A stretch of 64,000 bases of DNA from Gemmatimonadota bacterium (GTDB lineage: Bacteria > Gemmatimonadota > Gemmatimonadetes > Longimicrobiales > Gaopeijiaceae), in contig JAJEBW010000048.1 of NCBI GenBank assembly GCA_022822325.1, positions 124,001-188,000 of the forward strand, given 5' to 3'. The notes under the pieces were generated by a model. The model was not told the DNA's origin. It worked only from the letters and a program-made list of their open reading frames with translations, and did not search any database. Positions 1 to 64,000 of this stretch are shown piece after piece (position 1 is the stretch's first letter; every line of letters begins with the position of its first letter). The position numbers were made by a program, and so were the translations under genes.

Positions 1-1
1 C

Positions 2-595
2 ATGCTCCGCGGCGCCGGAGTGGAGCTGGAGGTCCGCAACCCGGAGCGCCTGCATCCTCCGGGGGGAAGCATCCTGGTCGCCAATCACCGGAGCTGGTTC
101 GACATCTTCGCGCTGGGCGCCATGCTGGATCGTTCCTTCGCCTTCGTCGGCAAGAAGGAGCTCTCGCGGGTTCCGCTCGTGGGCGCCGTCTGGGAGAAGG
201 TGGGGCATATCGCCATCGACCGCTCCGACCGCCAGGCCGCGATCGCCTCGCTGGAGCGCGCCGACGAGTTGCTGCAGGATGGCCGCACCATCATTGTCTT
301 TCCCGAGGGGACGCGGTCGGTGACCGGCGAGCTGGGCCGCTTCAAGAAGGGCGCCTTCGTGATCGCGATCCGGTCGCAGACGCCTGTCGTGCCGGTTGCG
401 ATTCGGGGCACGGGCCGCATCATGAGGAAGGGAAGCTGGGAGATCGAACCGGGCCGCGCGACGATCGCGGTGGGCGAGCCGATCGCCACCGAGGGCCTGA
501 AGCTGGGTGACCGCGACGCCCTTGCCAGGCGTTGCCGCGAGGAGGTGATTCGCTTGATGACGCGAGGACGGTCGCCGAAGGACGGTCGCCGATGA
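2..595 (+). CDS. plsC: 1-acyl-sn-glycerol-3-phosphate acyltransferase (PlsC), 5' partial
   Basis: Membrane-associated enzyme that acylates lysophosphatidic acid to phosphatidic acid in phospholipid synthesis. The catalytic HX4D motif is visible at residues 29-34 (H-R-S-W-F-D), followed by the FPEGTRS substrate-binding block. Family members usually have an N-terminal hydrophobic segment before the HX4D box. It is missing here, so the gene most likely begins upstream of the window and the ATG at base 2 is probably internal. The stop codon overlaps the eno start (ATGA), which implies translational coupling. Confidence 0.9.
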
Positions 596-1863
596 TCGCC
601 GATGTGCGCGGCCGGGAGATCCTGGATTCGCGGGGAAACCCCACCGTCGAGGCCGAGGTGGTGCTGGCGACGGGGGAGTGGGGGCGGGCGGCGGTGCCGA
701 GCGGAGCCTCCACCGGGCGTCATGAAGCGGTGGAGCTGCGCGACGGCGATCCCGAGCGCTACCTGGGACGCGGCGTGCGGCGCGCGGTTGCCCATGTGGA
801 GACCGAAATCCGGGATGCGGTGCGGGGCCTCGACGCGGGCGCGCAACGCGATCTGGACCGTGCGCTGATCGATCTGGACGGCACCCCGAACCGGTCGCGG
901 CTGGGCGCCAATGCGGTCCTGGCGGTCTCGCTGGCGGCGGCGCGGGCGGGAGCGGCCCGGGCCGGAGTTCCCCTGTACCGGCACCTCGGGGGCGAATCCG
1001 CCCGGATCCTTCCGGTCCCCATGATGAACATCGTCAATGGCGGCGCCCACGCATCCAACAATGTCGATATCCAGGAGTTCATGGTCATGCCCTCCGGCGC
1101 GGCCGGCTTCGCCGAGGGATTGCGGATGGGCGCCGAGGTCTTCCACGCCCTGCGGAGCCTGCTCAAGGCCGCGGGAAAGAGCACGGCCGTAGGGGACGAA
1201 GGAGGGTTCGCCCCCGATCTGGGTTCCGACGAGGAGGCCGCCGAGATCGTCGTGGAGGCCATCGTGGCTGCGGGCTATCGTCCCGGCGAGGATCTCGTGC
1301 TCGCGATCGACGCCGCCGCCTCGGAGCTGTACGACGGCCGCGCCTACCTCTTCGCCGGCTCCTCCGGCAGGTCGCTCGCCACCGGAGAGATGATCGCTTT
1401 CTGGGAGACGATGATCGATCGCTTCCCCCTTGTCAGCCTGGAGGATCCCCTGGACGAGGACGACTGGGAGGGGTGGACGGGGCTGACGCGCCGGGTGGGG
1501 GATCGGTGCCGCATCGTCGGCGACGATCTCTTTGCGACCAATGCCGCGCGCCTGGAGAGGGGAATCGAGACCGGGGCCGCCAACGCGATCCTGGTGAAGG
1601 TGAATCAGATCGGAACGCTGACCGAGGCGCTGGACGCGGTGGCGTCCGCCCGCCGGGCCGGATTCGGGGCCATCGTCTCGCACCGCTCCGGCGAAACCGA
1701 AGACACCTTCATCGCCGATCTGGCGGTGGCGTCCGGGGCGGGTCTGATCAAGGCCGGCGCCCCGAGCCGCAGCGACCGGGTGGCCAAGTACAACCAGTTG
1801 CTGCGGATCGAAGAGGAGCTTGGCGCGCGCGCGCGCTACGCCGGCCGCGAGGTCCTGCCATGA
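592..1863 (+). CDS. eno: Enolase
   Basis: Cytoplasmic glycolytic enzyme that converts 2-phosphoglycerate to phosphoenolpyruvate. The 423-residue product is full length and opens with the signature [17 protein letters not shown]. [18 protein letters not shown] and [10 protein letters not shown] carry the metal-binding and catalytic residues of the family. The ATG at 592 is chosen because the enolase signature starts right after it and it overlaps the plsC stop. An in-frame ATG 60 bases upstream would add a non-homologous tail inside plsC. Confidence 0.98.
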
Positions 1864-2192
1864 GACGCCCGCTGATCCCGCGTCTGATGCTGGCGGCCGC
1901 GCTCCTCCTGGCCCTCTACTTCGCCCTTCTGGGGGGCGAATACTCCCTCTTCGACCTGCGCCGCGCCGAGGCCGATCTGGAGACCCGCCGCGCAGCGATC
2001 GGCGTGGCCCGCGGCGAGGTCGATTCCCTGAACGCCCGCATCCACGCCCTGCGCCACGACGACGATGCCTTGGAGCGGATCGCGCGCGAACGTTACGGAT
2101 TCATCCGCGACGGCGAGACCCTCTACCGCATCGCCGAGCCGGACACCGCGTCGTCCGCGCCCGATACCGCGTCGTCCGCGCCCCCGCGCTGA
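1860..2192 (+). CDS. ftsB: FtsB/DivIC-like septum formation initiator
   Basis: Small 110-residue bitopic protein. It has a short basic N-terminus, one transmembrane helix at about residues 8-27, a coiled coil at about 32-70 and the family's [10 protein letters not shown]-type motif after it. FtsB/DivIC proteins bridge FtsL and FtsQ in the divisome. The position directly after eno (ATGA overlap at 1860) matches the eno-ftsB pairing seen in many bacteria. The tail holds a direct repeat of a DTASSAP heptapeptide. Assignment rests on topology, size and synteny, because the family is weakly conserved. Confidence 0.85.
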
Positions 2193-2366
2193 CCGGAAAC
2201 GCCCCGCCGCGCAAGGTTGGGCGATCCCGCGGCCCGCCGCCGGTTCGCCGAATTCGCACGCGCGCCGCCGCCGGAGTCCGGTGCAATCCCGTCCTCGGCC
2301 CATCCCTCGCGCCGTCCGCTGGCGACCATAACGGGGCCGCCGCGCCAACCCCGCGGGAAGTGGGAG

Positions 2367-3332
2367 CTACTCCTTCAGCCCCAGCGCCCGCTTCGCATCC
2401 TCCATGACCCGTTCCGCGTCCCCCGCCTCCAGCGCCTCCAGCGTCTCGCCCGATCCGGCGCCCAGCGCCTCCAACGCCGCCGCGGCCAGCTTCGCGGCCT
2501 CCTCCTTGCCGACCGGCACCGTTCCGCCCTCTCCTTCCGACCCGTCCGCCACCGCGAATCCGCCCCCTCGCACCCCGGTCGCCCGCTCCATGAAGGGCGC
2601 GAAGAGATCGACCGGAATCGGGAAGAGCGTCGTCGAGTTGTTCTCGGCCGCCACCTCCACCACCGTCTGCAGGAAACGCAACTGGAGCGCCACCGGGTGC
2701 CGCGAAATGATCGCGGCCGCCTCCGAGAGCTTGCGGGACGCCTGGTACTCGCCCTCCGCCGCGATCACCTTTCCGCGCCGTTCCCGTTCCGCCTCGGCCT
2801 GCTTGGCCATCGCGCGCTTCATCTCCTTCGGCAGATCGATGTCCTTGATCTCCACCGAGGTCACCTCGATTCCCCAGGGATCGGTCTCCATGTCGATGAT
2901 GCGGCGCACGATCTCGTTGATTCGCTCCCGTTCGGCCAGCAGCTCGTCCAGCTCCGACTGTCCCACCACGCTGCGCAGCGTCGTCTGCGCGATCTGGCTG
3001 GTGGCGAAGTAGTAGTCCTCCACCTCCACCACGGCCCGCGAGGGGTCGATCACCCGGAAATAGACGACCGCATTGACGGTGCAGCTCACATTGTCCTTCG
3101 TGATGGTGTCCTGGGGCGCGATGTCGAGGGCGATGATCCGCAGATCCATCTTTCGCATCCGCTCCACCCCGAAGGGAACCAGAAAGACCAGTCCGGGCCC
3201 CTTGGCGCGGGTGAGCTTGCCGAGCCGAAAGACGACGCCGCGTTCGTACTCCCAGAGGATGCGCAGCGAGGAGAGCAGTCCGATGACGCCGAGACCGGCG
3301 AGGCCGGGAAGGAGAAGGAAGCCGAGATCCAT
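2367..3332 (-). CDS. Slipin / stomatin-like SPFH (band 7) membrane protein
   Basis: The 321-residue product has an N-terminal hydrophobic segment (about residues 3-21). The SPFH core follows, starting at [11 protein letters not shown] and including [21 protein letters not shown], which is typical of prokaryotic slipins. A charged coiled-coil segment (about 190-230) drives oligomerisation in the family. Slipins usually pair with an NfeD-type protein, but none is adjacent here. The start at 3332 is supported by AAGGAG 6 bases upstream. It converges with ftsB and diverges from the rplM operon. Role is presumably membrane microdomain organisation or protease regulation; no partner is visible. Confidence 0.9.
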
Positions 3333-3451
3333 GAGATTCTCCTTGAGGGGTGGGGGGGCGAGCGCGGCCGTTCGCCGCTTCCTGCGCGACGCCGGGGGAG
3401 CGTCACCGAGGGGAGAGAGGGCGGGCGGGGACGCCGACAAGGTACCATGGA

Positions 3452-3480
3452 TTGACACGAATCCGCCGCTTCCATATTCT
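3452..3480 (+). promoter_or_regulatory. Sigma70-type promoter for the rplM operon
   Basis: A perfect -35 TTGACA (3452-3457) is followed, after exactly 17 bases, by TATTCT (3475-3480). It is the best match to a housekeeping promoter in the window. It lies about 186 bases before the rplM start and directs rightward transcription into the ribosomal-protein run, leaving a long leader where ribosomal-protein feedback could act. Confidence 0.7.
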
Positions 3481-3495
3481 TTCATGTTACACTTC

Positions 3496-3534
3496 ATCTG
3501 ACCAGGATTCCAGTATCTGACCAGGATTTCCAGT
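3496..3534 (+). repeat. 19/20-bp tandem duplication in the rplM leader
   Basis: Two directly abutting copies of ATCTGACCAGGATTCCAGT lie at 3496-3514 and 3515-3534. The second copy has one extra T in the GGATT run. It sits just downstream of the predicted transcription start, so it would be in the mRNA leader. Confidence 0.85.
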
Positions 3535-3665
3535 CGCCGCCCCGGACGCTTTCCTTCCCACGTGGGGAATCCGGCCTGTGGCGGGACTGTCCGAGCCGCG
3601 CCCGGCGGGTGGTCCTCCGGGGGCGGCTTCATTGCGCCGAAGAGGAGCGAGAGGCGAGGACTCCA

Positions 3666-4112
3666 GTGACCGGACACCCAGCGACCCGAACCGTGACCCC
3701 GCGCCCCGAGCAGATCCACCGCGAATGGTGGGTCGTGGACGCCGCCGGCAAGCCGCTCGGCCGTCTGGCCTCGGAGGTCGCCCGCATTCTGCGCGGAAAG
3801 CACAAGCCGATCTACACGCCGCACCTGGACACCGGCGACCATGTCATCGTCGTCAACTCCTCCCGGGTGCTCCTCACCGGACGCAAGGCGGAGCAGAAGA
3901 CCTACTTCCGCCACTCCGGGTACATGGGGGGCGACAAGCACATTCCCTTCGCCGAGATGCGGGAGCGCTTCCCCGAGCGGGTGATCGAGCTGGCGGTGCG
4001 GGGAATGTTGCCCAAGAACCGGCTAGGACGGCGAATGCGGCGCAAGCTCCGCGTCTATCCCGACGCCTCCCATCCCCACCAGGGCCAGCGTCCGCGGCCC
4101 CTCGAACTCTGA
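3666..4112 (+). CDS. rplM: 50S ribosomal protein L13
   Basis: Large-subunit protein and first gene of the long translation/envelope run. The 148-residue product shows the L13 blocks [35 protein letters not shown] and [10 protein letters not shown] near the C-terminus. GTG at 3666 is preferred because of the purine-rich AGGCGAGG upstream. A second GTG at 3693 would give a length closer to E. coli L13 and cannot be excluded. rpsI follows after 17 bases, the classic rplM-rpsI pair. Confidence 0.95.
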
Positions 4113-4129
4113 TTTTCCCGGGAGCGCCC

Positions 4130-4525
4130 ATGCTTTCAGATCAGCCAACGCAAACGGTGGGACGCCGCAAGACCAGCGTCGCCCGCATCACTCTCCGCCC
4201 CGGCAGCGGGGGATTCTCCGTCAACGGTCGCACCCTGGAGGACTACTTCCCCCGGCCGGCGCACCGGGTCCGAATCGAGGATCCGCTGCGCGTAACCGGT
4301 TCGGAGCGGGGATTCGACGTTCAGGTGCGGGTGCACGGCGGTGGACTGACCGGCCAGGCCGACGCCATCCGGATGGGTCTTTCGCGGGCGCTGTCGGTCC
4401 ACGACCCCGATCTGCGGCCGCCGCTCCGCGAGCTCGGCATGCTCACCCGCGACGCACGCAAGGTCGAGCGCAAGAAGCCCGGCCGTCCCAAGGCGCGCAA
4501 GCGCTTCCAGTTCAGCAAGAGATAG
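4130..4525 (+). CDS. rpsI: 30S ribosomal protein S9
   Basis: Small-subunit head protein whose C-terminal tail reaches the P-site tRNA. The 131-residue product begins with the family signature GRRKTSVAR and ends KRFQFSKR, matching the universal K-R tail. The internal [19 protein letters not shown] block is also typical. A GGGAG motif precedes the ATG at 4130. It sits between rplM and rpsB in the same operon. Confidence 0.97.
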
Positions 4526-4535
4526 AAGCCCTTCC

Positions 4536-5453
4536 ATGAACCAGGCGACGAACGGCGTCGGGCTGCAGGAGCTGCTCGACGCGGGTGTCCACTACGGGCA
4601 CCAGACGAGGCGGTGGAATCCCCGAATGCGGCCCTTCATCTTCGGGGAGCGCAACGGCATCCACATCATCGACCTTCGCAAGACGCTGGACCGTCTCCAC
4701 CACGCCTGCGAGGCGGTCCGCCGGGTGGTCCTGAAGGGCGACGACGTCCTCTTCCTCTCCACCAAGCGGCAGTTGCGCAGCGTGATCGAGGAGGAGGCCA
4801 CCCGCTGCGGCGCCCACTTCGTGACGGAACGGTGGCTGGGCGGAATGCTCACCAACTTCCAGACGATCAGCCGCCAGATCCGCAGGCTGAAGGAGCTCGA
4901 ACGGGGCCAGGAGGAAAACGCCTTCGAGTTCTACACCAAGAAGGAGCGCCTGTTGCTGGACCGGGAACGCGCCAAGCTCGAGAAGTACTTCGAGGGCGTG
5001 CGCAACATGACCCGGCTTCCCGGGGCGGTCTACGTGGTGGACGCGAAGCGCGAGATCATCGGGGTGCGCGAGGCCCACAGGCTGGGGATTCCGGTGATCG
5101 CGATCGCCGACACCAATGTGGATCCCTCCCTGATCGACCACGCCATCCCCGGCAACGACGACGCCATCCGCTCGGTCAGCCTGATCACCGGCGAAATCGC
5201 GACGGCGATCGACACGGCCCGGCGCGAGGTCCCCGACGACCAGCGCAGGCGGCAGGCCGAGCTGGAGGCGATTACCTACTCCACCGAAACCGGCGAGAAA
5301 TCGGCGGACAACAGGCCGGCCCGCCCGCGGCCGCGCAAGCGGAAGCCCCGGCCCGAAGCGATCGCGCAGGTGCGCAAGGGAGGAGAGCGCGACGGCAGGA
5401 AGAAGGCGGCGCAGGGCGGCGGATCCGGCAGAAAGGGACGCAAACGCAGATGA
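4536..5453 (+). CDS. rpsB: 30S ribosomal protein S2
   Basis: Small-subunit protein bound through S1 on the back of the 30S. At 305 residues it is longer than the usual 240-260. The S2 core ([46 protein letters not shown]) ends near residue 230. A basic, low-complexity tail rich in Lys, Arg and Gly follows and may be an RNA-binding extension. The stop overlaps the tsf start (ATGA), the conserved rpsB-tsf order. Confidence 0.97.
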
Positions 5454-6043
5454 CGATCAGCGCAAGGCAGGTAAAGGAACTCCGCGACCGCACCGGCGTG
5501 GGGATGATGGATTGCAAGAAGGCGTTGCAGGAAACCGGCGGCGATCTGGAGACCGCGATCGACCTTCTGCGGAGCAAGGGCGAGGCGCGGGCCGCGAAGC
5601 GCGCGAGCCGTTCCGCCAACGAGGGAACGGTGGTCAGCTACATACACCACGGGGGCCGCATCGGGGTTCTCCTGGAACTGAATTGCGAGACGGATTTTGT
5701 CGCCAACACCGCCGATTTCAAGGGCTTGGCCCGCGATATCGCCATGCATGTCGCCGCCGCCGACCCGATCGCGGTCTCGACCGATCAGGTGGATCCGGCG
5801 CTCGTGGCGCGCGAAAAGGCGATCTTCGCCGATCAGGTGGCGCGCGAGGGCAAGCCGGAGCACATCCGCGACCGCATCATCCAGGGGAAGCTCGGCAAGT
5901 TCTTCCGCGAACGGGTGTTGCTGGAGCAGGCCTACATCCGCGACACCGACCGGTCGGTCGGCCAGTTGATCACATCGGTGTCGGCGCGCACCGGCGAGAA
6001 GATCCGCGTGGCTCGCTTCGCCCGCTTCCAGGTCGGAGGCTGA
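5450..6043 (+). CDS. tsf: Elongation factor Ts, short form
   Basis: Guanine-nucleotide exchange factor for EF-Tu. The N-terminal UBA-like domain carries [19 protein letters not shown] and the core TDFVAN motif is present. The product is only 197 residues, against about 280 in E. coli. It thus resembles the compact Thermus-type EF-Ts with a single core subdomain. The ATG at 5450 overlaps the rpsB stop. Confidence 0.96.
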
Positions 6044-6053
6044 CGAGGGTCGC

Positions 6054-6776
6054 ATGGACGGGCAGCGGAGCGCCGGCTACGGCCGCGTCCTCCTCAAGCT
6101 GTCCGGGGAGGCGCTGGCGGGCGAACACGGCTTCGGGATCGATCCCAGGGTGGTGGACGGCATCACCGAGGAGTTGAAGGCCATCCACGGGCTCGGGGTG
6201 TCGCTCGGGCTCGTGATCGGCGGGGGAAACATCGTGCGCGGCGCGATCGCGAGTCGGCGGGGGATGGACCGCGTCTCGGCCGACTACATGGGAATGCTGG
6301 CCACGATCATGAACGGGCTGGCGGTTCAGGACCGGCTTGAGCGCAAGGGAGTCGACACCCGCTGCATGACTGCGATCCGCATGCCGCAGCTTGCCGAGCC
6401 CTACATCCGCCGCCGCGCCGTTCGCCACATGGAGAAGGGCAGGATCGTGATCTTCGCGGCGGGAACCGGCAATCCCTACTTCTCGACCGACACCGCCGCG
6501 GCTCTGCGCGCCATCGAAGTCGGCGCCGACGTGGTGATCAAGGCCACGCGGGTGAAGGGCGTCTTCACCGCCGATCCCGAGAGCGATCCCTCCGCCGAGT
6601 TCATCCCCGACATCTCCTTTCGCGAGGTGGTCGCGCGCGACCTGCGGGTGATGGACGCCGCCGCGGTCTCGCTTTGCCGCGACAACAACCTTCCCATTAT
6701 CGTGCTTGACCTTGAGGACCGGGGCGCCATGCGCCGGGCCATTCACGGGGAGCGGGTGGGAACGCTCGTCTCCTGA
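6054..6776 (+). CDS. pyrH: Uridylate kinase
   Basis: Hexameric bacterial UMP kinase (amino-acid kinase fold) that makes UDP for nucleotide and cell-wall sugar synthesis. The 240-residue product has [10 protein letters not shown] at the N-terminus, IGGGNIVRG, and the [15 protein letters not shown] block of the nucleotide site. GAGGGT upstream of 6054 acts as ribosome-binding site. It sits in the usual tsf-pyrH-frr order. Confidence 0.97.
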
Positions 6777-6826
6777 AGCGCGCGGACCCCAAGGCGGCCG
6801 CGCCCGAAACGTCAGCGGAGGACAAT

Positions 6827-7378
6827 GTGTCGATCATCGACGACACCACACTGAGAATGGAGGAATCGTTGGATGCCGTGCAGCGGGAGTTCGCGACCGT
6901 GCGCACCGGCAAGGCAACCCCCACGATCCTCGACAGCGTCCGGGTGGAGGCGTACGGGAGCCTGATGCCGCTGAACCAGGTGGCGGCGGTGTCGGCGCCG
7001 GATCCCGGTCTCCTGGCGGTGCAACCCTTCGACCCCTCGCAGATCGCCGCGATCGAACGCGCAATTCTGACCGCCGGACTCGGGCTGAATCCCTCCAACG
7101 ACGGCTCGGTGGTGCGGGTGCCCATTCCGCCTCTGAGCGAGGAACGCCGCAAGCAGTATGTCCGCCTCCTGCACCGGATGGCGGAAGAGGGGCGCATCTC
7201 GGTGCGTCGCGCCAGGCAGGCCGGCAACGACGAGGTCAAGCGGCGTCTGAAGGCCCACGAGGTCGGCGAGGACGACGGCCACCGCACGATGGCGGAGATC
7301 CAGAAGATCACCCTGGAGTTCGGAAGGCGCATCGACGAGCTCCTGGCGGCGAAGGAACGGGAGGTGATGGCGATCTGA
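6827..7378 (+). CDS. frr: Ribosome recycling factor
   Basis: Releases post-termination ribosomes together with EF-G. The 183-residue product shows the conserved RTGKATP, YGSLMPLNQVA and PIPPLSEERRKQ segments. The start is GTG at 6827, supported by GGAGG 6 bases upstream. The ATG at 6825 is out of frame. It lies between pyrH and uppS. Confidence 0.97.
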   Translation: MSIIDDTTLRMEESLDAVQREFATVRTGKATPTILDSVRVEAYGSLMPLNQVAAVSAPDPGLLAVQPFDPSQIAAIERAILTAGLGLNPSNDGSVVRVPIPPLSEERRKQYVRLLHRMAEEGRISVRRARQAGNDEVKRRLKAHEVGEDDGHRTMAEIQKITLEFGRRIDELLAAKEREVMAI

Positions 7379-7401
7379 CCGAGCGACTTGACCGGATCAG
7401 G

Positions 7402-8115
7402 GTGAGCGGGCCGCCCCCGCGCCATGTCGCCGTCATCATGGACGGAAATGGCCGCTGGGCGCGCGAGCGTGGCCTTCCCCGCGAGGCGGGACACCTTGAG
7501 GGGATGAAGGCCGTGCGCGAGACCGTGGAGGGGGCGGGGCGGGCGGGGGTCGGGATCCTCACCCTGTTCGCCTTCTCGACCGAGAACTGGAAACGTCCCG
7601 CGCGGGAGATCGGGGCGCTCATGGATGTATTGCGCTCCTTTGCCGCCCGCGAGTGCGAGAATCTCGTGCGCGAAAGGGTGGAGGTGCGGGTGCTGGGGGA
7701 GCTCGACCGCCTCGACGCCGAGTCGCTCGCAGCGGTGCGGCGCATCGTCGACAGAACCCGCGGAGGCGATCGCCTGCTCCTCAATCTCCTCATCTCCTAC
7801 GGCGCCCGCGAAGAGATCGCGCGCGCGGCCCGCGCCCTGGCCCGGGAGGTTCGCGAAGGGCTGCTCGACCCCGCCGAGATCGATGTCCGGCGCTTCGCGC
7901 GGGAACTCTACACTCGCGACCTCCCCGATCCCGATCTTCTCATTCGCACCTCGGGCGAGCACCGGGTCAGCAACTTCATGCTCTGGCAGATCGCCTACGC
8001 GGAGCTGTACATCACTCCCGTCTACTGGCCCGATTTCACTCGGGAGAATCTCTTTGCGGCGATCCTCGACTACCAGCGCCGCGAACGCCGTTTTGGCCGG
8101 GTTCTCGCGGGTTGA
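7402..8115 (+). CDS. uppS: Undecaprenyl diphosphate synthase (isoprenyl transferase)
   Basis: cis-Prenyltransferase that makes the C55 lipid carrier for peptidoglycan. The catalytic HVAVIMDGNGRWA motif lies at residues 8-20, with FAFSTENWKRP, RTSGEHRVSNFMLWQ and the C-terminal YQRRERRFG typical of the family. GTG at 7402 is the best in-frame start. Reading farther upstream would overlap frr, and only a CTG at the frr stop is an alternative. The stop overlaps the cdsA TTG start. Confidence 0.95.
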   Translation: MSGPPPRHVAVIMDGNGRWARERGLPREAGHLEGMKAVRETVEGAGRAGVGILTLFAFSTENWKRPAREIGALMDVLRSFAARECENLVRERVEVRVLGELDRLDAESLAAVRRIVDRTRGGDRLLLNLLISYGAREEIARAARALAREVREGLLDPAEIDVRRFARELYTRDLPDPDLLIRTSGEHRVSNFMLWQIAYAELYITPVYWPDFTRENLFAAILDYQRRERRFGRVLAG

Positions 8116-8981
8116 GCTCCGAGCTGCGGGCACGGATCGTCGTCGCGGGAGCGCTGATCCCCGTCGGACTTCTCGCGATCTGGCTGGGAGGGTGGGTTTT
8201 GGGCATCCTGCTGGCCGCCTTCGCCGCCTTTGCCGCCCGCGAGTTCTACAATCTCGCCGCCGATCCCGCCGCCCGTCCCTTTCCCTGGCTCGGCGTCGCG
8301 GGCGCGGTGCTGCTGGTGGGCATCGCGGTGCGGGAACCCAGCTATCCGGTCTGGGCGGCCCACGCCTTCATGCTCCTCCTCCTCCTGGGGCTGACGAGCT
8401 TTGCGGCGGCCATCTTCGACCGCACCATCGAGCGGGCGCTCCTCTCGGCCGCGGTCACCGTGTCGGGCGCGCTCTACACCGGCGGCACCCTCGCCTTCGG
8501 TCTCTTCATCCGGACGCTGCCGGAGCTGCACGGACCCGCGCCCCCCCGCCCGGCCGAGGGAGCGCTGCTGCTTCTGCTCCCCCTCTGCGTAACGTGGGCG
8601 GGCGACACCGCGGCCTTCTTCGCGGGCCGGCGCTTCGGGAAACGACGACTCGCTCCGCACATCAGCCCCGGCAAGACGGTCGAGGGGGCGCTGGCCGGAC
8701 TGGCGGGAGCGGTGGCGACCGGATTCGCGCTCGGCTTCGCGCTGGATCAGGGTCCGCTCTACCCGGTGTCGCCGGCGGCGGGCGCCGCGATCGGGCTGGT
8801 GCTGGGCGTGGCCGGACAGCTCGGAGACCTGGCCGAGTCGAGGTTGAAGCGCGAGGCCGGGGTCAAGGACTCGGGGCGGATTCTCCCCGGACACGGCGGC
8901 GTCCTGGACCGCTTCGACGGACTCTTCTTCACGGTGCCGCTGGCCTACGGTCTCATCGTCATTCACGGCATCCTGTCATGA
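8112..8981 (+). CDS. cdsA: Phosphatidate cytidylyltransferase
   Basis: Integral membrane enzyme that makes CDP-diacylglycerol from phosphatidic acid and CTP. About eight hydrophobic segments are visible in 289 residues. The CDS signature S-R-L-K-R..V-K-D-S-G-R..P-G-H-G-G-V-L-D-R is intact near the C-terminus. The start is a TTG at 8112 overlapping the uppS stop. The 3' end lies inside a small duplication (ACGGCATCCTGT at 8965 and 8985) shared with the dxr start region. Confidence 0.95.
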   Translation: MSSELRARIVVAGALIPVGLLAIWLGGWVLGILLAAFAAFAAREFYNLAADPAARPFPWLGVAGAVLLVGIAVREPSYPVWAAHAFMLLLLLGLTSFAAAIFDRTIERALLSAAVTVSGALYTGGTLAFGLFIRTLPELHGPAPPRPAEGALLLLLPLCVTWAGDTAAFFAGRRFGKRRLAPHISPGKTVEGALAGLAGAVATGFALGFALDQGPLYPVSPAAGAAIGLVLGVAGQLGDLAESRLKREAGVKDSGRILPGHGGVLDRFDGLFFTVPLAYGLIVIHGILS

Positions 8982-8996
8982 CGAACGGCATCCTGT
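8965..8996 (+). repeat. 12-bp direct repeat at the cdsA-dxr junction
   Basis: ACGGCATCCTGT occurs at 8965-8976 inside the cdsA 3' end and again at 8985-8996, overlapping the first dxr start codon. The period is 20 bases, so a 20-bp tandem duplication may have created the present junction. Confidence 0.7.
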
Positions 8997-10260
8997 GGTG
9001 AGAGAGGTCCCGGCTTCCGGGCGCGTGGATGGAGAGCGGACGAGAAAGCGCATCGTCGTGCTGGGGGCGACGGGGTCGGTGGGGCGCTCCACCCTGGAGG
9101 TCGCGCGGCGCCACGCGAACCGCTTCGAGGTGGTGGGGGTGTCGGCCCATCGCTCGGTCGGGGCGCTCCGCCGGATCGCGGACGAATTCTCGCCCTCGCG
9201 CGTGGTCGTGGCCGATCGCGCCGCCCTGGCCTCTCACCCCGATCCGGTGCGGGACGGCTGGCGCTCGGGGCCGGAGGCGATGGCCGAACTGGCCGCCTGC
9301 GAAGAGGCCGAGATCGTGGTCAACGCGGTGGTGGGCGCGGCCGGTCTTCCTCCCACGATCGCCGCCCTGGAGGCGGGCAAACGCTGCGCGCTCGCCAACA
9401 AGGAATCTCTGGTCGCCGCCGGTCCGCTGGTCCTGGCCGCGGCCGGAAGGGGCGGCGGCGAACTGGTCCCGGTCGACAGCGAGCACTCGGCCCTCCTGCA
9501 GTGCATGGCCGGATCGAGGCGGAACGAGGTCGCGCGGCTCATCCTCACCGCCAGCGGCGGACCCTTCCGCAAAGCCGACGCCGAGAGCCTGCGCGGGGTC
9601 ACGGCCGAGATGGCGCTCCGTCACCCCACCTGGGAGATGGGCGCCAAGATCTCCATCGATTCGGCCACCCTCGCGAACAAGGCGCTGGAGGTGATCGAGG
9701 CTCATGTTCTCTACGGCGTCCCCTACGACCGCATCGACGTCGTCGTTCACCCCGGCTCGATCGTTCACTCCCTTGTCGAGTTCGTCGATGGATCGGTTCT
9801 GGCGCAGTTGAGCGAACCCTCGATGGAGCTGCCGATCCTGCATGCGCTGGCCTGGCCCGATCGTCCCCCCGACCGCACCCTCCGCACCTTCGACCCCCTG
9901 CGCTCCTCGCCGCTGGTCTTCGAGCCGCTGGATCGCGAGCGATTCCCCCTCTTCGCCATCGGAGTGGAGGCGGGCCGGGCTGGAGGATGCGCGCCGGCCG
10001 TCTTCAACGCCGCCAACGAGGTCGCCGTGTCGGCCTTTCTGCGGGGAATGGTTAGCTTCACCGGAATGGCGACGGTGGTCGATGCGGTCCTGAGCCGTCT
10101 CTCCGGGCGCTACGGGACGGAGACGCTGGCCGAGGTGCTGGAGGTGGACCGCGAAGCGAGAAGGCGGGCGCGGGCGGAGGTGCGGAGGAAGGCGCGACCA
10201 TTGCCCAAGGGCGACGCATGGCGACGCCACAACAAAAACGGCAACGACGCCATAACATAA
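8995..10260 (+). CDS. dxr: 1-deoxy-D-xylulose 5-phosphate reductoisomerase
   Basis: First committed enzyme of the MEP isoprenoid pathway and the target of fosmidomycin. The NADPH site GATGSVGRSTL, the NKESLVAAG motif, the metal-binding PVDSEHSALLQC and the HPTWEMGAKISIDSATLANK stretch are all present. There are two adjacent GTG codons, 8995 and 8998; the first is used here. Position between cdsA and rseP matches many bacteria. The C-terminal tail is rich in Arg and Lys. Confidence 0.96.
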   Translation: MVREVPASGRVDGERTRKRIVVLGATGSVGRSTLEVARRHANRFEVVGVSAHRSVGALRRIADEFSPSRVVVADRAALASHPDPVRDGWRSGPEAMAELAACEEAEIVVNAVVGAAGLPPTIAALEAGKRCALANKESLVAAGPLVLAAAGRGGGELVPVDSEHSALLQCMAGSRRNEVARLILTASGGPFRKADAESLRGVTAEMALRHPTWEMGAKISIDSATLANKALEVIEAHVLYGVPYDRIDVVVHPGSIVHSLVEFVDGSVLAQLSEPSMELPILHALAWPDRPPDRTLRTFDPLRSSPLVFEPLDRERFPLFAIGVEAGRAGGCAPAVFNAANEVAVSAFLRGMVSFTGMATVVDAVLSRLSGRYGTETLAEVLEVDREARRRARAEVRRKARPLPKGDAWRRHNKNGNDAIT

Positions 10261-10268
10261 ACGGCAAC
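10236..10268 (+). repeat. 10-bp direct repeat upstream of rseP
   Basis: AAACGGCAAC occurs at 10236-10245 and 10259-10268 with a 23-base period, spanning the dxr stop. A further GCGGCAAG lies just after it. This is weaker than the other leader duplications in the window. Confidence 0.5.
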
Positions 10269-10290
10269 AAGCGGCAAGGGGGATTGGGAG

Positions 10291-11640
10291 ATGGATCTGG
10301 CGGCGATCATCGCGACGATCGTTTTGCTCGGCGTGCTGATTCTGGTGCACGAACTGGGGCATTTCTGGGCCGCAAAGGCGGTCGGGATCAGGGTGGAACG
10401 CTTTTCCGTGGGGCTGGGCCCGCGGGTCTGGGGAATCGAGCGGGACGGCACCGAGTACGTGCTCGCGGCGATTCCCCTCGGTGGCTATGTCAAGATGCAG
10501 GGGATGGACGACGAGGTGATGGAGCAGATCGAAGGCGGATCCTCCGGTCGCCCCCGGAGACCCCGCGCCGGGGATTTCGACGGCAAGCCGATCTGGGCGC
10601 GAGCCTTCGTGATCTCGGCCGGCGTCATCATGAACATGGCCTTCGCCTTCCTCCTCTTCACCCTTGTCCACGCCGCCTGGGGCCGGGCCGAACAGGCGAC
10701 GACGCGGGTGGCCGCGGTGGAGGAGAGCGATCTTCCCGCCGGGGCCGAGGCACTGGCCCGGATCGCCGCCGGCAGCGAGATCGTTCGGGTCGGCGAGACG
10801 CCTACCGGGAGTTGGGAAGCTCTCCAGCGCGCCCTCCTGGAGGCGCCGCCGGGACCGCTCGCCATCGAGACCGGGTCGCCGTCGGAGCGCGTCGAGATCG
10901 CCGTGACCGAGGACCGGCGGGAACGAGTGGCGCTCGTGAATGCGCTGGCTCCCTGGGCGGAAGCCGTGATCGGAAGGGTCGATCCAGGCAGCCCGGCCGC
11001 CGATGCGTTGCTTGAGAGCGGCGACCGCATCGTGGGTGTGGCGGGGGCGCCGGTAGCGGACTGGCAGGCGATGGTGCGCGAGGTCGGGGCCCGGCCCGGC
11101 GAACGGGTGGAGATCGCGGTGCTGCGGAACGATACGCGCCTGGTGCGCGCGGTGGTGCTGGAGACGACCGGGAGCGGGGAGGAGGCGCGGGGCCGGCTCG
11201 GAGTCTATCAGGCGCCGTTTCCGGAGGTGAGGATTCGCCTTCCTCCCGGGCAGGCGGTGGTGGCCGGCTGGAACGAGACCGTCGGCATCACCCTGGCGAT
11301 CCTGAACTTCCTCGGCGACCTCTTCACCGGCGACCAGTCTCCCCGCCAGGTCGGATCGATCGGCACGATCGCGGTCGAGTCGGGGCGCGCGGTGCAGTCG
11401 GGGATCGACGGCTTCCTCCGCTTCATGGCCATGTTCAGCGTCAACCTGGCCATTCTGAACATGCTGCCGATCCCGGTTCTGGACGGCGGCCACATGGTCT
11501 TTCTGGGAATCGAGCTGGTCCGGGGCGAGAGGCTCTCGGCAAAGCAGCGGCTGCGCTGGAGCCAGGTCGGGTTGTGGGTCGTGCTGGGAATCATGGTCTG
11601 GGCGCTCGGCAACGATCTGCTGCGCTTCCTGGGGCTGTAG
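10291..11640 (+). CDS. rseP: Site-2 zinc metalloprotease RseP
   Basis: Intramembrane M50 protease that cleaves anti-sigma factors and remnant signal peptides. The zinc motif HELGH is in the first transmembrane helix (residues 20-24), and the third ligand lies in the LDGGHMVFL segment near the C-terminus. Two PDZ domains lie between (about 130-290). The 449-residue length matches the family. The start follows a GGGAG-type site, 30 bases after dxr. Confidence 0.95.
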   Translation: MDLAAIIATIVLLGVLILVHELGHFWAAKAVGIRVERFSVGLGPRVWGIERDGTEYVLAAIPLGGYVKMQGMDDEVMEQIEGGSSGRPRRPRAGDFDGKPIWARAFVISAGVIMNMAFAFLLFTLVHAAWGRAEQATTRVAAVEESDLPAGAEALARIAAGSEIVRVGETPTGSWEALQRALLEAPPGPLAIETGSPSERVEIAVTEDRRERVALVNALAPWAEAVIGRVDPGSPAADALLESGDRIVGVAGAPVADWQAMVREVGARPGERVEIAVLRNDTRLVRAVVLETTGSGEEARGRLGVYQAPFPEVRIRLPPGQAVVAGWNETVGITLAILNFLGDLFTGDQSPRQVGSIGTIAVESGRAVQSGIDGFLRFMAMFSVNLAILNMLPIPVLDGGHMVFLGIELVRGERLSAKQRLRWSQVGLWVVLGIMVWALGNDLLRFLGL

Positions 11641-11695
11641 CGCTTAGGCGCCGAAGCCTGCCCGGGGCGCGGCCGGGGACGGATTCGGGAGTTCC

Positions 11696-12538
11696 TCAGG
11701 AAGAGCCGGAGGATTCTCGGAAGAGCGAGAGTTGGGGCCCCGCCGAGGTGGCGACCGCTTTGCGCAAGTCGACCAGAGGGGTGGGCGCGTCCGGTTCCGC
11801 AACGAGGATTCCGCCCTCGAATCCGGCCCGTCGCAGGGTGCGCGTCATGACCGACCTTGCGTCCGCGGGCGTGTTGGATTCCTCGGAGAGGTGCGCGAGG
11901 ACGACGACCGCGAGCTCCGGGTGAAGCAGTTCGCGGGCGAAACGGCTGGCCGACTGGTTGGAGAGGTGGCCGTGGCTGGATGCGATCCGCGCCTTGACCG
12001 AGGCGGGGTAGTCGCTTGACCAGAGGAGGACCTCGTCGTGGTTGGACTCGAGGACGAGGCCATTGCAGTCGCCGAGCGCGTGCCGAAGCTGAAGGGTGGG
12101 CCGGCCCAGGTCGGTGGCGATGCCGAGGCGGAGGTTCCGGCGCGCGTCGACCACGGCGACCGCGATGGGATCGGCCGCGTCGTGCAGGGTGGCGAAGGGT
12201 TCGATCCGCAGGGCCCCAAGCGCGACCGGGTAGCCGGGCCGGAGGGTGTGGACGGTCTCCTTTCCGCGCAGGAGGCGGCGGCAGGCGCGCAGGGTTCCCG
12301 CCGTCATGTGGAGCGGCGTTCCGTGCAGCCGCGCAAAGATGCCCGCCCCCCTGGCGTGGTCGCCGTGCTCGTGCGTCAGAACGATGGCGGCGATCTCTCC
12401 CGGGTCGATCCCGGTCGTGCCGAGACGCCGGGCGAGCTCGCGGCCGCTGAAACCGGCATCGACAAGGATGTGGGTGGAGTCCGCGCTGACCAGGGTGGCA
12501 TTGCCGCGGCTGCCGCTGCCGAGCACCGAGAAGCGCAA
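11696..12538 (-). CDS. Metallo-beta-lactamase-fold hydrolase (YycJ/WalJ-like)
   Basis: The 280-residue product starts with the strand MRFSVLGSGSRGN and has the metal motif THEHGDH at about residues 55-61. This is typical of the YycJ/WalJ and PhnP-like branch of the fold (exonuclease or phosphodiesterase). No walR or walK genes are adjacent, so a cell-wall role cannot be inferred from context. It forms the downstream end of a three-gene minus-strand block with the nucleotidyltransferases. Substrate is unknown. Confidence 0.85.
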   Translation of the reverse strand: MRFSVLGSGSRGNATLVSADSTHILVDAGFSGRELARRLGTTGIDPGEIAAIVLTHEHGDHARGAGIFARLHGTPLHMTAGTLRACRRLLRGKETVHTLRPGYPVALGALRIEPFATLHDAADPIAVAVVDARRNLRLGIATDLGRPTLQLRHALGDCNGLVLESNHDEVLLWSSDYPASVKARIASSHGHLSNQSASRFARELLHPELAVVVLAHLSEESNTPADARSVMTRTLRRAGFEGGILVAEPDAPTPLVDLRKAVATSAGPQLSLFRESSGSS

Positions 12539-12541
12539 CGG

Positions 12542-13900
12542 TCAGCGTCCCGGGTCCGGATCGCCGGTGGGAGGAGCCGCCGCCGCGACGCGGATCGGGA
12601 CCGGCCCGGCCCGCAGCGGAGCCGAACGCCTGTGGGCCGCGCGGTAGAGGGAACGCATGGAATCCGCCAGGGGGACGCCGCGTCGCGCCATCGCCCGCTC
12701 GGCCGTCTTCAGGAAGCGTTCGATCTCGTGGGTCGCCGCACGATCTCCGGCCAGCCAGGAGAAGGGGGGAAGCTGGTTCGGGGCCATTCCCCCGCCCGAG
12801 AGGCTGGAGCCCGCGCCCACCACCGTTCCGCCCTCGAGGAGAGTCCCGACGCCGGTGCGCACATGATCGCCCAGGAAGCAGCCGAGCTTGAGGATGCCGG
12901 TATCGATCGTTTCTCCATCCAGCCGCACCCGCCCGGTGGAGTAGCTGTGACGAAGATCGGAGTTGGCGGTGAGCGCGCCCAGATTCACCCACCGCCCGAC
13001 CACCGAGTGTCCCAGGAAGCCTCCGTGCGCCTTGTTGGCGAAGCCCAGCAGGACCGACCCCTCCAACTCGCCCCGGATCTTGCAGGCAGGCCCGATGCTG
13101 CTTCCCCCCACCGCCCCCCCCAGCACCACCGATTCGGCCCCGATCCAGAGCGGTCCCGCCAGCCGCGCGGGACCCGCGACGCGCGCACCGTCGCCGAGGA
13201 GGATCGGGCCGCCCCTCGCGTCGAGCGTCACACCCGGTTCGATCTCCCCTCCCCTCCCGAGGTGGATCGTTCCGGCCCCGATTCGATGCATCCCCGGCGG
13301 CGCCGGTCCCGGTGGCGCGTCTCCCGGCGCGAACCGCATTCCATCGGCGCGGATGCGTTCCGGGTTCGCCGCCATCAGCTCCCACGGCGTCTCCAGGAGC
13401 CGTCCCGCCACCTCGCGGCGCGTCCCCCCCGCCACCCCGCTTCCCCCCGCTTTTCCCACCCGGTCCCTCCCGTCGCCCGCCTCCGCCTCCCCCAACCCCA
13501 GCCCCTCCCTCGCCTCGATCCCGCCGGGAATGCACGCCCCCACGACCCGGCCACCGCAGCGCAGCGCAACCGGCGCGGCCGCCCTCACCGCCTCGCGCAT
13601 CGTCTCCGCCACCGTCTCGCGCGCCCTCTCCGCCACCGCGAACCGCCCATTCAGCACGATTCGCGCGCCGTCGCACCCCACATCGTCCACCCCGACGCAG
13701 GGCGGCGCACCCGGCTCGGAGAATCCCCGCAGCGAATCTTCGGCCAGATGCGCCGCGCACCGAATCCCCAGCGCCCGCTCGGCGCGCGCCCGCAACGTCT
13801 CGACCCCGAAGAGCATCTCGCCGACCGGCCGCGTGAGCGCGAAGGGCTGCCATCCGCGGGCCACCGGGTCGTTCCAGAGGTAGAGTGCGGGGGGCGGCAT
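12542..13900 (-). CDS. GlmU-like sugar nucleotidyltransferase / acetyltransferase
   Basis: A 452-residue protein resembling the alternative GlmU family found in Bacteroidetes and relatives. It begins LYLWNDPVARGWQPFALTRPVGE (cited with its position, residues 6-28). In place of the usual GlmU pyrophosphorylase signature it has LTRPVGEML. A left-handed beta-helix follows (about 210-380) with SDLRHSYSTGRVR and LGCFLGDHVRTGVGT. Probable role is UDP-GlcNAc formation for cell wall or LPS. No canonical glmU is in the window. It ends 3 bases before the metallo-hydrolase start. Confidence 0.8.
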   Translation of the reverse strand: MPPPALYLWNDPVARGWQPFALTRPVGEMLFGVETLRARAERALGIRCAAHLAEDSLRGFSEPGAPPCVGVDDVGCDGARIVLNGRFAVAERARETVAETMREAVRAAAPVALRCGGRVVGACIPGGIEAREGLGLGEAEAGDGRDRVGKAGGSGVAGGTRREVAGRLLETPWELMAANPERIRADGMRFAPGDAPPGPAPPGMHRIGAGTIHLGRGGEIEPGVTLDARGGPILLGDGARVAGPARLAGPLWIGAESVVLGGAVGGSSIGPACKIRGELEGSVLLGFANKAHGGFLGHSVVGRWVNLGALTANSDLRHSYSTGRVRLDGETIDTGILKLGCFLGDHVRTGVGTLLEGGTVVGAGSSLSGGGMAPNQLPPFSWLAGDRAATHEIERFLKTAERAMARRGVPLADSMRSLYRAAHRRSAPLRAGPVPIRVAAAAPPTGDPDPGR

Positions 13901-13910
13901 CGGTTCGTCG

Positions 13911-14963
13911 TTAGCGCCCGGCCCGGGGAAGCCGCGCCAGGTATTCCTTCAGACGCGGCGATTCGGCGCGGGGCATGACCAGGGTGGCGTCTTCGGTCTG
14001 CACCACGAGCAGGTCGTCGACGCCGCAGAGAACGAGCCGTCCCGCGCGGGCCACGGCGACATTTCCGTCTGCGTCGACAAGATCCACCTCGCCCTCGGCG
14101 ACATTGCCGCGCGCGTCGGCGGTTCGGTGGCGGGCAAGCGCCTCCCAGCTTCCCATGTCGTCCCACTGGAAGGTGGCGTCGATCGCGCCGACCCGGTCGC
14201 TCCGCTCCAGAACCGCTTCGTCGACGCTGATGGCGGCGGCGGCATCCAGAAAGCCGGTGGCGTCGCCGCGCTCCAGGTGCGGCAACGCGTGCGCGACCTC
14301 GGGGGCGTGGGCGCGGAGTTCGGCGAGGAAGAGCGCGACCGGCCACACGAAGATCCCCGAGTTCCAGCGGTAGCCGGCGGCGAGGAAGGCGGCCGCGTCG
14401 GGAGCGGAGGGTTTCTCGACGAAGGCGTCGACGCGGCAGGCGCGGTGGCCCTTCGGGGCGGGGAGGGGGGGGCCGGGCCGGATGTAGCCGAAGCCGGTCT
14501 CGGGGCGGTCGGGGGGCACGGCGACCGTCATGAGCAGGGATTCGCGGCGCGCGATCCGGGCGGCCGCGGCGAGAACGTCGCGGAATCGTTCGGCGGGGGC
14601 GATGACATGATCGCTGTGGAGCGACGCCATGACCGCGCGGGGGTCGATCCGATGCAACTCCCAGGCCGCGCGGGCAAGGACGGGGGCCGTGCCGCGGGGC
14701 CGCGATTCGACCAGGAAGAGCTCGTCGGGAAGACCGGTGGCCGCGCGGATGGGCGCTACGAGATCGCCCCGGGTGAGGATGCGGATGCGCGACCGGGGGA
14801 CGAAGCCGCGCAGGCGGGCCACCGTTTGCGCGATGAGCGGTTCGGTTCCGGCGAGCGCCAGCAACTGCTTGGGCCGGGCGGCGGTGCTCAGCGGCCAGAA
14901 GCGATGGCCCGATCCTCCGGCCAGGATGACGGTCCAGAGGATGCCTTCGTCATGGTTCGGCAT
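13911..14963 (-). CDS. manC: Mannose-1-phosphate guanylyltransferase
   Basis: Makes GDP-mannose from mannose-1-phosphate and GTP for polysaccharide or glycoconjugate synthesis. The nucleotide-binding LAGGSGHRFWPLS motif is at about residues 14-26. FVEKP, WNSGIFVW and the SWEAL end of the nucleotidyltransferase domain follow. At 350 residues it lacks the C-terminal isomerase domain of bifunctional ManC/AlgA. The start at 14963 (MPNHDEG) has AGAGGTG upstream; a longer frame would extend into non-homologous sequence. It precedes the GlmU-like gene on the same strand. Confidence 0.9.
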   Translation of the reverse strand: MPNHDEGILWTVILAGGSGHRFWPLSTAARPKQLLALAGTEPLIAQTVARLRGFVPRSRIRILTRGDLVAPIRAATGLPDELFLVESRPRGTAPVLARAAWELHRIDPRAVMASLHSDHVIAPAERFRDVLAAAARIARRESLLMTVAVPPDRPETGFGYIRPGPPLPAPKGHRACRVDAFVEKPSAPDAAAFLAAGYRWNSGIFVWPVALFLAELRAHAPEVAHALPHLERGDATGFLDAAAAISVDEAVLERSDRVGAIDATFQWDDMGSWEALARHRTADARGNVAEGEVDLVDADGNVAVARAGRLVLCGVDDLLVVQTEDATLVMPRAESPRLKEYLARLPRAGR

Positions 14964-15094
14964 GGCCACACCTCTGGATGATCGGTCGATGGCGGCAGAG
15001 CGGCGGCGCGATTTCCGCCGCGCCCATTCCCGCGCGTCCCGCAGCGACGGCAACTCCCGCCGCACCGAGACGCCTTCCCCCGCGCGAAGCGCAA

Positions 15095-15123
15095 AAGCTG
15101 GAACGCGCCGATGCGGAAGTCAA
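15095..15123 (-). promoter_or_regulatory. Candidate promoter for the manC block
   Basis: On the minus strand TTGACT (15118-15123) is followed after 17 bases by CAGCTT (15095-15100). The -10 is weak. It is divergent from, and only about 15 bases away from, the lipoprotein promoter at 15139-15168. Confidence 0.35.
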
Positions 15124-15138
15124 CGCGTTGCGCGCCCG

Positions 15139-15168
15139 TTGACGGCCAGAGCTTCCCTCGGGTAGCTT
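15139..15168 (+). promoter_or_regulatory. Leaderless promoter of the 15175 lipoprotein gene
   Basis: TTGACG (15139-15144), an 18-base spacer and TAGCTT (15163-15168) form a reasonable sigma70-type promoter. Only six bases separate the -10 box from the ATG at 15175. The expected start site thus falls on the start codon and the mRNA would be leaderless. No Shine-Dalgarno sequence is present. Confidence 0.6.
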
Positions 15169-15174
15169 CTCTGG

Positions 15175-15780
15175 ATGATTCTCTTGGAAAGGACTCTCCG
15201 AGGACGGCCCCGCCGCCCCTCCCGCGCTCCCCTGCTCGCTCCGGCGCTGGTCGCGGCGCTTGCGATGGCGGGCGCCGCCTGCGACGACGATCCCTTTGCG
15301 GTGCGCTGGACGGCCGATCCCGATACGGTGCGCCTCTTCGCCCTGTCCCGCCCCGAACCCAACCTCGTCTCCGGGTACGACTTCTACCCCCGCCGCGCGG
15401 TCCGCATCGAGGCCCCCACGACCGGCGACGACTGGGATCTGGCCCTTGATTTTCGCGATGGCGAGTTCGTCTTCCTGCCTCCGGCGGCGTTGGGACTCTC
15501 CTCGCGGGCGGGTCTGGCCGTCCTTGAGGGCGCCACCTTCGAGTCGGCCACCGAAGCCCCGTCGGACACGACCGCCTACACGACCGACGCTCCGGTTCCG
15601 GTTCGTCTGGGCCGGATCTATGTGATTCGCACGCGGCGCCACAGCGGGTTCTGGGGCACGCTCTGCCACTACTACGGCAAGATCGAGCCACTGGCAAGCG
15701 ACCCGAATTCGGGATCGCTGCACTTTCAGTTCGATCTGAGCCAGGCCTGCAACGACCTGGATCTGGTTCCCCCCGACTGA
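15175..15780 (+). CDS. Hypothetical secreted lipoprotein
   Basis: A 201-residue protein I do not recognise. It has a basic N-terminus, a hydrophobic segment at about residues 20-34 and a Cys (AGAAC) that could be lipidated, although the -3 position is not the usual Leu. The mature part is rich in aromatic and acidic residues, with one motif pair (HYYGKIEPL, QACNDLDLVPPD). The gene lies between divergent manC and serS and probably has its own leaderless promoter. Confidence 0.7.
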   Translation: MILLERTLRGRPRRPSRAPLLAPALVAALAMAGAACDDDPFAVRWTADPDTVRLFALSRPEPNLVSGYDFYPRRAVRIEAPTTGDDWDLALDFRDGEFVFLPPAALGLSSRAGLAVLEGATFESATEAPSDTTAYTTDAPVPVRLGRIYVIRTRRHSGFWGTLCHYYGKIEPLASDPNSGSLHFQFDLSQACNDLDLVPPD

Positions 15781-15802
15781 CCCCCGGCGGAACGAATCGC
15801 GA

Positions 15803-17086
15803 ATGCTGGACATCGGATTGCTGCGGCGCGACCCGGAGGGGGTGACGCGAGCTCTCGCACGGCGCGGCCTGGACGACGCCGGCGCGCAGGTGGAGGAGAT
15901 CCGTGCCCTGGACCGCAGGAGGAGGCGCGGACTGGCCCGGGTCAACGAGCTGAAAGCCCTGCGGAACCGGGTCTCGAAGGAGATCGGGGCGGCGCGGCGA
16001 AGCGGCGAGGACGCGCGGGACCGGATTGAGCGAATGCGGGCGGTGGGCGCGGAGATCGCCGAGCTGGACAGGATGGTCGCGACCGCCGAGGAACGGATCG
16101 CAGAACGGCTCCCGGGGATCCCGAATCTTCCGGATGCGCGCGTTCCCGAGGGTGGAGTCGAGGCCAACCGCATTGTGCGGAGCTGGGGCGAACCGCCCTC
16201 CTTCGCCTTCGAACCGCGGCCCCACTGGGAGCTGGGCGAATCGCTGGGCATCCTCGACATGGCGGCGGGCAGCCGCGTGTCCGGATCGGGATTCATCGTG
16301 CTGTGCGGCCAGGGCGCCACCCTTCAGCGCAGGCTCATCGACTGGATGATCGACCTGCACATGGCCGAGCATGGCTACTCGGAGGTCCGGGTGCCCTACC
16401 TGGTTACCGAGAGCGCGATGACCGGAACCGGACAGTTGCCCAGGTTCGCCGAGGAATCCTACCTCGCCGAGCGCGACGGTCTCTGGCTGATTCCGACCGC
16501 CGAGGTGCCGGTCACCAATCTGCACCGCGAACGGATCCTGGACGGCGCGGCTCTGCCGATCAAGTCGGTCGCCTACTCCCCCTGCTTTCGCCGCGAGGCG
16601 GGCGCGGCGGGCCGGGACACCCGCGGAATGTTGCGGGTCCACCAATTCGACAAGGTCGAGCTGGTGCGGATCGAACGGCCGGAGCGCTCCCGGGATGCCC
16701 TGGAGGAGCTGGTCGGCGAGGCTGCCCGGGTCCTCGAGCTTCTCGGCCTGACCTACCGGGTGGTGGTCCTGGCGGCGGGCGACCTCGGGTTTTCGGCGTC
16801 GCTCACCTACGACCTGGAGGTCTGGGCGCCCGGGGTCGGAAAGTGGCTGGAGGTCTCGAGCTGCTCCACCTTCACCGACTTTCAGGCGAGGCGGGCCCGG
16901 ATTCGCCACCGTCCCGGCCAGGGTCGGGGAACCGCCTTCGTGCATACGCTCAACGGATCGGCGCTGGCGCTGCCGCGGCTGATGGTCGCGCTCATCGAGA
17001 CCGGCCAGCGCGAGGACGGATCGATCCGGCTGCCCCCGGCGCTGCACCCCGTCCTCGGCTTCACCGAGATCGCGGCAGTGGGGTGA
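15803..17086 (+). CDS. serS: Seryl-tRNA synthetase
   Basis: Class II synthetase charging tRNA-Ser. The N-terminal antiparallel coiled coil (about residues 30-100) starts MLDIGLLRRDPE. The catalytic core has LIPTAEVPVTNLHR (motif 1 region), FRREAGAAGRDTRGMLRVHQF (motif 2, residues 272-292) and LEVSSCSTFTDFQARR. NGSALALPRLMVALIE is motif 3. The length of 427 residues is normal. The stop overlaps the GTG start of the histidine kinase. Confidence 0.97.
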   Translation: MLDIGLLRRDPEGVTRALARRGLDDAGAQVEEIRALDRRRRRGLARVNELKALRNRVSKEIGAARRSGEDARDRIERMRAVGAEIAELDRMVATAEERIAERLPGIPNLPDARVPEGGVEANRIVRSWGEPPSFAFEPRPHWELGESLGILDMAAGSRVSGSGFIVLCGQGATLQRRLIDWMIDLHMAEHGYSEVRVPYLVTESAMTGTGQLPRFAEESYLAERDGLWLIPTAEVPVTNLHRERILDGAALPIKSVAYSPCFRREAGAAGRDTRGMLRVHQFDKVELVRIERPERSRDALEELVGEAARVLELLGLTYRVVVLAAGDLGFSASLTYDLEVWAPGVGKWLEVSSCSTFTDFQARRARIRHRPGQGRGTAFVHTLNGSALALPRLMVALIETGQREDGSIRLPPALHPVLGFTEIAAVG

Positions 17087-18357
17087 AGGGCGGCGCGCCG
17101 GGCCGAACCCCCGCCCCGCGGCGTACCGGCGGAGGATCCGGCAATGGTCCCGCGGTCCGTCCCCATTCCCCCGGGGTGTCGCGCAGTTGGCCGATCACCC
17201 TCGCCATCCTCTTCTCCACCCTCCTGATCTGGTACCTGGTCTACACCGCCGAAATCGTGCGTTCCCGCGAGGCGGACGCCGAAACCTTCACACGCATCTA
17301 CGCCCAGGTTCAGGCCGGTCTGACCAGTCCGGACCGCGGCGCCGAACTGGCCGCCCTCACCCGGCTCCAGATCCTCCTCGTCGAGCTGGGCGTCCCCTTT
17401 GTGGTGACGACCGAGCCGGCCGGCGACTACTACACCTCCGTCAACCTTCCCTTCGAGGTCGCCAATCCCCCGACCCCCGAAGAGGTGGAGCGGATCCTCG
17501 CCTACGCCCGCGATCTCGACGCCCGCAACGCTCCCGTCGGCGATTCCAGCAGCCAGCTCGTCCACTACGGAGTGACCCCCCAGGCGGCGCGGCTGCGCTG
17601 GATGCCCGTGCTTTGGGCGACCGGACTCATCCTCACGATCCTCCTGGCCACGACCTTCTTCCGCTACCAGAAACGGAACGCCGCCGAGCGGGCCTGGACG
17701 GCGATGGCGCGCGAGCTGGCCCACCAGTTGGGCACGCCGATCAGCTCGTTGCAGGGATGGGTGGAGCTGCTTGGACTGCGGCCCGGGGAACGGCCCGAGG
17801 GGATGCGCAGAGTCGAGATCGCCGAAGCGATCGGCCAGGATCTGGAGCGGCTGGAACGGGTCAGCCGCCGCTTCGAGCTCATCGGCCGGGAGCCCGAGCT
17901 GACCCGGGTCTCGCTGGGCGAGGTGGTGGCCGAGCTGCGTTCCTACATGGAAGTGCGACTGCCGCGGCTCGGACCGGGGATCGCGCTGCACGTGGATGTC
18001 GCGCCGGGTTTGCCGGACGTGCGGGGGAACCGCGTCCTCCTGGCCTGGGCTCTGGAGAATGTCGTCAAGAACGCCCTCGACGCGATGGCGGGAACGGGCG
18101 GATCGATCTCCATCTCGGCCAAGCCGGCCGACGGCAGATGGGTGCGCGTGCGGATCCGCGATACCGGCCCCGGCGTTTCGACCGAGATCCGCGACACCCT
18201 CTTCGATCCCGGAGTCACCACAAAATCCGGAGGCTGGGGCGTCGGTCTGGCGCTGACCCGGCGGATCGTGGAGGGGATGCACGGCGGACGGGTGGAGCTG
18301 CTCGACGGGACGGGCCGGGGCGTTACCTTCCAGGCCTCCCTGCCGCGAGCTCGCTAG
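17083..18357 (+). CDS. Membrane sensor histidine kinase
   Basis: A 424-residue kinase with two transmembrane helices (about residues 37-57 and 173-193) flanking a roughly 115-residue periplasmic sensor region. The H-box is ELAHQLGTPISSL, with His214 as predicted phosphoacceptor. N-box ENVVKNALDAM and G-boxes DTGPGV and GGWGVGLALTRRIVEGMHGG complete the ATPase domain. No response regulator is adjacent, so it is an orphan here. It starts at a GTG (17083) overlapping serS; the N-terminal 34 residues are low-complexity. Confidence 0.9.
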   Translation: MKGGAPGRTPAPRRTGGGSGNGPAVRPHSPGVSRSWPITLAILFSTLLIWYLVYTAEIVRSREADAETFTRIYAQVQAGLTSPDRGAELAALTRLQILLVELGVPFVVTTEPAGDYYTSVNLPFEVANPPTPEEVERILAYARDLDARNAPVGDSSSQLVHYGVTPQAARLRWMPVLWATGLILTILLATTFFRYQKRNAAERAWTAMARELAHQLGTPISSLQGWVELLGLRPGERPEGMRRVEIAEAIGQDLERLERVSRRFELIGREPELTRVSLGEVVAELRSYMEVRLPRLGPGIALHVDVAPGLPDVRGNRVLLAWALENVVKNALDAMAGTGGSISISAKPADGRWVRVRIRDTGPGVSTEIRDTLFDPGVTTKSGGWGVGLALTRRIVEGMHGGRVELLDGTGRGVTFQASLPRAR

Positions 18358-18404
18358 CAGTCCGTGGACAATGCCGGGTGCGCCTGGGGAGCGGCGAGGC
18401 GCCG
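18358..18404 (-). repeat. Dispersed palindromic repeat, copy A
   Basis: Read on the minus strand, this 47-bp segment matches 58738-58785 with two substitutions and one indel. It contains the inverted repeat GCGCCT...AGGCGC with an 11-base loop. It lies immediately after the histidine kinase stop, in the spacer before uvrD. Confidence 0.8.
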
Positions 18405-18494
18405 TGTCGGCAGGCCGCGACGAGGAGCGAATGACCTGGCCGCCGAAGACAGGCCCCGTCCCCTTCCCACAGCCCTGAGACGCACCGCAACCCG

Positions 18495-20747
18495 ATGATC
18501 CCGTCCACTCCGGAACCCGCCCTGTTGCGCGCCCTGAATCCCGAGCAGCGCGAGGCGGTCGAACACTTCGAGGGACCGGAGCTCGTTCTGGCGGGCGCCG
18601 GATCGGGCAAAACCCGCGTCCTCACCACCCGCATATGGCATCTGGTCACCCACCACGGCGTGCCCACGGACCGGATCCTGGCGGCGACCTTCACCAACAA
18701 GGCCGCCGGCGAGATGCGCGAACGGGTGGCGGCCATGCTCGGAGGCGATCCCCGCGGCATCTGGATGGGAACCTTCCACGCGATCGGCGCGCGTCTCCTG
18801 CGGCGCCACGCCCCCGAGCTGGGGTGGACGCGCTCCTTCGCCATCCGCGATGCCGAACAGTCTCTCCGCGAGGTCCGCAAGGCCCAGATCCATGCCCGCA
18901 TCGATGTCAGGCGGTGGGCGCCCAAGGCGGTGCGCGGGTACATCTCCGACGCCAAGAACCGGCTGGTCGGGCCCGGCGAGTTCGAGAGCGAGCATGCCGA
19001 CGACCCCGATCTCCTGCTGCGGAAAGTCGCCCGCGTCTATCCGCTCTACCAGAGCGCGCTCCGCGACCAGGACGCGATGGACTTCGACGATCTTCTCCTG
19101 CTGCCGGTTCGGCTCATGGAGCGCAACCGGGCGCTGCTCGAGCGCTACCGCGACCGCTTCGCCTTCATCCTGGTTGACGAGTACCAGGACACCAACCGGG
19201 CCCAGTTTCGGCTCCTGGAGCTGCTCGCCGGGGGGCACCGCAACCTCATGGTGGTGGGGGACGACGATCAGAGCATCTACGGTTGGAGGGGCGCCGACAT
19301 CGGCAACATCCTCGACTTCGAGGACAGCTTTCCAGGCGCCCGCGTGGTGCGGCTCGAACAGAACTACCGCTCGACCCCGGTGATCCTGGACGCGGCCAAC
19401 CGCGTGATCCGCGAGAACCGCTTCCGCAAGGAGAAGACGATGCGCACCGAGCGGACCGGTGGGGCGCCGGTGGCGATTCTGGAAGCCGCCGACGAGACCG
19501 ACGAGGCGCGCTGGATCGTGGAGGAGGTGGAGCGGAAGATGTTGCGGCGGCCCGAGCTCGATCACCGGGACTTTGCCGTCCTCTACCGCACCAATGCCCA
19601 GGCGCGCGCCCTGGAGGACCGGTTCATGCGGCGGGGCGTTCCCTACCAGGTCGTGGGCGGCGTGCGCTTCTACGAGCGGCGCGAGATCCAGGATGTCGTG
19701 GCCTACCTGAGGTTGATCGCGAACCCGCGCGACGCCGATGCCTTCGACCGCGTGGTGAACTATCCGCGCCGGGGGGTGGGGAAGGTGTCGGTCGGCCGGC
19801 TGGCGGCCTTTGCGGCGGCGGGGCGGGTGGGGCTGCTGGCGGCGGCGGAGCGGGCCGACGAGATCGCCGGATTGCCGGCGGGGGCGCGGCGGGGGCTGAA
19901 GGGTCTGGCGGGACTGGTGCGACGCCATGCGCAGTTGGCGGGGAACCGGCCGGCGGGCGAGGTGCTCGAGTCGCTGATCGCGGAGCTGGATCTGGTGCGG
20001 ATCCTGGTGGAGGAGGGACCGGAAGGCGCCGACCGGGCCGAGAATGTGGGGGAGCTGGTCGCGGCCGCGCGCGACTTCGAGGCGGGGCTGCTGGAGCTCG
20101 ACGAAGGGGACCGCGACGCCTTCACCGATCTGGGGCTGTTCCTGCAGCACATCGCCCTGGTCGCCGACATCGACGCGCACGACGCCGGTGCGGATGCGGT
20201 CACCCTCATGACCGTCCACAGCGCGAAGGGGCTCGAATTTCCCGTTGTCCTGATCGGGGGGCTCGAAGAGGGTCTCTTTCCCCTGACGAGGGCCTACGAC
20301 GAGGAGGAACAGCTTGAAGAGGAGCGCCGCCTGCTCTATGTGGCCATGACGCGCGCGCGCGAGGAGCTGTATCTGACCCATGCGCAGTCGCGCCGCCGCG
20401 CGGGAGAGGTGCTGCGGGGCGAACGTTCCAGCTTCCTGCGGGTGCTGCGGGGGTTGGCGAAGGAGCTTCGCACCGATCGCGTTCGGTCCGCCGCGCGGTG
20501 GTCGGGACGGGGGGGAAGGGTGGCTCCGTCCCGGTGGCGGCGGCGCTCCGATCCGGAAGCGGGATTCAACCAGGACCGCCCCAGCTTCGTGAAGGGCGAA
20601 CGGGTGGTGCACAAGACCTTCGGATCCGGGGTGATCGTGGCGCTCTCGGGGTTTGGCCCGGATATGAAGGTGACGGTGGATTTCGTCGGCGCGGGACGGA
20701 AAAAGCTCCTGGTTCGCTACGCTTCGCTGGAGCGCGACGCCTGGTAG
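18495..20747 (+). CDS. UvrD/PcrA-family DNA helicase
   Basis: Superfamily 1A 3'-5' helicase in repair and replication restart. Walker A is AGAGSGKT (about residues 34-41); DEYQDTN, GDDDQSIYGWRGAD, VTLMTVHSAKGLEF and LLYVAMTRAREELYL follow. The 750-residue protein ends in a small Tudor-like domain (VVHKTFGSGVIVAL...) that in PcrA/UvrD contacts RNA polymerase. It is a stand-alone gene between the kinase and a convergent hypothetical. Choosing between UvrD and PcrA needs a phylogeny. Confidence 0.93.
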   Translation: MIPSTPEPALLRALNPEQREAVEHFEGPELVLAGAGSGKTRVLTTRIWHLVTHHGVPTDRILAATFTNKAAGEMRERVAAMLGGDPRGIWMGTFHAIGARLLRRHAPELGWTRSFAIRDAEQSLREVRKAQIHARIDVRRWAPKAVRGYISDAKNRLVGPGEFESEHADDPDLLLRKVARVYPLYQSALRDQDAMDFDDLLLLPVRLMERNRALLERYRDRFAFILVDEYQDTNRAQFRLLELLAGGHRNLMVVGDDDQSIYGWRGADIGNILDFEDSFPGARVVRLEQNYRSTPVILDAANRVIRENRFRKEKTMRTERTGGAPVAILEAADETDEARWIVEEVERKMLRRPELDHRDFAVLYRTNAQARALEDRFMRRGVPYQVVGGVRFYERREIQDVVAYLRLIANPRDADAFDRVVNYPRRGVGKVSVGRLAAFAAAGRVGLLAAAERADEIAGLPAGARRGLKGLAGLVRRHAQLAGNRPAGEVLESLIAELDLVRILVEEGPEGADRAENVGELVAAARDFEAGLLELDEGDRDAFTDLGLFLQHIALVADIDAHDAGADAVTLMTVHSAKGLEFPVVLIGGLEEGLFPLTRAYDEEEQLEEERRLLYVAMTRAREELYLTHAQSRRRAGEVLRGERSSFLRVLRGLAKELRTDRVRSAARWSGRGGRVAPSRWRRRSDPEAGFNQDRPSFVKGERVVHKTFGSGVIVALSGFGPDMKVTVDFVGAGRKKLLVRYASLERDAW

Positions 20748-20780
20748 TCCGCCCGAGGATCCGGCTTCCGCGGACGACGG

Positions 20781-21329
20781 TCACTCCTCCCCTTCCCCGC
20801 CGCCCCCCTCCTCCCGGCCACCCCCTCGCGCCTGGCGGGAAGGGAACAGTCCGGCCGCGCCCTCCCGCAACGCCCTGATCCGGGACGCCGCCTCGATCAC
20901 CGCCCCCTCGGCCTCCGACTGGGCCAGATCCAGGAGCGCAAGCAGATCGCGGGTCCGGCGGCGCAGTTCGGTCGCGGCTTCCTCCAGCGCGCCCGCCATC
21001 CCCCCCACCGAAGACCCCAGACGCTCGGCCTCGCCTCGCACCGTCTCCGTGATCCGGTCGATGTTGCGAACGGCGCTGCCGGCGTGTTCCACCAACGAGC
21101 CCGAGCGTTCGCTCGCGGTTGCCAGAAAGCCCTCCCACGCGGCCCGGTGCCGCCGCATCTCGGCCTGAAGCCGCAGCGCGACGACAAGCACGGCGAGCAC
21201 CGCCACGACCAGCGCAACCAGCGACCAGGCGGTGAGGACGGCAAGCCCGTCGCGGGCCAGCACGACCGTCGTCGTGTCCTGGGCAAGGGCCGGAAGCGCG
21301 GTTGCGAGAATGGAAAGAGATAACGTCAT
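20781..21329 (-). CDS. Membrane-anchored coiled-coil protein, hypothetical
   Basis: A 182-residue protein of unknown function. The start at 21329 gives a signal-like segment ending LPALAQD, then a transmembrane helix (VALVVAVLAVLVVAL, about residues 38-55). A long amphipathic helix follows, with SVGGMAGALEEAATELRRR, resembling DUF948-type or chemoreceptor-like coiled coils. The tail is Gly/Glu-rich. It converges with uvrD across 33 bases. No function can be assigned. Confidence 0.65.
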   Translation of the reverse strand: MTLSLSILATALPALAQDTTTVVLARDGLAVLTAWSLVALVVAVLAVLVVALRLQAEMRRHRAAWEGFLATASERSGSLVEHAGSAVRNIDRITETVRGEAERLGSSVGGMAGALEEAATELRRRTRDLLALLDLAQSEAEGAVIEAASRIRALREGAAGLFPSRQARGGGREEGGGGEGEE

Positions 21330-21537
21330 GGGCCTCGCGGGGGGAAGCGGGATCACGAGGATCGGAAGGGGGGCGACAATATCCCGGATTCGGTCCCCCG
21401 CGGCAATGGCGCATCCCGAACCATTCCGTCGCCCCTGCGGCCCTCGGGTCGTGCCCACGGAGGTTCACCGTCCGGCTTGGCGCCCCTCTCGCCGGCGAGA
21501 CGCCGCAATCCCGCGGCCCGCACCCGGACCTGTTCAC

Positions 21538-21572
21538 TTGTTCCGACTACCGGATTTGTTCCGACTACCGGA
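21538..21572 (+). repeat. 17-bp tandem duplication upstream of murA
   Basis: TTGTTCCGACTACCGGA occurs at 21538-21554 and 21556-21572, separated by a single T (18-base period). The two copies lie 60-95 bases before the murA start. Confidence 0.85.
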
Positions 21573-21598
21573 CATTTCATTTGCTCCCGACGCGAGCG

Positions 21599-21627
21599 TT
21601 GCCGGTGCGATCAATGCGGGCTATCTT
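21599..21627 (+). promoter_or_regulatory. Leaderless promoter of murA
   Basis: TTGCCG (21599-21604), a 17-base spacer and TATCTT (21622-21627) precede the murA ATG by six bases. As with the 15175 gene, transcription would start at or next to the start codon. No ribosome-binding site is visible before this ATG. Confidence 0.55.
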
Positions 21628-21633
21628 GCCCCC

Positions 21634-22911
21634 ATGCCTTCCTTCATGGTGTCCGGCGGACGCGAACTCTCGGGCAGGATTCGTCCGGCGGGGAACAAGA
21701 ACGCCGCCCTGCCCGCGCTCGCCGCCACCCTGATGTCCACCGGGACCGTCAGGCTTGGGAACGTTCCCCGCATACGCGATGTGGCGACCCTCCTGGAGAT
21801 CATGGAGTCGCTGGGGGCCGCGGTGCGCTGGAGGGGCCCGTCGACCGTCGAGGTCAATGGCGCCGGGGTCAGCTCCGCCCGCCTCGATCCCGAGCTCTCC
21901 CGCCGCATCCGGGCCTCCATCCTCCTGGCCGGCCCCCTTCTCGCGCGCTTCGGCTCGCTCTTCCTTCCCCCTCCCGGCGGAGATGTGATCGGACGGCGCC
22001 GCCTCGACACTCATCTCCTTGCCTTTCGCGCACTTGGGGCACGGATCGAGACCGCCCAGGGGCTGGACATCGACGCCCGGTCCCTTGTCGGCGCGCGGAT
22101 GTTCCTCGACGAACCCTCCGTCACCGCCACCGAGAACGCGGTCATGGCGGCCGCGCTCGCCCGGGGCGAAACCGAGATCCGCAACGCGGCCTCCGAGCCC
22201 CATGTCCAGGACCTCTGCCGTCTCCTCAACCGAATGGGGGCGCGCATCGAGGGCATCGGCAGCTCCACGATTCGGATCCAGGGGGTCTCCTCGCTGGGCG
22301 ATGCCGAGTACGAAATCGGTGCCGACCACATCGAGACCGGATCATTCATCGGATTGGCGGCGGCGACCGGAAGCCGCCTGGTGATCGAGGACGCCCCGAT
22401 CGAGCATCTGGACGCGATCCTCATCGGATTTCGCCGTCTGGGCATCGACTGCCGGATCGACGAGCGCGATCTGATCGTCGACGGCCGTCGCGAGGCGCTG
22501 ATCCACATGGATGCCTTCGGCCACATCCCCAAGGTCGACGACGGTCCCTGGCCCGCCTTCCCCGCCGATCTGACCTCGATCGCCGTGGTCGCCGCCACCC
22601 GCTCGCGCGGCTCGGTCCTCATCCACGAGAAGATGTTCGAGTCGCGAATGTTCTTCACCGACAAGCTCGTCGCGATGGGAGCCCGCATCGTTCTCTGCGA
22701 CCCGCACCGCGTGGTGGTGATCGGACCTTCGCGCCTGCATGGAGCCCGCGTGGAGAGCCCGGACATCCGCGCCGGCATGGCCATCCTGATCGCTGCGCTC
22801 GGGGCCAGCGGGACAAGCGAGATTCGCAACGCGGGCCAGATCGAGCGCGGCTACGAACGAATCGACGAGCGTCTCGCGGCGCTCGGGGCTGAAATTCGTC
22901 GTCTCGATTGA
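21634..22911 (+). CDS. murA: UDP-N-acetylglucosamine 1-carboxyvinyltransferase (MurA), Cys-to-Asp type
   Basis: First committed enzyme of peptidoglycan synthesis; adds enolpyruvate to UDP-GlcNAc. Lys22-Asn23 in the NKNAA motif is present and the 425-residue length is normal. In the active-site loop the family reads GGC-x-IG-x-R, but here it is PPGGDVIGRR, with Asp117 (codon 21982-21984) at the catalytic Cys position. Cys-to-Asp MurA variants are known to be active and insensitive to fosfomycin, as in mycobacteria. The ATG at 21634 matches the family N-terminus. Confidence 0.95.
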   Translation: MPSFMVSGGRELSGRIRPAGNKNAALPALAATLMSTGTVRLGNVPRIRDVATLLEIMESLGAAVRWRGPSTVEVNGAGVSSARLDPELSRRIRASILLAGPLLARFGSLFLPPPGGDVIGRRRLDTHLLAFRALGARIETAQGLDIDARSLVGARMFLDEPSVTATENAVMAAALARGETEIRNAASEPHVQDLCRLLNRMGARIEGIGSSTIRIQGVSSLGDAEYEIGADHIETGSFIGLAAATGSRLVIEDAPIEHLDAILIGFRRLGIDCRIDERDLIVDGRREALIHMDAFGHIPKVDDGPWPAFPADLTSIAVVAATRSRGSVLIHEKMFESRMFFTDKLVAMGARIVLCDPHRVVVIGPSRLHGARVESPDIRAGMAILIAALGASGTSEIRNAGQIERGYERIDERLAALGAEIRRLD

Positions 22912-22937
22912 CCGAATCGGTCCCTTGCGGCTACATT
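22908..22937 (+). promoter_or_regulatory. Promoter of the rimP-nusA-infB operon
   Basis: TTGACC (22908-22913) overlaps the murA stop. After 18 bases it is followed by TACATT (22932-22937). The predicted start lies about 105 bases before rimP, giving a leader that contains a tandem duplication. Confidence 0.6.
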
Positions 22938-22965
22938 ACCGTTTGGTGGCGGGGCTGCCGCGCGC

Positions 22966-23000
22966 GGCCTTTCCGAGTGGGGGGCCTTTTCCGAGTGGGG
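22966..23000 (+). repeat. 17/18-bp tandem duplication in the rimP leader
   Basis: GGCCTTTCCGAGTGGGG (22966-22982) is directly followed by GGCCTTTTCCGAGTGGGG (22983-23000). The second copy has one additional T, the same kind of difference seen in the rplM leader duplication. Confidence 0.85.
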
Positions 23001-23047
23001 GATGCGGTCCTCCACTCTTTTTTGTCCATTCGTTACAGGGAGGCGGC

Positions 23048-23545
23048 GTGAAAACGGACCGGTTGGCGCTCCGCGCGGGGCTTGAGGAGCGGCTCCTGCG
23101 CCTGGGCTTCGAGGTCGTGCGGATCGAGTGGGCCGGTCATCCCCGGCGGCCGATCGTCCGTCTACGCATCGAACACGCGGATCCGGCGCGTCCAGTCACC
23201 CTGGACGACTGCGCCCGCGTCAGCCGTGCCCTGGAACCCTGGCTCGACCGCCAGGAATCCCTTGCCGACAGCTATCTCCTCGAGGTGTCCTCCCCGGGGC
23301 TGGAGCGTCCCCTCACCCGCGACCGCGATTTCAACCGGTTCCGGGGCCGGCGCGTGGCGCTGAAGGGCAGCGGTCCATTGCACGGAGCGGCGACCCGTCT
23401 GGAGGGCGAGCTGCTCGGGCTGGACACCGGCGCCGACGGAACCGCTTCGGTGGCGCTGCGACTCCCCACGGGCGACGAGATCCGCCTTCCCCGCGACCGA
23501 ATCGCCGGCGCGCGGCTGGTTCACGAATGGGGGCGTCCACGATGA
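23048..23545 (+). CDS. rimP: Ribosome maturation factor RimP
   Basis: Cytoplasmic factor needed for 30S assembly. The 165-residue product has the family features DDCARVSRALEPWLD and YLLEVSSPGLERPL, followed by a C-terminal SH3-like domain. The GTG at 23048 is supported by GGGAGG 6 bases upstream. It opens the conserved rimP-nusA-infB cluster, and its stop overlaps the nusA ATG. Confidence 0.93.
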   Translation: MKTDRLALRAGLEERLLRLGFEVVRIEWAGHPRRPIVRLRIEHADPARPVTLDDCARVSRALEPWLDRQESLADSYLLEVSSPGLERPLTRDRDFNRFRGRRVALKGSGPLHGAATRLEGELLGLDTGADGTASVALRLPTGDEIRLPRDRIAGARLVHEWGRPR

Positions 23546-24888
23546 ACACCGAACTGATCACCAAGGCCTTCCGCGACATCGCGAGCTCCCGGAACTTGCA
23601 GCCCGACGACGTCAACGATCTCATCCGCGAGGCGTTGCATGCGGGTCTGGCGCGCATCTACGGCGCAAATGTCGATAGCGAGATCCTGATCGACGATCTT
23701 TCCGGCGAGATCGAAATGCTCGTCCTCAAGCGAGTGGTGAGCGACGCGGAGGACCCTTCGTCCGAAGTCTCCCTCGAAGAGGCCCGCTGGGACGATCCCT
23801 CCTACGAAATCGGCGACGTCATGGAGATCCCCGTCGAGTTCTCCGATTTCGGGCACAACGCCGTCATGGCCGCCAAGCGCAGGATCATGGATCTCGTGCA
23901 GGAGGGGGAGCGCGAGCGAATCCGCGAGGAATACGGCGGGCGGGTCGGCGAGCTTCTCTCCGGCGAGGTTCAGCAGATCGAGCGGGGCAAGCTGGTGCTG
24001 ATGCTCAACAGTTCGCGGGACGCCGAGGCGATCATCCCCTGGAAGGAACAGAATCCCCGCGAGCGTTTCCGACAGGGCGAATCGATCCGGGCGGTGCTGA
24101 AGCGCGTCGAGGAAACCACCAAGGGTCCGAAGCTGATCTTCTCGCGCGCCGATCCCCTCTTCGTGGCGGCGCTCTTCAGGCTCGAAGTGCCGGAGATCTA
24201 CCAGGGAATCGTCGAAGTCAAGGAGCTGACGCGAGAGGTGGGCGGCCGCACCAAGATCGCCGTTCACAGCCGCGACGACTCGATCGATCCGGTGGGAGCC
24301 TGCGTGGGGTTGAAGGGATCTCGCGTTCAGGCGGTGGTCTCGGAGCTGGGCGGCGAGCGAATCGACATCGTTCCCTGGCACCCCGATCCGGAGGTCTTCG
24401 CCCGTCGCGCGCTGGCCCCCGCCCGGGTGGCGTCGGTGATCTCGGACCCGGAACGGCAGGTCATCACGGCCATTGTCGACGAGGACCAGCTCTCGCTGGC
24501 GATCGGCAGGAATGGACAGAATGTCCGCCTGGCCTCGCAGCTCATCGGCTGGCAGATCGATCTCTATGGTTCCCGCGAATGGCTGGAGCGGGGATCCGAC
24601 ATGTCGGTTCTGGTCGAGGAAGACGAGGATTCCTACGAGACCGCCGATTTTCCCCTGCGCGAGCTCTCTCTCGATCCGCAAACGCTGGGCGCGCTCGAGG
24701 GAGCCGGGTACCGCACCTTCCTCGACATCATCGACCTTGAGAAGCGCCACTTCCTGGCGGTGGACGGGATTGCGGAAGAGGCGGCCGACCGGTTGCTGGC
24801 GCTGATCGACGATCTCACCGTGGTGGATCAGGACGGGGGACGCGAGATGGCGGCCGACGACCCGGAAGCGAAAGGCGGCGCCGACTGA
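23542..24888 (+). CDS. nusA: Transcription termination/antitermination factor NusA
   Basis: RNA-polymerase-associated factor for pausing, termination and antitermination. An N-terminal RNAP-binding domain is followed by an S1 domain (about residues 130-200). The KH pair includes DPVGACVGLKGSRVQAV and the IGRNGQNVRLA signature. A C-terminal helix-hairpin-helix-like segment (about 380-435) follows. Length 448. Start and stop both overlap neighbours (ATGA with rimP, TGATG with infB). Confidence 0.96.
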   Translation: MNTELITKAFRDIASSRNLQPDDVNDLIREALHAGLARIYGANVDSEILIDDLSGEIEMLVLKRVVSDAEDPSSEVSLEEARWDDPSYEIGDVMEIPVEFSDFGHNAVMAAKRRIMDLVQEGERERIREEYGGRVGELLSGEVQQIERGKLVLMLNSSRDAEAIIPWKEQNPRERFRQGESIRAVLKRVEETTKGPKLIFSRADPLFVAALFRLEVPEIYQGIVEVKELTREVGGRTKIAVHSRDDSIDPVGACVGLKGSRVQAVVSELGGERIDIVPWHPDPEVFARRALAPARVASVISDPERQVITAIVDEDQLSLAIGRNGQNVRLASQLIGWQIDLYGSREWLERGSDMSVLVEEDEDSYETADFPLRELSLDPQTLGALEGAGYRTFLDIIDLEKRHFLAVDGIAEEAADRLLALIDDLTVVDQDGGREMAADDPEAKGGAD

Positions 24889-27830
24889 TGCTGGTTCGCG
24901 AGTTCGCCGCCGATGTCCGGGTCGAAGCCGACCTGATGGTGCGCTACCTGCGCCAGGCGGGAGTGGCCGTGGGGAGTCCGAATGCCCGCATTCCGGCGGC
25001 GGCGGTGGCCCGGGTGCGGATCCGGCTGGAACGGGAGCGGCGCGCAGGGCACGGGAGCGCCGCCCAGGTGATTCGAGCGGCGGTGAAGGCGAGTGCGCCC
25101 CGAAGCCGGAGGCGGCGGGTCCGACGGCGGGTTCCCGGGAGACGCCGCGCCCGGACCGCGCCTGCGGAAAGCCCGGCGGAGGTTCCCGATCCCGACTCCG
25201 CTCCCGATGCGACGCCGGCCGCACCGGCCGCCGCAGAGGCCGCCGAGCCCTCCCGCCGGAGGCGCCGCCGCCGAGCCGCCGAGCCGGATGTCGCGCCGCC
25301 CGCGGCTCCCGTGGATGAGACGCCGGTCGCACCGGCCGCCGAAGCCGCGTCTCCGGACGCCGAGACCGCGCCGGAGTTGCCCGAACCTCCCGTCGCTCCC
25401 GCCGCCGTTGGGGACGACGCGGATGCCGCGACCAGTCCATCGGAGGCGCCGGAGGTTCCCGCGCAGGCCGACGCGCCGCCACCGGAGGCGCCCCGGCCCC
25501 GCAGCGAATCCCCGGAGGCCACGGAAGCGAGTCCCGCGATTGCCGCCGGGGTCGAGCCGTCCGTCGATCCCGACCCGGCTCCCGCGACCCCCCCCGGTCC
25601 GCCGTCCGCGCCGCCCGAGGTTGAGCGCCCGGCGGCCGCCGCGGATCCGGCTCCCGCTGCCGTCCGTCCGGAGCCCGAGACCCCGGGCGCGCCCACTCCC
25701 ACCCCGATCCGGGACGGCCTCCCGCCGGCGCGGCTGGGCGGACCCCCGGAGCCCGCGCGCAAGGGAGGACCCCGCCGGAGCGCCGCGCCTCCCCCGGCCG
25801 CCAGTGCGGGTCCGGGCGGCACCGTCCGCATCCAGGCGGAGGGCTATACCTCCGATGGCCGCCGCAAAAAGGCGCGCAGGAAGGGCAAGCGTCGGCGCGG
25901 GGCCGCTGCGGACGCGGCGGCGCAGAACATCCAGCGCGTGATGGCCCAGATCAAGACGGGTCGCAAGAAGCGCCGCAAGGGGAAGGCAACGCTCGCCGCG
26001 GCCCGGGAAGAGCGCGTTGCAGCCGAGGAACGGGCGGCCCGGGAGAGCGCGGCGGAGGCTCGCACCGTGCGCGTGAACGAGTTCCTGACCGTCGCCGAGC
26101 TGGCCGAACTCATCGACATGAGCGCAACCGAGATCATCAGCTCGGCCTTTCGCAACATGGCCATGCTCGTCACCATCAACCAGCGCCTCGATTTCGATCA
26201 GATCGAGCTGCTCCTCGACGAGTTCGGCTTCAAGGCGGAGCGCGAGGCCGACTATCTTCCCGCCGAAGAGATTGAGAGGGAGGACGATCCGGCCGACCTG
26301 CGCCCGCGTCCGCCCGTCGTCACCGTCATGGGCCATGTGGACCACGGCAAGACGCTGCTCCTGGACCGGATCCGCGACACCAACGTCGTCGCCGGCGAAT
26401 CGGGCGGAATCACCCAGCATATCGGCGCCTATCATGTCGACCTTGGCGAGAATCGCACGATCTCCTTCCTCGACACCCCCGGTCACGCGGCCTTTACCGC
26501 CATGCGCGCGCGCGGCGCCGATGTGACCGACATCGTGGTGCTGGTGGTGGCGGCGGACGACGCGGTGATGCCGCAGACGATCGAGGCGATCAGTCATGCG
26601 CGCAACGCCGGCGTCCCGATGATCGTCGCCATCAACAAGATCGACCTGCCCGCCGCCGATCCCGAGCGGGTCAAGCAGGACCTGCTCCGGCACGAGGTCA
26701 CGGTGGAGGACTACGGCGGCGACGTTCTGGTGGCTCAGGTGTCCGCGAAGACCGGCGAGGGCATGGACGATCTCCTCGAGAAGATCCTCCTGCAGGCCGA
26801 GCTCCTGGAGCTTGCGGCCAACCCCGCTCGCGCCGCCGTCGGCGCGGTGGTGGAAGCCGAACTCGACATCGGCAAGGGACCCGTTGCGACGGTGCTGGTC
26901 CAGCACGGCACCCTGCGCGTCGGGGACGACTATGTGGTCGGACTGCACGCCGGCAAGGTGCGGGCGCTCCTGGACGAGCGCGGCCGCCGGGCGAAGAGCG
27001 TAAGCCCTGGAATCCCGGCGCAGATTGTCGGAATAGGGGGCGTTCCCCAGGCGGGCGACGTCCTCCAGGTCATGGACCAGGCCAAGGCGTCTTCGATCGC
27101 CGCCAACCGCCAGCGCCTCGACCGCGAGAAACAGCTTCGGATCCGCGAGCGCGGCATCAAGCTGGGCGACTTCTCCAAGCTGCTCGCGGCCGGCCAGATC
27201 AGCACCCTCCGTCTCCTGGTCAAGGGCGATGTGGACGGCTCGGTGCAGGCCATCTGCGACGAGATGGAGCGGCTCTCCACCTCCGAGGTCCGCGTCGAGA
27301 TCATTCACCGGGGCGTCGGCGCCATCAACGAATCCGATGTGATGCTTGCGGTGACCTCCGAGGCAATCGTGATCGGCTTCCGGGTCCGGCCCGACATGGG
27401 CGCCCGCGAGGCCGCCCGCCGCGAATCGGTGGAGATCCAGATCTTCGACGTGATCTACGAGGTGGTGGACAATGTGCGGGCCGCGCTGGAGGGATTGCTG
27501 TCGCCGGAGCGCCGCGAACGGATCGTGGGCGTGGCGGAGGTTCGCGAGATCTTCCGCATCCGGGGCGTCGGCACCATCGCGGGCAGCTACGTGGCGGAGG
27601 GCAGGATCCAGCGTGGCGGGCAGGCGCGCGTCATTCGCGACGGCATTGTGGTCTACGACGGCGAGATCGGTTCGCTGCGGCGCTTCAAGGAGGATGTGCG
27701 CGAGGTCCGGGACGGCTTCGAGTGCGGGATCGGCATCGCCAACTTCAACGACCTGAAGGTGGGCGACCAGGTCGAGCTCTACAGCGTCGAGGAGATTGCG
27801 CGCACCCTGGTCGGCGTGGCGGAGAGCTGA
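24888..27830 (+). CDS. infB: Translation initiation factor IF-2 with long Pro/Ala linker
   Basis: GTPase that delivers initiator tRNA to the 30S. A small IF2_N domain (about residues 1-55) is followed by about 260 residues of Pro/Ala/Arg-rich low-complexity linker. A second IF2_N-like domain lies near 385-450. The G domain has GHVDHGKT at 482-489, then DTPGH and NKID, followed by domains II-IV. At 980 residues it is long, all of it due to the linker. The linker shows strong codon-position GC bias and is in frame throughout. Confidence 0.96.
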
Positions 27831-27860
27831 ACCGCGGGGCCGGGCGCGCAAGGGCGAGCG

Positions 27861-28139
27861 ATGGTGGTGAATGTGTCAAGTTGGGAGCTGTCGATTCCCG
27901 GATCCCGATCGCTCAAGGAGAAGCGGGCGGTGCTGCGGTCGCTGCGGGACCGGCTGGGCCGGATGAATGTGTCGGTGGTGGAATCGGGACTGCACGAGGC
28001 GCGGAACCGGGGGCGAATCTCGGTCGCCTTCCTCGCCGCCCATGCCGCCCAGGCCGATGCGATCCTGGAGTCGGTGGACCGGGTGGTGGCGGGGGCGCGG
28101 GGCGCGGTCGTCGTCGGCAACTCCACGGAGCGTCACTGA
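27861..28139 (+). CDS. ylxP: YlxP-like DUF503 protein
   Basis: A 92-residue protein matching the DUF503/YlxP family, which sits between infB and rbfA in many bacteria. The GSRSLKEKRAVLRSLRDRL segment and the VSVVES motif are typical. Its biochemical function is not established; linkage suggests a ribosome-related role. It is followed with no gap by rbfA. Confidence 0.88.
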   Translation: MVVNVSSWELSIPGSRSLKEKRAVLRSLRDRLGRMNVSVVESGLHEARNRGRISVAFLAAHAAQADAILESVDRVVAGARGAVVVGNSTERH

Positions 28140-28493
28140 GTGTCGGCGCACCGGCGTGCCAGGCTCGGGGAGCAGCTTCGCCGCGAACTCGCCCTCAAGC
28201 TGCAGACCGTCGTGCGGGATCCGGGACTGGGTCCGCACTCGGTGACCGGCGTCGACGTCACCCCCGATCTCTGGCTGGCGCGGGTTCATGTCGAGCTGCA
28301 CGGTTCGCCCTCGCAGAGGGATGAAACGATGGCCGCGCTGCGCCGCGCCGCGCCCTTCCTGCGCTCCGTTCTCGGCCGCGAGCTGCACATTCGGCGCATG
28401 CCGGAGCTGCGCTTTCTCCGGGATCGCTCGACCGAAGTCGGCCAGCGCATCGAGGCAATCCTCAGACGAACTTCGGCGCCCCGGGACGATTGA
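28140..28493 (+). CDS. rbfA: Ribosome-binding factor A
   Basis: 30S maturation factor with a type II KH fold. The 117-residue product has RRARLGEQLRRELALKLQ and the RMPELRFLRD block typical of the family. The GTG start at 28140 immediately follows the ylxP stop (TGAGTG). The order ylxP-rbfA-truB is conserved. Confidence 0.93.
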   Translation: MSAHRRARLGEQLRRELALKLQTVVRDPGLGPHSVTGVDVTPDLWLARVHVELHGSPSQRDETMAALRRAAPFLRSVLGRELHIRRMPELRFLRDRSTEVGQRIEAILRRTSAPRDD

Positions 28494-28510
28494 CCGTCTC
28501 TCGTTCGCCG

Positions 28511-29380
28511 ATGCGCGTCCTGCTGGTGGACAAACCGGCGGGCTGGACCTCGCACGATCTGGTGGCCGTCGCGCGCGGCTCCCTGAAGGAGCGCAAGATC
28601 GGCCACGCGGGCACCCTCGATCCCTTCGCGACCGGTTTGATGGTGCTCGGGGTTGGAAGAGCCACTCGGCTCCTGGAGTACATGGTGGGGCTTGACAAGG
28701 AGTACGAAGCCGCGCTCCGCCTCGGGATTGGGACCGACACGCACGATCCGGAGGGCCAACGCACCGCCATGGACGACAGTTGGCGGGCGCTGGGTCCTGG
28801 CCGGATCCGGGCGGAGGCGGCGGAGATGACCGGGACGCTGGACCAGCGGCCGCCCCGCTATTCGGCCGTCAAGATCCGGGGCGTTCCGGCGTATCGGAGG
28901 GTGCGGCGGGGGGAGACGGTGAAAATCGCGCCCCGCCCGGTGACGATTCGCGCTCTGGAGGTCACCGAGATCGCCCTGCCAACGCTCCGGATCCGGGTGT
29001 CCTGCTCCAGCGGCACCTACATTCGCAGTCTGGCTGCCGAACTCGGCCGCCGCCTCGGCACGTCCGCGCACCTCACCGCGCTCCGTCGTCTTCGGGTCGG
29101 TGCCCTGCGCATCGAGCGGGCGGCCCCCCTCACCGCGCTGCGTTCGGGCGCTCTTCCGGCGAGCTCCTGGATCGAGCCCGCAGCCGCCCTGGCGCACCTG
29201 GGTCGCCTGGCCATCGGCCCCCGCGAGGAGGCGGACGTCGCTTTGGGCCGCCGCATTCGCGCGAACATTCCCGACGCGGACCCGGTGATGGCGCTTGGCG
29301 CGGGCGACCGGATCCTGGCGGTGGGAGCGGTGAAGGGTGGCGTCTTCAGGCCCGGAAAGGTCTTCCCGCATGTCCAGTGA
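28511..29380 (+). CDS. truB: tRNA pseudouridine-55 synthase
   Basis: Modifies U55 in the tRNA T-loop. The N-terminus MRVLLVDKPAGWTSHD matches the family, and catalytic Asp lies in GHAGTLDPFATGLM. RFSGT-like core residues and a C-terminal PUA-like domain are present. ATG at 28511 fits the family start. A TTG at 28490 overlapping the rbfA stop would add seven residues and is an alternative by spacing. Confidence 0.94.
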   Translation: MRVLLVDKPAGWTSHDLVAVARGSLKERKIGHAGTLDPFATGLMVLGVGRATRLLEYMVGLDKEYEAALRLGIGTDTHDPEGQRTAMDDSWRALGPGRIRAEAAEMTGTLDQRPPRYSAVKIRGVPAYRRVRRGETVKIAPRPVTIRALEVTEIALPTLRIRVSCSSGTYIRSLAAELGRRLGTSAHLTALRRLRVGALRIERAAPLTALRSGALPASSWIEPAAALAHLGRLAIGPREEADVALGRRIRANIPDADPVMALGAGDRILAVGAVKGGVFRPGKVFPHVQ

Positions 29381-29566
29381 AGTTCCCCGCAGGCCGGCCA
29401 GGCTGAATTCGCAAGTCACGGGTCGCCGGCGACATTGCGGGACCGGCCCGGGGGGCATGGACGATGCCGGTGCTTTCGCCGCAAGCGGGATGGCGTCGCC
29501 ACGACAGGTCGCCGTGCCGCCGCGGCCTCGCGACCCATTCATCCGCGCGAAGGGATGGCTTGAGAA

Positions 29567-30517
29567 ATGATGGCCCACTCCTCTTCCGCAATCGCGCCCG
29601 GATCGGGTCTGCCGCCCGACGACCGGCCCGCGGTGGTGACGGTGGGCACCTTCGACGGAGTCCACCTCGGTCACTGGAGCGTGCTCCGCGAGATCGGCGA
29701 ACGCGCCCTCGCCTGCGACGGCCGCAGCGTGCTGGTCACCTTCGATCCCCATCCTCTGCGCATCGTCCGCCCCGAGGCCGCGCCCCCCCTGCTCACCACC
29801 CCGGAGGAGAAGAAGGCGGTTCTGGCCGAGAGTCCCCTTGACTACGTCGTCTTCGTATCCTTTACCCCCGAACTCAGCCGGTACTCGCCGCGCCGGTTCG
29901 TTGCCGAATACCTGCTGGGCCGGGTGGGGATGAATCAACTTGTCATCGGCTACGACCACGGATTCGGACGAGGCCGCTCCGGCGACGCCGCGACGCTGAG
30001 GACGATCGCCGACGAGTTCGGATTCGGGCTCGATGTGGTCCGGGCGGTGAATGCGGGCGCCGCCGCCATCTCCTCGACCTCGATCCGTCGCGCCCTCCGG
30101 GAGGGGAGACTGGCCGACGCCAACCGGGGACTCGGTCGTCCCTATTCGCTGGCCGGTCTGGTGGTGCGCGGGGAGGGACGCGGCCGCCGACTGGGTTTTC
30201 CCACGGCGAATCTGCATGTCGCGGGAGAGGGCAAGCTGGTCCCGGCCGCGGGGATCTACGCCTGCCGGGTCACCGCCGGAGGACGCCGCCGCATGGGCGC
30301 GCTTCACATCGGTCCCCGCCCCACCTTTCCCGGTCTGGCTCCCACGGTGGAGGTCCATCTTCTGGATTTCGCCGGCGATCTGTACGGCGCCCGCATCCAC
30401 CTCGAGCTGATCGCCCATCTGCGGCCGGTCGAGGCCTTCGATTCGGCGTCGGCGCTGAAGGAAGCGATGGCGCGCGATGTGGACCGGACCCGCAAGCTCC
30501 TCGGCGGGCGCCTCTAA
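29567..30517 (+). CDS. ribF: Bifunctional riboflavin kinase / FAD synthetase
   Basis: Makes FMN and then FAD. The N-terminal adenylyltransferase domain has GTFDGVHLGH (residues 27-36), VTFDPHP and the ISSTSIRRAL motif. The C-terminal flavokinase domain has GEGRGRRLGFPTANL and GIYACRV. It follows truB after 186 bases in which I saw nothing recognisable. A transposase relic begins directly after the stop on the other strand. Confidence 0.95.
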   Translation: MMAHSSSAIAPGSGLPPDDRPAVVTVGTFDGVHLGHWSVLREIGERALACDGRSVLVTFDPHPLRIVRPEAAPPLLTTPEEKKAVLAESPLDYVVFVSFTPELSRYSPRRFVAEYLLGRVGMNQLVIGYDHGFGRGRSGDAATLRTIADEFGFGLDVVRAVNAGAAAISSTSIRRALREGRLADANRGLGRPYSLAGLVVRGEGRGRRLGFPTANLHVAGEGKLVPAAGIYACRVTAGGRRRMGALHIGPRPTFPGLAPTVEVHLLDFAGDLYGARIHLELIAHLRPVEAFDSASALKEAMARDVDRTRKLLGGRL

Positions 30518-30781
30518 AGGATGTCGCCGGTGCGGAGGTGCTGGGCGACGAGCCGTGTGGTCGGGGCCCGGGAAGAATCCGGTGACCTTCTCCGTGTATC
30601 GCTTCACCAGGCTCCTGTCCGGCTTGCCGAACCCGTGGTACTCGAAGCGGATCAGTGTGCGCCGGACGAAGTCGCAGGCGGAGGTGCGGTCGGCGAGCTC
30701 GAGGTCCGCCGGCTGGTTGCCGTCCAGGAAGGCGACCTGGCCGAGGGTGCGAATCCGTTCGGTGCGAAGTGTCACGATCAT
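30514..30781 (-). pseudogene. Frameshifted, truncated transposase/integrase N-terminal fragment
   Basis: The minus strand encodes an N-terminus of the kind seen in DDE integrase-type transposases: [50 protein letters not shown]. At about 30580 the frame breaks. The expected continuation S-R-A[13 protein letters not shown] appears in another frame and ends at a stop overlapping the ribF stop. The start at 30781 has GGAGG next to it. The catalytic domain is absent, so it is a relic. Family assignment is from memory of the motif pattern. Confidence 0.6.
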
Positions 30782-30874
30782 CCTCCAATGATCTCTCCGC
30801 CCCGGACTTCAGGCTCATCTCTCGCTGGAAACCGGTCCTCCGCTCAGGCACGTTTCGTTGGACAAGACTCGCAC

Positions 30875-30903
30875 TTGCATTGCAACTCGAAATCGACAAT
30901 ACT
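30875..30903 (+). promoter_or_regulatory. Possible promoter for rpsO-pnp
   Basis: TTGCAT (30875-30880), 17 bases, then AATACT (30898-30903). Both boxes are imperfect. The position, in the spacer between the transposase relic and rpsO, is where a promoter is expected. A small CAGG...CCTG hairpin follows. Confidence 0.3.
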
Positions 30904-31066
30904 TCAGGGCTGTACGCCTGACGGTGGCATCGTGGACCGCGGCAACCACACCCGGGTGACCGGCCGAACCGGAGCGAATCCGGTGCGCATACCGCTGCGA
31001 GAGACCCCTGCAAATCCTCCCGCCACCGTCGCCCGCATCCCGAAAAGGGAAGACGAAGAAGACGAA

Positions 31067-31327
31067 ATGGGAATCGACAAACAGGCAATCGTCAGGAAAT
31101 TCCAGCCCCAGGAGAATGGAGCCGGGAGCGCGCAGGTTCAGATCGCCCTGTTGACGGCGCGAATCAATCACCTGCGGGACCACTTCAACGCTCATCGCCA
31201 CGACCATCACAGCCGGCGCGGTCTGCTGCGCATGGTGGGTCGCAGGCGGCGGCTCCTCAAGTACCTGCGGCGCACCGACGTCGAAGGGTACAGGGCACTG
31301 ATTCAGGATCTCGGGCTGCGTCACTGA
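31067..31327 (+). CDS. rpsO: 30S ribosomal protein S15
   Basis: Primary 16S rRNA-binding protein. The 86-residue product shows the family core [41 protein letters not shown]. The ATG at 31067 lies after AAGGGAAGACGAAGA. The rpsO-pnp order is widely conserved, and S15 often controls its own leader. Confidence 0.96.
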
Positions 31328-31436
31328 TCGCCGTGGGCCGGTCGCGCCCCATCTGTGCTTCGACGCCACCCCTTCCCGGACTCCGGTCCAACCTCGCCGC
31401 GGGGATTCTGCGGCAATCCAATTTAAGAGAACAAGA

Positions 31437-33557
31437 ATGATTCAGAGAATCGAACATGAATTCGCGGGTCGGCCCCTCGTCCTCGAGGTGGGCCGCATGG
31501 CCCGGCTCGCGCAGGGCGCCTGCCTCGTCCAGTACGGCGAGACGGTCGTGCTGGTCACCGCAACGGTGCAGAGCCGGCCGACCCATCTTCCCTTCTTCCC
31601 CCTGACCGTGGAATACCGCGAGAAGACCTATGCGGCGGGCAAGATCCCGGGGGGCTTCTTCAAGCGCGAGGGGGCTCCGCAGGAAAAGGAAGTGCTCTCC
31701 TCGCGGCTGGTCGACCGCACCCTGAGGCCGCTCTTCCCCAATGGATTCATGCACGAGACGCAGATCCACGCCCAGGTGCTCAGCACGGACCAGGAAAACG
31801 ACGCCGACGTCCTGACGCTGATCGGCGCCTCCGTGGCGCTCAACACCTCGGTCATCCCCTTCCGGACTCCGGTCGCATCGGTGCGGATCGGGCGCATTCA
31901 GGGCAACTGGGTGGTGAACCCGACCTTCCGCCAGCTCGAATACGCCGATGTGGACGTCGTGGTGGGGGGCACCGAACAGGCGATCGTGATGGTGGAGGGG
32001 GGCGCGCTGCAGGTGCCCGAGAGCGAGATCCTCGAGGGACTGGTGGTGGCGCACGACGCGATTCGCGAGCTGATCGGGTTCCAGGATGAGCTGATTGCGC
32101 CGCGGCGGAAGGCCCCGATGAAGTGGGAACCGCGGACGCCCCCGGAGGCGCTGCGCAACCGGGTGAAGGATCTGGCGGCAGACCGGGTGCGCCGGGCGGT
32201 GCGAATCGCCGACAAGACGGACCGCATCGCCGAACTGGATGCCCTGCGCTCCGAACTGGCCGAGACGCTGGCCGACGAGAATCCGGATGCGCGGCCGAAC
32301 GACGGCGACATCGACGACCTGGTTCGCTCGCTGGAGAAGAAGAGCGTGCGGGCGCGGATCCTCGACGAGGGAGTCCGGGCCGACGGACGCAGCGCCGACG
32401 ATGTTCGCCGGATTTCGTGCGAGGCCGGCCTCCTCCCCAGGACGCACGGTTCGGCTCTCTTCACCCGCGGCGAAACGCAATCGCTGGGAGTGGTCACTCT
32501 GGGAACCTCGAAGGACGAGCAGCGCATCGATTCGATCGACAGCCCGGAGCAGGTCACCAAGTCCTTCATGCTGCACTACAACTTTCCCCCCTTCTCGGTT
32601 GGGGAAGCCCGCCCGATCCGGTCCACCTCGCGGCGCGAAAAGGGCCACGGCGCCCTGGCCGAACGCGCGATTCAGCCGCTCCTGCCCGACTACGACGACT
32701 TCCCCTACACGATCCGCATCGTCTCGGACATTCTCGAATCGAATGGCTCCTCGTCGATGGCCTCGGTCTGTTCGGCTTCGCTCTCGCTGATGGACGCCGG
32801 CGTGCCGGTGAAGGCGGCTTGCGCAGGGGTGGCCATGGGTCTGGTCAAGGAAGACGACCGCGTGGTCGTGCTGACCGACATCCTGGGCCTCGAGGACGCG
32901 CTCGGAGACATGGACTTCAAGGTTGCGGGAACCCGCCGGGGGGTGACCTCGATTCAGATGGACATCAAGATCGAGGGCCTGACGGTGGAGATCCTTCGGG
33001 AGGCGCTGGAACGGGCGCGCCGGGGCCGCATGCATATCCTCGATCGCATGGACGCCACGCTCGCGAAGGCCCGCGACGATCTCTCGCAGCACGCCCCCCG
33101 CATCGTCTCGGTCAGGATCAACCCCGAGAAGATCGGCGAGATCATCGGGCCGAAGGGCAAGACCATTCGCGCCATCCAGGATGAATCCGGCGCCACGATC
33201 GAGGTGGACGACGACGGAATCGTGAAGATCGCCGCCGTGTCGGGCGAGGCCGGAGACCGCGCCCGCGAGATGATCGAAGCCATCGTGCAGGAACCCGAGG
33301 TGGGCCGGATCTACGAAGGACCGGTCAAGAACACCACGACCTTCGGCGCCTTCGTGGAGATCATGCCGGGTGTGGAGGGGCTCTGCCACATCTCGCAGCT
33401 TGCCGATCGCAGGGTGGAGCGGACCGAGGATGTGGTGAACCGCGGCGACATCGTGCGGGTCAAGCTCCTCTCGATCGACGAGCGCGGACGGATGAGGCTT
33501 TCGCTGAAGGCCGCGGCGGCCGAGGGGTCGCCGGATCGGCGGCGTCGCGCCCGCTGA
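31437..33557 (+). CDS. pnp: Polyribonucleotide nucleotidyltransferase (PNPase)
   Basis: Phosphorolytic 3'-5' exoribonuclease and degradosome component. Two RNase PH domains flank an all-helical domain; the KH domain has INPEKIGEIIGPKGKTIR and the C-terminal S1 domain has GPVKNTTTFGAFVEIMPGVEGLCHISQ (starting near residue 627). The 706 residues are full length. A weak AAGAGAAC site precedes the ATG. Confidence 0.97.
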   Translation: MIQRIEHEFAGRPLVLEVGRMARLAQGACLVQYGETVVLVTATVQSRPTHLPFFPLTVEYREKTYAAGKIPGGFFKREGAPQEKEVLSSRLVDRTLRPLFPNGFMHETQIHAQVLSTDQENDADVLTLIGASVALNTSVIPFRTPVASVRIGRIQGNWVVNPTFRQLEYADVDVVVGGTEQAIVMVEGGALQVPESEILEGLVVAHDAIRELIGFQDELIAPRRKAPMKWEPRTPPEALRNRVKDLAADRVRRAVRIADKTDRIAELDALRSELAETLADENPDARPNDGDIDDLVRSLEKKSVRARILDEGVRADGRSADDVRRISCEAGLLPRTHGSALFTRGETQSLGVVTLGTSKDEQRIDSIDSPEQVTKSFMLHYNFPPFSVGEARPIRSTSRREKGHGALAERAIQPLLPDYDDFPYTIRIVSDILESNGSSSMASVCSASLSLMDAGVPVKAACAGVAMGLVKEDDRVVVLTDILGLEDALGDMDFKVAGTRRGVTSIQMDIKIEGLTVEILREALERARRGRMHILDRMDATLAKARDDLSQHAPRIVSVRINPEKIGEIIGPKGKTIRAIQDESGATIEVDDDGIVKIAAVSGEAGDRAREMIEAIVQEPEVGRIYEGPVKNTTTFGAFVEIMPGVEGLCHISQLADRRVERTEDVVNRGDIVRVKLLSIDERGRMRLSLKAAAAEGSPDRRRRAR

Positions 33558-33593
33558 TCGAGCGTTGCCCGCACCGGGGAGCAAAGAGAGCGC

Positions 33594-34901
33594 ATGACGG
33601 CCGGGGCGGCTGAGGGGGCCCCTTCCCGACTGCCTGGCGAGTACGGGTGTTCCCGGCTCGCCAATGGCGTTCGCGTCGTGACCGAGCGAATGCCCGGGAC
33701 GCGTTCGGTGGCGGTCGGGGTGTGGGTGGGCCAGGGGTCGGTCCATGAACCGGAGCGCCTCGCGGGCGCCAGCCATCTCCTGGAGCACATGGTCTTTCGG
33801 GGCACCCGCAACCGGACCCGGCGCGAGATCGCCATGGCGCTCGAGAGCGTTGGGGGTTCGTTGAACGCCTATACCTCCCGCGAGCACACCGGCTACGAGG
33901 CTCGCGCGCTGGCCGGCCACCTTCCCTTGGCGGTGGAGGTGCTTTCCGATCTGGTCCGCTTTCCCCTGCTGCGGGCGGAGGATCTGGAGCGCGAACGCGA
34001 GGTGGTCCTGGAGGAGATCGCCGCCGTGGAGGACGCCCCGGACGATCTGGTCTTCGACCTGCATGGCGAGCGGATGTGGGCCGGGCATCCCTACGGCCGG
34101 CCGATCCTGGGAAACGCCGAATCGGTGTCCCGCATTGCACGAGACGATCTGGCGACGTTGCACCGAAGTGGTTGCGTCGGCCGCAACCTGGTGGTCGCGG
34201 CGGCGGGCCGGGTGGACCACGAAGACTTCGCGGCGCTCGCCCGGCGCTGGTTCGAATCGCTTGACGCCGGGTCGGAAGCGGCGCGGCCGGAAGCGCCGGG
34301 GCCCCTCCGGCGGGGCGCCGAGCGGATCCCGCGAAATTCGGCGCAGAGCCACATCGTCCTGGGGGCTCCGGCCCCGAACGCGGCGAGCGCCGATCGCTAT
34401 CCGCTTCTGATCCTCTCTGCGGCGCTCGGCGGCGGGATGAGTTCGCGGCTCTTTCAGCGCATTCGCGAGGAGCTTGCCCTGGCCTACTCGGTCTTCTCCT
34501 TTCAGTCGCTCCATGCGCTCGGCGGCGTCTTCGGGATCTATCTTGGAACCCGTCCCGCCCAGGCCGAGGCCGCCCTCCGGGCCGTGCGCGAGCTCTGCGG
34601 TTCGCTGGCCGCATCCGGGCTGGAGCCGGACGAGGCGGTCCGTGCGCGCGAACAGGTCAAGGGCGAGATGATTCTGGCGCTGGAGTCGCCGGGCGCGCGC
34701 GTGGGGCGGCTCGCGGGATTTGCGCTGCGCGGCGAATCCTTCCTTTCCGTCGATCGCACCGCCGGTCTCATTGACCGGGTGTCCGCCGAGGATCTCGCCC
34801 GCGTTGCCGCCGAGGTCGTGTCCCCCGAGCGGCAGTTTGCGCTCTGTCTCGGCCCGAGTCCCGGCAGGTCGAGCACCCTTGCGTCGTCGTCCCTTTCCTG
34901 A
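33594..34901 (+). CDS. M16-family zinc peptidase
   Basis: Mitochondrial-processing-peptidase-like protein of 435 residues. The inverted zinc motif HLLEH is at residues 61-65, and Glu141 in VVLEEI is the expected third ligand. A second homologous half carries RIREELALAYSVFSF. Such single-gene M16 peptidases commonly follow pnp. It is 35 bases upstream of the Ald-Dut fusion. It may be cytoplasmic, since no signal peptide is visible. Confidence 0.92.
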   Translation: MTAGAAEGAPSRLPGEYGCSRLANGVRVVTERMPGTRSVAVGVWVGQGSVHEPERLAGASHLLEHMVFRGTRNRTRREIAMALESVGGSLNAYTSREHTGYEARALAGHLPLAVEVLSDLVRFPLLRAEDLEREREVVLEEIAAVEDAPDDLVFDLHGERMWAGHPYGRPILGNAESVSRIARDDLATLHRSGCVGRNLVVAAAGRVDHEDFAALARRWFESLDAGSEAARPEAPGPLRRGAERIPRNSAQSHIVLGAPAPNAASADRYPLLILSAALGGGMSSRLFQRIREELALAYSVFSFQSLHALGGVFGIYLGTRPAQAEAALRAVRELCGSLAASGLEPDEAVRAREQVKGEMILALESPGARVGRLAGFALRGESFLSVDRTAGLIDRVSAEDLARVAAEVVSPERQFALCLGPSPGRSSTLASSSLS

Positions 34902-34936
34902 GACCGCGGCATAACCGGCATTCGTCGACGGAGTCG

Positions 34937-36520
34937 ATGCGCATGATCGTTGGCATTCCTTCGGAGGTGAAGAAAAACGAGTATCGGGTGGCGCTCACCC
35001 CGGCCGGAGCGGAGGCGCTGAGCCGCGCCGGAGTGCAGGTGCTCATTCAGGCCGACGCCGGTCGCGACAGCGGCTTCACCGACGACTTCTACGAACGCGC
35101 CGGGGCTCGCGTGGTCGAAACGGCCGAGGAGGTCTGGAGCCGCGCGCGCCTGATCATGAAGGTCAAGGAACCGGTCCCGCGGGAGTGGCCGCTCATCCGC
35201 GACGACCACATCCTCTTCGGCTACTTCCACTTCGCGGCCTCGGAACCCCTCGCCCGGGCCATCGTCGAGAGCGGTGCGGTGGCGATCGCCTACGAGACGG
35301 TGGGCCCCGGGGACGGCGCGCTGCCCCTGCTGACGCCGATGAGCGAGGTGGCCGGGCGGATGTCGATTCAACAGGGAGCGAAGTACCTGGAGACCCCGGC
35401 GGGCGGATCGGGCGTGTTGCTCGGGGGCGTTCCGGGGGTGCTGCCCGCGAAGGTGCTCATTCTGGGCGGAGGCGTCGTGGGCGCCAACGCGGCCCTCATG
35501 GCGGCCGGGCTGGGGGCGCGGGTGGCGATCATGGACATCTCGCTGCCCAGGTTACGCCACCTGGCCGAGGTGATGCCGGCCAACGTCGATGTGCTCTTCT
35601 CCACCCGCTACGCGATTCGCAAGCAGATGCGCGACTCCGACCTGGTGATCGGCGCGGTTCTCGTGCCGGGCCGCACGGCGCCGGTGCTCGTCAAGCGAAG
35701 GGATCTGGCGACGATGCGGCCGGGGTCGGTGATCGTCGACGTGGCGGTCGATCAGGGGGGATGCGTCGAGACCATTCGTCCGACCACCCACGAGGATCCG
35801 GTGTACGAGGTCGACGGGGTGGTGCACTATGGCGTGACCAATATCCCGGGCGCGGTGCCGCGGAGCTCGACGCTGGCGCTCACGAACGCCACCCTGCCCT
35901 TCGCTCTCGCACTGGCCGCGAGCGGCTGGCGGAAGGCCTGCGCGGCCGATCCCGAGCTGGCCCGGGGGATCAATGTCGCCGGTGGGCGAATCATGCATCC
36001 CGGCGTTGCGGAAGCCTTCCCCGGTCTGCCGGCCGGCAATCCCGCACACGCGGTCTCATCCGGGGCCCGCGCATCGTCCGCGGAGGTCGTGCGTTTCCGG
36101 CGCCTACCCTCCAATCCCGATCTGCCCCTTCCGGCTCCGGCGACCGCCGCCGCCGTGGGCTACGACGTCCGGTCCTCGGAGAGTTTTCGCCTCGCCCGGG
36201 GCGAAATCCGCGCCGTGAGAACCGGGTTCGTCATCGAGCTGCCCGCGGGCGTCGAGTGCCAGGTGCGTCCGCGGTCCGGGCTCGCAAAGCGCTCGGGGCT
36301 CACCCTGCCGAACAGTCCCGGAACGATCGATCCCGACTACCGCGGCGAACTCCGCATCCTTTTGCAGAATCTGGGGGACGAGCCGCTGGATATCCGCCGG
36401 GGCCAGCGGGTTGCGCAGCTTGTCTTCGGTCGCTTCCTGAGGCCCGCCGTCGAGGAGGCGGACACCGTCTCCGAAACGGGCCGCGGCGAAGGGGGATTCG
36501 GCAGCACCGGCTTGTATTGA
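34937..36520 (+). CDS. Alanine dehydrogenase - dUTPase fusion protein
   Basis: One 527-residue frame encodes two complete enzymes. Residues 1-365 are alanine dehydrogenase (alanine to pyruvate plus ammonia): Arg17, Lys75, His98 and Asp272 match the catalytic set, and GGGVVG (177-182) binds NAD. Residues 383-527 are a trimeric dUTPase with all five motifs: AVGYDVRS (406), RPRSGLA (444), GTIDPDYRGE (462), RGQRVAQLV (488) and RGEGGFGSTG (516). The linker is about 18 residues. No internal stop or frameshift is visible. I know of no standard fusion of this kind. Confidence 0.92.
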   Translation: MRMIVGIPSEVKKNEYRVALTPAGAEALSRAGVQVLIQADAGRDSGFTDDFYERAGARVVETAEEVWSRARLIMKVKEPVPREWPLIRDDHILFGYFHFAASEPLARAIVESGAVAIAYETVGPGDGALPLLTPMSEVAGRMSIQQGAKYLETPAGGSGVLLGGVPGVLPAKVLILGGGVVGANAALMAAGLGARVAIMDISLPRLRHLAEVMPANVDVLFSTRYAIRKQMRDSDLVIGAVLVPGRTAPVLVKRRDLATMRPGSVIVDVAVDQGGCVETIRPTTHEDPVYEVDGVVHYGVTNIPGAVPRSSTLALTNATLPFALALAASGWRKACAADPELARGINVAGGRIMHPGVAEAFPGLPAGNPAHAVSSGARASSAEVVRFRRLPSNPDLPLPAPATAAAVGYDVRSSESFRLARGEIRAVRTGFVIELPAGVECQVRPRSGLAKRSGLTLPNSPGTIDPDYRGELRILLQNLGDEPLDIRRGQRVAQLVFGRFLRPAVEEADTVSETGRGEGGFGSTGLY

Positions 36521-36545
36521 CCTCGGATACAGGACAGATTACCGT
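36517..36545 (+). promoter_or_regulatory. Promoter of the mreB elongasome genes
   Basis: TTGACC (36517-36522) overlaps the end of the Ald-Dut gene. A 17-base spacer leads to TACCGT (36540-36545), which fits the TAnnnT pattern of the other predicted -10 boxes. It drives mreB and the genes after it. Confidence 0.45.
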
Positions 36546-36549
36546 GCCC

Positions 36550-36624
36550 ATGAGACGTACGCGTACCAACCACCCACCACAGACGCAGGCTCCCACGCGA
36601 CCGGACCTCGAAAGGCACCCTTGA
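36550..36624 (+). CDS. Possible 24-residue leader peptide before mreB
   Basis: A short frame from the ATG at 36550 encodes 24 residues rich in Arg, Thr and Pro. It ends with a TGA that overlaps the mreB TTG start (TTGA), the coupling arrangement seen between real genes in this window. There is no Shine-Dalgarno and the ATG lies close behind the predicted -10 box. It may be a leader peptide or chance. Confidence 0.25.
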   Translation: MRRTRTNHPPQTQAPTRPDLERHP

Positions 36625-37664
36625 CTCCATTGTCCAGTTGGTTCAAGTCGAAGCGACTGATTCCGATGAACGACATCGGCGTCGATCTTGGAACCGCCAA
36701 TACCGTGATCTGCGTGCCCGGGGAGGGCGTGGTGCTCAACGAGCCCTCGGTGGTGGCCGTGCAACGGGGCACCAAGCGCATCATGGGGGTCGGTCTCCAG
36801 GCCAAGCGGATGCTCGGCCGCACACCCGGGGCGATCGAGGCGATCCGTCCCCTGCGCGACGGCGTGATCGCCGATGTGGACATCAGCGAACTCATGCTGC
36901 GCAGCTTCCTCAAGCAGGTCATGTCCAAGCGCGTCCTGAGGATCAAGCCGCGAGTCGTCGTGGGCGTTCCTTCGGGAATCACCGAGCTGGAGCGGCGCGC
37001 GGTGCGTTCCTCGGCGCAGGCGGCGGGGGCCAACGAGGTGTACATGGTTCCCGAGCCGATGGCGGCGGCGATCGGCGTGGACCTCCCCGTCGACTCGCCC
37101 ACGGGGTCCATGGTGATCGACATTGGCGGCGGCACCACCGAGATCGCCGTCATCGCGCTGTCCGGAATCGTGGCCGACTCCTCGATCCGCACCGGCGGAG
37201 ACGAACTCGACCAGTGCATCGTGGCCTTCCTGCGCAACAGCTACAATCTCCTGATCGGCGAACCGACGGCCGAAGCCATCAAGATGCAGATCGGCTCCGC
37301 GATCGGCAACGGCGAGGAATGCGAGATGGAGGTCAAGGGACGCGATCTGGTTTCGGGCATCCCCAAGATGGTCCTGGTCCATTCGCAGGAGATTCGCGAG
37401 TGCATTCAGGAACCGCTCCGCGCGATCGTCCAGGCGGTGCGCGGCGCCCTGAACGTCACCCCGCCCGAACTTGCCTCGGACATTGTGGACGAGGGCATTG
37501 TCATGACTGGCGGGGGCGCGCTGATCGATGGGCTGGACAGGCTCATTTCGCTGGAGACCAACCTCAAGATCAAGGTTGACGACGAACCGATGACCTGCGT
37601 GGTGCGCGGGACGGAGCGCATTCTCACCGACTTCGCGAAGTACCACGTGGTGCTTTCGGATTGA
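36621..37664 (+). CDS. mreB: Rod-shape-determining actin homologue MreB
   Basis: Actin-like filament that guides lateral wall synthesis. The 347-residue product has IGVDLGTANT (phosphate 1), IDIGGGTTEIAVIAL (phosphate 2) and TGGGALIDGLDRLI (adenosine). The TTG start at 36621 is chosen because it adds an amphipathic segment (LSSWFKSKRL) like the membrane-binding N-terminus of other MreBs and has AAAGG upstream. The internal ATG at 36666 would remove it. Confidence 0.95.
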   Translation: MTPLSSWFKSKRLIPMNDIGVDLGTANTVICVPGEGVVLNEPSVVAVQRGTKRIMGVGLQAKRMLGRTPGAIEAIRPLRDGVIADVDISELMLRSFLKQVMSKRVLRIKPRVVVGVPSGITELERRAVRSSAQAAGANEVYMVPEPMAAAIGVDLPVDSPTGSMVIDIGGGTTEIAVIALSGIVADSSIRTGGDELDQCIVAFLRNSYNLLIGEPTAEAIKMQIGSAIGNGEECEMEVKGRDLVSGIPKMVLVHSQEIRECIQEPLRAIVQAVRGALNVTPPELASDIVDEGIVMTGGGALIDGLDRLISLETNLKIKVDDEPMTCVVRGTERILTDFAKYHVVLSD

Positions 37665-37686
37665 CCCTCCAGGCCGGAGAATTCGC

Positions 37687-37767
37687 ATGAGCCACAGGCA
37701 ATTCCGGATCTGGCCGCTTCCGCTTCCCTCATCGCGCAACGATTCCACCGACCGCTCGGGATCCTGA
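37687..37767 (+). CDS. Small ORF (26 residues) between mreB and mreC, in frame with mreC
   Basis: ATG at 37687 is preceded by GGAG seven bases upstream, a better ribosome-binding site than that of mreC itself. The 26-codon frame ends in TGA directly before the mreC ATG (TGAATG) and is in the same reading frame. It may be a coupling leader, a small protein, or an N-terminal MreC extension lost through a nonsense change. Confidence 0.35.
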   Translation: MSHRQFRIWPLPLPSSRNDSTDRSGS

Positions 37768-38706
37768 ATGGTCGCCGCGCGCAAGCGCCGGTCCCGTCGG
37801 CGCGGCCGGGCCGGCCGGAGGGGCCGCGGGCGAAGCAGTGGCCGCGCAACGGCGCTCGTGCCCATAGCTCTCTCGCTGGTGGCGCTGTATATGCCCGCCT
37901 CCGCCCAGCAGGTCGTGGCGAATGCGGCGCGCTCAACCGTGCTTTGGCCCTTCGTCGAGATGCGTGTGATCCTGACCCGGCTCCGGGCCCAGGCGCGGGA
38001 TTTCGAAGTCGTTCAGGCCCAGATGGACTCGTCGATGGCCATTGTGGCGACGCACAGAACGCTGGCCGAGGAGAACCGGCAGTTGCGGGGGCTGTTGGGG
38101 CTGCGGGAGCGCGGATGGACCCTGTATGTTCCCGCGGCCGTGGTGCGGTCGGCGCTGGCCGGTTCGGCGAGCGTCTTCAGATTCGGAGCCGGACGCGACC
38201 GCGACATCCGTCCCTTCACGACGGTGGTCAGCAATGGGGGACTTTTCGGCCAGATCATCGAGGTTCACGCGAACCATTCGATGGGGATGGACTGGTCGCA
38301 CCCCGACTTCCGGGTGGGCGCCATGAGCAGGGACGGGATGCACCACGGCCTGATCGAGGTGGAGCGAGGCGAGTATCGCGAACAGGACCGGCTCGTGATG
38401 CGCGGCGTGCCCTTCCTTGCGGATCTCGCGCCCGGCACGGAGATCGTGACCTCCGGACGGGGGGGCGTCTTTCCGAGGGGAATCCCGATTGGATCGATTG
38501 TGGAGGTGGCCGAGACGCGGGCGGGATGGAGCCGCAGCTACTATATCAATCCGGCGGTGCAGCCGGGAGCCGTGACGCATGGGGCGGCGGCGGTGGGGGC
38601 GGTGGAGGCGGAGGGGGAGGACGATGCGGCGGCGGAGGGCGACGAACTCCCCGGGAGCGATGACGGCACGCCGCCCCCCGACAGCGCCGGGCCGGAGACG
38701 CCGTGA
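37768..38706 (+). CDS. mreC: Rod-shape-determining protein MreC
   Basis: Periplasmic scaffold of the elongasome. A very basic N-terminus (residues 1-26) precedes one transmembrane helix (about 28-46), a coiled coil (about 60-100) and the beta-barrel MreC core containing VVSNGGLFGQI and TSGRGGVFPRGIPIG. The acidic, Pro-rich C-terminal tail of about 45 residues is probably disordered. It starts directly after the small ORF's TGA and overlaps mreD (GTGA). Confidence 0.93.
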   Translation: MVAARKRRSRRRGRAGRRGRGRSSGRATALVPIALSLVALYMPASAQQVVANAARSTVLWPFVEMRVILTRLRAQARDFEVVQAQMDSSMAIVATHRTLAEENRQLRGLLGLRERGWTLYVPAAVVRSALAGSASVFRFGAGRDRDIRPFTTVVSNGGLFGQIIEVHANHSMGMDWSHPDFRVGAMSRDGMHHGLIEVERGEYREQDRLVMRGVPFLADLAPGTEIVTSGRGGVFPRGIPIGSIVEVAETRAGWSRSYYINPAVQPGAVTHGAAAVGAVEAEGEDDAAAEGDELPGSDDGTPPPDSAGPETP

Positions 38707-39185
38707 GAGTCCGAGGGTGGCTCCTGGTCGTCGGGCTCGTCGCGTTGCATCTTTTCCTGCGCGTGACTTATGAGGTGGATGAGTGGGCGCCGGACCTGTT
38801 GCTGGTGGCCGCGCTCGCTGTCAGCCGCCACCGGCGCGCCACTTTCGCGGCGGTGTTCGGGATGCTGGTCGGCGTCATCGACGATTCCTTCGCCGCTCGA
38901 TCCTTCGGCGCGTCAATGGTCGCCCTGTCCGCGACGAGCGCAATGGGTTCCTTTTCCACCTCCTTCTTCGTGGGCCATCCCTGGCACTTTCCCTTCCTCT
39001 ACTTCGGCCTCGGCAAGGTGGTCCGGGATCTCCTGGGCTGGGTGCTCTCCGACCCGGTCGTGCGAACGCCCTTCGCGGAACCCATGGCGCTGGAACTGCT
39101 CCGCGCCGCGCTCCTTGCCGCCGCGGTCGGCTTTGTGGTGTCGTTCCTCATTCCGGTAAATCAGCAACCCCCCAGGCGACGATGA
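38703..39185 (+). CDS. mreD: Rod-shape-determining protein MreD
   Basis: Polytopic membrane protein of 160 residues with about five hydrophobic segments and little sequence conservation. Identification rests on its place between mreC and the PBP2 gene, with overlaps on both sides (GTGA and ATGA), and on MreD-like topology. It supports assembly of the elongasome. Confidence 0.85.
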   Translation: MRVRGWLLVVGLVALHLFLRVTYEVDEWAPDLLLVAALAVSRHRRATFAAVFGMLVGVIDDSFAARSFGASMVALSATSAMGSFSTSFFVGHPWHFPFLYFGLGKVVRDLLGWVLSDPVVRTPFAEPMALELLRAALLAAAVGFVVSFLIPVNQQPPRRR

Positions 39186-41035
39186 ACAGCTACCACCCCC
39201 ACGCCCGCAAGGCGCGCGCGACGCAGGCCCGGGTCGTCGTCGGCGTCCTCCTTTGCGTCCTTCTGGCGACCTTCTTCCGCACCCAGGTCACCCGCGCCTC
39301 GGACTGGCTCCTGCAGTCGGACTACAACCGTCTCCGCCCCCTCACCCTCCCCGCTCCGCGGGGCACCATCCGCGATCGCACCGGTCGTCCCGTCGCCGAC
39401 AACGTTCCCGGCTACTCGGTGTCGATCCTGTCGGCCACCCGCGATTCCATGTACGCCACCCTCGAGCGTCTTCGCGAGCACCTGGAGATCCGTCCCTCGG
39501 CGCTGCAGAGGGTGCAGGAGCAGGTCAGAGCGGGGAGCGCGCGGCCGATCCTGGTTGCGATGGACGCCTCCTTCGATGCCGTGGCGGCCATCGAGGAACG
39601 GCGCGCCAGCTTCCCCCGGGTCCTAATCGAGACCCGTCCCAAGCGACGCTATCCCTCCGGCAGAGTCGGGGCGCACATCGTCGGCAGCGTCGGCGAGATC
39701 AATCGGCAGGAGCTTGATTCCGGCGACTACGAGGGAGCGGAACCGGGGCTGGTCGTGGGCCGCTCCGGGCTTGAACGCCAGTACGACTCGATCCTGCGGG
39801 GCGAGACCGGCGTCCGCTATGTGGAGGTCGACGCCATGGGACGCATCGTGGGTTCCCACCGCGGTTTCCGAAGGGTGGACGAACGGCCCGGCGAGGATCT
39901 GGAAACCTTCCTCGACATCGAGTTGATGCACTGGATCGACCACATCTTCCCGGAAGGCAGGAATGGCTCGGTGGTGGCGCTGGATGTCGCGACGGGCGGC
40001 GTCCTGGCCCTCTATTCGACCCCGAGCTACGACCCCAACGTCTTCGCCGGAGAGCTGGACCGCGACGAGTGGACGCGACTCGACCGCGACCCGCAGAGCC
40101 CCCTCTTCAACCGCGCGATCTCGGCCAAGTATCCCCCCGGGTCGCCGATGAAGCTGGTCACCGCCCTGGTGGGCCTGGAGCTGGGGGTGGTGACCCCGAG
40201 CGAGCGCATGCCCGTTCCCTGCACCGGTTCCTACCGCTATGGGGGCCGGAGCTGGGGGTGCTGGCAGGAGCGAGGTCACGGCTCTCTCGACCTGGCCGAC
40301 GCGATCAAGCACTCCTGCAACGTGTATTTCTACCAGCTCGGCATTCGCATCGGGCTTCAGCGCATGCTCCAGGAGGTGAGCGAACTCGGATTCGGCGGTC
40401 GCTGCGGCATCGACCTTCCCAACGAAACGGCGGGCACCTATCCCGAGAGCGCGCAGTACTGGATGAATCATTACGGGTATTACCCGCAGGAGGGCCAGGT
40501 GCTGAATCTGGCGATTGGCCAGGGCCCGATCGAGCAGACGCCGCTGATGGTCGCCTCCTACTTTCTCGCGATCGCGCGCGACGGGGCGGGACCGGCGCCG
40601 CGCCTTTACCGGCATTCCCCGGATGCGGACGGGTTTCGTTGGGATGTGCCGGTCGAACACCTGGAGACGTTGCGCGAGGGGCTGCGCCGGGTAACCCAGC
40701 CGGGTGGAACCGCTCATCTCTCGTCGCTTGAGCACTTTGAGGTGATGGGCAAGACGGGAACCGCGCAGAGCGTGCCGGGCAGTCCCGACCATGCCTGGTT
40801 CGGGGCCATTGTGGGGCGGCGGGGGGGAGAGCCGGAGATGGTGGTGGTGGCGATGGTCGAAAATGGAGAGGGAGGATCGGCGGTGGCGGCGCCGCTGGTG
40901 GCGAAGGTGGCCGACTTCCACCTGCGCGGCATGCATGGAATCCCCCGCGACACGGTCCAGACGCTGCGCGATCACCTTCTGACCGGCACGCCCGCCCCGT
41001 GGGGGTGGCGGACGCCCGCGCCCGAGACGCCCTGA
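39182..41035 (+). CDS. mrdA: Penicillin-binding protein 2 (peptidoglycan transpeptidase)
   Basis: Elongasome transpeptidase of 617 residues. A single N-terminal membrane anchor (about 17-33) is followed by the pedestal domain (APRGTIRDRTGRPVADN). The catalytic motifs are S321-P-M-K324, S378-C-N380 and K524-T-G-T. The first is usually S-T-x-K in this family, so Pro at position 322 is slightly unusual. The gene overlaps mreD and is followed after 1 base by rodA. Confidence 0.95.
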   Translation: MNSYHPHARKARATQARVVVGVLLCVLLATFFRTQVTRASDWLLQSDYNRLRPLTLPAPRGTIRDRTGRPVADNVPGYSVSILSATRDSMYATLERLREHLEIRPSALQRVQEQVRAGSARPILVAMDASFDAVAAIEERRASFPRVLIETRPKRRYPSGRVGAHIVGSVGEINRQELDSGDYEGAEPGLVVGRSGLERQYDSILRGETGVRYVEVDAMGRIVGSHRGFRRVDERPGEDLETFLDIELMHWIDHIFPEGRNGSVVALDVATGGVLALYSTPSYDPNVFAGELDRDEWTRLDRDPQSPLFNRAISAKYPPGSPMKLVTALVGLELGVVTPSERMPVPCTGSYRYGGRSWGCWQERGHGSLDLADAIKHSCNVYFYQLGIRIGLQRMLQEVSELGFGGRCGIDLPNETAGTYPESAQYWMNHYGYYPQEGQVLNLAIGQGPIEQTPLMVASYFLAIARDGAGPAPRLYRHSPDADGFRWDVPVEHLETLREGLRRVTQPGGTAHLSSLEHFEVMGKTGTAQSVPGSPDHAWFGAIVGRRGGEPEMVVVAMVENGEGGSAVAAPLVAKVADFHLRGMHGIPRDTVQTLRDHLLTGTPAPWGWRTPAPETP

Positions 41036-41036
41036 G

Positions 41037-42278
41037 ATGCTCGCGGCCCTGTCCTGGATCCGACACTGGAGGTTCACCGGCGCGATCCTCCTGCTGTCGC
41101 TCTTCGGCGTGGCCATGGTCTATTCGGCGGGGGTGAAGAATGTGCCCAGCCCGATCACCCAGGACATCTGGATGCGCCAGGCGGCGGTGCTGGCCGGGTC
41201 GGTCCTGGTTCTGGTGGTGGCGTCGCGGATTCCCCGGAGCTGGTTCGAGCTGTGCGCCTACGCCCTCTACCTGATCTCGGTCGCCGTCCTCGGTCTGACC
41301 CTCGTCGTGGGAACCGGCGCCGGGACCGCCGAGGGAACCACGACCTACCTGGCGATCGGGGGATTTCAGTTTCAGCCCTCGGAGATCGCCAAGGTGGGGA
41401 CCGCCCTTGCGCTCGCCAAACTTCTCTCGGGGCGGCGCGACGGCATCGCCACGATCCGCGACCTCCTTTTCCCGGCCGCGCTTGTCTTCCTTCCCCTGGG
41501 CCTGGTTGCGCTGCAGCCCGATCTGGGGACGGCGCTCGCCTTCGTCGGCATCTTCTTCGCCGCGATCTTCTGGGCCGGCGCCCCCTGGCCCCTCATCCTC
41601 TTCACCGCTTCGCCCGCGCTCTCCCTCATCATTTCATTCAACATCTGGATCTGGTCGAGCTTCGTGGTCTTCATCGCCTTCGGCCTCTACCTCTATCGCA
41701 GGCGCATCCGGATCGTCGAATCGCTCGGCGTGGTGCTGGCCAATCTGGCGGCGGGAACGATCGCGCAGCCGCTCTGGAACTCGCTGGCGGACTATCAGCG
41801 CAACCGGATCCTCGTCTTCCTCGACCCGGAGATCGATCCGCAGGGGGCGGGCTGGCAGATCGTGCAATCGAAGGTCGCGGTGGGGAGCGGGGGATTGCTG
41901 GGGAAGGGATTCACCGAAGGGACCCAGAAGCGGCTGTCCTTCCTTCCCGAACAGCATACCGACTTCATCTTCAGCGTGGTGGGCGAGGAGCTGGGATTCG
42001 TCGGCGTCGCGCTGACCCTGCTCCTCTTCTGCTGGCTCTTCTTCTGGATGATCCGCCTGGCCCAGGCGATGGAACGACCCTTCTCCGGCATCTTCGTCTT
42101 CGCTATCTTGGGAGCTTGGCTGACCCATGTGGTCATCAACGTGGGAATGACGGTCGGCGTGGTTCCGATCACGGGCATCCCGCTCCCCTTCATCAGCTAC
42201 GGCGGATCCTTCCTGCTGATGTCCTGGGCCGCGGCGGCGATTGTCGTCGCGCTGGCCCGGGAAGTTCGGCTGACCTGA
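41037..42278 (+). CDS. rodA: SEDS peptidoglycan glycosyltransferase RodA
   Basis: Polymerises glycan strands together with PBP2 in the elongasome. The 413-residue product has about ten transmembrane segments. Family motifs include FQFQPSEIAKVG, LLQPDLGTAL-like LQPDLGTALAF, SFLPEQHTDFIFSVVGEE (starting near residue 300) and the GIPLPFISYGGS signature. It forms a functional pair with the preceding PBP2 gene. Confidence 0.96.
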   Translation: MLAALSWIRHWRFTGAILLLSLFGVAMVYSAGVKNVPSPITQDIWMRQAAVLAGSVLVLVVASRIPRSWFELCAYALYLISVAVLGLTLVVGTGAGTAEGTTTYLAIGGFQFQPSEIAKVGTALALAKLLSGRRDGIATIRDLLFPAALVFLPLGLVALQPDLGTALAFVGIFFAAIFWAGAPWPLILFTASPALSLIISFNIWIWSSFVVFIAFGLYLYRRRIRIVESLGVVLANLAAGTIAQPLWNSLADYQRNRILVFLDPEIDPQGAGWQIVQSKVAVGSGGLLGKGFTEGTQKRLSFLPEQHTDFIFSVVGEELGFVGVALTLLLFCWLFFWMIRLAQAMERPFSGIFVFAILGAWLTHVVINVGMTVGVVPITGIPLPFISYGGSFLLMSWAAAAIVVALAREVRLT

Positions 42279-42314
42279 CCGCTCGGATCCCCGCCCCGAC
42301 CAAACGGAGACCCC

Positions 42315-43172
42315 GTGTCCTGGTTCAGAAGGCAGAAGACGCGCATCTCGCCCGAGGACCGGCGCGACCTCCCGCCCGACGTCTTCCGCAAGTGCGACGA
42401 GTGCGGCGAGATCCTGTACCGGGAGCGGCTCGAGCGCAATCTGGGGGTCTGTCCGGAGTGCGGGAATCACTTCCGGATCCCGGCGGCGCGCTACGTCGAT
42501 CTCCTGGCCGATCCGGATTCCTTCGAGGAGCTGGACGGCGGGATGACCAGCGGCGATCCCCTTGAGTTTCGCGATCTGAAGGGGTACCGGGACCGACTGG
42601 AGGCGGCGCGCAGCCGGACGGGGCGCAGCGAGGCGGTCATGACCGGACGGGCGCGGATCGAGGGGCTGCCCGTGGTGCTGGCGGTGATGGACTTCGCCTT
42701 CATCGGGGGTTCGATGGGGTCGGTGGTGGGGGAAAAGATCGCGCGGGCCGGGCGGGAGGCGCTGAAGCGAAGTTCGGCGCTGATCGTGGTGAGCGCGTCG
42801 GGGGGCGCCCGGATGATGGAGGGGATCTTCTCGTTGATGCAGATGGCGAAGACCTCGGCGGTCCTGGCCCGCCTCCACGAGAACGCCGTCCCCTACATCT
42901 CGGTCCTGACGGATCCCACCACCGGGGGCGTCACCGCCTCCTACGCGATGCTGGGCGACGTCAATCTGGCCGAACCGGGGGCGCTGATCGGCTTCGCGGG
43001 GCCGCGCGTGATCGGCGAGACGATCAAGCAGGAGCTTCCCCCCGGATTCCAGAGCGCCGAATTCCTCGAAGAGCACGGCATGGTGGACCGCGTCGTGGAC
43101 CGGCGCGAACTCCGCGATGCGATCGCGCTCTTCCTGCGGCACACCGGCACGGGGTGGCGGCCCTGGGGCTGA
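42315..43172 (+). CDS. accD: Acetyl-CoA carboxylase carboxyltransferase subunit beta
   Basis: Catalyses carboxyl transfer to acetyl-CoA in fatty acid synthesis, together with AccA (not in the window). An N-terminal Cys4 zinc finger (CDEC...CPEC) is followed by the crotonase-like core with SASGGARMMEGI and PTTGGVTASYAMLGD. The start is GTG at 42315 with GGAGA upstream. The 3' end overlaps folC by 19 bases, a common accD-folC pairing. Confidence 0.96.
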   Translation: MSWFRRQKTRISPEDRRDLPPDVFRKCDECGEILYRERLERNLGVCPECGNHFRIPAARYVDLLADPDSFEELDGGMTSGDPLEFRDLKGYRDRLEAARSRTGRSEAVMTGRARIEGLPVVLAVMDFAFIGGSMGSVVGEKIARAGREALKRSSALIVVSASGGARMMEGIFSLMQMAKTSAVLARLHENAVPYISVLTDPTTGGVTASYAMLGDVNLAEPGALIGFAGPRVIGETIKQELPPGFQSAEFLEEHGMVDRVVDRRELRDAIALFLRHTGTGWRPWG

Positions 43173-44464
43173 GACCCCCCGGACCCGATCCCCTCGCGGT
43201 CGCGCTCTTTCCCGAGGCGCGGAGCGTCGTCGACTGGGGACTGGAACGGATGCGGACGGCGCTCGCCCGGCTCGGCGATCCTCAACTGGCCTGCCGTTGC
43301 CTGCATGTGGGAGGAACCAACGGGAAGGGGTCGGTCGCCTCGACCTGGGCCTCGGTGCTGGAACGGAGCGGAATGCGCACGGGGCTCTACACCTCGCCGC
43401 ACCTCTGTTCCTTTCGCGAGCGGATCCTGGTGGCCGGCGCCCCCCTCTCCGATGCGCGTCTCGAACGCACCGCCCGCCGGCTCCGTCCCCTCGCCGCTTC
43501 GCTGGGAATGTCCTTCTTCGAGGCCACAACCCTCCTTGCGCTCGTCGTCTTCGCCGAGGAAGGTGTGGAGGCCGCCTGCATCGAGGTGGGGCTCGGGGGA
43601 CGCCTGGACGCCACCAATGTGATCAAGCCCGAGGTCGTCGCGATCACGAATGTCGCGCTGGATCACCAGGAATACCTCGGCGATTCGCTCAGGGAGATCG
43701 CGCGCGAGAAGGCCGGCGTTCTCAAGCCCGGCGTCCCGGCGGTCTCGGCCGCGACCGGCACCGCGGTGCGGGAGGAGCTGCGCGCGCGGGCCGACGAGGT
43801 GGGAGCGCCCCTTCGCTTCATCGATCCCGGCCGCGAAATCGTCCGTCCCCGCTTCGGGGCGTCGGGCACCCGCTTCAGCCTCCGGACGGCGGAAGGCGGA
43901 CTCATGGAGCTCCGTACGCCCCTCCCCGGCGCCCACCAGGCGGTCAATGCGGCGCTCGCGGTCCGCGCCCTGGAGCTGTTGCCGCAACCGCCCTCCCGGG
44001 AGGCGATCGCGGCCGGGCTGGCGCGGGTGGCATGGCCGGGCCGGGTGGGAATCCACCGGCTCGGAGAGCTCAGGCTGGTCGTCGATGTGGCCCACAATGT
44101 GGCGGGAGCGCGTGCGCTGGCGCGGGTTCTGACCGAGCTGGAACCGCCTCGCCCGCTGGTTCTTCTGGCCGGGATCCTGGGCGACAAGGACTGGTCGCGG
44201 ATGCTGCCGCCGCTGCTCGCTCTCGCCGACCGCGCCATCTTCACCATTCCCGCCTCCGCCCCGCCCGGCCGGGCCTGGGACCCCGAGCGGGTGGCGCGCA
44301 CCGTCGAGGCGGGCCGGACGCCGATCGAGGTGCGGCGCGAGATGGCTGCGGCGCTCGACCGTGCGCGGACCCTGGCCGGGCCGGGAACCCTGGTCGCAAC
44401 CGGATCCTGCCACACGGTGGGCGACGCGCTGGCTCTTCTGAATCTGGCGCCCTTTTCGGCATGA
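43154..44464 (+). CDS. folC: Folylpolyglutamate / dihydrofolate synthase
   Basis: ATP-dependent ligase adding glutamate to (dihydro)folates. The P-loop GGTNGKGSVAS lies at about residues 53-63. The core includes LYTSPHLCSFRERI, EVGLGGRLDATN and ITNVALDHQEYLG. The C-terminal domain carries DVAHNVAGA. GTG at 43154 lies inside accD, a 19-base overlap. A later in-frame start would remove conserved helix sequence only slightly, so the exact start is uncertain. Confidence 0.93.
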   Translation: MAALGLRPPGPDPLAVALFPEARSVVDWGLERMRTALARLGDPQLACRCLHVGGTNGKGSVASTWASVLERSGMRTGLYTSPHLCSFRERILVAGAPLSDARLERTARRLRPLAASLGMSFFEATTLLALVVFAEEGVEAACIEVGLGGRLDATNVIKPEVVAITNVALDHQEYLGDSLREIAREKAGVLKPGVPAVSAATGTAVREELRARADEVGAPLRFIDPGREIVRPRFGASGTRFSLRTAEGGLMELRTPLPGAHQAVNAALAVRALELLPQPPSREAIAAGLARVAWPGRVGIHRLGELRLVVDVAHNVAGARALARVLTELEPPRPLVLLAGILGDKDWSRMLPPLLALADRAIFTIPASAPPGRAWDPERVARTVEAGRTPIEVRREMAAALDRARTLAGPGTLVATGSCHTVGDALALLNLAPFSA

Positions 44465-44479
44465 CCGGCGGCCCTTGGT

Positions 44480-44485
44480 TAGATT
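44480..44485 (+). promoter_or_regulatory. Possible -10 box of a leaderless hisS transcript
   Basis: TAGATT lies seven bases before the hisS ATG, in the same arrangement as the boxes before the 15175 gene and murA. No matching -35 was found at normal spacing, so this call is weaker. Confidence 0.35.
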
Positions 44486-44492
44486 CGCCGCC

Positions 44493-45830
44493 ATGTCCTC
44501 CAACCGAACCTTTGTCCGGCTCCGCGGTTTCCGCGACTTCGCGCCCGCCGACTTCGCGTTGCGCCGCCATCTCTTCTCCACCTGGCGGCGGGTTGCGCTC
44601 GCGCACGGCTTTCACGAATACGACGGACCGCCGCTGGAGCCTCTCTCGCTCTACGTCGAGAAGAGCGGGGAAGAGATCGTCGGCCAGCTCTACCGCTTTC
44701 GCGACAAGGGAGGCCGCGAGGTCGCGCTCCGCCCCGAGATGACCCCCTCGCTCGCCCGCATCCTGGCGGGCCGCAGCCGGGGAATGCCCAAGCCGATCCG
44801 CTGGTTTTCGATCCCCCAGCTCTTTCGCTACGAGCGCAGCCAGCGCGGCCGTTTGCGCGAGCACTTCCAGCTCAATGTGGATATCGTGGGCGAGGCCGGG
44901 GTGGCCGCCGACGCCGAGGCGCTGGCCGTGGCGATCGAGGCGGTGCGGGGGTTGGGGCTGGACGAGAGCGACTTCGTGGCGCGGGTGAACGACCGGCGAT
45001 TGGTGACGGCGGTTCTGGAGGGACTGGGTCTGTCCGGGGAGCTGCATGCGCCCTGTCTGGCGGTGATCGACAAGGCGGGGCGGGCGGGGGAGGAACGGAC
45101 GCGGGAGGCGCTCGGCGCGCTGGGAATCGGCGGCGAGGCGGCCGGTTCGCTCCTGGAGCTGGTCGCGGATGGTTCGCTCGCGCAGCTTCGGCGGCGCTTC
45201 GGGAACGACGCTCGCGTGATGGCCGCGCTGGAGCCGCTGATGGAGCATCGCCGGATCCTTGACGAAATGGGACTGGCCCCCTACCTGACCTTCGATTTCA
45301 CCATTGTGCGGGGTCTGGCCTACTACACCGGCATCGTCTTCGAGCTCTTCGACCGGGCCGGCGAGCTGCGCGCGATCTGCGGCGGCGGACGCTACGACCG
45401 TCTTCTTGAACGGGTCGGCGGCGAGGCTCTCCCGGCCGTGGGTTTCGGGATGGGCGATGTGGTCCTGGGCGAGATCCTGCGCGACCGCGAGCTGGCCCCG
45501 CCGGGCGATCCGGTCTGCGACTACTTCATGATCTGGGTGCGTCCCCCGCAGCGTCGGGCCGCCCTGAGCGCGGCTCGGCGGCTGCGCGCGGCCGGCAGAT
45601 CGGTCAGCTATGCGCTCCGGCCTCTCGCGGTGGGCAAGCAACTGCGGCTGGCGGCCCGCAGCGGAGCCTCCCGCGCGGTGATCATCGGCCCGGAGGAGGC
45701 CGCTTCCGCCTCCGCCACGGTGCGCGATCTCGCCACCGGGCGGCAGGAATCATTCACCATCGACGCTCTCGTTGCGGGAGCGCAGGGAGCCGGCGGGTCC
45801 GAACCCCGATCCCGGCCGAAAACGGGTTGA
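44493..45830 (+). CDS. hisS: Histidyl-tRNA synthetase
   Basis: Class II synthetase of 445 residues. It has the N-terminal RLRGFRDFAPADF, motif 2 FRYERSQRGRLREHFQ, the histidine-specific RGLAYYTG and GGGRYDRL, and a C-terminal anticodon-binding domain. The ATG at 44493 is preferred over a GTG at 44475, which would add six residues overlapping the putative -10 box. proS follows after 3 bases. Confidence 0.95.
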   Translation: MSSNRTFVRLRGFRDFAPADFALRRHLFSTWRRVALAHGFHEYDGPPLEPLSLYVEKSGEEIVGQLYRFRDKGGREVALRPEMTPSLARILAGRSRGMPKPIRWFSIPQLFRYERSQRGRLREHFQLNVDIVGEAGVAADAEALAVAIEAVRGLGLDESDFVARVNDRRLVTAVLEGLGLSGELHAPCLAVIDKAGRAGEERTREALGALGIGGEAAGSLLELVADGSLAQLRRRFGNDARVMAALEPLMEHRRILDEMGLAPYLTFDFTIVRGLAYYTGIVFELFDRAGELRAICGGGRYDRLLERVGGEALPAVGFGMGDVVLGEILRDRELAPPGDPVCDYFMIWVRPPQRRAALSAARRLRAAGRSVSYALRPLAVGKQLRLAARSGASRAVIIGPEEAASASATVRDLATGRQESFTIDALVAGAQGAGGSEPRSRPKTG

Positions 45831-45833
45831 CAG

Positions 45834-47306
45834 ATGAGTCGAGCGAAGGGAAGAGGCAGGGGCGTCACGCCGCGCGCCGAGGACTTCAGCGCCTGGTACA
45901 ACGAAGTTGTGCAGCAGGCCGAGCTGGCCGACTACTCGCCGGTGCGGGGCAGCATGGTCATCCGTCCCTGGGGCTACGGAATCTGGGAGAGGATGCAACG
46001 GGCGCTGGACGACATGTTCCGCGAAACCGGCCACGAGAACGCCTATTTCCCCCTCCTGATCCCCATGTCCTTCATTGAGCGCGAACAGGAGCATGTGGAG
46101 GGATTCAAGCCCGAGCTGGCGGTCGTCACTCATGCGGGGGGCAAGGAGCTCGAAGAGCCTTATGTGGTCCGGCCCACCTCCGAGACGATCATCTATGCGA
46201 TGTACGCGAAGTGGGTGCAGAGCTACCGCGACCTTCCCATTCTCCTCAACCAGTGGGCCAATGTGATGCGCTGGGAGCTGCGGACCCGGCTCTTCCTGCG
46301 CACCGCGGAGTTTCTCTGGCAGGAGGGCCACACGGCGCACGCGACCGAGGCCGAGGCCGAAGCGGAGGCGCGTCTGATCCTGGGCGTCTACCGGCGCTTC
46401 ATGGAGGAGTGGATCGCGATGCCGCCGCTGACCGGGCTGAAGAGCGATTCGGAGAAGTTCGCGGGGGCGGTGCGGAGCTACGCGTGCGAGGCGCTCATGC
46501 AGGATGGCAAGGCGTTGCAGGCGGGGACTTCGCACATGCTCGGACAGAACTTCGCGCGCCAGTTCGGGCTGAAGTTCCAGAGCGAGGAGGGGCGCGAGGA
46601 GTATGCCTGGAACACCTCGTGGGGGGTCTCGACGCGCCTTGTGGGGGGAATGGTGATGACCCACGGAGACGATGTCGGGGTGGTGGTGCCGCCGAAGCTC
46701 GCGCCGGCGCAGGCGATCGTGGTGCCGATTGCGCGGGGGGATGCGCGGGCGGCGGTGCTGGAGCGCGCCGACGCGGTGGCCGCGGCGCTGGGCGAGGCGG
46801 GCGTTCGCACCCGCGTGGACCGCCGGATGCATCTCTCGCCGGGAGCGAAGTTCTTCGAGTGGGAGCGGAAGGGGGCGCCGGTGCGGGTGGAGATCGGGCC
46901 GCGCGATGTGGAGCGGGGCGGGGTGGTGGTGGCGGAGCGGGTGGCGGGGGCGGGGGCGGGGCGCAAGGAGGCGCTGCGCGAAGCGGAGGCGGTGGCCGGG
47001 ATGCCGGCGCGGCTGGAGGCTCTGCAGAGCCGGCTCCTGGAAAGGGCGCGCGCGCGGCGGGAGGCGAACAGTTGGCGCGGCGAGGTCTCGTCTGTCGGGG
47101 AGCTGGGAGAAATTCTCGACAGCGGCGTAGGTTTCGTCTATTCGGGCTGGAGCGGCGATCCCGATGTCGAGACGCGCGTCAAGGAGGCCACGAAGGCCAC
47201 CATTCGGGTCATTCCCGGCCGGGAGCTCCGTTCGGCCACCGCGCCCCAGCACTGTCCCGGCGGGGGGCGCGCGCGGATGGAGGTGGTGTGGGCGCGGGCG
47301 TACTGA
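45834..47306 (+). CDS. proS: Prolyl-tRNA synthetase, archaeal/eukaryotic-like (ProS3) type
   Basis: Class II synthetase of 490 residues without the editing insertion found in E. coli ProS. It contains IRPWGYGIWERMQ, VVRPTSETIIYAMYAKWVQS, RWELRTRLFLRTAEFLWQEGH (near residue 143) and a C-terminal zinc-domain-like end. This archaeal-type form occurs in scattered bacterial phyla. The stop lies inside the lysA start region (19-base overlap). Confidence 0.95.
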   Translation: MSRAKGRGRGVTPRAEDFSAWYNEVVQQAELADYSPVRGSMVIRPWGYGIWERMQRALDDMFRETGHENAYFPLLIPMSFIEREQEHVEGFKPELAVVTHAGGKELEEPYVVRPTSETIIYAMYAKWVQSYRDLPILLNQWANVMRWELRTRLFLRTAEFLWQEGHTAHATEAEAEAEARLILGVYRRFMEEWIAMPPLTGLKSDSEKFAGAVRSYACEALMQDGKALQAGTSHMLGQNFARQFGLKFQSEEGREEYAWNTSWGVSTRLVGGMVMTHGDDVGVVVPPKLAPAQAIVVPIARGDARAAVLERADAVAAALGEAGVRTRVDRRMHLSPGAKFFEWERKGAPVRVEIGPRDVERGGVVVAERVAGAGAGRKEALREAEAVAGMPARLEALQSRLLERARARREANSWRGEVSSVGELGEILDSGVGFVYSGWSGDPDVETRVKEATKATIRVIPGRELRSATAPQHCPGGGRARMEVVWARAY

Positions 47307-48559
47307 GGGCGGTCCGGCCCCTCGTCCGCAAGGGGGGCGTTCTGCAGTGGGGCCGCCACTCGATCGAGGCGCTCGCCGAGGAGCACGGCACCCCGCTCTA
47401 CATCTACGACGGCGACCGGGTGCTGGAGCGGTTGCGCACCGTGCGCGACGCCTTCGCGGAGGTCGATCCGCTGGTCGCCTACTCGGTCAAGGCCAATGCG
47501 AACCTGGCGTTGCTGCGCCTCCTGGCCGGCGCGGGTTGCGGGGCCGACATCGTGAGCGGCGGGGAGCTCTACCGGGTCCGGAAGGCGGGATTTCCGGCCG
47601 GGCGCGTGGTCTTCGCCGGGGTGGGGAAGAGCGCCGCCGAGATGCGAGAGGGGATCCGGGCGGGGATTCGCGCCTTTCATGTCGAGAGCGCCGGGGAGCT
47701 GGAGGCGCTCGGGGGGGTGGCGGGGGAAGCGGGGCGGAGTGCGCCGGTGGCGGTGCGCGTCAACCCCGACGTCGAGGCCGCGACCCACGAATTCACCCGG
47801 ACCGGACATGCCGCGGCCAAGTTCGGAGTGGCGCCGGAGGAAGCGGTGGCGCTCTACCGCCGGATCGCCGCGCACCCCCATCTTCACGCGGTGGGGGTCG
47901 ATGTTCATATCGGATCCCAGGTTCGGAGCTCGGAACCCTTCCTGCGGGCGCTCGAGGTCGTGCTGGATGTCGCCGGGGCGGCCGAGCGAGAATCCGGGAC
48001 CCGGATCGGCTACATCGATCTGGGAGGCGGCTTCGGGATTGCCGGTCCGGCAGCGGAAGAGCTGGATCTGGCCGCCCTCGGCCGCGCGGTTGCCCGACGA
48101 CTCCGGGGTCGCGGGCTGTCCCTTGTCGTGGAGCCCGGCCGCTTCCTGGTGGGCGATGCCGGTGCGCTCGCGACCCGCGTCCTCTACGTCAAGCGCAGCG
48201 GCGGCATCACCTTCGTCGTCGCCGACGCCGGCATGACAGAGCTGATCCGGCCCAGTCACTATGGCGGCAGGCACGAGATCGTGCCGGTGCGGGAAGCCGG
48301 CCGCGGCCGCGTGGAACGGGTCGACGTGGTGGGGCCGGTCTGCGAACAGGGAGACTTCCTGGCGCGCGACCGCGATCTGTCGCTGCCGGCGCCGGGCGCG
48401 CTCCTGTGCGTCCTCCAGGCGGGGGCCTATGGCTTCGCGATGGCTTCCAACTACAACTCCCGGCTCCGTCCCGCCGAAGTGCTCCTGCGTGGCGACCGGG
48501 CCGAACTGGTCCGCCGCCGCGAGAAATACGCCGACCTCACGCGCAATGAGTGCACATGA
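47288..48559 (+). CDS. lysA: Diaminopimelate decarboxylase
   Basis: PLP enzyme (fold type III) for the last step of lysine synthesis. The PLP Lys lies in [36 protein letters not shown] and [11 protein letters not shown] are typical, and [19 protein letters not shown] closes the active site. GTG at 47288 has GGAGGTG just upstream and overlaps proS. Length 423. The stop overlaps the guaA ATG. Confidence 0.94.
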
Positions 48560-50148
48560 ACCGCCCGACCTCCGGCGCCCCGCCGACCGACCGCCAGGGC
48601 GCCCACAGCCGCATCCTGATCGTCGACTACGGCTCGCAGTTCACCCAACTGATCGCGCGCCGGATCCGCGAGGCCCGCGTCTACTGCGAGATCCATCCCC
48701 CCGGCCGGTCCGAGGCGTGGCTGCGTCGCTGGCGCCCCGCCGGGGTCGTGCTGTCGGGCGGTCCCTCTTCGGTCTACGACCCGGACGTTCCCGGCCTGGA
48801 TCCGGGCCTCCTCCGGCTGGGCGTCCCCATTCTGGGGATCTGCTACGGCATGCAGTTGCTGGCCCGGCAGCGCGGAGGCGCTGTTGTGCCCGGCAGGCGC
48901 GAATACGGCCGGGCGCGCATGCGCATCGCCGAGGGGGCCGGAGACGATCTCTTCCACGGCTTCGATCCCGGAGAGGAGCTCGCGGTCTGGTGCTCCCACG
49001 GCGACCATGTCGACGAACCGCCCCCCGGCTTTGAGACGACCGCCGCCACGCGCGATCTTCCCGTCGCGGCCTTCCGCTCGAAATCCCGCAGGCTCCACGG
49101 GGTCCAGTTCCATCCCGAGGTCGCGCACACCCCTCGCGGCGCCGAAATCCTCGACAACTTCCTCTTCCGCATCTGCCAATGCCGGGCGGACTGGACCGCC
49201 TCCGCGTTCGTGGACGAGGCCGTGGGGCGCATTCGCGAGACGGCGGGGGACGCCCAGGTGATCTGCGGACTCTCGGGAGGCGTCGATTCCTCGGTGGCGG
49301 CTGCGCTCGTGCACCGGGCCGTGGGCGACGCGCTGACCTGCATCTTCGTCGATACGGGTCTGCTGCGATCGGGCGAACGCGAGCGCGTTGAGCGCACCTT
49401 TCGCGAACACATGCGGATCCGGCTCGTCGTGGTCGATGCGGCGGCCGAGTTTCTGGGAGAGCTGGAGGGGGTCTCCGATCCCGAGACCAAGAGGCGGATC
49501 ATTGGCGGAACCTTCATTCGCGTCTTCGAGCGCACCGCCCGCGAGCTGGGGACGAATGCGCGCTTCCTGGTGCAGGGGACGCTCTACCCGGATGTGATCG
49601 AATCGCACTCGGTGCAGGGGCCCTCCGCGACGATCAAGACGCACCACAATGTGGGCGGACTGCCGGAAGAGATGCCCTTCGATCTGATCGAACCGCTGCG
49701 AGAGCTCTTCAAGGACGAGGTGCGCGGGGTGGGCCGGACGCTGGAACTCGACGAGACCTTCATTCGGAGGCATCCCTTCCCGGGACCGGGGCTCGCGATC
49801 CGGGTGCTGGGCCAGGTGACCGCGGAACGGTTGCGAACTCTGCGCCGCGCCGACGCCATCTTCACCGAGGAGATCGAGGGGGCGGGGATCTACGACGAGA
49901 TCTGGCAGGCGCTGGCGGTGCTGTTGCCGGTGCGCTCGGTGGGGGTGATGGGCGACGGCCGCAGCTACGAGAATGTGATTGCGCTCCGCGCGGTGACCTC
50001 GCAGGATGGCATGACGGCGGACTGGTATCCCTTTGAACATCGCTTTCTGGCGCGCGTGTCGACCCGCATCATCAACGAGGTGGCCGGAGTGAACCGCGTG
50101 ACCTACGACATCAGCTCGAAGCCGCCCGCGACGATCGAGTGGGAGTAG
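48556..50148 (+). CDS. guaA: GMP synthase (glutamine-hydrolysing)
   Basis: Converts XMP to GMP. The class I glutamine amidotransferase domain has [10 protein letters not shown] with the nucleophilic Cys and [10 protein letters not shown]. The ATP-pyrophosphatase domain has [14 protein letters not shown]. The C-terminal dimerisation domain ends [11 protein letters not shown] at 48556 overlaps the lysA stop (ATGA). A GTG at 48550 is the alternative. Length 530. Confidence 0.97.
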
Positions 50149-50172
50149 GGACGCTCCCCCGCGAAAAGCCCG

Positions 50173-50616
50173 CTACGGATCTTCCCGGTCGGGCTGGCTC
50201 GCGAGCTCCACCATCCGGCTCTGGACCTCGGTCCACAGCTCCTCCATGAATACCGCGTCGCGCCCGTGGGCCTCGGCGAAGGCGAGCAGATCGTCCTCGG
50301 TGACTTCGTGCTCGGCGAGGATGCGGTCGCGGTCGGCGTCGGCGATCACAGCCCCCGGGGAACGCAGCTCGGCGGTCCGCAGCGCGACATAGACATCCAC
50401 GAAGCTCTCGCGCGACGGCGGAGATTCGCTGCCGGCGCCCACGCAACCGGCAAGAGGCGCCAAAGCGACGGCAACCGCCAGAGGCCGGAACCTCCGCCAA
50501 CGAATCCGCCTTCCGCGCCCATCCCCGAGGCGCTCGGCCACGCGATGTCGGCACGCGGCTCTTCCGCGCCGGCCCGGCTCCCCGCCGAAACGCCTTTCCT
50601 GCCCGAGTCGGTTCAT
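50173..50616 (-). CDS. Small lipoprotein (DUF4296-like)
   Basis: A 147-residue protein with an Arg-rich N-terminus, hydrophobic segment and lipobox LAGC at about residues 55-58. The mature part has FVDVYVALRTAELR, DADRDRILAEHEVTEDDLLAFAEAHG, a helical pattern resembling the DUF4296 group of Bacteroidetes-type lipoproteins. The resemblance is by eye only. A shorter start within the Arg-rich region is possible. It converges with guaA. Confidence 0.65.
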   Translation of the reverse strand: MNRLGQERRFGGEPGRRGRAACRHRVAERLGDGRGRRIRWRRFRPLAVAVALAPLAGCVGAGSESPPSRESFVDVYVALRTAELRSPGAVIADADRDRILAEHEVTEDDLLAFAEAHGRDAVFMEELWTEVQSRMVELASQPDREDP

Positions 50617-50630
50617 CGTCCGCTTCTCCC

Positions 50631-51010
50631 TCAGCCCTCGCTCGCCCCGGCGCGGTCGCCCGGTCGTCCCTCAATCAGCCGCCGGATCGCCTCAATCGCT
50701 CCTTCCACCCGATCCAGCCGCTTGTCGATCCGGGCTTCCATTGCCTGCATCTCGTCGCGCGTTCCCGCCAAACCCTCCCGCATACGGCTCTCCACCCGGT
50801 CGATGCGCCCGCCCAGATCCTGGCGCAAGCCCTCCAATTCGCCGGTCCGCTGATCGCGCAGACGGTCGAAGAGCACCTGGGCCTCTCCACGCGGGCCACC
50901 GGGCGAAAAAGCCGCAACAGCACCCACATGCTTCCCGCAATCGATCCGGCCGTCCCCACGATGACGGTGAGCGTCCGGAGCACATCCTCCCAACCGACCA
51001 GCCAGCTCAT
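50631..51010 (-). pseudogene. Membrane-anchored coiled-coil protein interrupted by a frameshift
   Basis: The start at 51010 has GGAGGTG eight bases upstream and encodes MSWLVGWEDVLRTLTVIVGT and a transmembrane segment. About 35-45 codons in, that frame turns into Trp/Arg/Cys-rich nonsense. The minus-1 frame from about 50920-50885 onwards is a clear amphipathic coiled coil (QDLGGRIDRVESRMREGL, RIDKRLDRVEGAIEAIRRL) ending at 50631. A CTTTTTC run at the break could be a slippage site. True mutation, sequencing error and programmed frameshift are all possible. Confidence 0.6.
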
Positions 51011-51088
51011 CCTGATTCACCTCCCCATGATCACCCCTGCCACGGCTGTGGGCCCGGCCGTCGCCGTCACCGCCTTCGGTCGTCCGAC

Positions 51089-51094
51089 AATATA
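51089..51094 (-). promoter_or_regulatory. Possible -10 box for the frameshifted coiled-coil gene
   Basis: On the minus strand TATATT, the most AT-rich hexamer of this spacer, lies about 80 bases before the start at 51010. No convincing -35 is present, so the call is tentative. Confidence 0.25.
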
Positions 51095-51199
51095 CACCCC
51101 CCCATCAGCGGATGCGTCGGCAGGGGCGCCCGGCGTCCCTCTCCGGGATGCCCGCTCCCGTCCTGCGCCGCGTCCGCGACCCGTCGCCGTTCCCGGTTC

Positions 51200-53197
51200 T
51201 CACTCCCGGGTTCCCACCCGCCAGAGGAGCCGGCAGAGCCCGGCGAAGGCCAGCGTCGCCACGATGGCGGAGGCATGGGGAAACGCCGCATCCATCCATT
51301 CATGGCCCACCAGCCAGGGCGGATCCGCCGCGGGATCGCCGGCTTTCCTCGTCGCGAAGTAAAGGGCGCCGCCGACCAGCACCGCCATGAGCGCCGCGCC
51401 CGCGATCAGCCCGGAGGCGAAGAGAACCCCCCGTTCGCGCCGTTCCGCCCGAATGCTCGCGCCATCGGGGGTGTCGCCGGCGTCCCGGTAGCGGCGCGCC
51501 AGCCCCATCCGGATCAGGCCGCCGATCAGGATCGGAGTCATCAGCCATATGGGCAGGTAGAGGCCGACCGCGAAGGCGAGCGACGGCAGCCGGAAGCCGA
51601 ACTCGACCACCAGGGCGAGCGCCACTCCCAGGATCACGAAGCGCCAAGGCAGCGAGGCATTGAGAACTCCGTCGATCACCAGGCTCATCAGGGTGGCTTG
51701 CGGGGCCGGCAGGTCCTCCGACCCGATGCCGTAGACCCCGTTGAGCATGACCAGCACCCCTCCCATCGCGGCCGCGCTTGCCAGCACGCCGATCATTTCG
51801 CCCACCTGCATGCGGGCCGGGGTGGCGCCAACGAGGAATCCCGTCTTGAGATCCTGCGAGGTGTCGCCCGCGACCGCCGCCGCGACGCATACCACCGCGC
51901 CCACCGCGAGCACCGCCACCTTGGCCGTCGCGCTGCCGTCGTTCAGTCCCAGCGCCACCCAGATCAGCGAGGTGAGGAGGAGAGCGGCGATCGTCATTCC
52001 CGACACGGGATTCGACGACGATCCGATCAGTCCCACGATCCGGCTCGACACCGTCACGAAGAAGAAGCTGAAGACGACGATCAGAAAAGCGCCCAGCGGC
52101 CCCACCGGCACCCCCGGCCATAGCCAGAGCGCAATCGCCATCAGCGCGGCCAGGCCGGCCACCAGCCGAAGCGACAGGTCGCGCCGGGTGCGTTCCTCCC
52201 GGCCGCCGCCGTCGCCGCCCACCTGTCCCAGACCCAGCCGGATCGATTCGACGATGGTGGGGAAGGACTTGACGAGGGTCACGATCCCGGCGCAGCCAAC
52301 CGCTCCCGCGCCCACATAGCGGATGTAGTAGCTCCAGATCTCCGCCGATTCCAGCGACGCCATCGACGCGGTGGCCGGATAGATCGCGTTCTCGCCGCCC
52401 CACAGGTTGATGATGGGGATCAGGACGAGCCAGGCCAGCGCGCTTCCCCCGAACATGATCGCCGCGATGCGCGGCCCGATGATGAATCCGACGCCCAGCA
52501 GCTCCGGGGTAAAGTCGCCGCCGGCATGGGCCTTGCCCGGCAGGGGCAGCTCCGGACGTTCGCTCCAGAGCGCGAGGCCCCTGGGGTGTGCGATGATCTG
52601 GTAGAGGGCGCCGATTCCGAGCCCCGAGAAGAGAAGCCGCGCCTTGCCGCCGCCGGTGTCGCCCGCGACCTGGACCTCGGCGCAGGCGGTGCCTTCCGGG
52701 TAGGGGAGCTTGCCGTGCTCGCGCGAGATGAGGAAGCGCCGCAGCGGAATCATGAAGAGGACGCCAAGGAGTCCGCCGAAGGCCGCGATCACCGAGACCT
52801 GCACCAGATCGACGACGATTTCGGGATCGGAGCGTTGCCAGATGAAGAGGGCCGGCAGACTGAAGATGACCCCCGCCGCCAACGCTTCGCCCGAGGAGCC
52901 GATCGTCTGGACCATGTTGGTTTCGAGGATCGTGCCGTGGCGAAAAGCCCGGAAGATCGCGACCGCCATAACCGCGGCGGGGATCGAGGCGCTGACGGTG
53001 AGGCCGACGCGCAGCCCGAGGTAGGCGTTCGCCGCTCCAAAGACGATCGCCATGACCACCCCGACCAGGACCGCCTTCAGGGTGAACTCGGCCATTTGGG
53101 TCGTCGCGGGAACGTAGGGACGGTACTCGCGTCCGGGAACCGGCTCGTATGCTTCCGCGGGCAGGCCTTTGCGGGCCGGAGGATCCGAAGTGGCCAT
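51200..53197 (-). CDS. OPT-family oligopeptide transporter
   Basis: Polytopic membrane protein of 665 residues with about 15 hydrophobic segments. Family hallmarks are VFGAANAYLGLRVGLTVSASIPAAV (starting near residue 53), the NMVQTIGSSGEALAAGVIF block and KLPYPEGTACAEV. OPT proteins import small peptides or metal chelates; the substrate is unknown here. The start at 53197 has AGGAAG upstream. It is divergent from clpB across a 226-base spacer. Confidence 0.93.
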   Translation of the reverse strand: MATSDPPARKGLPAEAYEPVPGREYRPYVPATTQMAEFTLKAVLVGVVMAIVFGAANAYLGLRVGLTVSASIPAAVMAVAIFRAFRHGTILETNMVQTIGSSGEALAAGVIFSLPALFIWQRSDPEIVVDLVQVSVIAAFGGLLGVLFMIPLRRFLISREHGKLPYPEGTACAEVQVAGDTGGGKARLLFSGLGIGALYQIIAHPRGLALWSERPELPLPGKAHAGGDFTPELLGVGFIIGPRIAAIMFGGSALAWLVLIPIINLWGGENAIYPATASMASLESAEIWSYYIRYVGAGAVGCAGIVTLVKSFPTIVESIRLGLGQVGGDGGGREERTRRDLSLRLVAGLAALMAIALWLWPGVPVGPLGAFLIVVFSFFFVTVSSRIVGLIGSSSNPVSGMTIAALLLTSLIWVALGLNDGSATAKVAVLAVGAVVCVAAAVAGDTSQDLKTGFLVGATPARMQVGEMIGVLASAAAMGGVLVMLNGVYGIGSEDLPAPQATLMSLVIDGVLNASLPWRFVILGVALALVVEFGFRLPSLAFAVGLYLPIWLMTPILIGGLIRMGLARRYRDAGDTPDGASIRAERRERGVLFASGLIAGAALMAVLVGGALYFATRKAGDPAADPPWLVGHEWMDAAFPHASAIVATLAFAGLCRLLWRVGTRE

Positions 53198-53423
53198 TCG
53201 CGTCTTCCTGGGGTTTGGGGGTCTGGGGCGCGTTCCTGCGCGCGCGGCCCCGGTTGGTTCGTCTCGTCTCGCCGAAGCGGGCCCGCCCGCATGGCCCGCC
53301 GCTTGCATCGACCGGCGCCCCGGCGGATGAGCGGCCCCGATCGGAGCGCCCCGGCGCGGCCAAAGTGGCAGTCTCGCCCATCCGGCGCAAATCGTGGATC
53401 CGAACCCGCACAAGGACCGAATC

Positions 53424-56024
53424 ATGCTGAATGCCGACCGGCTCACCGTGAAGGCCGCCGAGGCCATCTCCGCCGCCGCCCGCGCCGCCCGGCGCGCCCA
53501 ACACCCCGAGATCGAGGGACTGCACCTCCTGCGGGCGCTTCTGGAACAGGAAGAGGGAGTGGTGACCCCCGTCCTGAACAAGATGGAGGCCTCGCCGGAG
53601 AAGATCGGGCTCGAAGCCGGCGCGGAGCTGGGGCGCCGGGCGCGGGTGACCGGAGGGACCGAACCGGGAGCGTCGCGTCACCTGAGGGGCGCCTTCGATG
53701 CCGCCGAGGAGGCCGCCCGCGAACTGGGAGACGCCTACATCTCGACGGAACACCTTCTTCTGGGGCTGGTCGGCGGCAAGGGAGACGCGGCCCGGATCCT
53801 CCGGCGCAACGGGGTGACGCGCGACCGACTCGCATCCGCCCTCGACGCCATTCGCGGATCGCACCGGGCGGAGAGCCGCAACCCCGAAGAGAAGTACCAG
53901 GCGCTGAAGCGCTTCTCGCACGATCTGACCGCGCGGGCGCGGCGTGGCAAGCTCGATCCGGTGATCGGGCGCGACGACGAGATTCGCCGCATGATGAAGG
54001 TTCTGGGCCGCCGCACCAAGAACAATCCCGTGCTGATCGGGGAGCCGGGGGTGGGGAAGACGGCGATCGCCGAAGGCCTGGCGCAGCGGATCGTGGCCGG
54101 GGACGTGCCCAACTCGTTGAGCGGCAAGCAGTTGATGTCGCTCGACATTTCGGCCATGCTCGCCGGGGCCAGGTACCGGGGCGACTTCGAGGAGCGGATG
54201 AAGGCGGTGCTGAAGGAGGTCACGGAGGCCGGGGGACGCTACATCCTCTTCATCGACGAGCTCCACACGATCGTCGGCGCGGGCGCGGCTCAGGGTGCGG
54301 TAGATGCCGGCAACATGCTCAAGCCCGCCCTGGCCCGGGGCGATCTCCGCATGATCGGCGCGACCACGCTCGGGGAATACCGCAAACACATCGAAAAGGA
54401 CCCCGCTCTGGAGCGCCGCTTCCAGCCCGTCTTCGTGGCGCCGACCCCGGTCGAGGACACGATCGCCATTCTGCGCGGCATCAAGGAGCGCTACGAGGTC
54501 CACCATGGCGTCCGCATCACTGATAACGCGCTGATCGCTGCGGCGAGATTGTCGGACCGGTACATCGGCGGCCGTTTCCTGCCCGACAAGGCCATCGACC
54601 TGATGGACGAGGCGGGGAGTCGGCTCCGCATCGAGATCGAATCGTTGCCGGAGGAGATCGACGAGGTGGAACGGAAGATCATTCAGTTGGAGATCGAACG
54701 GCAGGCGCTCGCCGGCGAGAAGGACCGGGGGGCGCGCGACCGCCGGGGCGCGATCGAAGCCGAACTCTCGGAGCTGCGCGAATCGAGCCAGGCGCTGAAG
54801 GCGGGGTGGCAGGCCGAAAAGACGCAGATTACGCGCATTCAGGAGTTGGCCGAGCGGGTGGACGGGCTGCGGACCGAGGCCGAACAGGCCAGGCGGGACG
54901 GCGATCTGGGGCGGGCGGCCGAGATCCAGTACGCCGAGATCCCGCGGGCGCAGACCGAGATCGGAAGCGCGAAGGAGCGACTGGCGGGGCTCCAGGCCGA
55001 GGGAAAATTCCTGAAGGAGGAGGTCACCTTCGACGACATCGCCGAGGTGGTTGCCGAATGGACGGGAATCCCGGTCACGCGGCTGCTGGATTCGGAGCGC
55101 GAGCGGCTGGCCCGGCTGGAGGCGCTCCTGGGCAGGCGGGTGATCGGGCAGGAACGGGCGCTCGGCGCGGTGGCGCGGGCGGTGCGGCGATCGCGGGCGG
55201 GGGTGCAGGATCCGAACCGGCCGATCGGCTCCTTCCTCTTTCTGGGACCGACCGGGGTGGGGAAGACCGAAACCGCGCGGGCCCTGGCCGAGTTTCTCTT
55301 CAACGACGAACGCGCGCTGGTCCGGATCGACATGTCCGAGTACATGGAGGCGCATGCCGTCTCGAGGCTGGTGGGAGCGCCGCCGGGCTATGTGGGCTAC
55401 GACGAGGGCGGCCAGCTCACCGAGGCGGTCCGTCGTCGTCCGCACACGGTGATTCTCTTCGACGAGGTCGAGAAGGCGCACCCCAGGGTCTTCAACATCT
55501 TCCTCCAGATCCTCGACGACGGCCGCCTCACCGACGGCCAGGGACGCACGGTGGATTTTCGCAACGCGGTCATCATCATGACCTCCAACATCGCCGGGTC
55601 CGAGATTCTGGAGCGCGCCGACCGGGGATCCTGGAGCGAGGTGGAGGCGATGGTCACCCGTCGGCTGCGGGAGCATTTCCGCCCCGAATTCATCAATCGA
55701 GTGGATGAGACAATCGTATTCAAACCGTTGTCAAAAAACGACTTGCTGCAAATCGTCGACCTGCGTCTGGAGTGGGTGGCCCAGCGCGTGCGGGAGCACT
55801 CCTGCGGCATCGAGGTCTCGGATGCGGCCCGGCGGCTGATCGCGCGCGAGTCGTACGATCCCGCCTTCGGAGCGCGCCCCCTCAAGCGGACGGTGCAGCG
55901 GCTGGTGCAGGACGAGCTGGCCATGGAAATCCTGCAGCGGCGCGTGCAGCCCGGGCAGACGGTGCGCGTCGATGTGGGCGCCGACGGCAAGCTCGCTTTC
56001 CGGGTCGAGGGGAAGCCGTGGTGA
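53424..56024 (+). CDS. clpB: ATP-dependent disaggregase ClpB
   Basis: Hexameric AAA+ chaperone that resolubilises aggregates with DnaK. The N-domain (1-150) is followed by AAA-1 with GEPGVGKT, a coiled-coil middle domain (about 400-530) and AAA-2 with GPTGVGKT and the pore loop GYVGYDEGG. The 866 residues are full length. ATG at 53424 (MLNADRLT) has AAGGA upstream and is preferred over a GTG 30 bases earlier. No CIRCE element or clear heat-shock promoter is visible. Confidence 0.96.
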
Positions 56025-56171
56025 CGACGCGGGAGCGAGCCGGTGCGGTCGCGCGGCCGGACTGCGGGGTTGAACGGGGGTGGGGGAAGGGACCCGGTGC
56101 GTGCCGCGGCAAATGGAACGGGGGGCGACGGGGTTTGCGCGCGACTGGAGAATGGGCACGGGAGAATGGAG

Positions 56172-56750
56172 ATGGATGAGGCGACCTTCGTGCGGCGAGG
56201 GATTGGAGGGGCGGGCGGCGCGCCGGGGCGAACGGGCCGGGCGGCGCGAGTGGTCTGGCTGGCGCTGGCGGCCGCGTGCGGGACGGTGGCCGAGGGGGGA
56301 GATTTCTCGCCGGGGCCTCCGTCGGCGGGAATCGACGGGGGGCGCGCGGAATCGCCGGAGGACGCGGTGGCGCGCTTCCTGGGCGCGGTGGCCCGCGACG
56401 ATCACGCGGCGATGGCGCGGCACTTCGGAACCCGGGACGGTCCGTTCGGGGAGACGGGGGGTGGGGTGGGGTGCGCGCTGCGCCGTCTGGGTTCGTGGGT
56501 GGGAATCGGCGATCGTTGCCCGACCAGGGCCGAGATCGAAACGAGGATGGCGCTCGTGGCCCGCATCCTGGCGCACGATTCGTACCGCATTGGGGGCAGC
56601 GCGGGGGTGGTGGGGCGGGGGACGACGGCCCGGCGCATCCTGGTGGAGCTCGCCGATGCGGCGGGGCGCGCGGTCGCGGTGCCGTTTGTGGTGGTGAAGG
56701 CCGGCGGGGGGTGGCTGGTGGAGGAGGTGGGGTTGGGCGCAATTTCCTGA
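56172..56750 (+). CDS. Hypothetical lipoprotein, NTF2-like
   Basis: A 192-residue protein with an Arg-containing signal and lipobox-like LAAAC at about residues 28-32. The mature part contains ESPEDAVARFLGAVARDDHAAMARHFGT, a pattern seen in NTF2/SnoaL-like ligand-binding lipoproteins. ATG at 56172 has GGAG 8 bases upstream. Longer frames exist but are low-complexity. No partner is obvious. Confidence 0.6.
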   Translation: MDEATFVRRGIGGAGGAPGRTGRAARVVWLALAAACGTVAEGGDFSPGPPSAGIDGGRAESPEDAVARFLGAVARDDHAAMARHFGTRDGPFGETGGGVGCALRRLGSWVGIGDRCPTRAEIETRMALVARILAHDSYRIGGSAGVVGRGTTARRILVELADAAGRAVAVPFVVVKAGGGWLVEEVGLGAIS

Positions 56751-56781
56751 ATCGACGGGACGGTCGGCTGAATCGACGGGA
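56747..56781 (+). repeat. 14-bp direct repeat with 21-base period
   Basis: CTGAATCGACGGGA occurs at 56747-56760 and 56768-56781; the first copy includes the stop codon of the preceding gene. The bases after each copy (CGGTCGG and TGACCGG) are also similar, suggesting a 21-bp tandem duplication. Confidence 0.75.
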
Positions 56782-56839
56782 TGACCGGCCGGTTTCATGA
56801 CTTGCCCCGGGCCGATACCGCAAATCCGGAAAGCCAGAG

Positions 56840-57334
56840 ATGACCGTAGCGAGCGCGGTTCCCTTCACCTTCAGGCGCAGCTCCGACCTCTACACCTCGG
56901 GCGGCGGCTACGAGTCCACCACCGAGACCGCGCAGGGTCTGGTGCGGCTGGAGCGCGGCCGTCTGGTCATTCAGTGGCGTCTGGCGGTGCGCACCGAAGC
57001 GACGAAGGGAGCTTCCTACGAGACGCGCGAGCAGATCGAGCCGGTGCGCGAGATCGTCATTCCGCTCGACCGGGTGGCGGGCGCCTTCGTCACCGAGGGC
57101 TGGTGGACGAAGATCGCGGGGCCGAGGCTGGTGATCACCGCCGCGGACCTTCTCGCCTTCGAGGAGATTGCGGGTCAGCAGGGGCTCCGGCTCAAGCATC
57201 CCTCCAAACTGGTGTTGCGTCTCAAGCGCGCCGACCGGCTGATCGCCGAAGAGTTCGCGGCGGAGTTGGCGCTGAGCCTGGCGCGGTTGCCGGAGGGCGG
57301 GCCGGCAGGTACGATTGCCGCTGGCTCGGAGTGA
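56840..57334 (+). CDS. Hypothetical cytoplasmic protein, possibly PH-like
   Basis: A 164-residue soluble protein of alternating beta-strands followed by a C-terminal helix (RADRLIAEEFAAELALSLARL). The pattern resembles bacterial PH-like domains, but no family is recognised with certainty. It has no signal peptide or membrane segment. It lies 89 bases after the NTF2-like lipoprotein and is followed by degenerate ATCGGAATGA repeats. Confidence 0.65.
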   Translation: MTVASAVPFTFRRSSDLYTSGGGYESTTETAQGLVRLERGRLVIQWRLAVRTEATKGASYETREQIEPVREIVIPLDRVAGAFVTEGWWTKIAGPRLVITAADLLAFEEIAGQQGLRLKHPSKLVLRLKRADRLIAEEFAAELALSLARLPEGGPAGTIAAGSE

Positions 57335-57459
57335 CTGAGTCACAGGGATCGGAGTGACAGAAATCGGAATGGCGCCGGTGGACATGGCGACGGATCGGAA
57401 TGAGAGGAATCGGACAGGAAACGCAGAGACAAGGATCGAAATGACACGGATCGGAATGA
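57325..57459 (+). repeat. Cluster of degenerate ATCGGARTGAC repeats
   Basis: About seven copies of a 9-11-base motif related to ATCGGAATGAC occur at 57325, 57348, 57363, 57393, 57408, 57435 and 57450. They span the end of the 56840 gene, the spacer and the candidate starts of the propeller gene. Spacing is irregular (about 15-30 bases). Confidence 0.6.
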
Positions 57460-58649
57460 CGATGGGTCGACGTCGCGACAAGCGCTTTGGAGTGGGATAC
57501 GGTCGCACCCTGGCTCTGGTGGCCTCCCTCTGCGTTGCGGGGTGCGGCCCGTCGGATTCGACGCACCGGAGTCAGGACCCGGAAGCGGTTGCCGCCGCGC
57601 CAGCGCCCACATTCACCCTGGAGCGCGATCTGACCCTCGCCGGCGCCCCCGATCAGCCCTTTGGCGCGGTGGGTGCGATCGCCACCGATGCCGCTGGCCG
57701 GATCTTCGTGCTCGATGGCATGGCGCGAACCATCCATGTCTTTGCGTCCGATGGCAGCCATCTCCGGGAGATCGGAGGTCGCGGAGAGGGCCCGGGGGAG
57801 TTTTCCCTTGCCGTGGATCTCGCGATCAGCCCCGACTCGCTCCTCTGGGTCACCGATGCCCTGGCGCGGCAGCACCTCGTTTTCGACCTCGACGGCAATG
57901 TTCTGCGTACGGTCGCGCGGCGCTTTACCGGAGGCGGCCAGCCGGGAGATCGTCCCTTTGACGCGGAGGGGCGCTATCTGGACTGGGCGCTCGGGTTCCC
58001 CAACGAGACGGCGACGGCCTACTCGGATATCGTGCAGCATGTGCCGCTGACGCTTCGCCCCGGCGTGGAATCGGATGGAGTCGCACAGTGGGACTCGCTG
58101 CCGCCGGTCGTCTTCCGGCCCCTGCGCGTGGAGGTCGACGGAATGCTGCGCCCGATGACCTTCCTGTCTCCGAGCCTGCGGTTGACGGTGGACGGGCGCG
58201 GCCACATCTGGTTTGCCGATTCGAGCAAGTACCTGGTTTACGGGCGCACCCTCGAGGGGGACACGGTCGGCCGGCTGCGGCTTGACGACGAACCGGCACC
58301 GACGACCGCAGAGGACCGGGCGGAGGTGGAACGGTTCCTCGGGGGCCGTCAACCAGGTTTCCTGGCCCACCTGCCGGACCGCAAACCGTTGATCCGGGGC
58401 CTCGTGGCCGACGGCGCAGGGCGGATCTTCGTGCTGCCCGAGACATCGAGCGTTCGGGCGGGCGAGGCGGTCGACATCTTTGAGGAGGATGGCCGGCACC
58501 TGGGACGCCTTGCCTTCCCCGAACCTCTGTGGATGCCCGCTCTCGGCCGCGGAGTCACGATGCACGCTACTCGGCATCACCTCTACATCGGCGGCGCGAA
58601 TGCAGCGGCGGTCCCGGTTCTGTGGCGTTTCCGGATCGTGGAGTCGTAG
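57441..58649 (+). CDS. 6-bladed beta-propeller lipoprotein
   Basis: A 402-residue protein with signal segment TLALVASLCVAGC (lipobox VAGC). Repeated blade motifs follow, such as GAIATDAAGRIFVLDGMARTIHVF, IGGRGEGPGEF, VDGRGHIWFAD and VADGAGRIFVL. These NHL-like propellers are abundant in Gemmatimonadota-type genomes; the ligand is unknown. Several in-frame ATG codons (57354, 57441, 57456, 57462) lie in the repeat cluster. 57441 is chosen for AAGGAT upstream. Confidence 0.8.
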   Translation: MTRIGMTMGRRRDKRFGVGYGRTLALVASLCVAGCGPSDSTHRSQDPEAVAAAPAPTFTLERDLTLAGAPDQPFGAVGAIATDAAGRIFVLDGMARTIHVFASDGSHLREIGGRGEGPGEFSLAVDLAISPDSLLWVTDALARQHLVFDLDGNVLRTVARRFTGGGQPGDRPFDAEGRYLDWALGFPNETATAYSDIVQHVPLTLRPGVESDGVAQWDSLPPVVFRPLRVEVDGMLRPMTFLSPSLRLTVDGRGHIWFADSSKYLVYGRTLEGDTVGRLRLDDEPAPTTAEDRAEVERFLGGRQPGFLAHLPDRKPLIRGLVADGAGRIFVLPETSSVRAGEAVDIFEEDGRHLGRLAFPEPLWMPALGRGVTMHATRHHLYIGGANAAAVPVLWRFRIVES

Positions 58650-58737
58650 AGCGGCCATCCCGGTGCCGACGAGGAAGACGGCCAGCGCGCGATGCCATCC
58701 GTTGCGCGCCACCGTCGCCGATCCGAACCGCGCCGCC

Positions 58738-58785
58738 GGCGCCTCGCCGCTCCCCAGGCGCACTCGGCATTATCCACGGAACTGC
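58738..58785 (+). repeat. Dispersed palindromic repeat, copy B
   Basis: This 48-bp segment matches the reverse complement of 18358-18404, with two substitutions and one indel. It has the same GCGCCT/AGGCGC inverted repeat. It lies about 90 bases after the propeller gene, so both copies are downstream of a gene end. Confidence 0.8.
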
Positions 58786-58794
58786 GTTGTCCGT

Positions 58795-58824
58795 TTGCCT
58801 TCTCCCGATGAGAGGGCGTAGTAT
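58795..58824 (+). promoter_or_regulatory. Candidate promoter of the polyserine locus
   Basis: TTGCCT (58795-58800), an 18-base spacer and TAGTAT (58819-58824) lie about 180 bases before the polyserine gene. It is the best candidate to drive the 59007-64000 genes. Confidence 0.4.
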
Positions 58825-59006
58825 TCGCATTCTTCTCTTCGTCGCTCCATCCTCCATTTCGCTTGCCTCGCGCTACTCAATGCCCCTGCTTTCCCGCGTC
58901 CCGGGTTGCCGGCAGAGAGGGCCAACGCGATGCCCAGCGAGGTCGAAGACGGGCTGACGGACGAAGGGAAACCCGAAGCGATCGCATATCCTGGAGAATC
59001 CGTGAC

Positions 59007-59882
59007 ATGAAGAATCGTGAGCAACGCGGCGCCACTGTTCCCGATGCGGACCACCACGAGGACCGCCGGGAGTTCCTTCGACTGCTGGCCGGTGGGGTGG
59101 TGGGTGCCGGGATGACGCAACTGGCTGCCTGCACGGATGCCGGCGCCGGTCTCGTTGGTCTTGCCGACGAATCCAGCAGCTCGTCTTCGTCGAGTAGCAG
59201 CAGTTCGTCCTCGTCGAGTTCCAGCTCCAGTTCCTCGTCGAGTAGCAGTTCGTCGAGTAGCAGTAGCAGTTCGTCCTCGTCGAGTAGCAGTAGTTCGTCC
59301 TCGTCTTCGTCGAGTAGCAGTAGTTCGTCGTCGTCCAGTTCCAGTAGCAGTTCGTCGTCGAGTTCCAGCTCTTCGTCGAGTAGCAGCAGCAGTTCCTCTT
59401 CTTCGTCCAGTTCCAGCAGCTCCTCGTCTTCCAGTTCCGGTACGGGTTCCAACCGAGCGCCGGAGCGGGTCGGCAGGATCAGGGACGTGGAGATCGATGT
59501 AAACAGCGTGGCGGAGCTGGATGTCGCCGGGTACTTCCACGACCCGGACGGAGACGAACTTGATTTCGGGGCGGTTTCGTCGGACAGGAAGTGTGTCAGG
59601 GTGACCACGTCCCGCGCGGCCGTGACCCTCGCCGCCCTGGCCGCTGGCGCCGTCAGGGTGACGGTGTTTGCCACCGATCCGGGCGGCCTCTCCGCCTCGC
59701 AGAGATTTGCGGTGACCTCGTCGCCCGGTACGAGCAGCTCATCGTCCAGTTCGAGCAGCAGCTCATCGTCGAGTTCGAGCTCGGGCAGTTCGTCGTCGAG
59801 TTCGAGCAGCGGCGGCTGGGGCGGGGGCCAGACCTCCGGTGGTTCGTCGTCCAGTTCGAGCAGCAGCTCGTCTTCGGGTTGA
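59007..59882 (+). CDS. Tat lipoprotein with 89-residue polyserine tract and Ig/cadherin-like domain
   Basis: A 291-residue exported protein. The Tat motif R20-R-E-F-L-R precedes a hydrophobic segment and lipobox LAAC (Cys42). Residues 56-144 (bases 59172-59438) are 89 uninterrupted serines. A single Ig/cadherin-like domain (about 149-235, NRAPERVGRI to FAVTS) follows. The C-terminus is made of Ser runs of 17, 8 and 11 broken by Gly, with a GGWGGGQ spacer. The domain is a close relative of repeat 2 of the next gene. Probably a cell-surface protein with a flexible or glycosylated stalk. Confidence 0.85.
   Translation: MKNREQRGATVPDADHHEDRREFLRLLAGGVVGAGMTQLAACTDAGAGLVGLADESSSSSSSSSSSSSSSSSSSSSSSSSSSSSSSSSSSSSSSSSSSSSSSSSSSSSSSSSSSSSSSSSSSSSSSSSSSSSSSSSSSSSSSSSGTGSNRAPERVGRIRDVEIDVNSVAELDVAGYFHDPDGDELDFGAVSSDRKCVRVTTSRAAVTLAALAAGAVRVTVFATDPGGLSASQRFAVTSSPGTSSSSSSSSSSSSSSSSSGSSSSSSSSGGWGGGQTSGGSSSSSSSSSSSG
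59172..59438 (+). repeat. Polyserine codon tract
   Basis: 89 consecutive Ser codons using TCC, TCG, TCT, AGC and AGT intermixed, with no TCA. A TCG-AGT-AGC-AGY core recurs at least six times, indicating growth by duplication of multi-codon units rather than slippage of one triplet. Confidence 0.9.
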
Positions 59883-59917
59883 CGCCGGGCGAACCGGTCA
59901 CGCAACGCGCCAGGCAG

Positions 59918-62788
59918 ATGCTTTCGCCATGCGCTCGCCCGGTCCTCTTTGCCGCGGCATTGGTCGCGCTGTCCACCACCGCCTGCGGCGACGGTAGTAC
60001 GGAGCCTGCACCAACTCCGAACCGGGCGCCGTCGCCCAGCGGCTCCATTCCGGCTCAAACCGTTGGCATTGCGGAGACGGCCAGCGTGAACCTGGCCGAC
60101 TATTTCACCGATCCCGACGGAGACGCTCTGACCTACGGCGCAACCAGCTCCGATGTCACGATCGCGTCCGTGGCGGTGTCCGGCAGCGTCCTGACGATCG
60201 CCGGCGTGTCGGCGGGTGCGGCCGCGGTGACGGTGACGGCGACGGACGGGGGCGGTCTCTCGGCCCAACAGAGCTTTGCGGTGACGGTGCCGAACCGGGC
60301 GCCCGAAGCAGTCGGCGCGATCGGGGATCTGGAGATCGAGGTGGACAGCGTGGCGGAGCTGGATGTGGCCTCGTACTTCGCGGATCCGGACGGGGACGAC
60401 CTGGAGTTCGGTGCGGTTTCGTCGGACACGACCCGCGTGCGGGTGGCGGTATCCGGCAGCGTGGTGACGATCGCCGGCGTGTCGGCGGGCGCGGCCGCGG
60501 TGACGGTGACGGCGACGGACGGGGGCGGTCTTTCGGCCCGGCAGAGCTTTGCGGTGACGGTACCGAACCGGGCGCCCGAGGTTGCGGACACGATTCCTCC
60601 GCAGATCCTGACCGTCGGAGAGACACGCTCCTGGGCCGGATCCGACTATTTTGCCGATCCGGACGGCGACCCGTTGACGCTGACGGCCGGCACGACCGAC
60701 CCGTCCATCATTCAGGCCTCGGTGTCCGGCGACGAGTTTGAGATTCTTGCCGCGGCGCCGGGGAGTGCGATGGTGACATTCACGGCAACCGATCCGGAAG
60801 GCCTGAGGGCCAGCCAGAACATCCAGGTGACCTCGGAGAGCCCGAAATCCCTGGGCGTCACCAGTGTCGCACCCGCCACGTTGCTCGAGGGCGCGCAGGC
60901 GACCATCAGCGGCTTCGGGTTCTCCAGCGTTCCCGCCGACAACGAAGTCCTGATCGGCGGCCTGGCCGCGACCGTGACGGCGTCGAGCGAGACGAGCCTT
61001 TCGGTGACCGTCCCGTACAGCGATTGCCTGCCCCCTCGGCGCGCCGAGCTGCGCGTGACCGTGCAGGATGACAGCGACGCCCGACTGGTGGGAGTGAGCC
61101 CGCGGAGAAAGGAGGACATCGATCTTCCCGTGGGCTGGTACCGCTACGCTCATGCGGGCAACGGCTGCCTCCACCTGCCCGAAGATGATGCAGGAGGCGC
61201 ATACGTGATCGGAGTGGTCTCCATCTCGGAAGAGCCGTCCTCTCTGACTCCGGTTGCCGCGACCAGCATCGTCGGAGACCCGACCGTTGTGGCCGAGCGA
61301 TCACTCCTGGCCCACTCGACGCCGCTTCGCGAGGGCGTGGCGCCGGCACCGCGGATCTCGTCGACGAGGGCCGCCATGGCCGCTCCGGCACGCGCCGCCG
61401 CACCTCGCCGGCAGGAGATCGTCGGGGGTCCGCGTGGCTGGGAGCGCCCCCACAACGAGATGATGCACGAGAACCGGGAGATCGTCCGGCGGCTGGGTCG
61501 CGTGGACCCTGCCACAGCGCCTCACGCTCGGGCAACGCTCGCTCTCGCCGTCAGCGACACGGTCACGCTGTTTGCCGGCGGGGAGTCCTGCTCGGCCCGC
61601 GACCAGTTGCGAGCGGTGGTCCGGCAGGTCGGCGACCACACCGTGTGGCTCGACGATGTCGAGAACCCGAACGGGACATTTACGGACTCCGAGCTTGCAG
61701 GACTGGACGCCTTCTACGGAACCCGGGTGAAGGGGGTCCACGACGATTACTTCGGGGGCCTGTCCGATGTCGATGGGAACGGCCGGGTCATGATCGTCAT
61801 GACGAAGCGGGCGAACCAGCAGGACGACCCGGATTCGTTCCTCGGCGGGTGGGTCTGGTTTCGCGACCTCTATCCGTCGGAGGCGTGCGCCACCAGCAAC
61901 CAGGCCGAGATTCTCTTCGGTCGCGCTCCCGATCCCGCGGGCGTCTTCGGACACGCCTGGACGAAGGAGCAGACCCTTGCCTACTACCCGTCGCTCCTGA
62001 CGCACGAGATCGCCCACCTCGCGCAGGGCGCCGCCCTGGTGTTCGAGGAAGCCGACTTCGCCACCTGGGAGATGGAGGGCGGCGCGACGCTCTCCGAACA
62101 GTTGGTGGCCTACGGCCTCTTCGGGCATGGGTCGGGGCAGAACATGGGATACGAGCAGTGGGACGAGGGCCGTGCCTGGTACGAGGAATGGGCGTTCGGG
62201 CTGGCCCGGTTCTTCGGGTGGGACTCGAACGACGCGACCGACGCGCGCCGGATCGCGAACGCGCCGGAGGAGTGCAGCTGGATCGGCAGTCCCGAGGAGG
62301 GGAACGACGGCCCCTGCGCCAACCCCTTCAGGGCGGTGTACGATGTTCCGTCGACGGTGCTCCGGTTCGCGATGGACCGCTGGGGAGACGGATATCCGGG
62401 CGGCGAAAAGGACCTGATGCGTCGCCTCATGCGATCTCCGACAAAGGGGCTTGGGTCGCTGGCGGAGGTCAGCGGCTGGCGGCCCGAACAGATTCTGGCG
62501 GACTTTTACATGTCGCTGTGGATCGACCTGAACGGCTGGGATGCGTTCGGAATGAACACCTGGGACCTCGACGACATCTGGAGCCGCTTCGGGCCGAGCC
62601 AACATCTTCAGCCCTACGAATCGACATCCGCGGGGTTCACGCGCCAGTGGAATGTCCGAGCCGGATCCACGTCATACCTGGAGTGGAGTCCAGACGGTTC
62701 GCGGGGGCCGACGTCCATCCGGGTAACGTCCGCGAACGGCGCTTCCCTTCCGGGTCACATATCGGTATGGGCATTCAGGGTCCGATGA
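59918..62788 (+). CDS. Large lipoprotein with Ig/cadherin-like repeats, TIG domain and HExxH metalloprotease domain
   Basis: A 956-residue secreted lipoprotein (signal segment ending STTAC, Cys23). Three tandem dystroglycan-type Ig/cadherin repeats (about 36-125, 127-216, 218-306) each have a YFxDPDGD motif. An IPT/TIG domain follows (about 312-385). The C-terminal region has T-H-E-I-A-H (HExxH 696-700) and Glu720 in WEMEGGATLSEQ, like gluzincins of the M30/M6 kind. Likely a surface protease. ATG at 59918 is the first that gives a signal peptide. It follows the polyserine gene by 35 bases. Confidence 0.85.
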   Translation: MLSPCARPVLFAAALVALSTTACGDGSTEPAPTPNRAPSPSGSIPAQTVGIAETASVNLADYFTDPDGDALTYGATSSDVTIASVAVSGSVLTIAGVSAGAAAVTVTATDGGGLSAQQSFAVTVPNRAPEAVGAIGDLEIEVDSVAELDVASYFADPDGDDLEFGAVSSDTTRVRVAVSGSVVTIAGVSAGAAAVTVTATDGGGLSARQSFAVTVPNRAPEVADTIPPQILTVGETRSWAGSDYFADPDGDPLTLTAGTTDPSIIQASVSGDEFEILAAAPGSAMVTFTATDPEGLRASQNIQVTSESPKSLGVTSVAPATLLEGAQATISGFGFSSVPADNEVLIGGLAATVTASSETSLSVTVPYSDCLPPRRAELRVTVQDDSDARLVGVSPRRKEDIDLPVGWYRYAHAGNGCLHLPEDDAGGAYVIGVVSISEEPSSLTPVAATSIVGDPTVVAERSLLAHSTPLREGVAPAPRISSTRAAMAAPARAAAPRRQEIVGGPRGWERPHNEMMHENREIVRRLGRVDPATAPHARATLALAVSDTVTLFAGGESCSARDQLRAVVRQVGDHTVWLDDVENPNGTFTDSELAGLDAFYGTRVKGVHDDYFGGLSDVDGNGRVMIVMTKRANQQDDPDSFLGGWVWFRDLYPSEACATSNQAEILFGRAPDPAGVFGHAWTKEQTLAYYPSLLTHEIAHLAQGAALVFEEADFATWEMEGGATLSEQLVAYGLFGHGSGQNMGYEQWDEGRAWYEEWAFGLARFFGWDSNDATDARRIANAPEECSWIGSPEEGNDGPCANPFRAVYDVPSTVLRFAMDRWGDGYPGGEKDLMRRLMRSPTKGLGSLAEVSGWRPEQILADFYMSLWIDLNGWDAFGMNTWDLDDIWSRFGPSQHLQPYESTSAGFTRQWNVRAGSTSYLEWSPDGSRGPTSIRVTSANGASLPGHISVWAFRVR
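60194..60579 (+). repeat. 273-bp-period near-identical repeat inside the protease gene
   Basis: Segments 60194-60306 and 60467-60579 (113 bp each) differ at only about five positions. They correspond to the second half of Ig repeats 1 and 2. The period of 273 bp is 91 codons, so the frame is kept. This points to a recent duplication or gene conversion. Confidence 0.85.
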
Positions 62789-62801
62789 ACACAGCCGGCC
62801 G

Positions 62802-63782
62802 ATGCGAAAGCTGATCCTCAGGAACTTTCAGTCGCCAGGTGACATCGTGATGCTCACCGCTGCGGTCCGCGACCTGCACAGGTGCTACCCCGAACGCTTC
62901 CTGACCGATGTCCGCACTTCCTGTCCCGCACTCTGGGAGAACAACCCGCACCTGGTTCCGTTGAGTGAGGACGATCCCGACGTGGAAGTCCTGGACTGCC
63001 ACTACCCGCTGATCCACCGGAGCAACCAGACGCCATATCACTTCCTGCACGGCTTCATCCACTACCTGAACGAGAAGCTGGGACTACGGATCGAGCCGAG
63101 CGCCTTCAGGGGAGACATTCACATCTCGGATGGCGAGAAGGATTGGTTCTCCCGCGTGCAGGAGGCTCACGGGGAATCCACCCCGTTCTGGATGATCGAC
63201 GCCGGAGGCAAGTTCGACTACACGATCAAGTGGTGGGATCCGAAACGGTACCAGGCGGTCGTCGATCATTTTCGGGGCCGCGTGGAGTTCGTCCAGATCG
63301 GCGAGTTCGGACATCACCATCCGCCGCTCGATGGCGTCGTCGACATGAGGGGGCAAACCACCCTTCGCCAACTCGTGCGCCTCATGTATCACGCCCAGGG
63401 CGTCGTGACGCCGATCAGTCTGCCGATGCACCTGGCCGCAGCGGTGGAGGTGAAGCCGGGCATGCCGAAGAACCGTCCGTGCGTTGTCGTGGCCGGAGGG
63501 CGCGAGCCGCCTCACTGGACCGCCTACCCGCACCACCAGTTCATCCACACCGTCGGTGCGCTCAGCTGCTGCGACAACGGGGGGTGCTGGAAGTCGCGAA
63601 CGGTCCCGCTGGGCGATGGAGACTACAAGGACGGGCCCGACGAACTCTGCGTGGATGTGGTGGGCAAGCTGCCCCGTTGCATGGACATGATTACGGCGGA
63701 AGAGGTGATCGGCCGGATCCAGTGGTACTTCGATGGCGGAGCGATCGAATACCTGAGTCCTCCCCGGTCCCGGGCAGAATAG
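62802..63782 (+). CDS. GT9 (ADP-heptosyltransferase-like) glycosyltransferase with cysteine cluster
   Basis: A 326-residue GT-B enzyme. The N-terminus RNFQSPGDIVMLTAAVRDLH is the GT9 heptosyltransferase start. The C-terminal half has VTPISLPMHLAAA in the sugar-nucleotide region. Five Cys occur late: C256, C257, C262, C283 and C293 (SCCDNGGCW, LCVDV, PRCMD). Autotransporter heptosyltransferases (TibC/Aah, same GT9 superfamily) bind iron through four late cysteines and O-heptosylate serines. A similar metal site is plausible here. Cytoplasmic, no signal peptide. Context next to a polyserine protein suggests protein glycosylation rather than LPS. Confidence 0.8.
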   Translation: MRKLILRNFQSPGDIVMLTAAVRDLHRCYPERFLTDVRTSCPALWENNPHLVPLSEDDPDVEVLDCHYPLIHRSNQTPYHFLHGFIHYLNEKLGLRIEPSAFRGDIHISDGEKDWFSRVQEAHGESTPFWMIDAGGKFDYTIKWWDPKRYQAVVDHFRGRVEFVQIGEFGHHHPPLDGVVDMRGQTTLRQLVRLMYHAQGVVTPISLPMHLAAAVEVKPGMPKNRPCVVVAGGREPPHWTAYPHHQFIHTVGALSCCDNGGCWKSRTVPLGDGDYKDGPDELCVDVVGKLPRCMDMITAEEVIGRIQWYFDGGAIEYLSPPRSRAE

Positions 63783-63826
63783 GCAGCGGGAGCGGATACT
63801 CGTTTGCGAACTGCGGCGGTGAGAGC

Positions 63827-64000
63827 ATGCCCGAACACCTTCCTCCCGTAGAGCACTTCCTCGGAGAGACGTTTCCGTTCTTTCCGAACCACGAAATCGT
63901 GGAGCACATCGGCTCGGGGGCAATCGGCCGCGTGTATCGTGCACATGCGGCCAAACTGGATGGTGACCTGGCCTTCAAGTTCGTACCAATTGAGCATCTG
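63827..64000 (+). CDS. Serine/threonine protein kinase, 3' partial
   Basis: The first 58 residues run off the window. They contain the glycine-rich loop GSGAIGRVY (29-37) and the catalytic Lys51 in AFKF, as in Hanks-type bacterial kinases. It starts 44 bases after the glycosyltransferase, with GGTGAGAG upstream. Whether it has transmembrane or sensor domains cannot be seen. Confidence 0.85.
   Translation, partial: MPEHLPPVEHFLGETFPFFPNHEIVEHIGSGAIGRVYRAHAAKLDGDLAFKFVPIEHL

Follow-up and report, generated by a model that had tools for sequence, protein, structure and literature searches.

A GT9-type enzyme paired with polyserine proteins in bacteria and on viral contigs suggests a form of protein glycosylation not yet described

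The 64,000-nucleotide window analysed here (G000:C44:124001-188000, from a 3.48 Mb Gemmatimonadota assembly in 49 contigs) encodes a polyserine protein, gene A, and a GT9-type enzyme, gene C, whose pairing is well supported by comparison between genomes, while the chemistry that would join them is putative. Together with its bacterial and viral counterparts, the gene pair suggests that proteins may be coated with sugar in a manner not described before. Judging from sequence comparison and structure prediction, we think it likely that A and C work as a pair dedicated to protein O-glycosylation, with the polyserine tract as acceptor and a stalk as product. A first-pass annotation of this DNA had coupled a GT9-type enzyme to a polyserine protein outside the autotransporter setting, and that idea gains from two loci in the genome itself, from co-occurrence in the family, from a clade of relatives and from viral loci; the pair appears to extend to viral contigs, beyond what was originally proposed.

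The four genes (Table 1) share one strand, with intergenic gaps of 35, 13 and 44 bp, and the anatomy first read from the letters (a protein with 89 straight serines, an HExxH protein, a GT9-like enzyme and a kinase) was confirmed. The promoter candidate once placed ahead of them did not reappear, as a sigma-70-type scan of 58500-59100, upstream of gene A, gave none. The N-terminus of A (HEDRREFLRLLAGGVVGAGMTQLAAC), read by eye, resembles a twin-arginine lipoprotein signal, and A looks like a putative Tat-exported lipoprotein. Its serine run uses TCG 27 times, AGT 23, AGC 17, TCC 16 and TCT 6; given this mixture of codons, with 19 of 88 neighbouring codon pairs identical, it is not a plain trinucleotide repeat, and imperfect repeats of 15-45 bp lie inside the tract. 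Gene B passes the Pfam cut-offs for Big_9 (three stretches), TIG and He_PIG, and its residues 587-729 resemble lugdulysin, a neutral metalloprotease (phmmer, E 7.8e-6), with the HEIAH motif inside the match, a similarity that together with the HExxH motif marks a lugdulysin-type metallopeptidase region; no Pfam family matched this region at E<=0.01.

Table 1. Coordinates of the genes and features discussed, numbered within the window
Feature	Position	Strand	Basis
Gene A, polyserine protein with Tat-type lipoprotein signal, 291 aa	59007..59882	+	homologous N-termini in 8 rows of profile A3
Signal of A up to lipobox-like cysteine (RR codons 20-21, Cys codon 42)	59007..59132	+	by eye; conserved in A3
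89-serine run of A, proposed acceptor	59172..59438	+	counted in translation
Ig-like module of A, resembling the B repeats	59451..59714	+	tblastn of A vs relatives, residues 149-236
Ser/Gly-rich tail of A	59718..59879	+	ORF translation
Gene B, lipoprotein-like, Ig-like repeats, TIG domain and HExxH region, 956 aa	59918..62788	+	ORF, Pfam, phmmer
HEIAH motif of B	62003..62017	+	both His and Glu invariant in 10 relatives
Gene C, divergent GT9-fold glycosyltransferase, 326 aa	62802..63782	+	Pfam, fold comparison
Asp14 of C, candidate catalytic base	62841..62843	+	D in 120/120 aligned members; role inferred
Four-cysteine region of C (C256, C262, C283, C293)	63567..63680	+	conserved in alignment of members
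Gene D, kinase-like, 275 aa, running past the window edge	63827..64000 (start)	+	full ORF L003:5027-5851

A second copy of C, an 84% identical paralogue, stands on contig C36 of the same genome, and directly behind it is a second polyserine protein (L004:9006-9401; 131 aa, Ser run 52) with a homologous signal; in the 17 kb read at this locus there was no match to the peptidase part of B or to gene D. A short form in G028 consists of C and a 91-aa polyserine protein (L027, on the same contig as L050). As only C and a polyserine protein are seen at these two loci, they make up the minimal unit, and B and D lose the core membership that the first-pass annotation had given them: B, with its Ig repeats and peptidase-like region, and the kinase-like D may be accessories of the long operon form. 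Neighbours beyond D vary between groups of genomes, which fits a mobile block.

Both C copies of the genome lie above the PF01075 gathering cut-off, although for C the match (23.9 bits against a cut-off of 22) aligns only 38 residues. In its predicted structure C has the GT-B fold of GT9 enzymes and, within this class, the model has a heptosyltransferase fold that LPS heptosyltransferases match as well as TibC does. C scores 21.5 bits against TIGR02201 (curated cut-off 170.2) and 15.4 bits against TIGR02195 (134.6), which places it outside both of these LPS heptosyltransferase families; TIGR02193 is absent from the families it matches. A search of the genome with the Aah/TibC model TIGR04414 at E<=0.001 gave nothing, and this model is not among the 11 families matched by 42 C members at E<=1; with a fold equally like the LPS enzymes, the earlier description of C as of the TibC/Aah kind is not supported. 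A PDB search with the family profile returned HepII at E 0.26, and one with a single family sequence returned no GT9 enzyme. Residues 1-316 of the C model align with TibC 96-396, and as the TibC barrel comprises residues 1-97, C has no counterpart of it. The four cysteines are conserved in C, with a spacing that differs from the TibC iron finger, in an alignment of 120 members from which two of 80 viral enzymes were omitted as too short. Several relatives of C stand beside, or are fused to, further enzymes (mostly by eye). Neither P0002, searched in phage and plasmid record collections, nor a Caballeronia relative, searched in plasmid records, gave a match.

Co-occurrence of the two genes in related genomes, which the first-pass annotation had put forward as one way to check its idea, came out in its favour. 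A search of 121 genomes for C gave 14 with a match at E<=0.001, of which G026 (E 5.8e-5) and G032 (E 4.5e-4) had short, weak matches and were not counted, leaving 12 C-positive genomes, including G001, where C is cut by a contig end. Profile A3, built from eight A N-termini, found 12 places at E<=1e-25 in 11 genomes, the next best match being at E 2.6e-4; among 30 A3 loci examined, the 11 strong places have Ser runs of 28-109 and the 19 weak ones runs of at most 6. Both A and C occur in 10 genomes, C only in two (G003, G015), A only in one (G005) and neither in 108, with a Fisher P of 5.6e-12 that is nominal because the genomes are related. Among the three discordant genomes, the contig ends inside B in G003, there is an inverted duplicate at the start of B in G015 that looks like an assembly fault, and in G005 at most 0.7 kb separates gene A from a contig end, towards which the gene is oriented. 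Where both genes occur, they are found on the same contig in 7 of the 10 genomes and on separate contigs in G001, G006 and G012; six genomes (L003, L019, L020, L021, L023, L025) have the complete four-gene set on a single stretch.

Farther afield, a scan of genome contigs gave 55 C loci, 12 of the family or nearly identical (L040-L050, L094) and 43 more distant (L051-L093). Around the distant enzymes, the 78,754 bp within 1 kb of C contain 29 Ser runs of at least 8, spread over 12 loci, and the 399,351 bp farther away contain 7, in 6 loci, so that only 12 of the 43 loci have such a run near C. A tree of 42 enzymes contains a branch, supported by an SH-aLRT of 99, of 15 rows drawn from Gemmatimonadota and Acidobacteriota plus one unassigned MAG, and in every row C has a serine-rich partner with an RRxFL-type signal, either next to it or upstream and codirectional (on the opposite strand in L051; 3.2 kb upstream in L041), a twin-arginine-type motif being recognizable by eye in every one of these partners. 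The partner labels were set by hand before the tree was made, with one tract partly masked, and label counts omit rows short of flank (8 of 42 here, 9 of 120 in a larger tree). One locus labelled polyserine in the smaller tree, L074, was set aside in the larger. Its 15-bp repeat, worked by hand, also reads as MRKNS repeats on the opposite strand.

Outside the clade, L058, L062, L063 and L067 have Ser-rich neighbours of very different build, and several Verrucomicrobial loci have no Ser run of at least 8 in the stretch read. In four of the latter phylum's loci (L065, L070, L072, L075) C is preceded, at a distance of 89-170 bp, by the end of a small ORF that carries G[FY]SPKP and more SP motifs, and elsewhere in the 43 distant loci G[FYT]SPKP does not occur; as a possible partner of C this ORF is a lead only, the motif having been picked post hoc in loci that are close in the tree. 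A GT9 gene lacking any Ser-rich neighbour had been named as an observation that would count against the coupling, and, by the measure of a Ser run of at least 8 in the stretch read, it describes these several Verrucomicrobial loci and 50 of 80 viral ones. Since most of the distant cellular loci have no such run within 1 kb of C, and those 50 viral loci none in the stretch read, part of the C family has other partners.

The viral loci came from a search of IMG/VR with the C family profile, which gave 82 matching stretches, 80 of them kept, on contigs that we assume to be those of phages. Ser runs of at least 8 occur in 30 of the 80 enzyme loci against 1 of 80 random viral loci (Fisher 1.3e-9), the latter drawn with an arbitrary 16-mer and so unmatched for gene neighbourhood; in the remaining 50 enzyme loci the stretch read has no such run. 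The contrast shrinks as the criteria loosen, to 34 against 3 for a run of 7, 41 against 20 for a run of 6 and 44 against 18 for 12 Ser in 24 (80 loci each). The two sets are similar in mean G+C (0.48 enzyme, 0.50 random) and in total length (823,609 and 729,722 bp), and the enzyme was found in none of the random loci at E<=1e-5. When 78 viral enzymes were clustered at 70% identity, 17 of 54 clusters included a locus with a Ser run of at least 8. In one viral gene module a Ser run of at least 7 accompanies the enzyme in 10 of 10 enzyme-bearing loci (9 of them contigs already among the 80), against 0 of 4 distant, enzyme-free versions of the module (37-38% identity over part). A head-protein query recovered tract and enzyme together in L229, L232 and L233; in L230 the tract is present and the contig stops shortly beyond it, and L231 shows a truncated part of the L181 contig, which has both. 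Comparing tract density near the enzyme and far from it within the viral loci (42 tracts in 156,901 bp and 111 in 591,165 bp, runs of at least 8) was uninformative because the tracts spread over neighbouring genes.

Viral Ser tracts often sit at the ends of ORFs, and in L175 a tract-ending ORF lies between the major head protein and the enzyme. Because PHROGs matched only 2 of 10 viral proteins, one a major head protein and one weakly a family of unknown function, the term virion protein rests on gene position. A core domain protein of extracellular contractile injection systems (eCIS) is encoded within ~1.2 kb of the enzyme in L059 (E 6e-30) and L068 (E 9.5e-30); a DUF6519 protein with an insert rich in Ser is encoded in L068 as well, and L059 has a Ser-rich protein that is tail-sheath-like by eye and has no Pfam match. 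In a 120-member tree (FastTree, midpoint root) viral rows take most of the deep branches and cellular rows are nested among them, which hints that the C family may be of viral origin. We give about even chances to a broader reading, in which polyserine would be a portable tag for glycosylation, recognized by a single old GT9 subfamily that has a four-cysteine finger; it would be applied to phage virion proteins, contractile-injection-type particles and Tat lipoprotein stalks, and enzyme and tag would travel together between viruses and cells.

The sugar is harder to name. The genome itself has a gmhA match on contig C2 and both hldE-type domains on contig C28, at E 3.5e-52 to 5.7e-55 and all below curated cut-offs. 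Strong matches to gmhA and to both hldE-type models are present in 7 of the 12 C-positive genomes, while four genus g2 genomes have no gmhA match and G028 has only weak hldE-type matches; the adenylyltransferase domain occurs in 81 of the 121 genomes. Heptose genes do stand close to the operon in some relatives, with gmhB and hldA ~4 kb from D in G006, G007 and G029 and ~0.1 kb from D in G001, whose 5.5 kb contig also carries hldC. For the first three of these genomes we rejected the proximity as evidence for heptose: a gmhB-hldA-x1-x2-creatininase block stands without the operon in G009 (L136) and G008 (L138), neither of which has a match to C, and on contig C19 of G005 (L137), where A is on another contig, and this operon-free block reduces the proximity in three of the four genomes to insertion-site synteny. 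The heptose donor of the first-pass annotation is not supported as it stood; ADP-heptose is plausible by predicted fold, and genomics leaves the choice of sugar wide.

In the mechanism that we favour, C, as a GT-B enzyme of the GT9 fold, would take a sugar from its nucleotide donor (ADP-heptose, perhaps) and attach it, in the cytosol, to the hydroxyls of serines in the A tract. Modified A would then be exported by way of its twin-arginine signal and anchored by its lipidated cysteine, giving a mucin-like stalk, extended and heavily glycosylated, at the cell surface. The Tat pathway carries proteins already finished in the cytosol, and with no signal peptide evident in C and Tat-type signals on the clade partners, modification before export would be the natural order. 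Relatives of C may act likewise on other polyserine proteins, including those encoded beside viral head genes.

Polyserine linkers of secreted polysaccharidases have been proposed as flexible spacers. The tract of A might instead be an unmodified spacer, with C acting on LPS or another envelope glycan made together with A, a reading that we consider unlikely: such linkers are reported in bacteria in the accessible parts of PMC2386152 and PMC2699552, and C matches LPS heptosyltransferase models weakly and their folds well, but nothing in it predicts that C should track Ser tracts across phyla and into viral contigs, or that a two-gene short form with an almost bare tract should exist. It seems less probable again, and quite improbable, that C modifies another part of its partner or extends a sugar placed by another enzyme, the tract serving for recognition or spacing. 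The available part of one report has TibC recognizing the beta-helix of its substrate (PMC4358343), and the further enzymes beside or fused to relatives of C would suit this arrangement; the partners, however, share little except serine-rich tracts, and the 131- and 91-aa short forms contain little beyond signal, acidic spacer and serines.

Very improbable, in our judgement, is that the key modification is phosphate, put on polyserine by D with C as an accessory. D has a Pkinase match (E 3e-11) and follows C in ten family loci with enough flank to show it, and a kinase-like gene cluster, named by eye, lies near C in 14 of the 43 distant loci, but D is seen at neither short-form locus, the 14 include L063, L065 and L067 and none of the Acidobacterial polyserine loci, and D reads by eye as HGD where HRD is expected and DFK where DFG is expected. 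We give the least credence of all to the notion that the tracts are functionless products of slippage kept near C by shared descent; the imperfect short repeats and a length ranging from 28 to 109 in relatives would agree with it, whereas the mixing of both serine codon families, the different build of partners outside the main clade and the random viral baseline of 1 in 80 would not.

Protein O-glycosylation by C would place it beside, and apart from, several known systems. In the available part of the same TibC report, heptose is added to serines, not threonines, synthetic peptides included (PMC4358343). C differs from TibC/Aah (PDB 4RAP, 4RB4; TIGR04414) in having no match to their sequence model, no N-terminal barrel of about 97 residues and another Cys spacing, and where their partner is an autotransporter, that of C is a Tat-type lipoprotein with a serine homopolymer. 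The LPS enzymes HepII/WaaF and WaaC (PDB 1PSW, 2H1H, 6DFE), whose curated cut-offs are far above the scores of C, belong to LPS core operons, whereas C keeps company with polyserine proteins. C also has a conserved four-cysteine region that, to our knowledge, WaaC and WaaF lack. In the serine-rich repeat glycoproteins of Gram-positive bacteria, long Ser-rich tracts are glycosylated in the cytosol before export, as is proposed for A, but by other glycosyltransferases and with an accessory Sec route in place of a GT9 fold and a Tat-type signal. Long serine runs in exported proteins are shared with the secreted carbohydrate-degrading enzymes of Saccharophagus and Teredinibacter, where the accessible portions of the literature describe them as linkers and not, as proposed here, as acceptors. 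No GT9-polyserine pair is described in the top-ranked matches of a literature search whose scope stopped short of bioRxiv and most subscription journals.

Long runs of nothing but serine in the proteins of bacteria and viruses are usually regarded as spacers; given an enzyme that accompanies them, what they are for can be put to a direct test. If the proposal is right, one enzyme, one homopolymer tag and Tat export would make up an unusually small protein-glycosylation system, and serine O-glycosylation by the GT9 fold would be carried from autotransporters to lipoproteins, virions and injection-type particles.

The GT9 subfamily to which the GT9-type enzyme of the window (gene C) belongs is widespread among viral contigs, as in L162, L175 and L204 of the 80 IMG/VR loci (L141-L220), and polyserine-bearing ORFs often lie near the viral GT9 genes in this set. 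Among the 43 more distant relatives of C (L051-L093), with genes named by eye, a kinase-like gene cluster recurs nearby at 14 loci and is often accompanied by a sigma-factor-like gene (six loci). Two of these relatives have eCIS core domain proteins as neighbours, and Ser-rich proteins are also present there (see table).

On a short contig of the related genome G001 (C63; L028), gmhB, hldA and hldC occur together with the end of C and the kinase-like gene D, hldA lying ~0.1 kb from D; a further hldA of G001 is on contig C37. The C genes of L040 and L041, records titled Gammaproteobacteria and Bryobacterales, are 94% identical to that of the window, which may reflect either misbinning or transfer.

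The second polyserine gene of the window's genome is adjoined by an ORF (L004:8428-9009) that, by eye, resembles part of a restriction-type enzyme. At L074:1-387, a 15-bp repeat adjoining C could encode either polyserine on one strand or MRKNS repeats on the opposite strand. At four Verrucomicrobial loci, small ORFs ending 89–170 bp upstream of C carry G[FY]SPKP and additional Ser-Pro motifs; it is possible that they represent a second type of acceptor.

Coordinates of eCIS-type neighbourhoods and small Ser-Pro ORFs at loci of C relatives
Feature	Locus	Positions
eCIS neighbourhood with C relative	L059	4088-6742
eCIS neighbourhood with C relative	L068	5522-7960
Small SP-motif ORF	L065	4445-4690
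Small SP-motif ORF	L070	6990-7238
Small SP-motif ORF	L072	7654-7866
Small SP-motif ORF	L075	7643-7831
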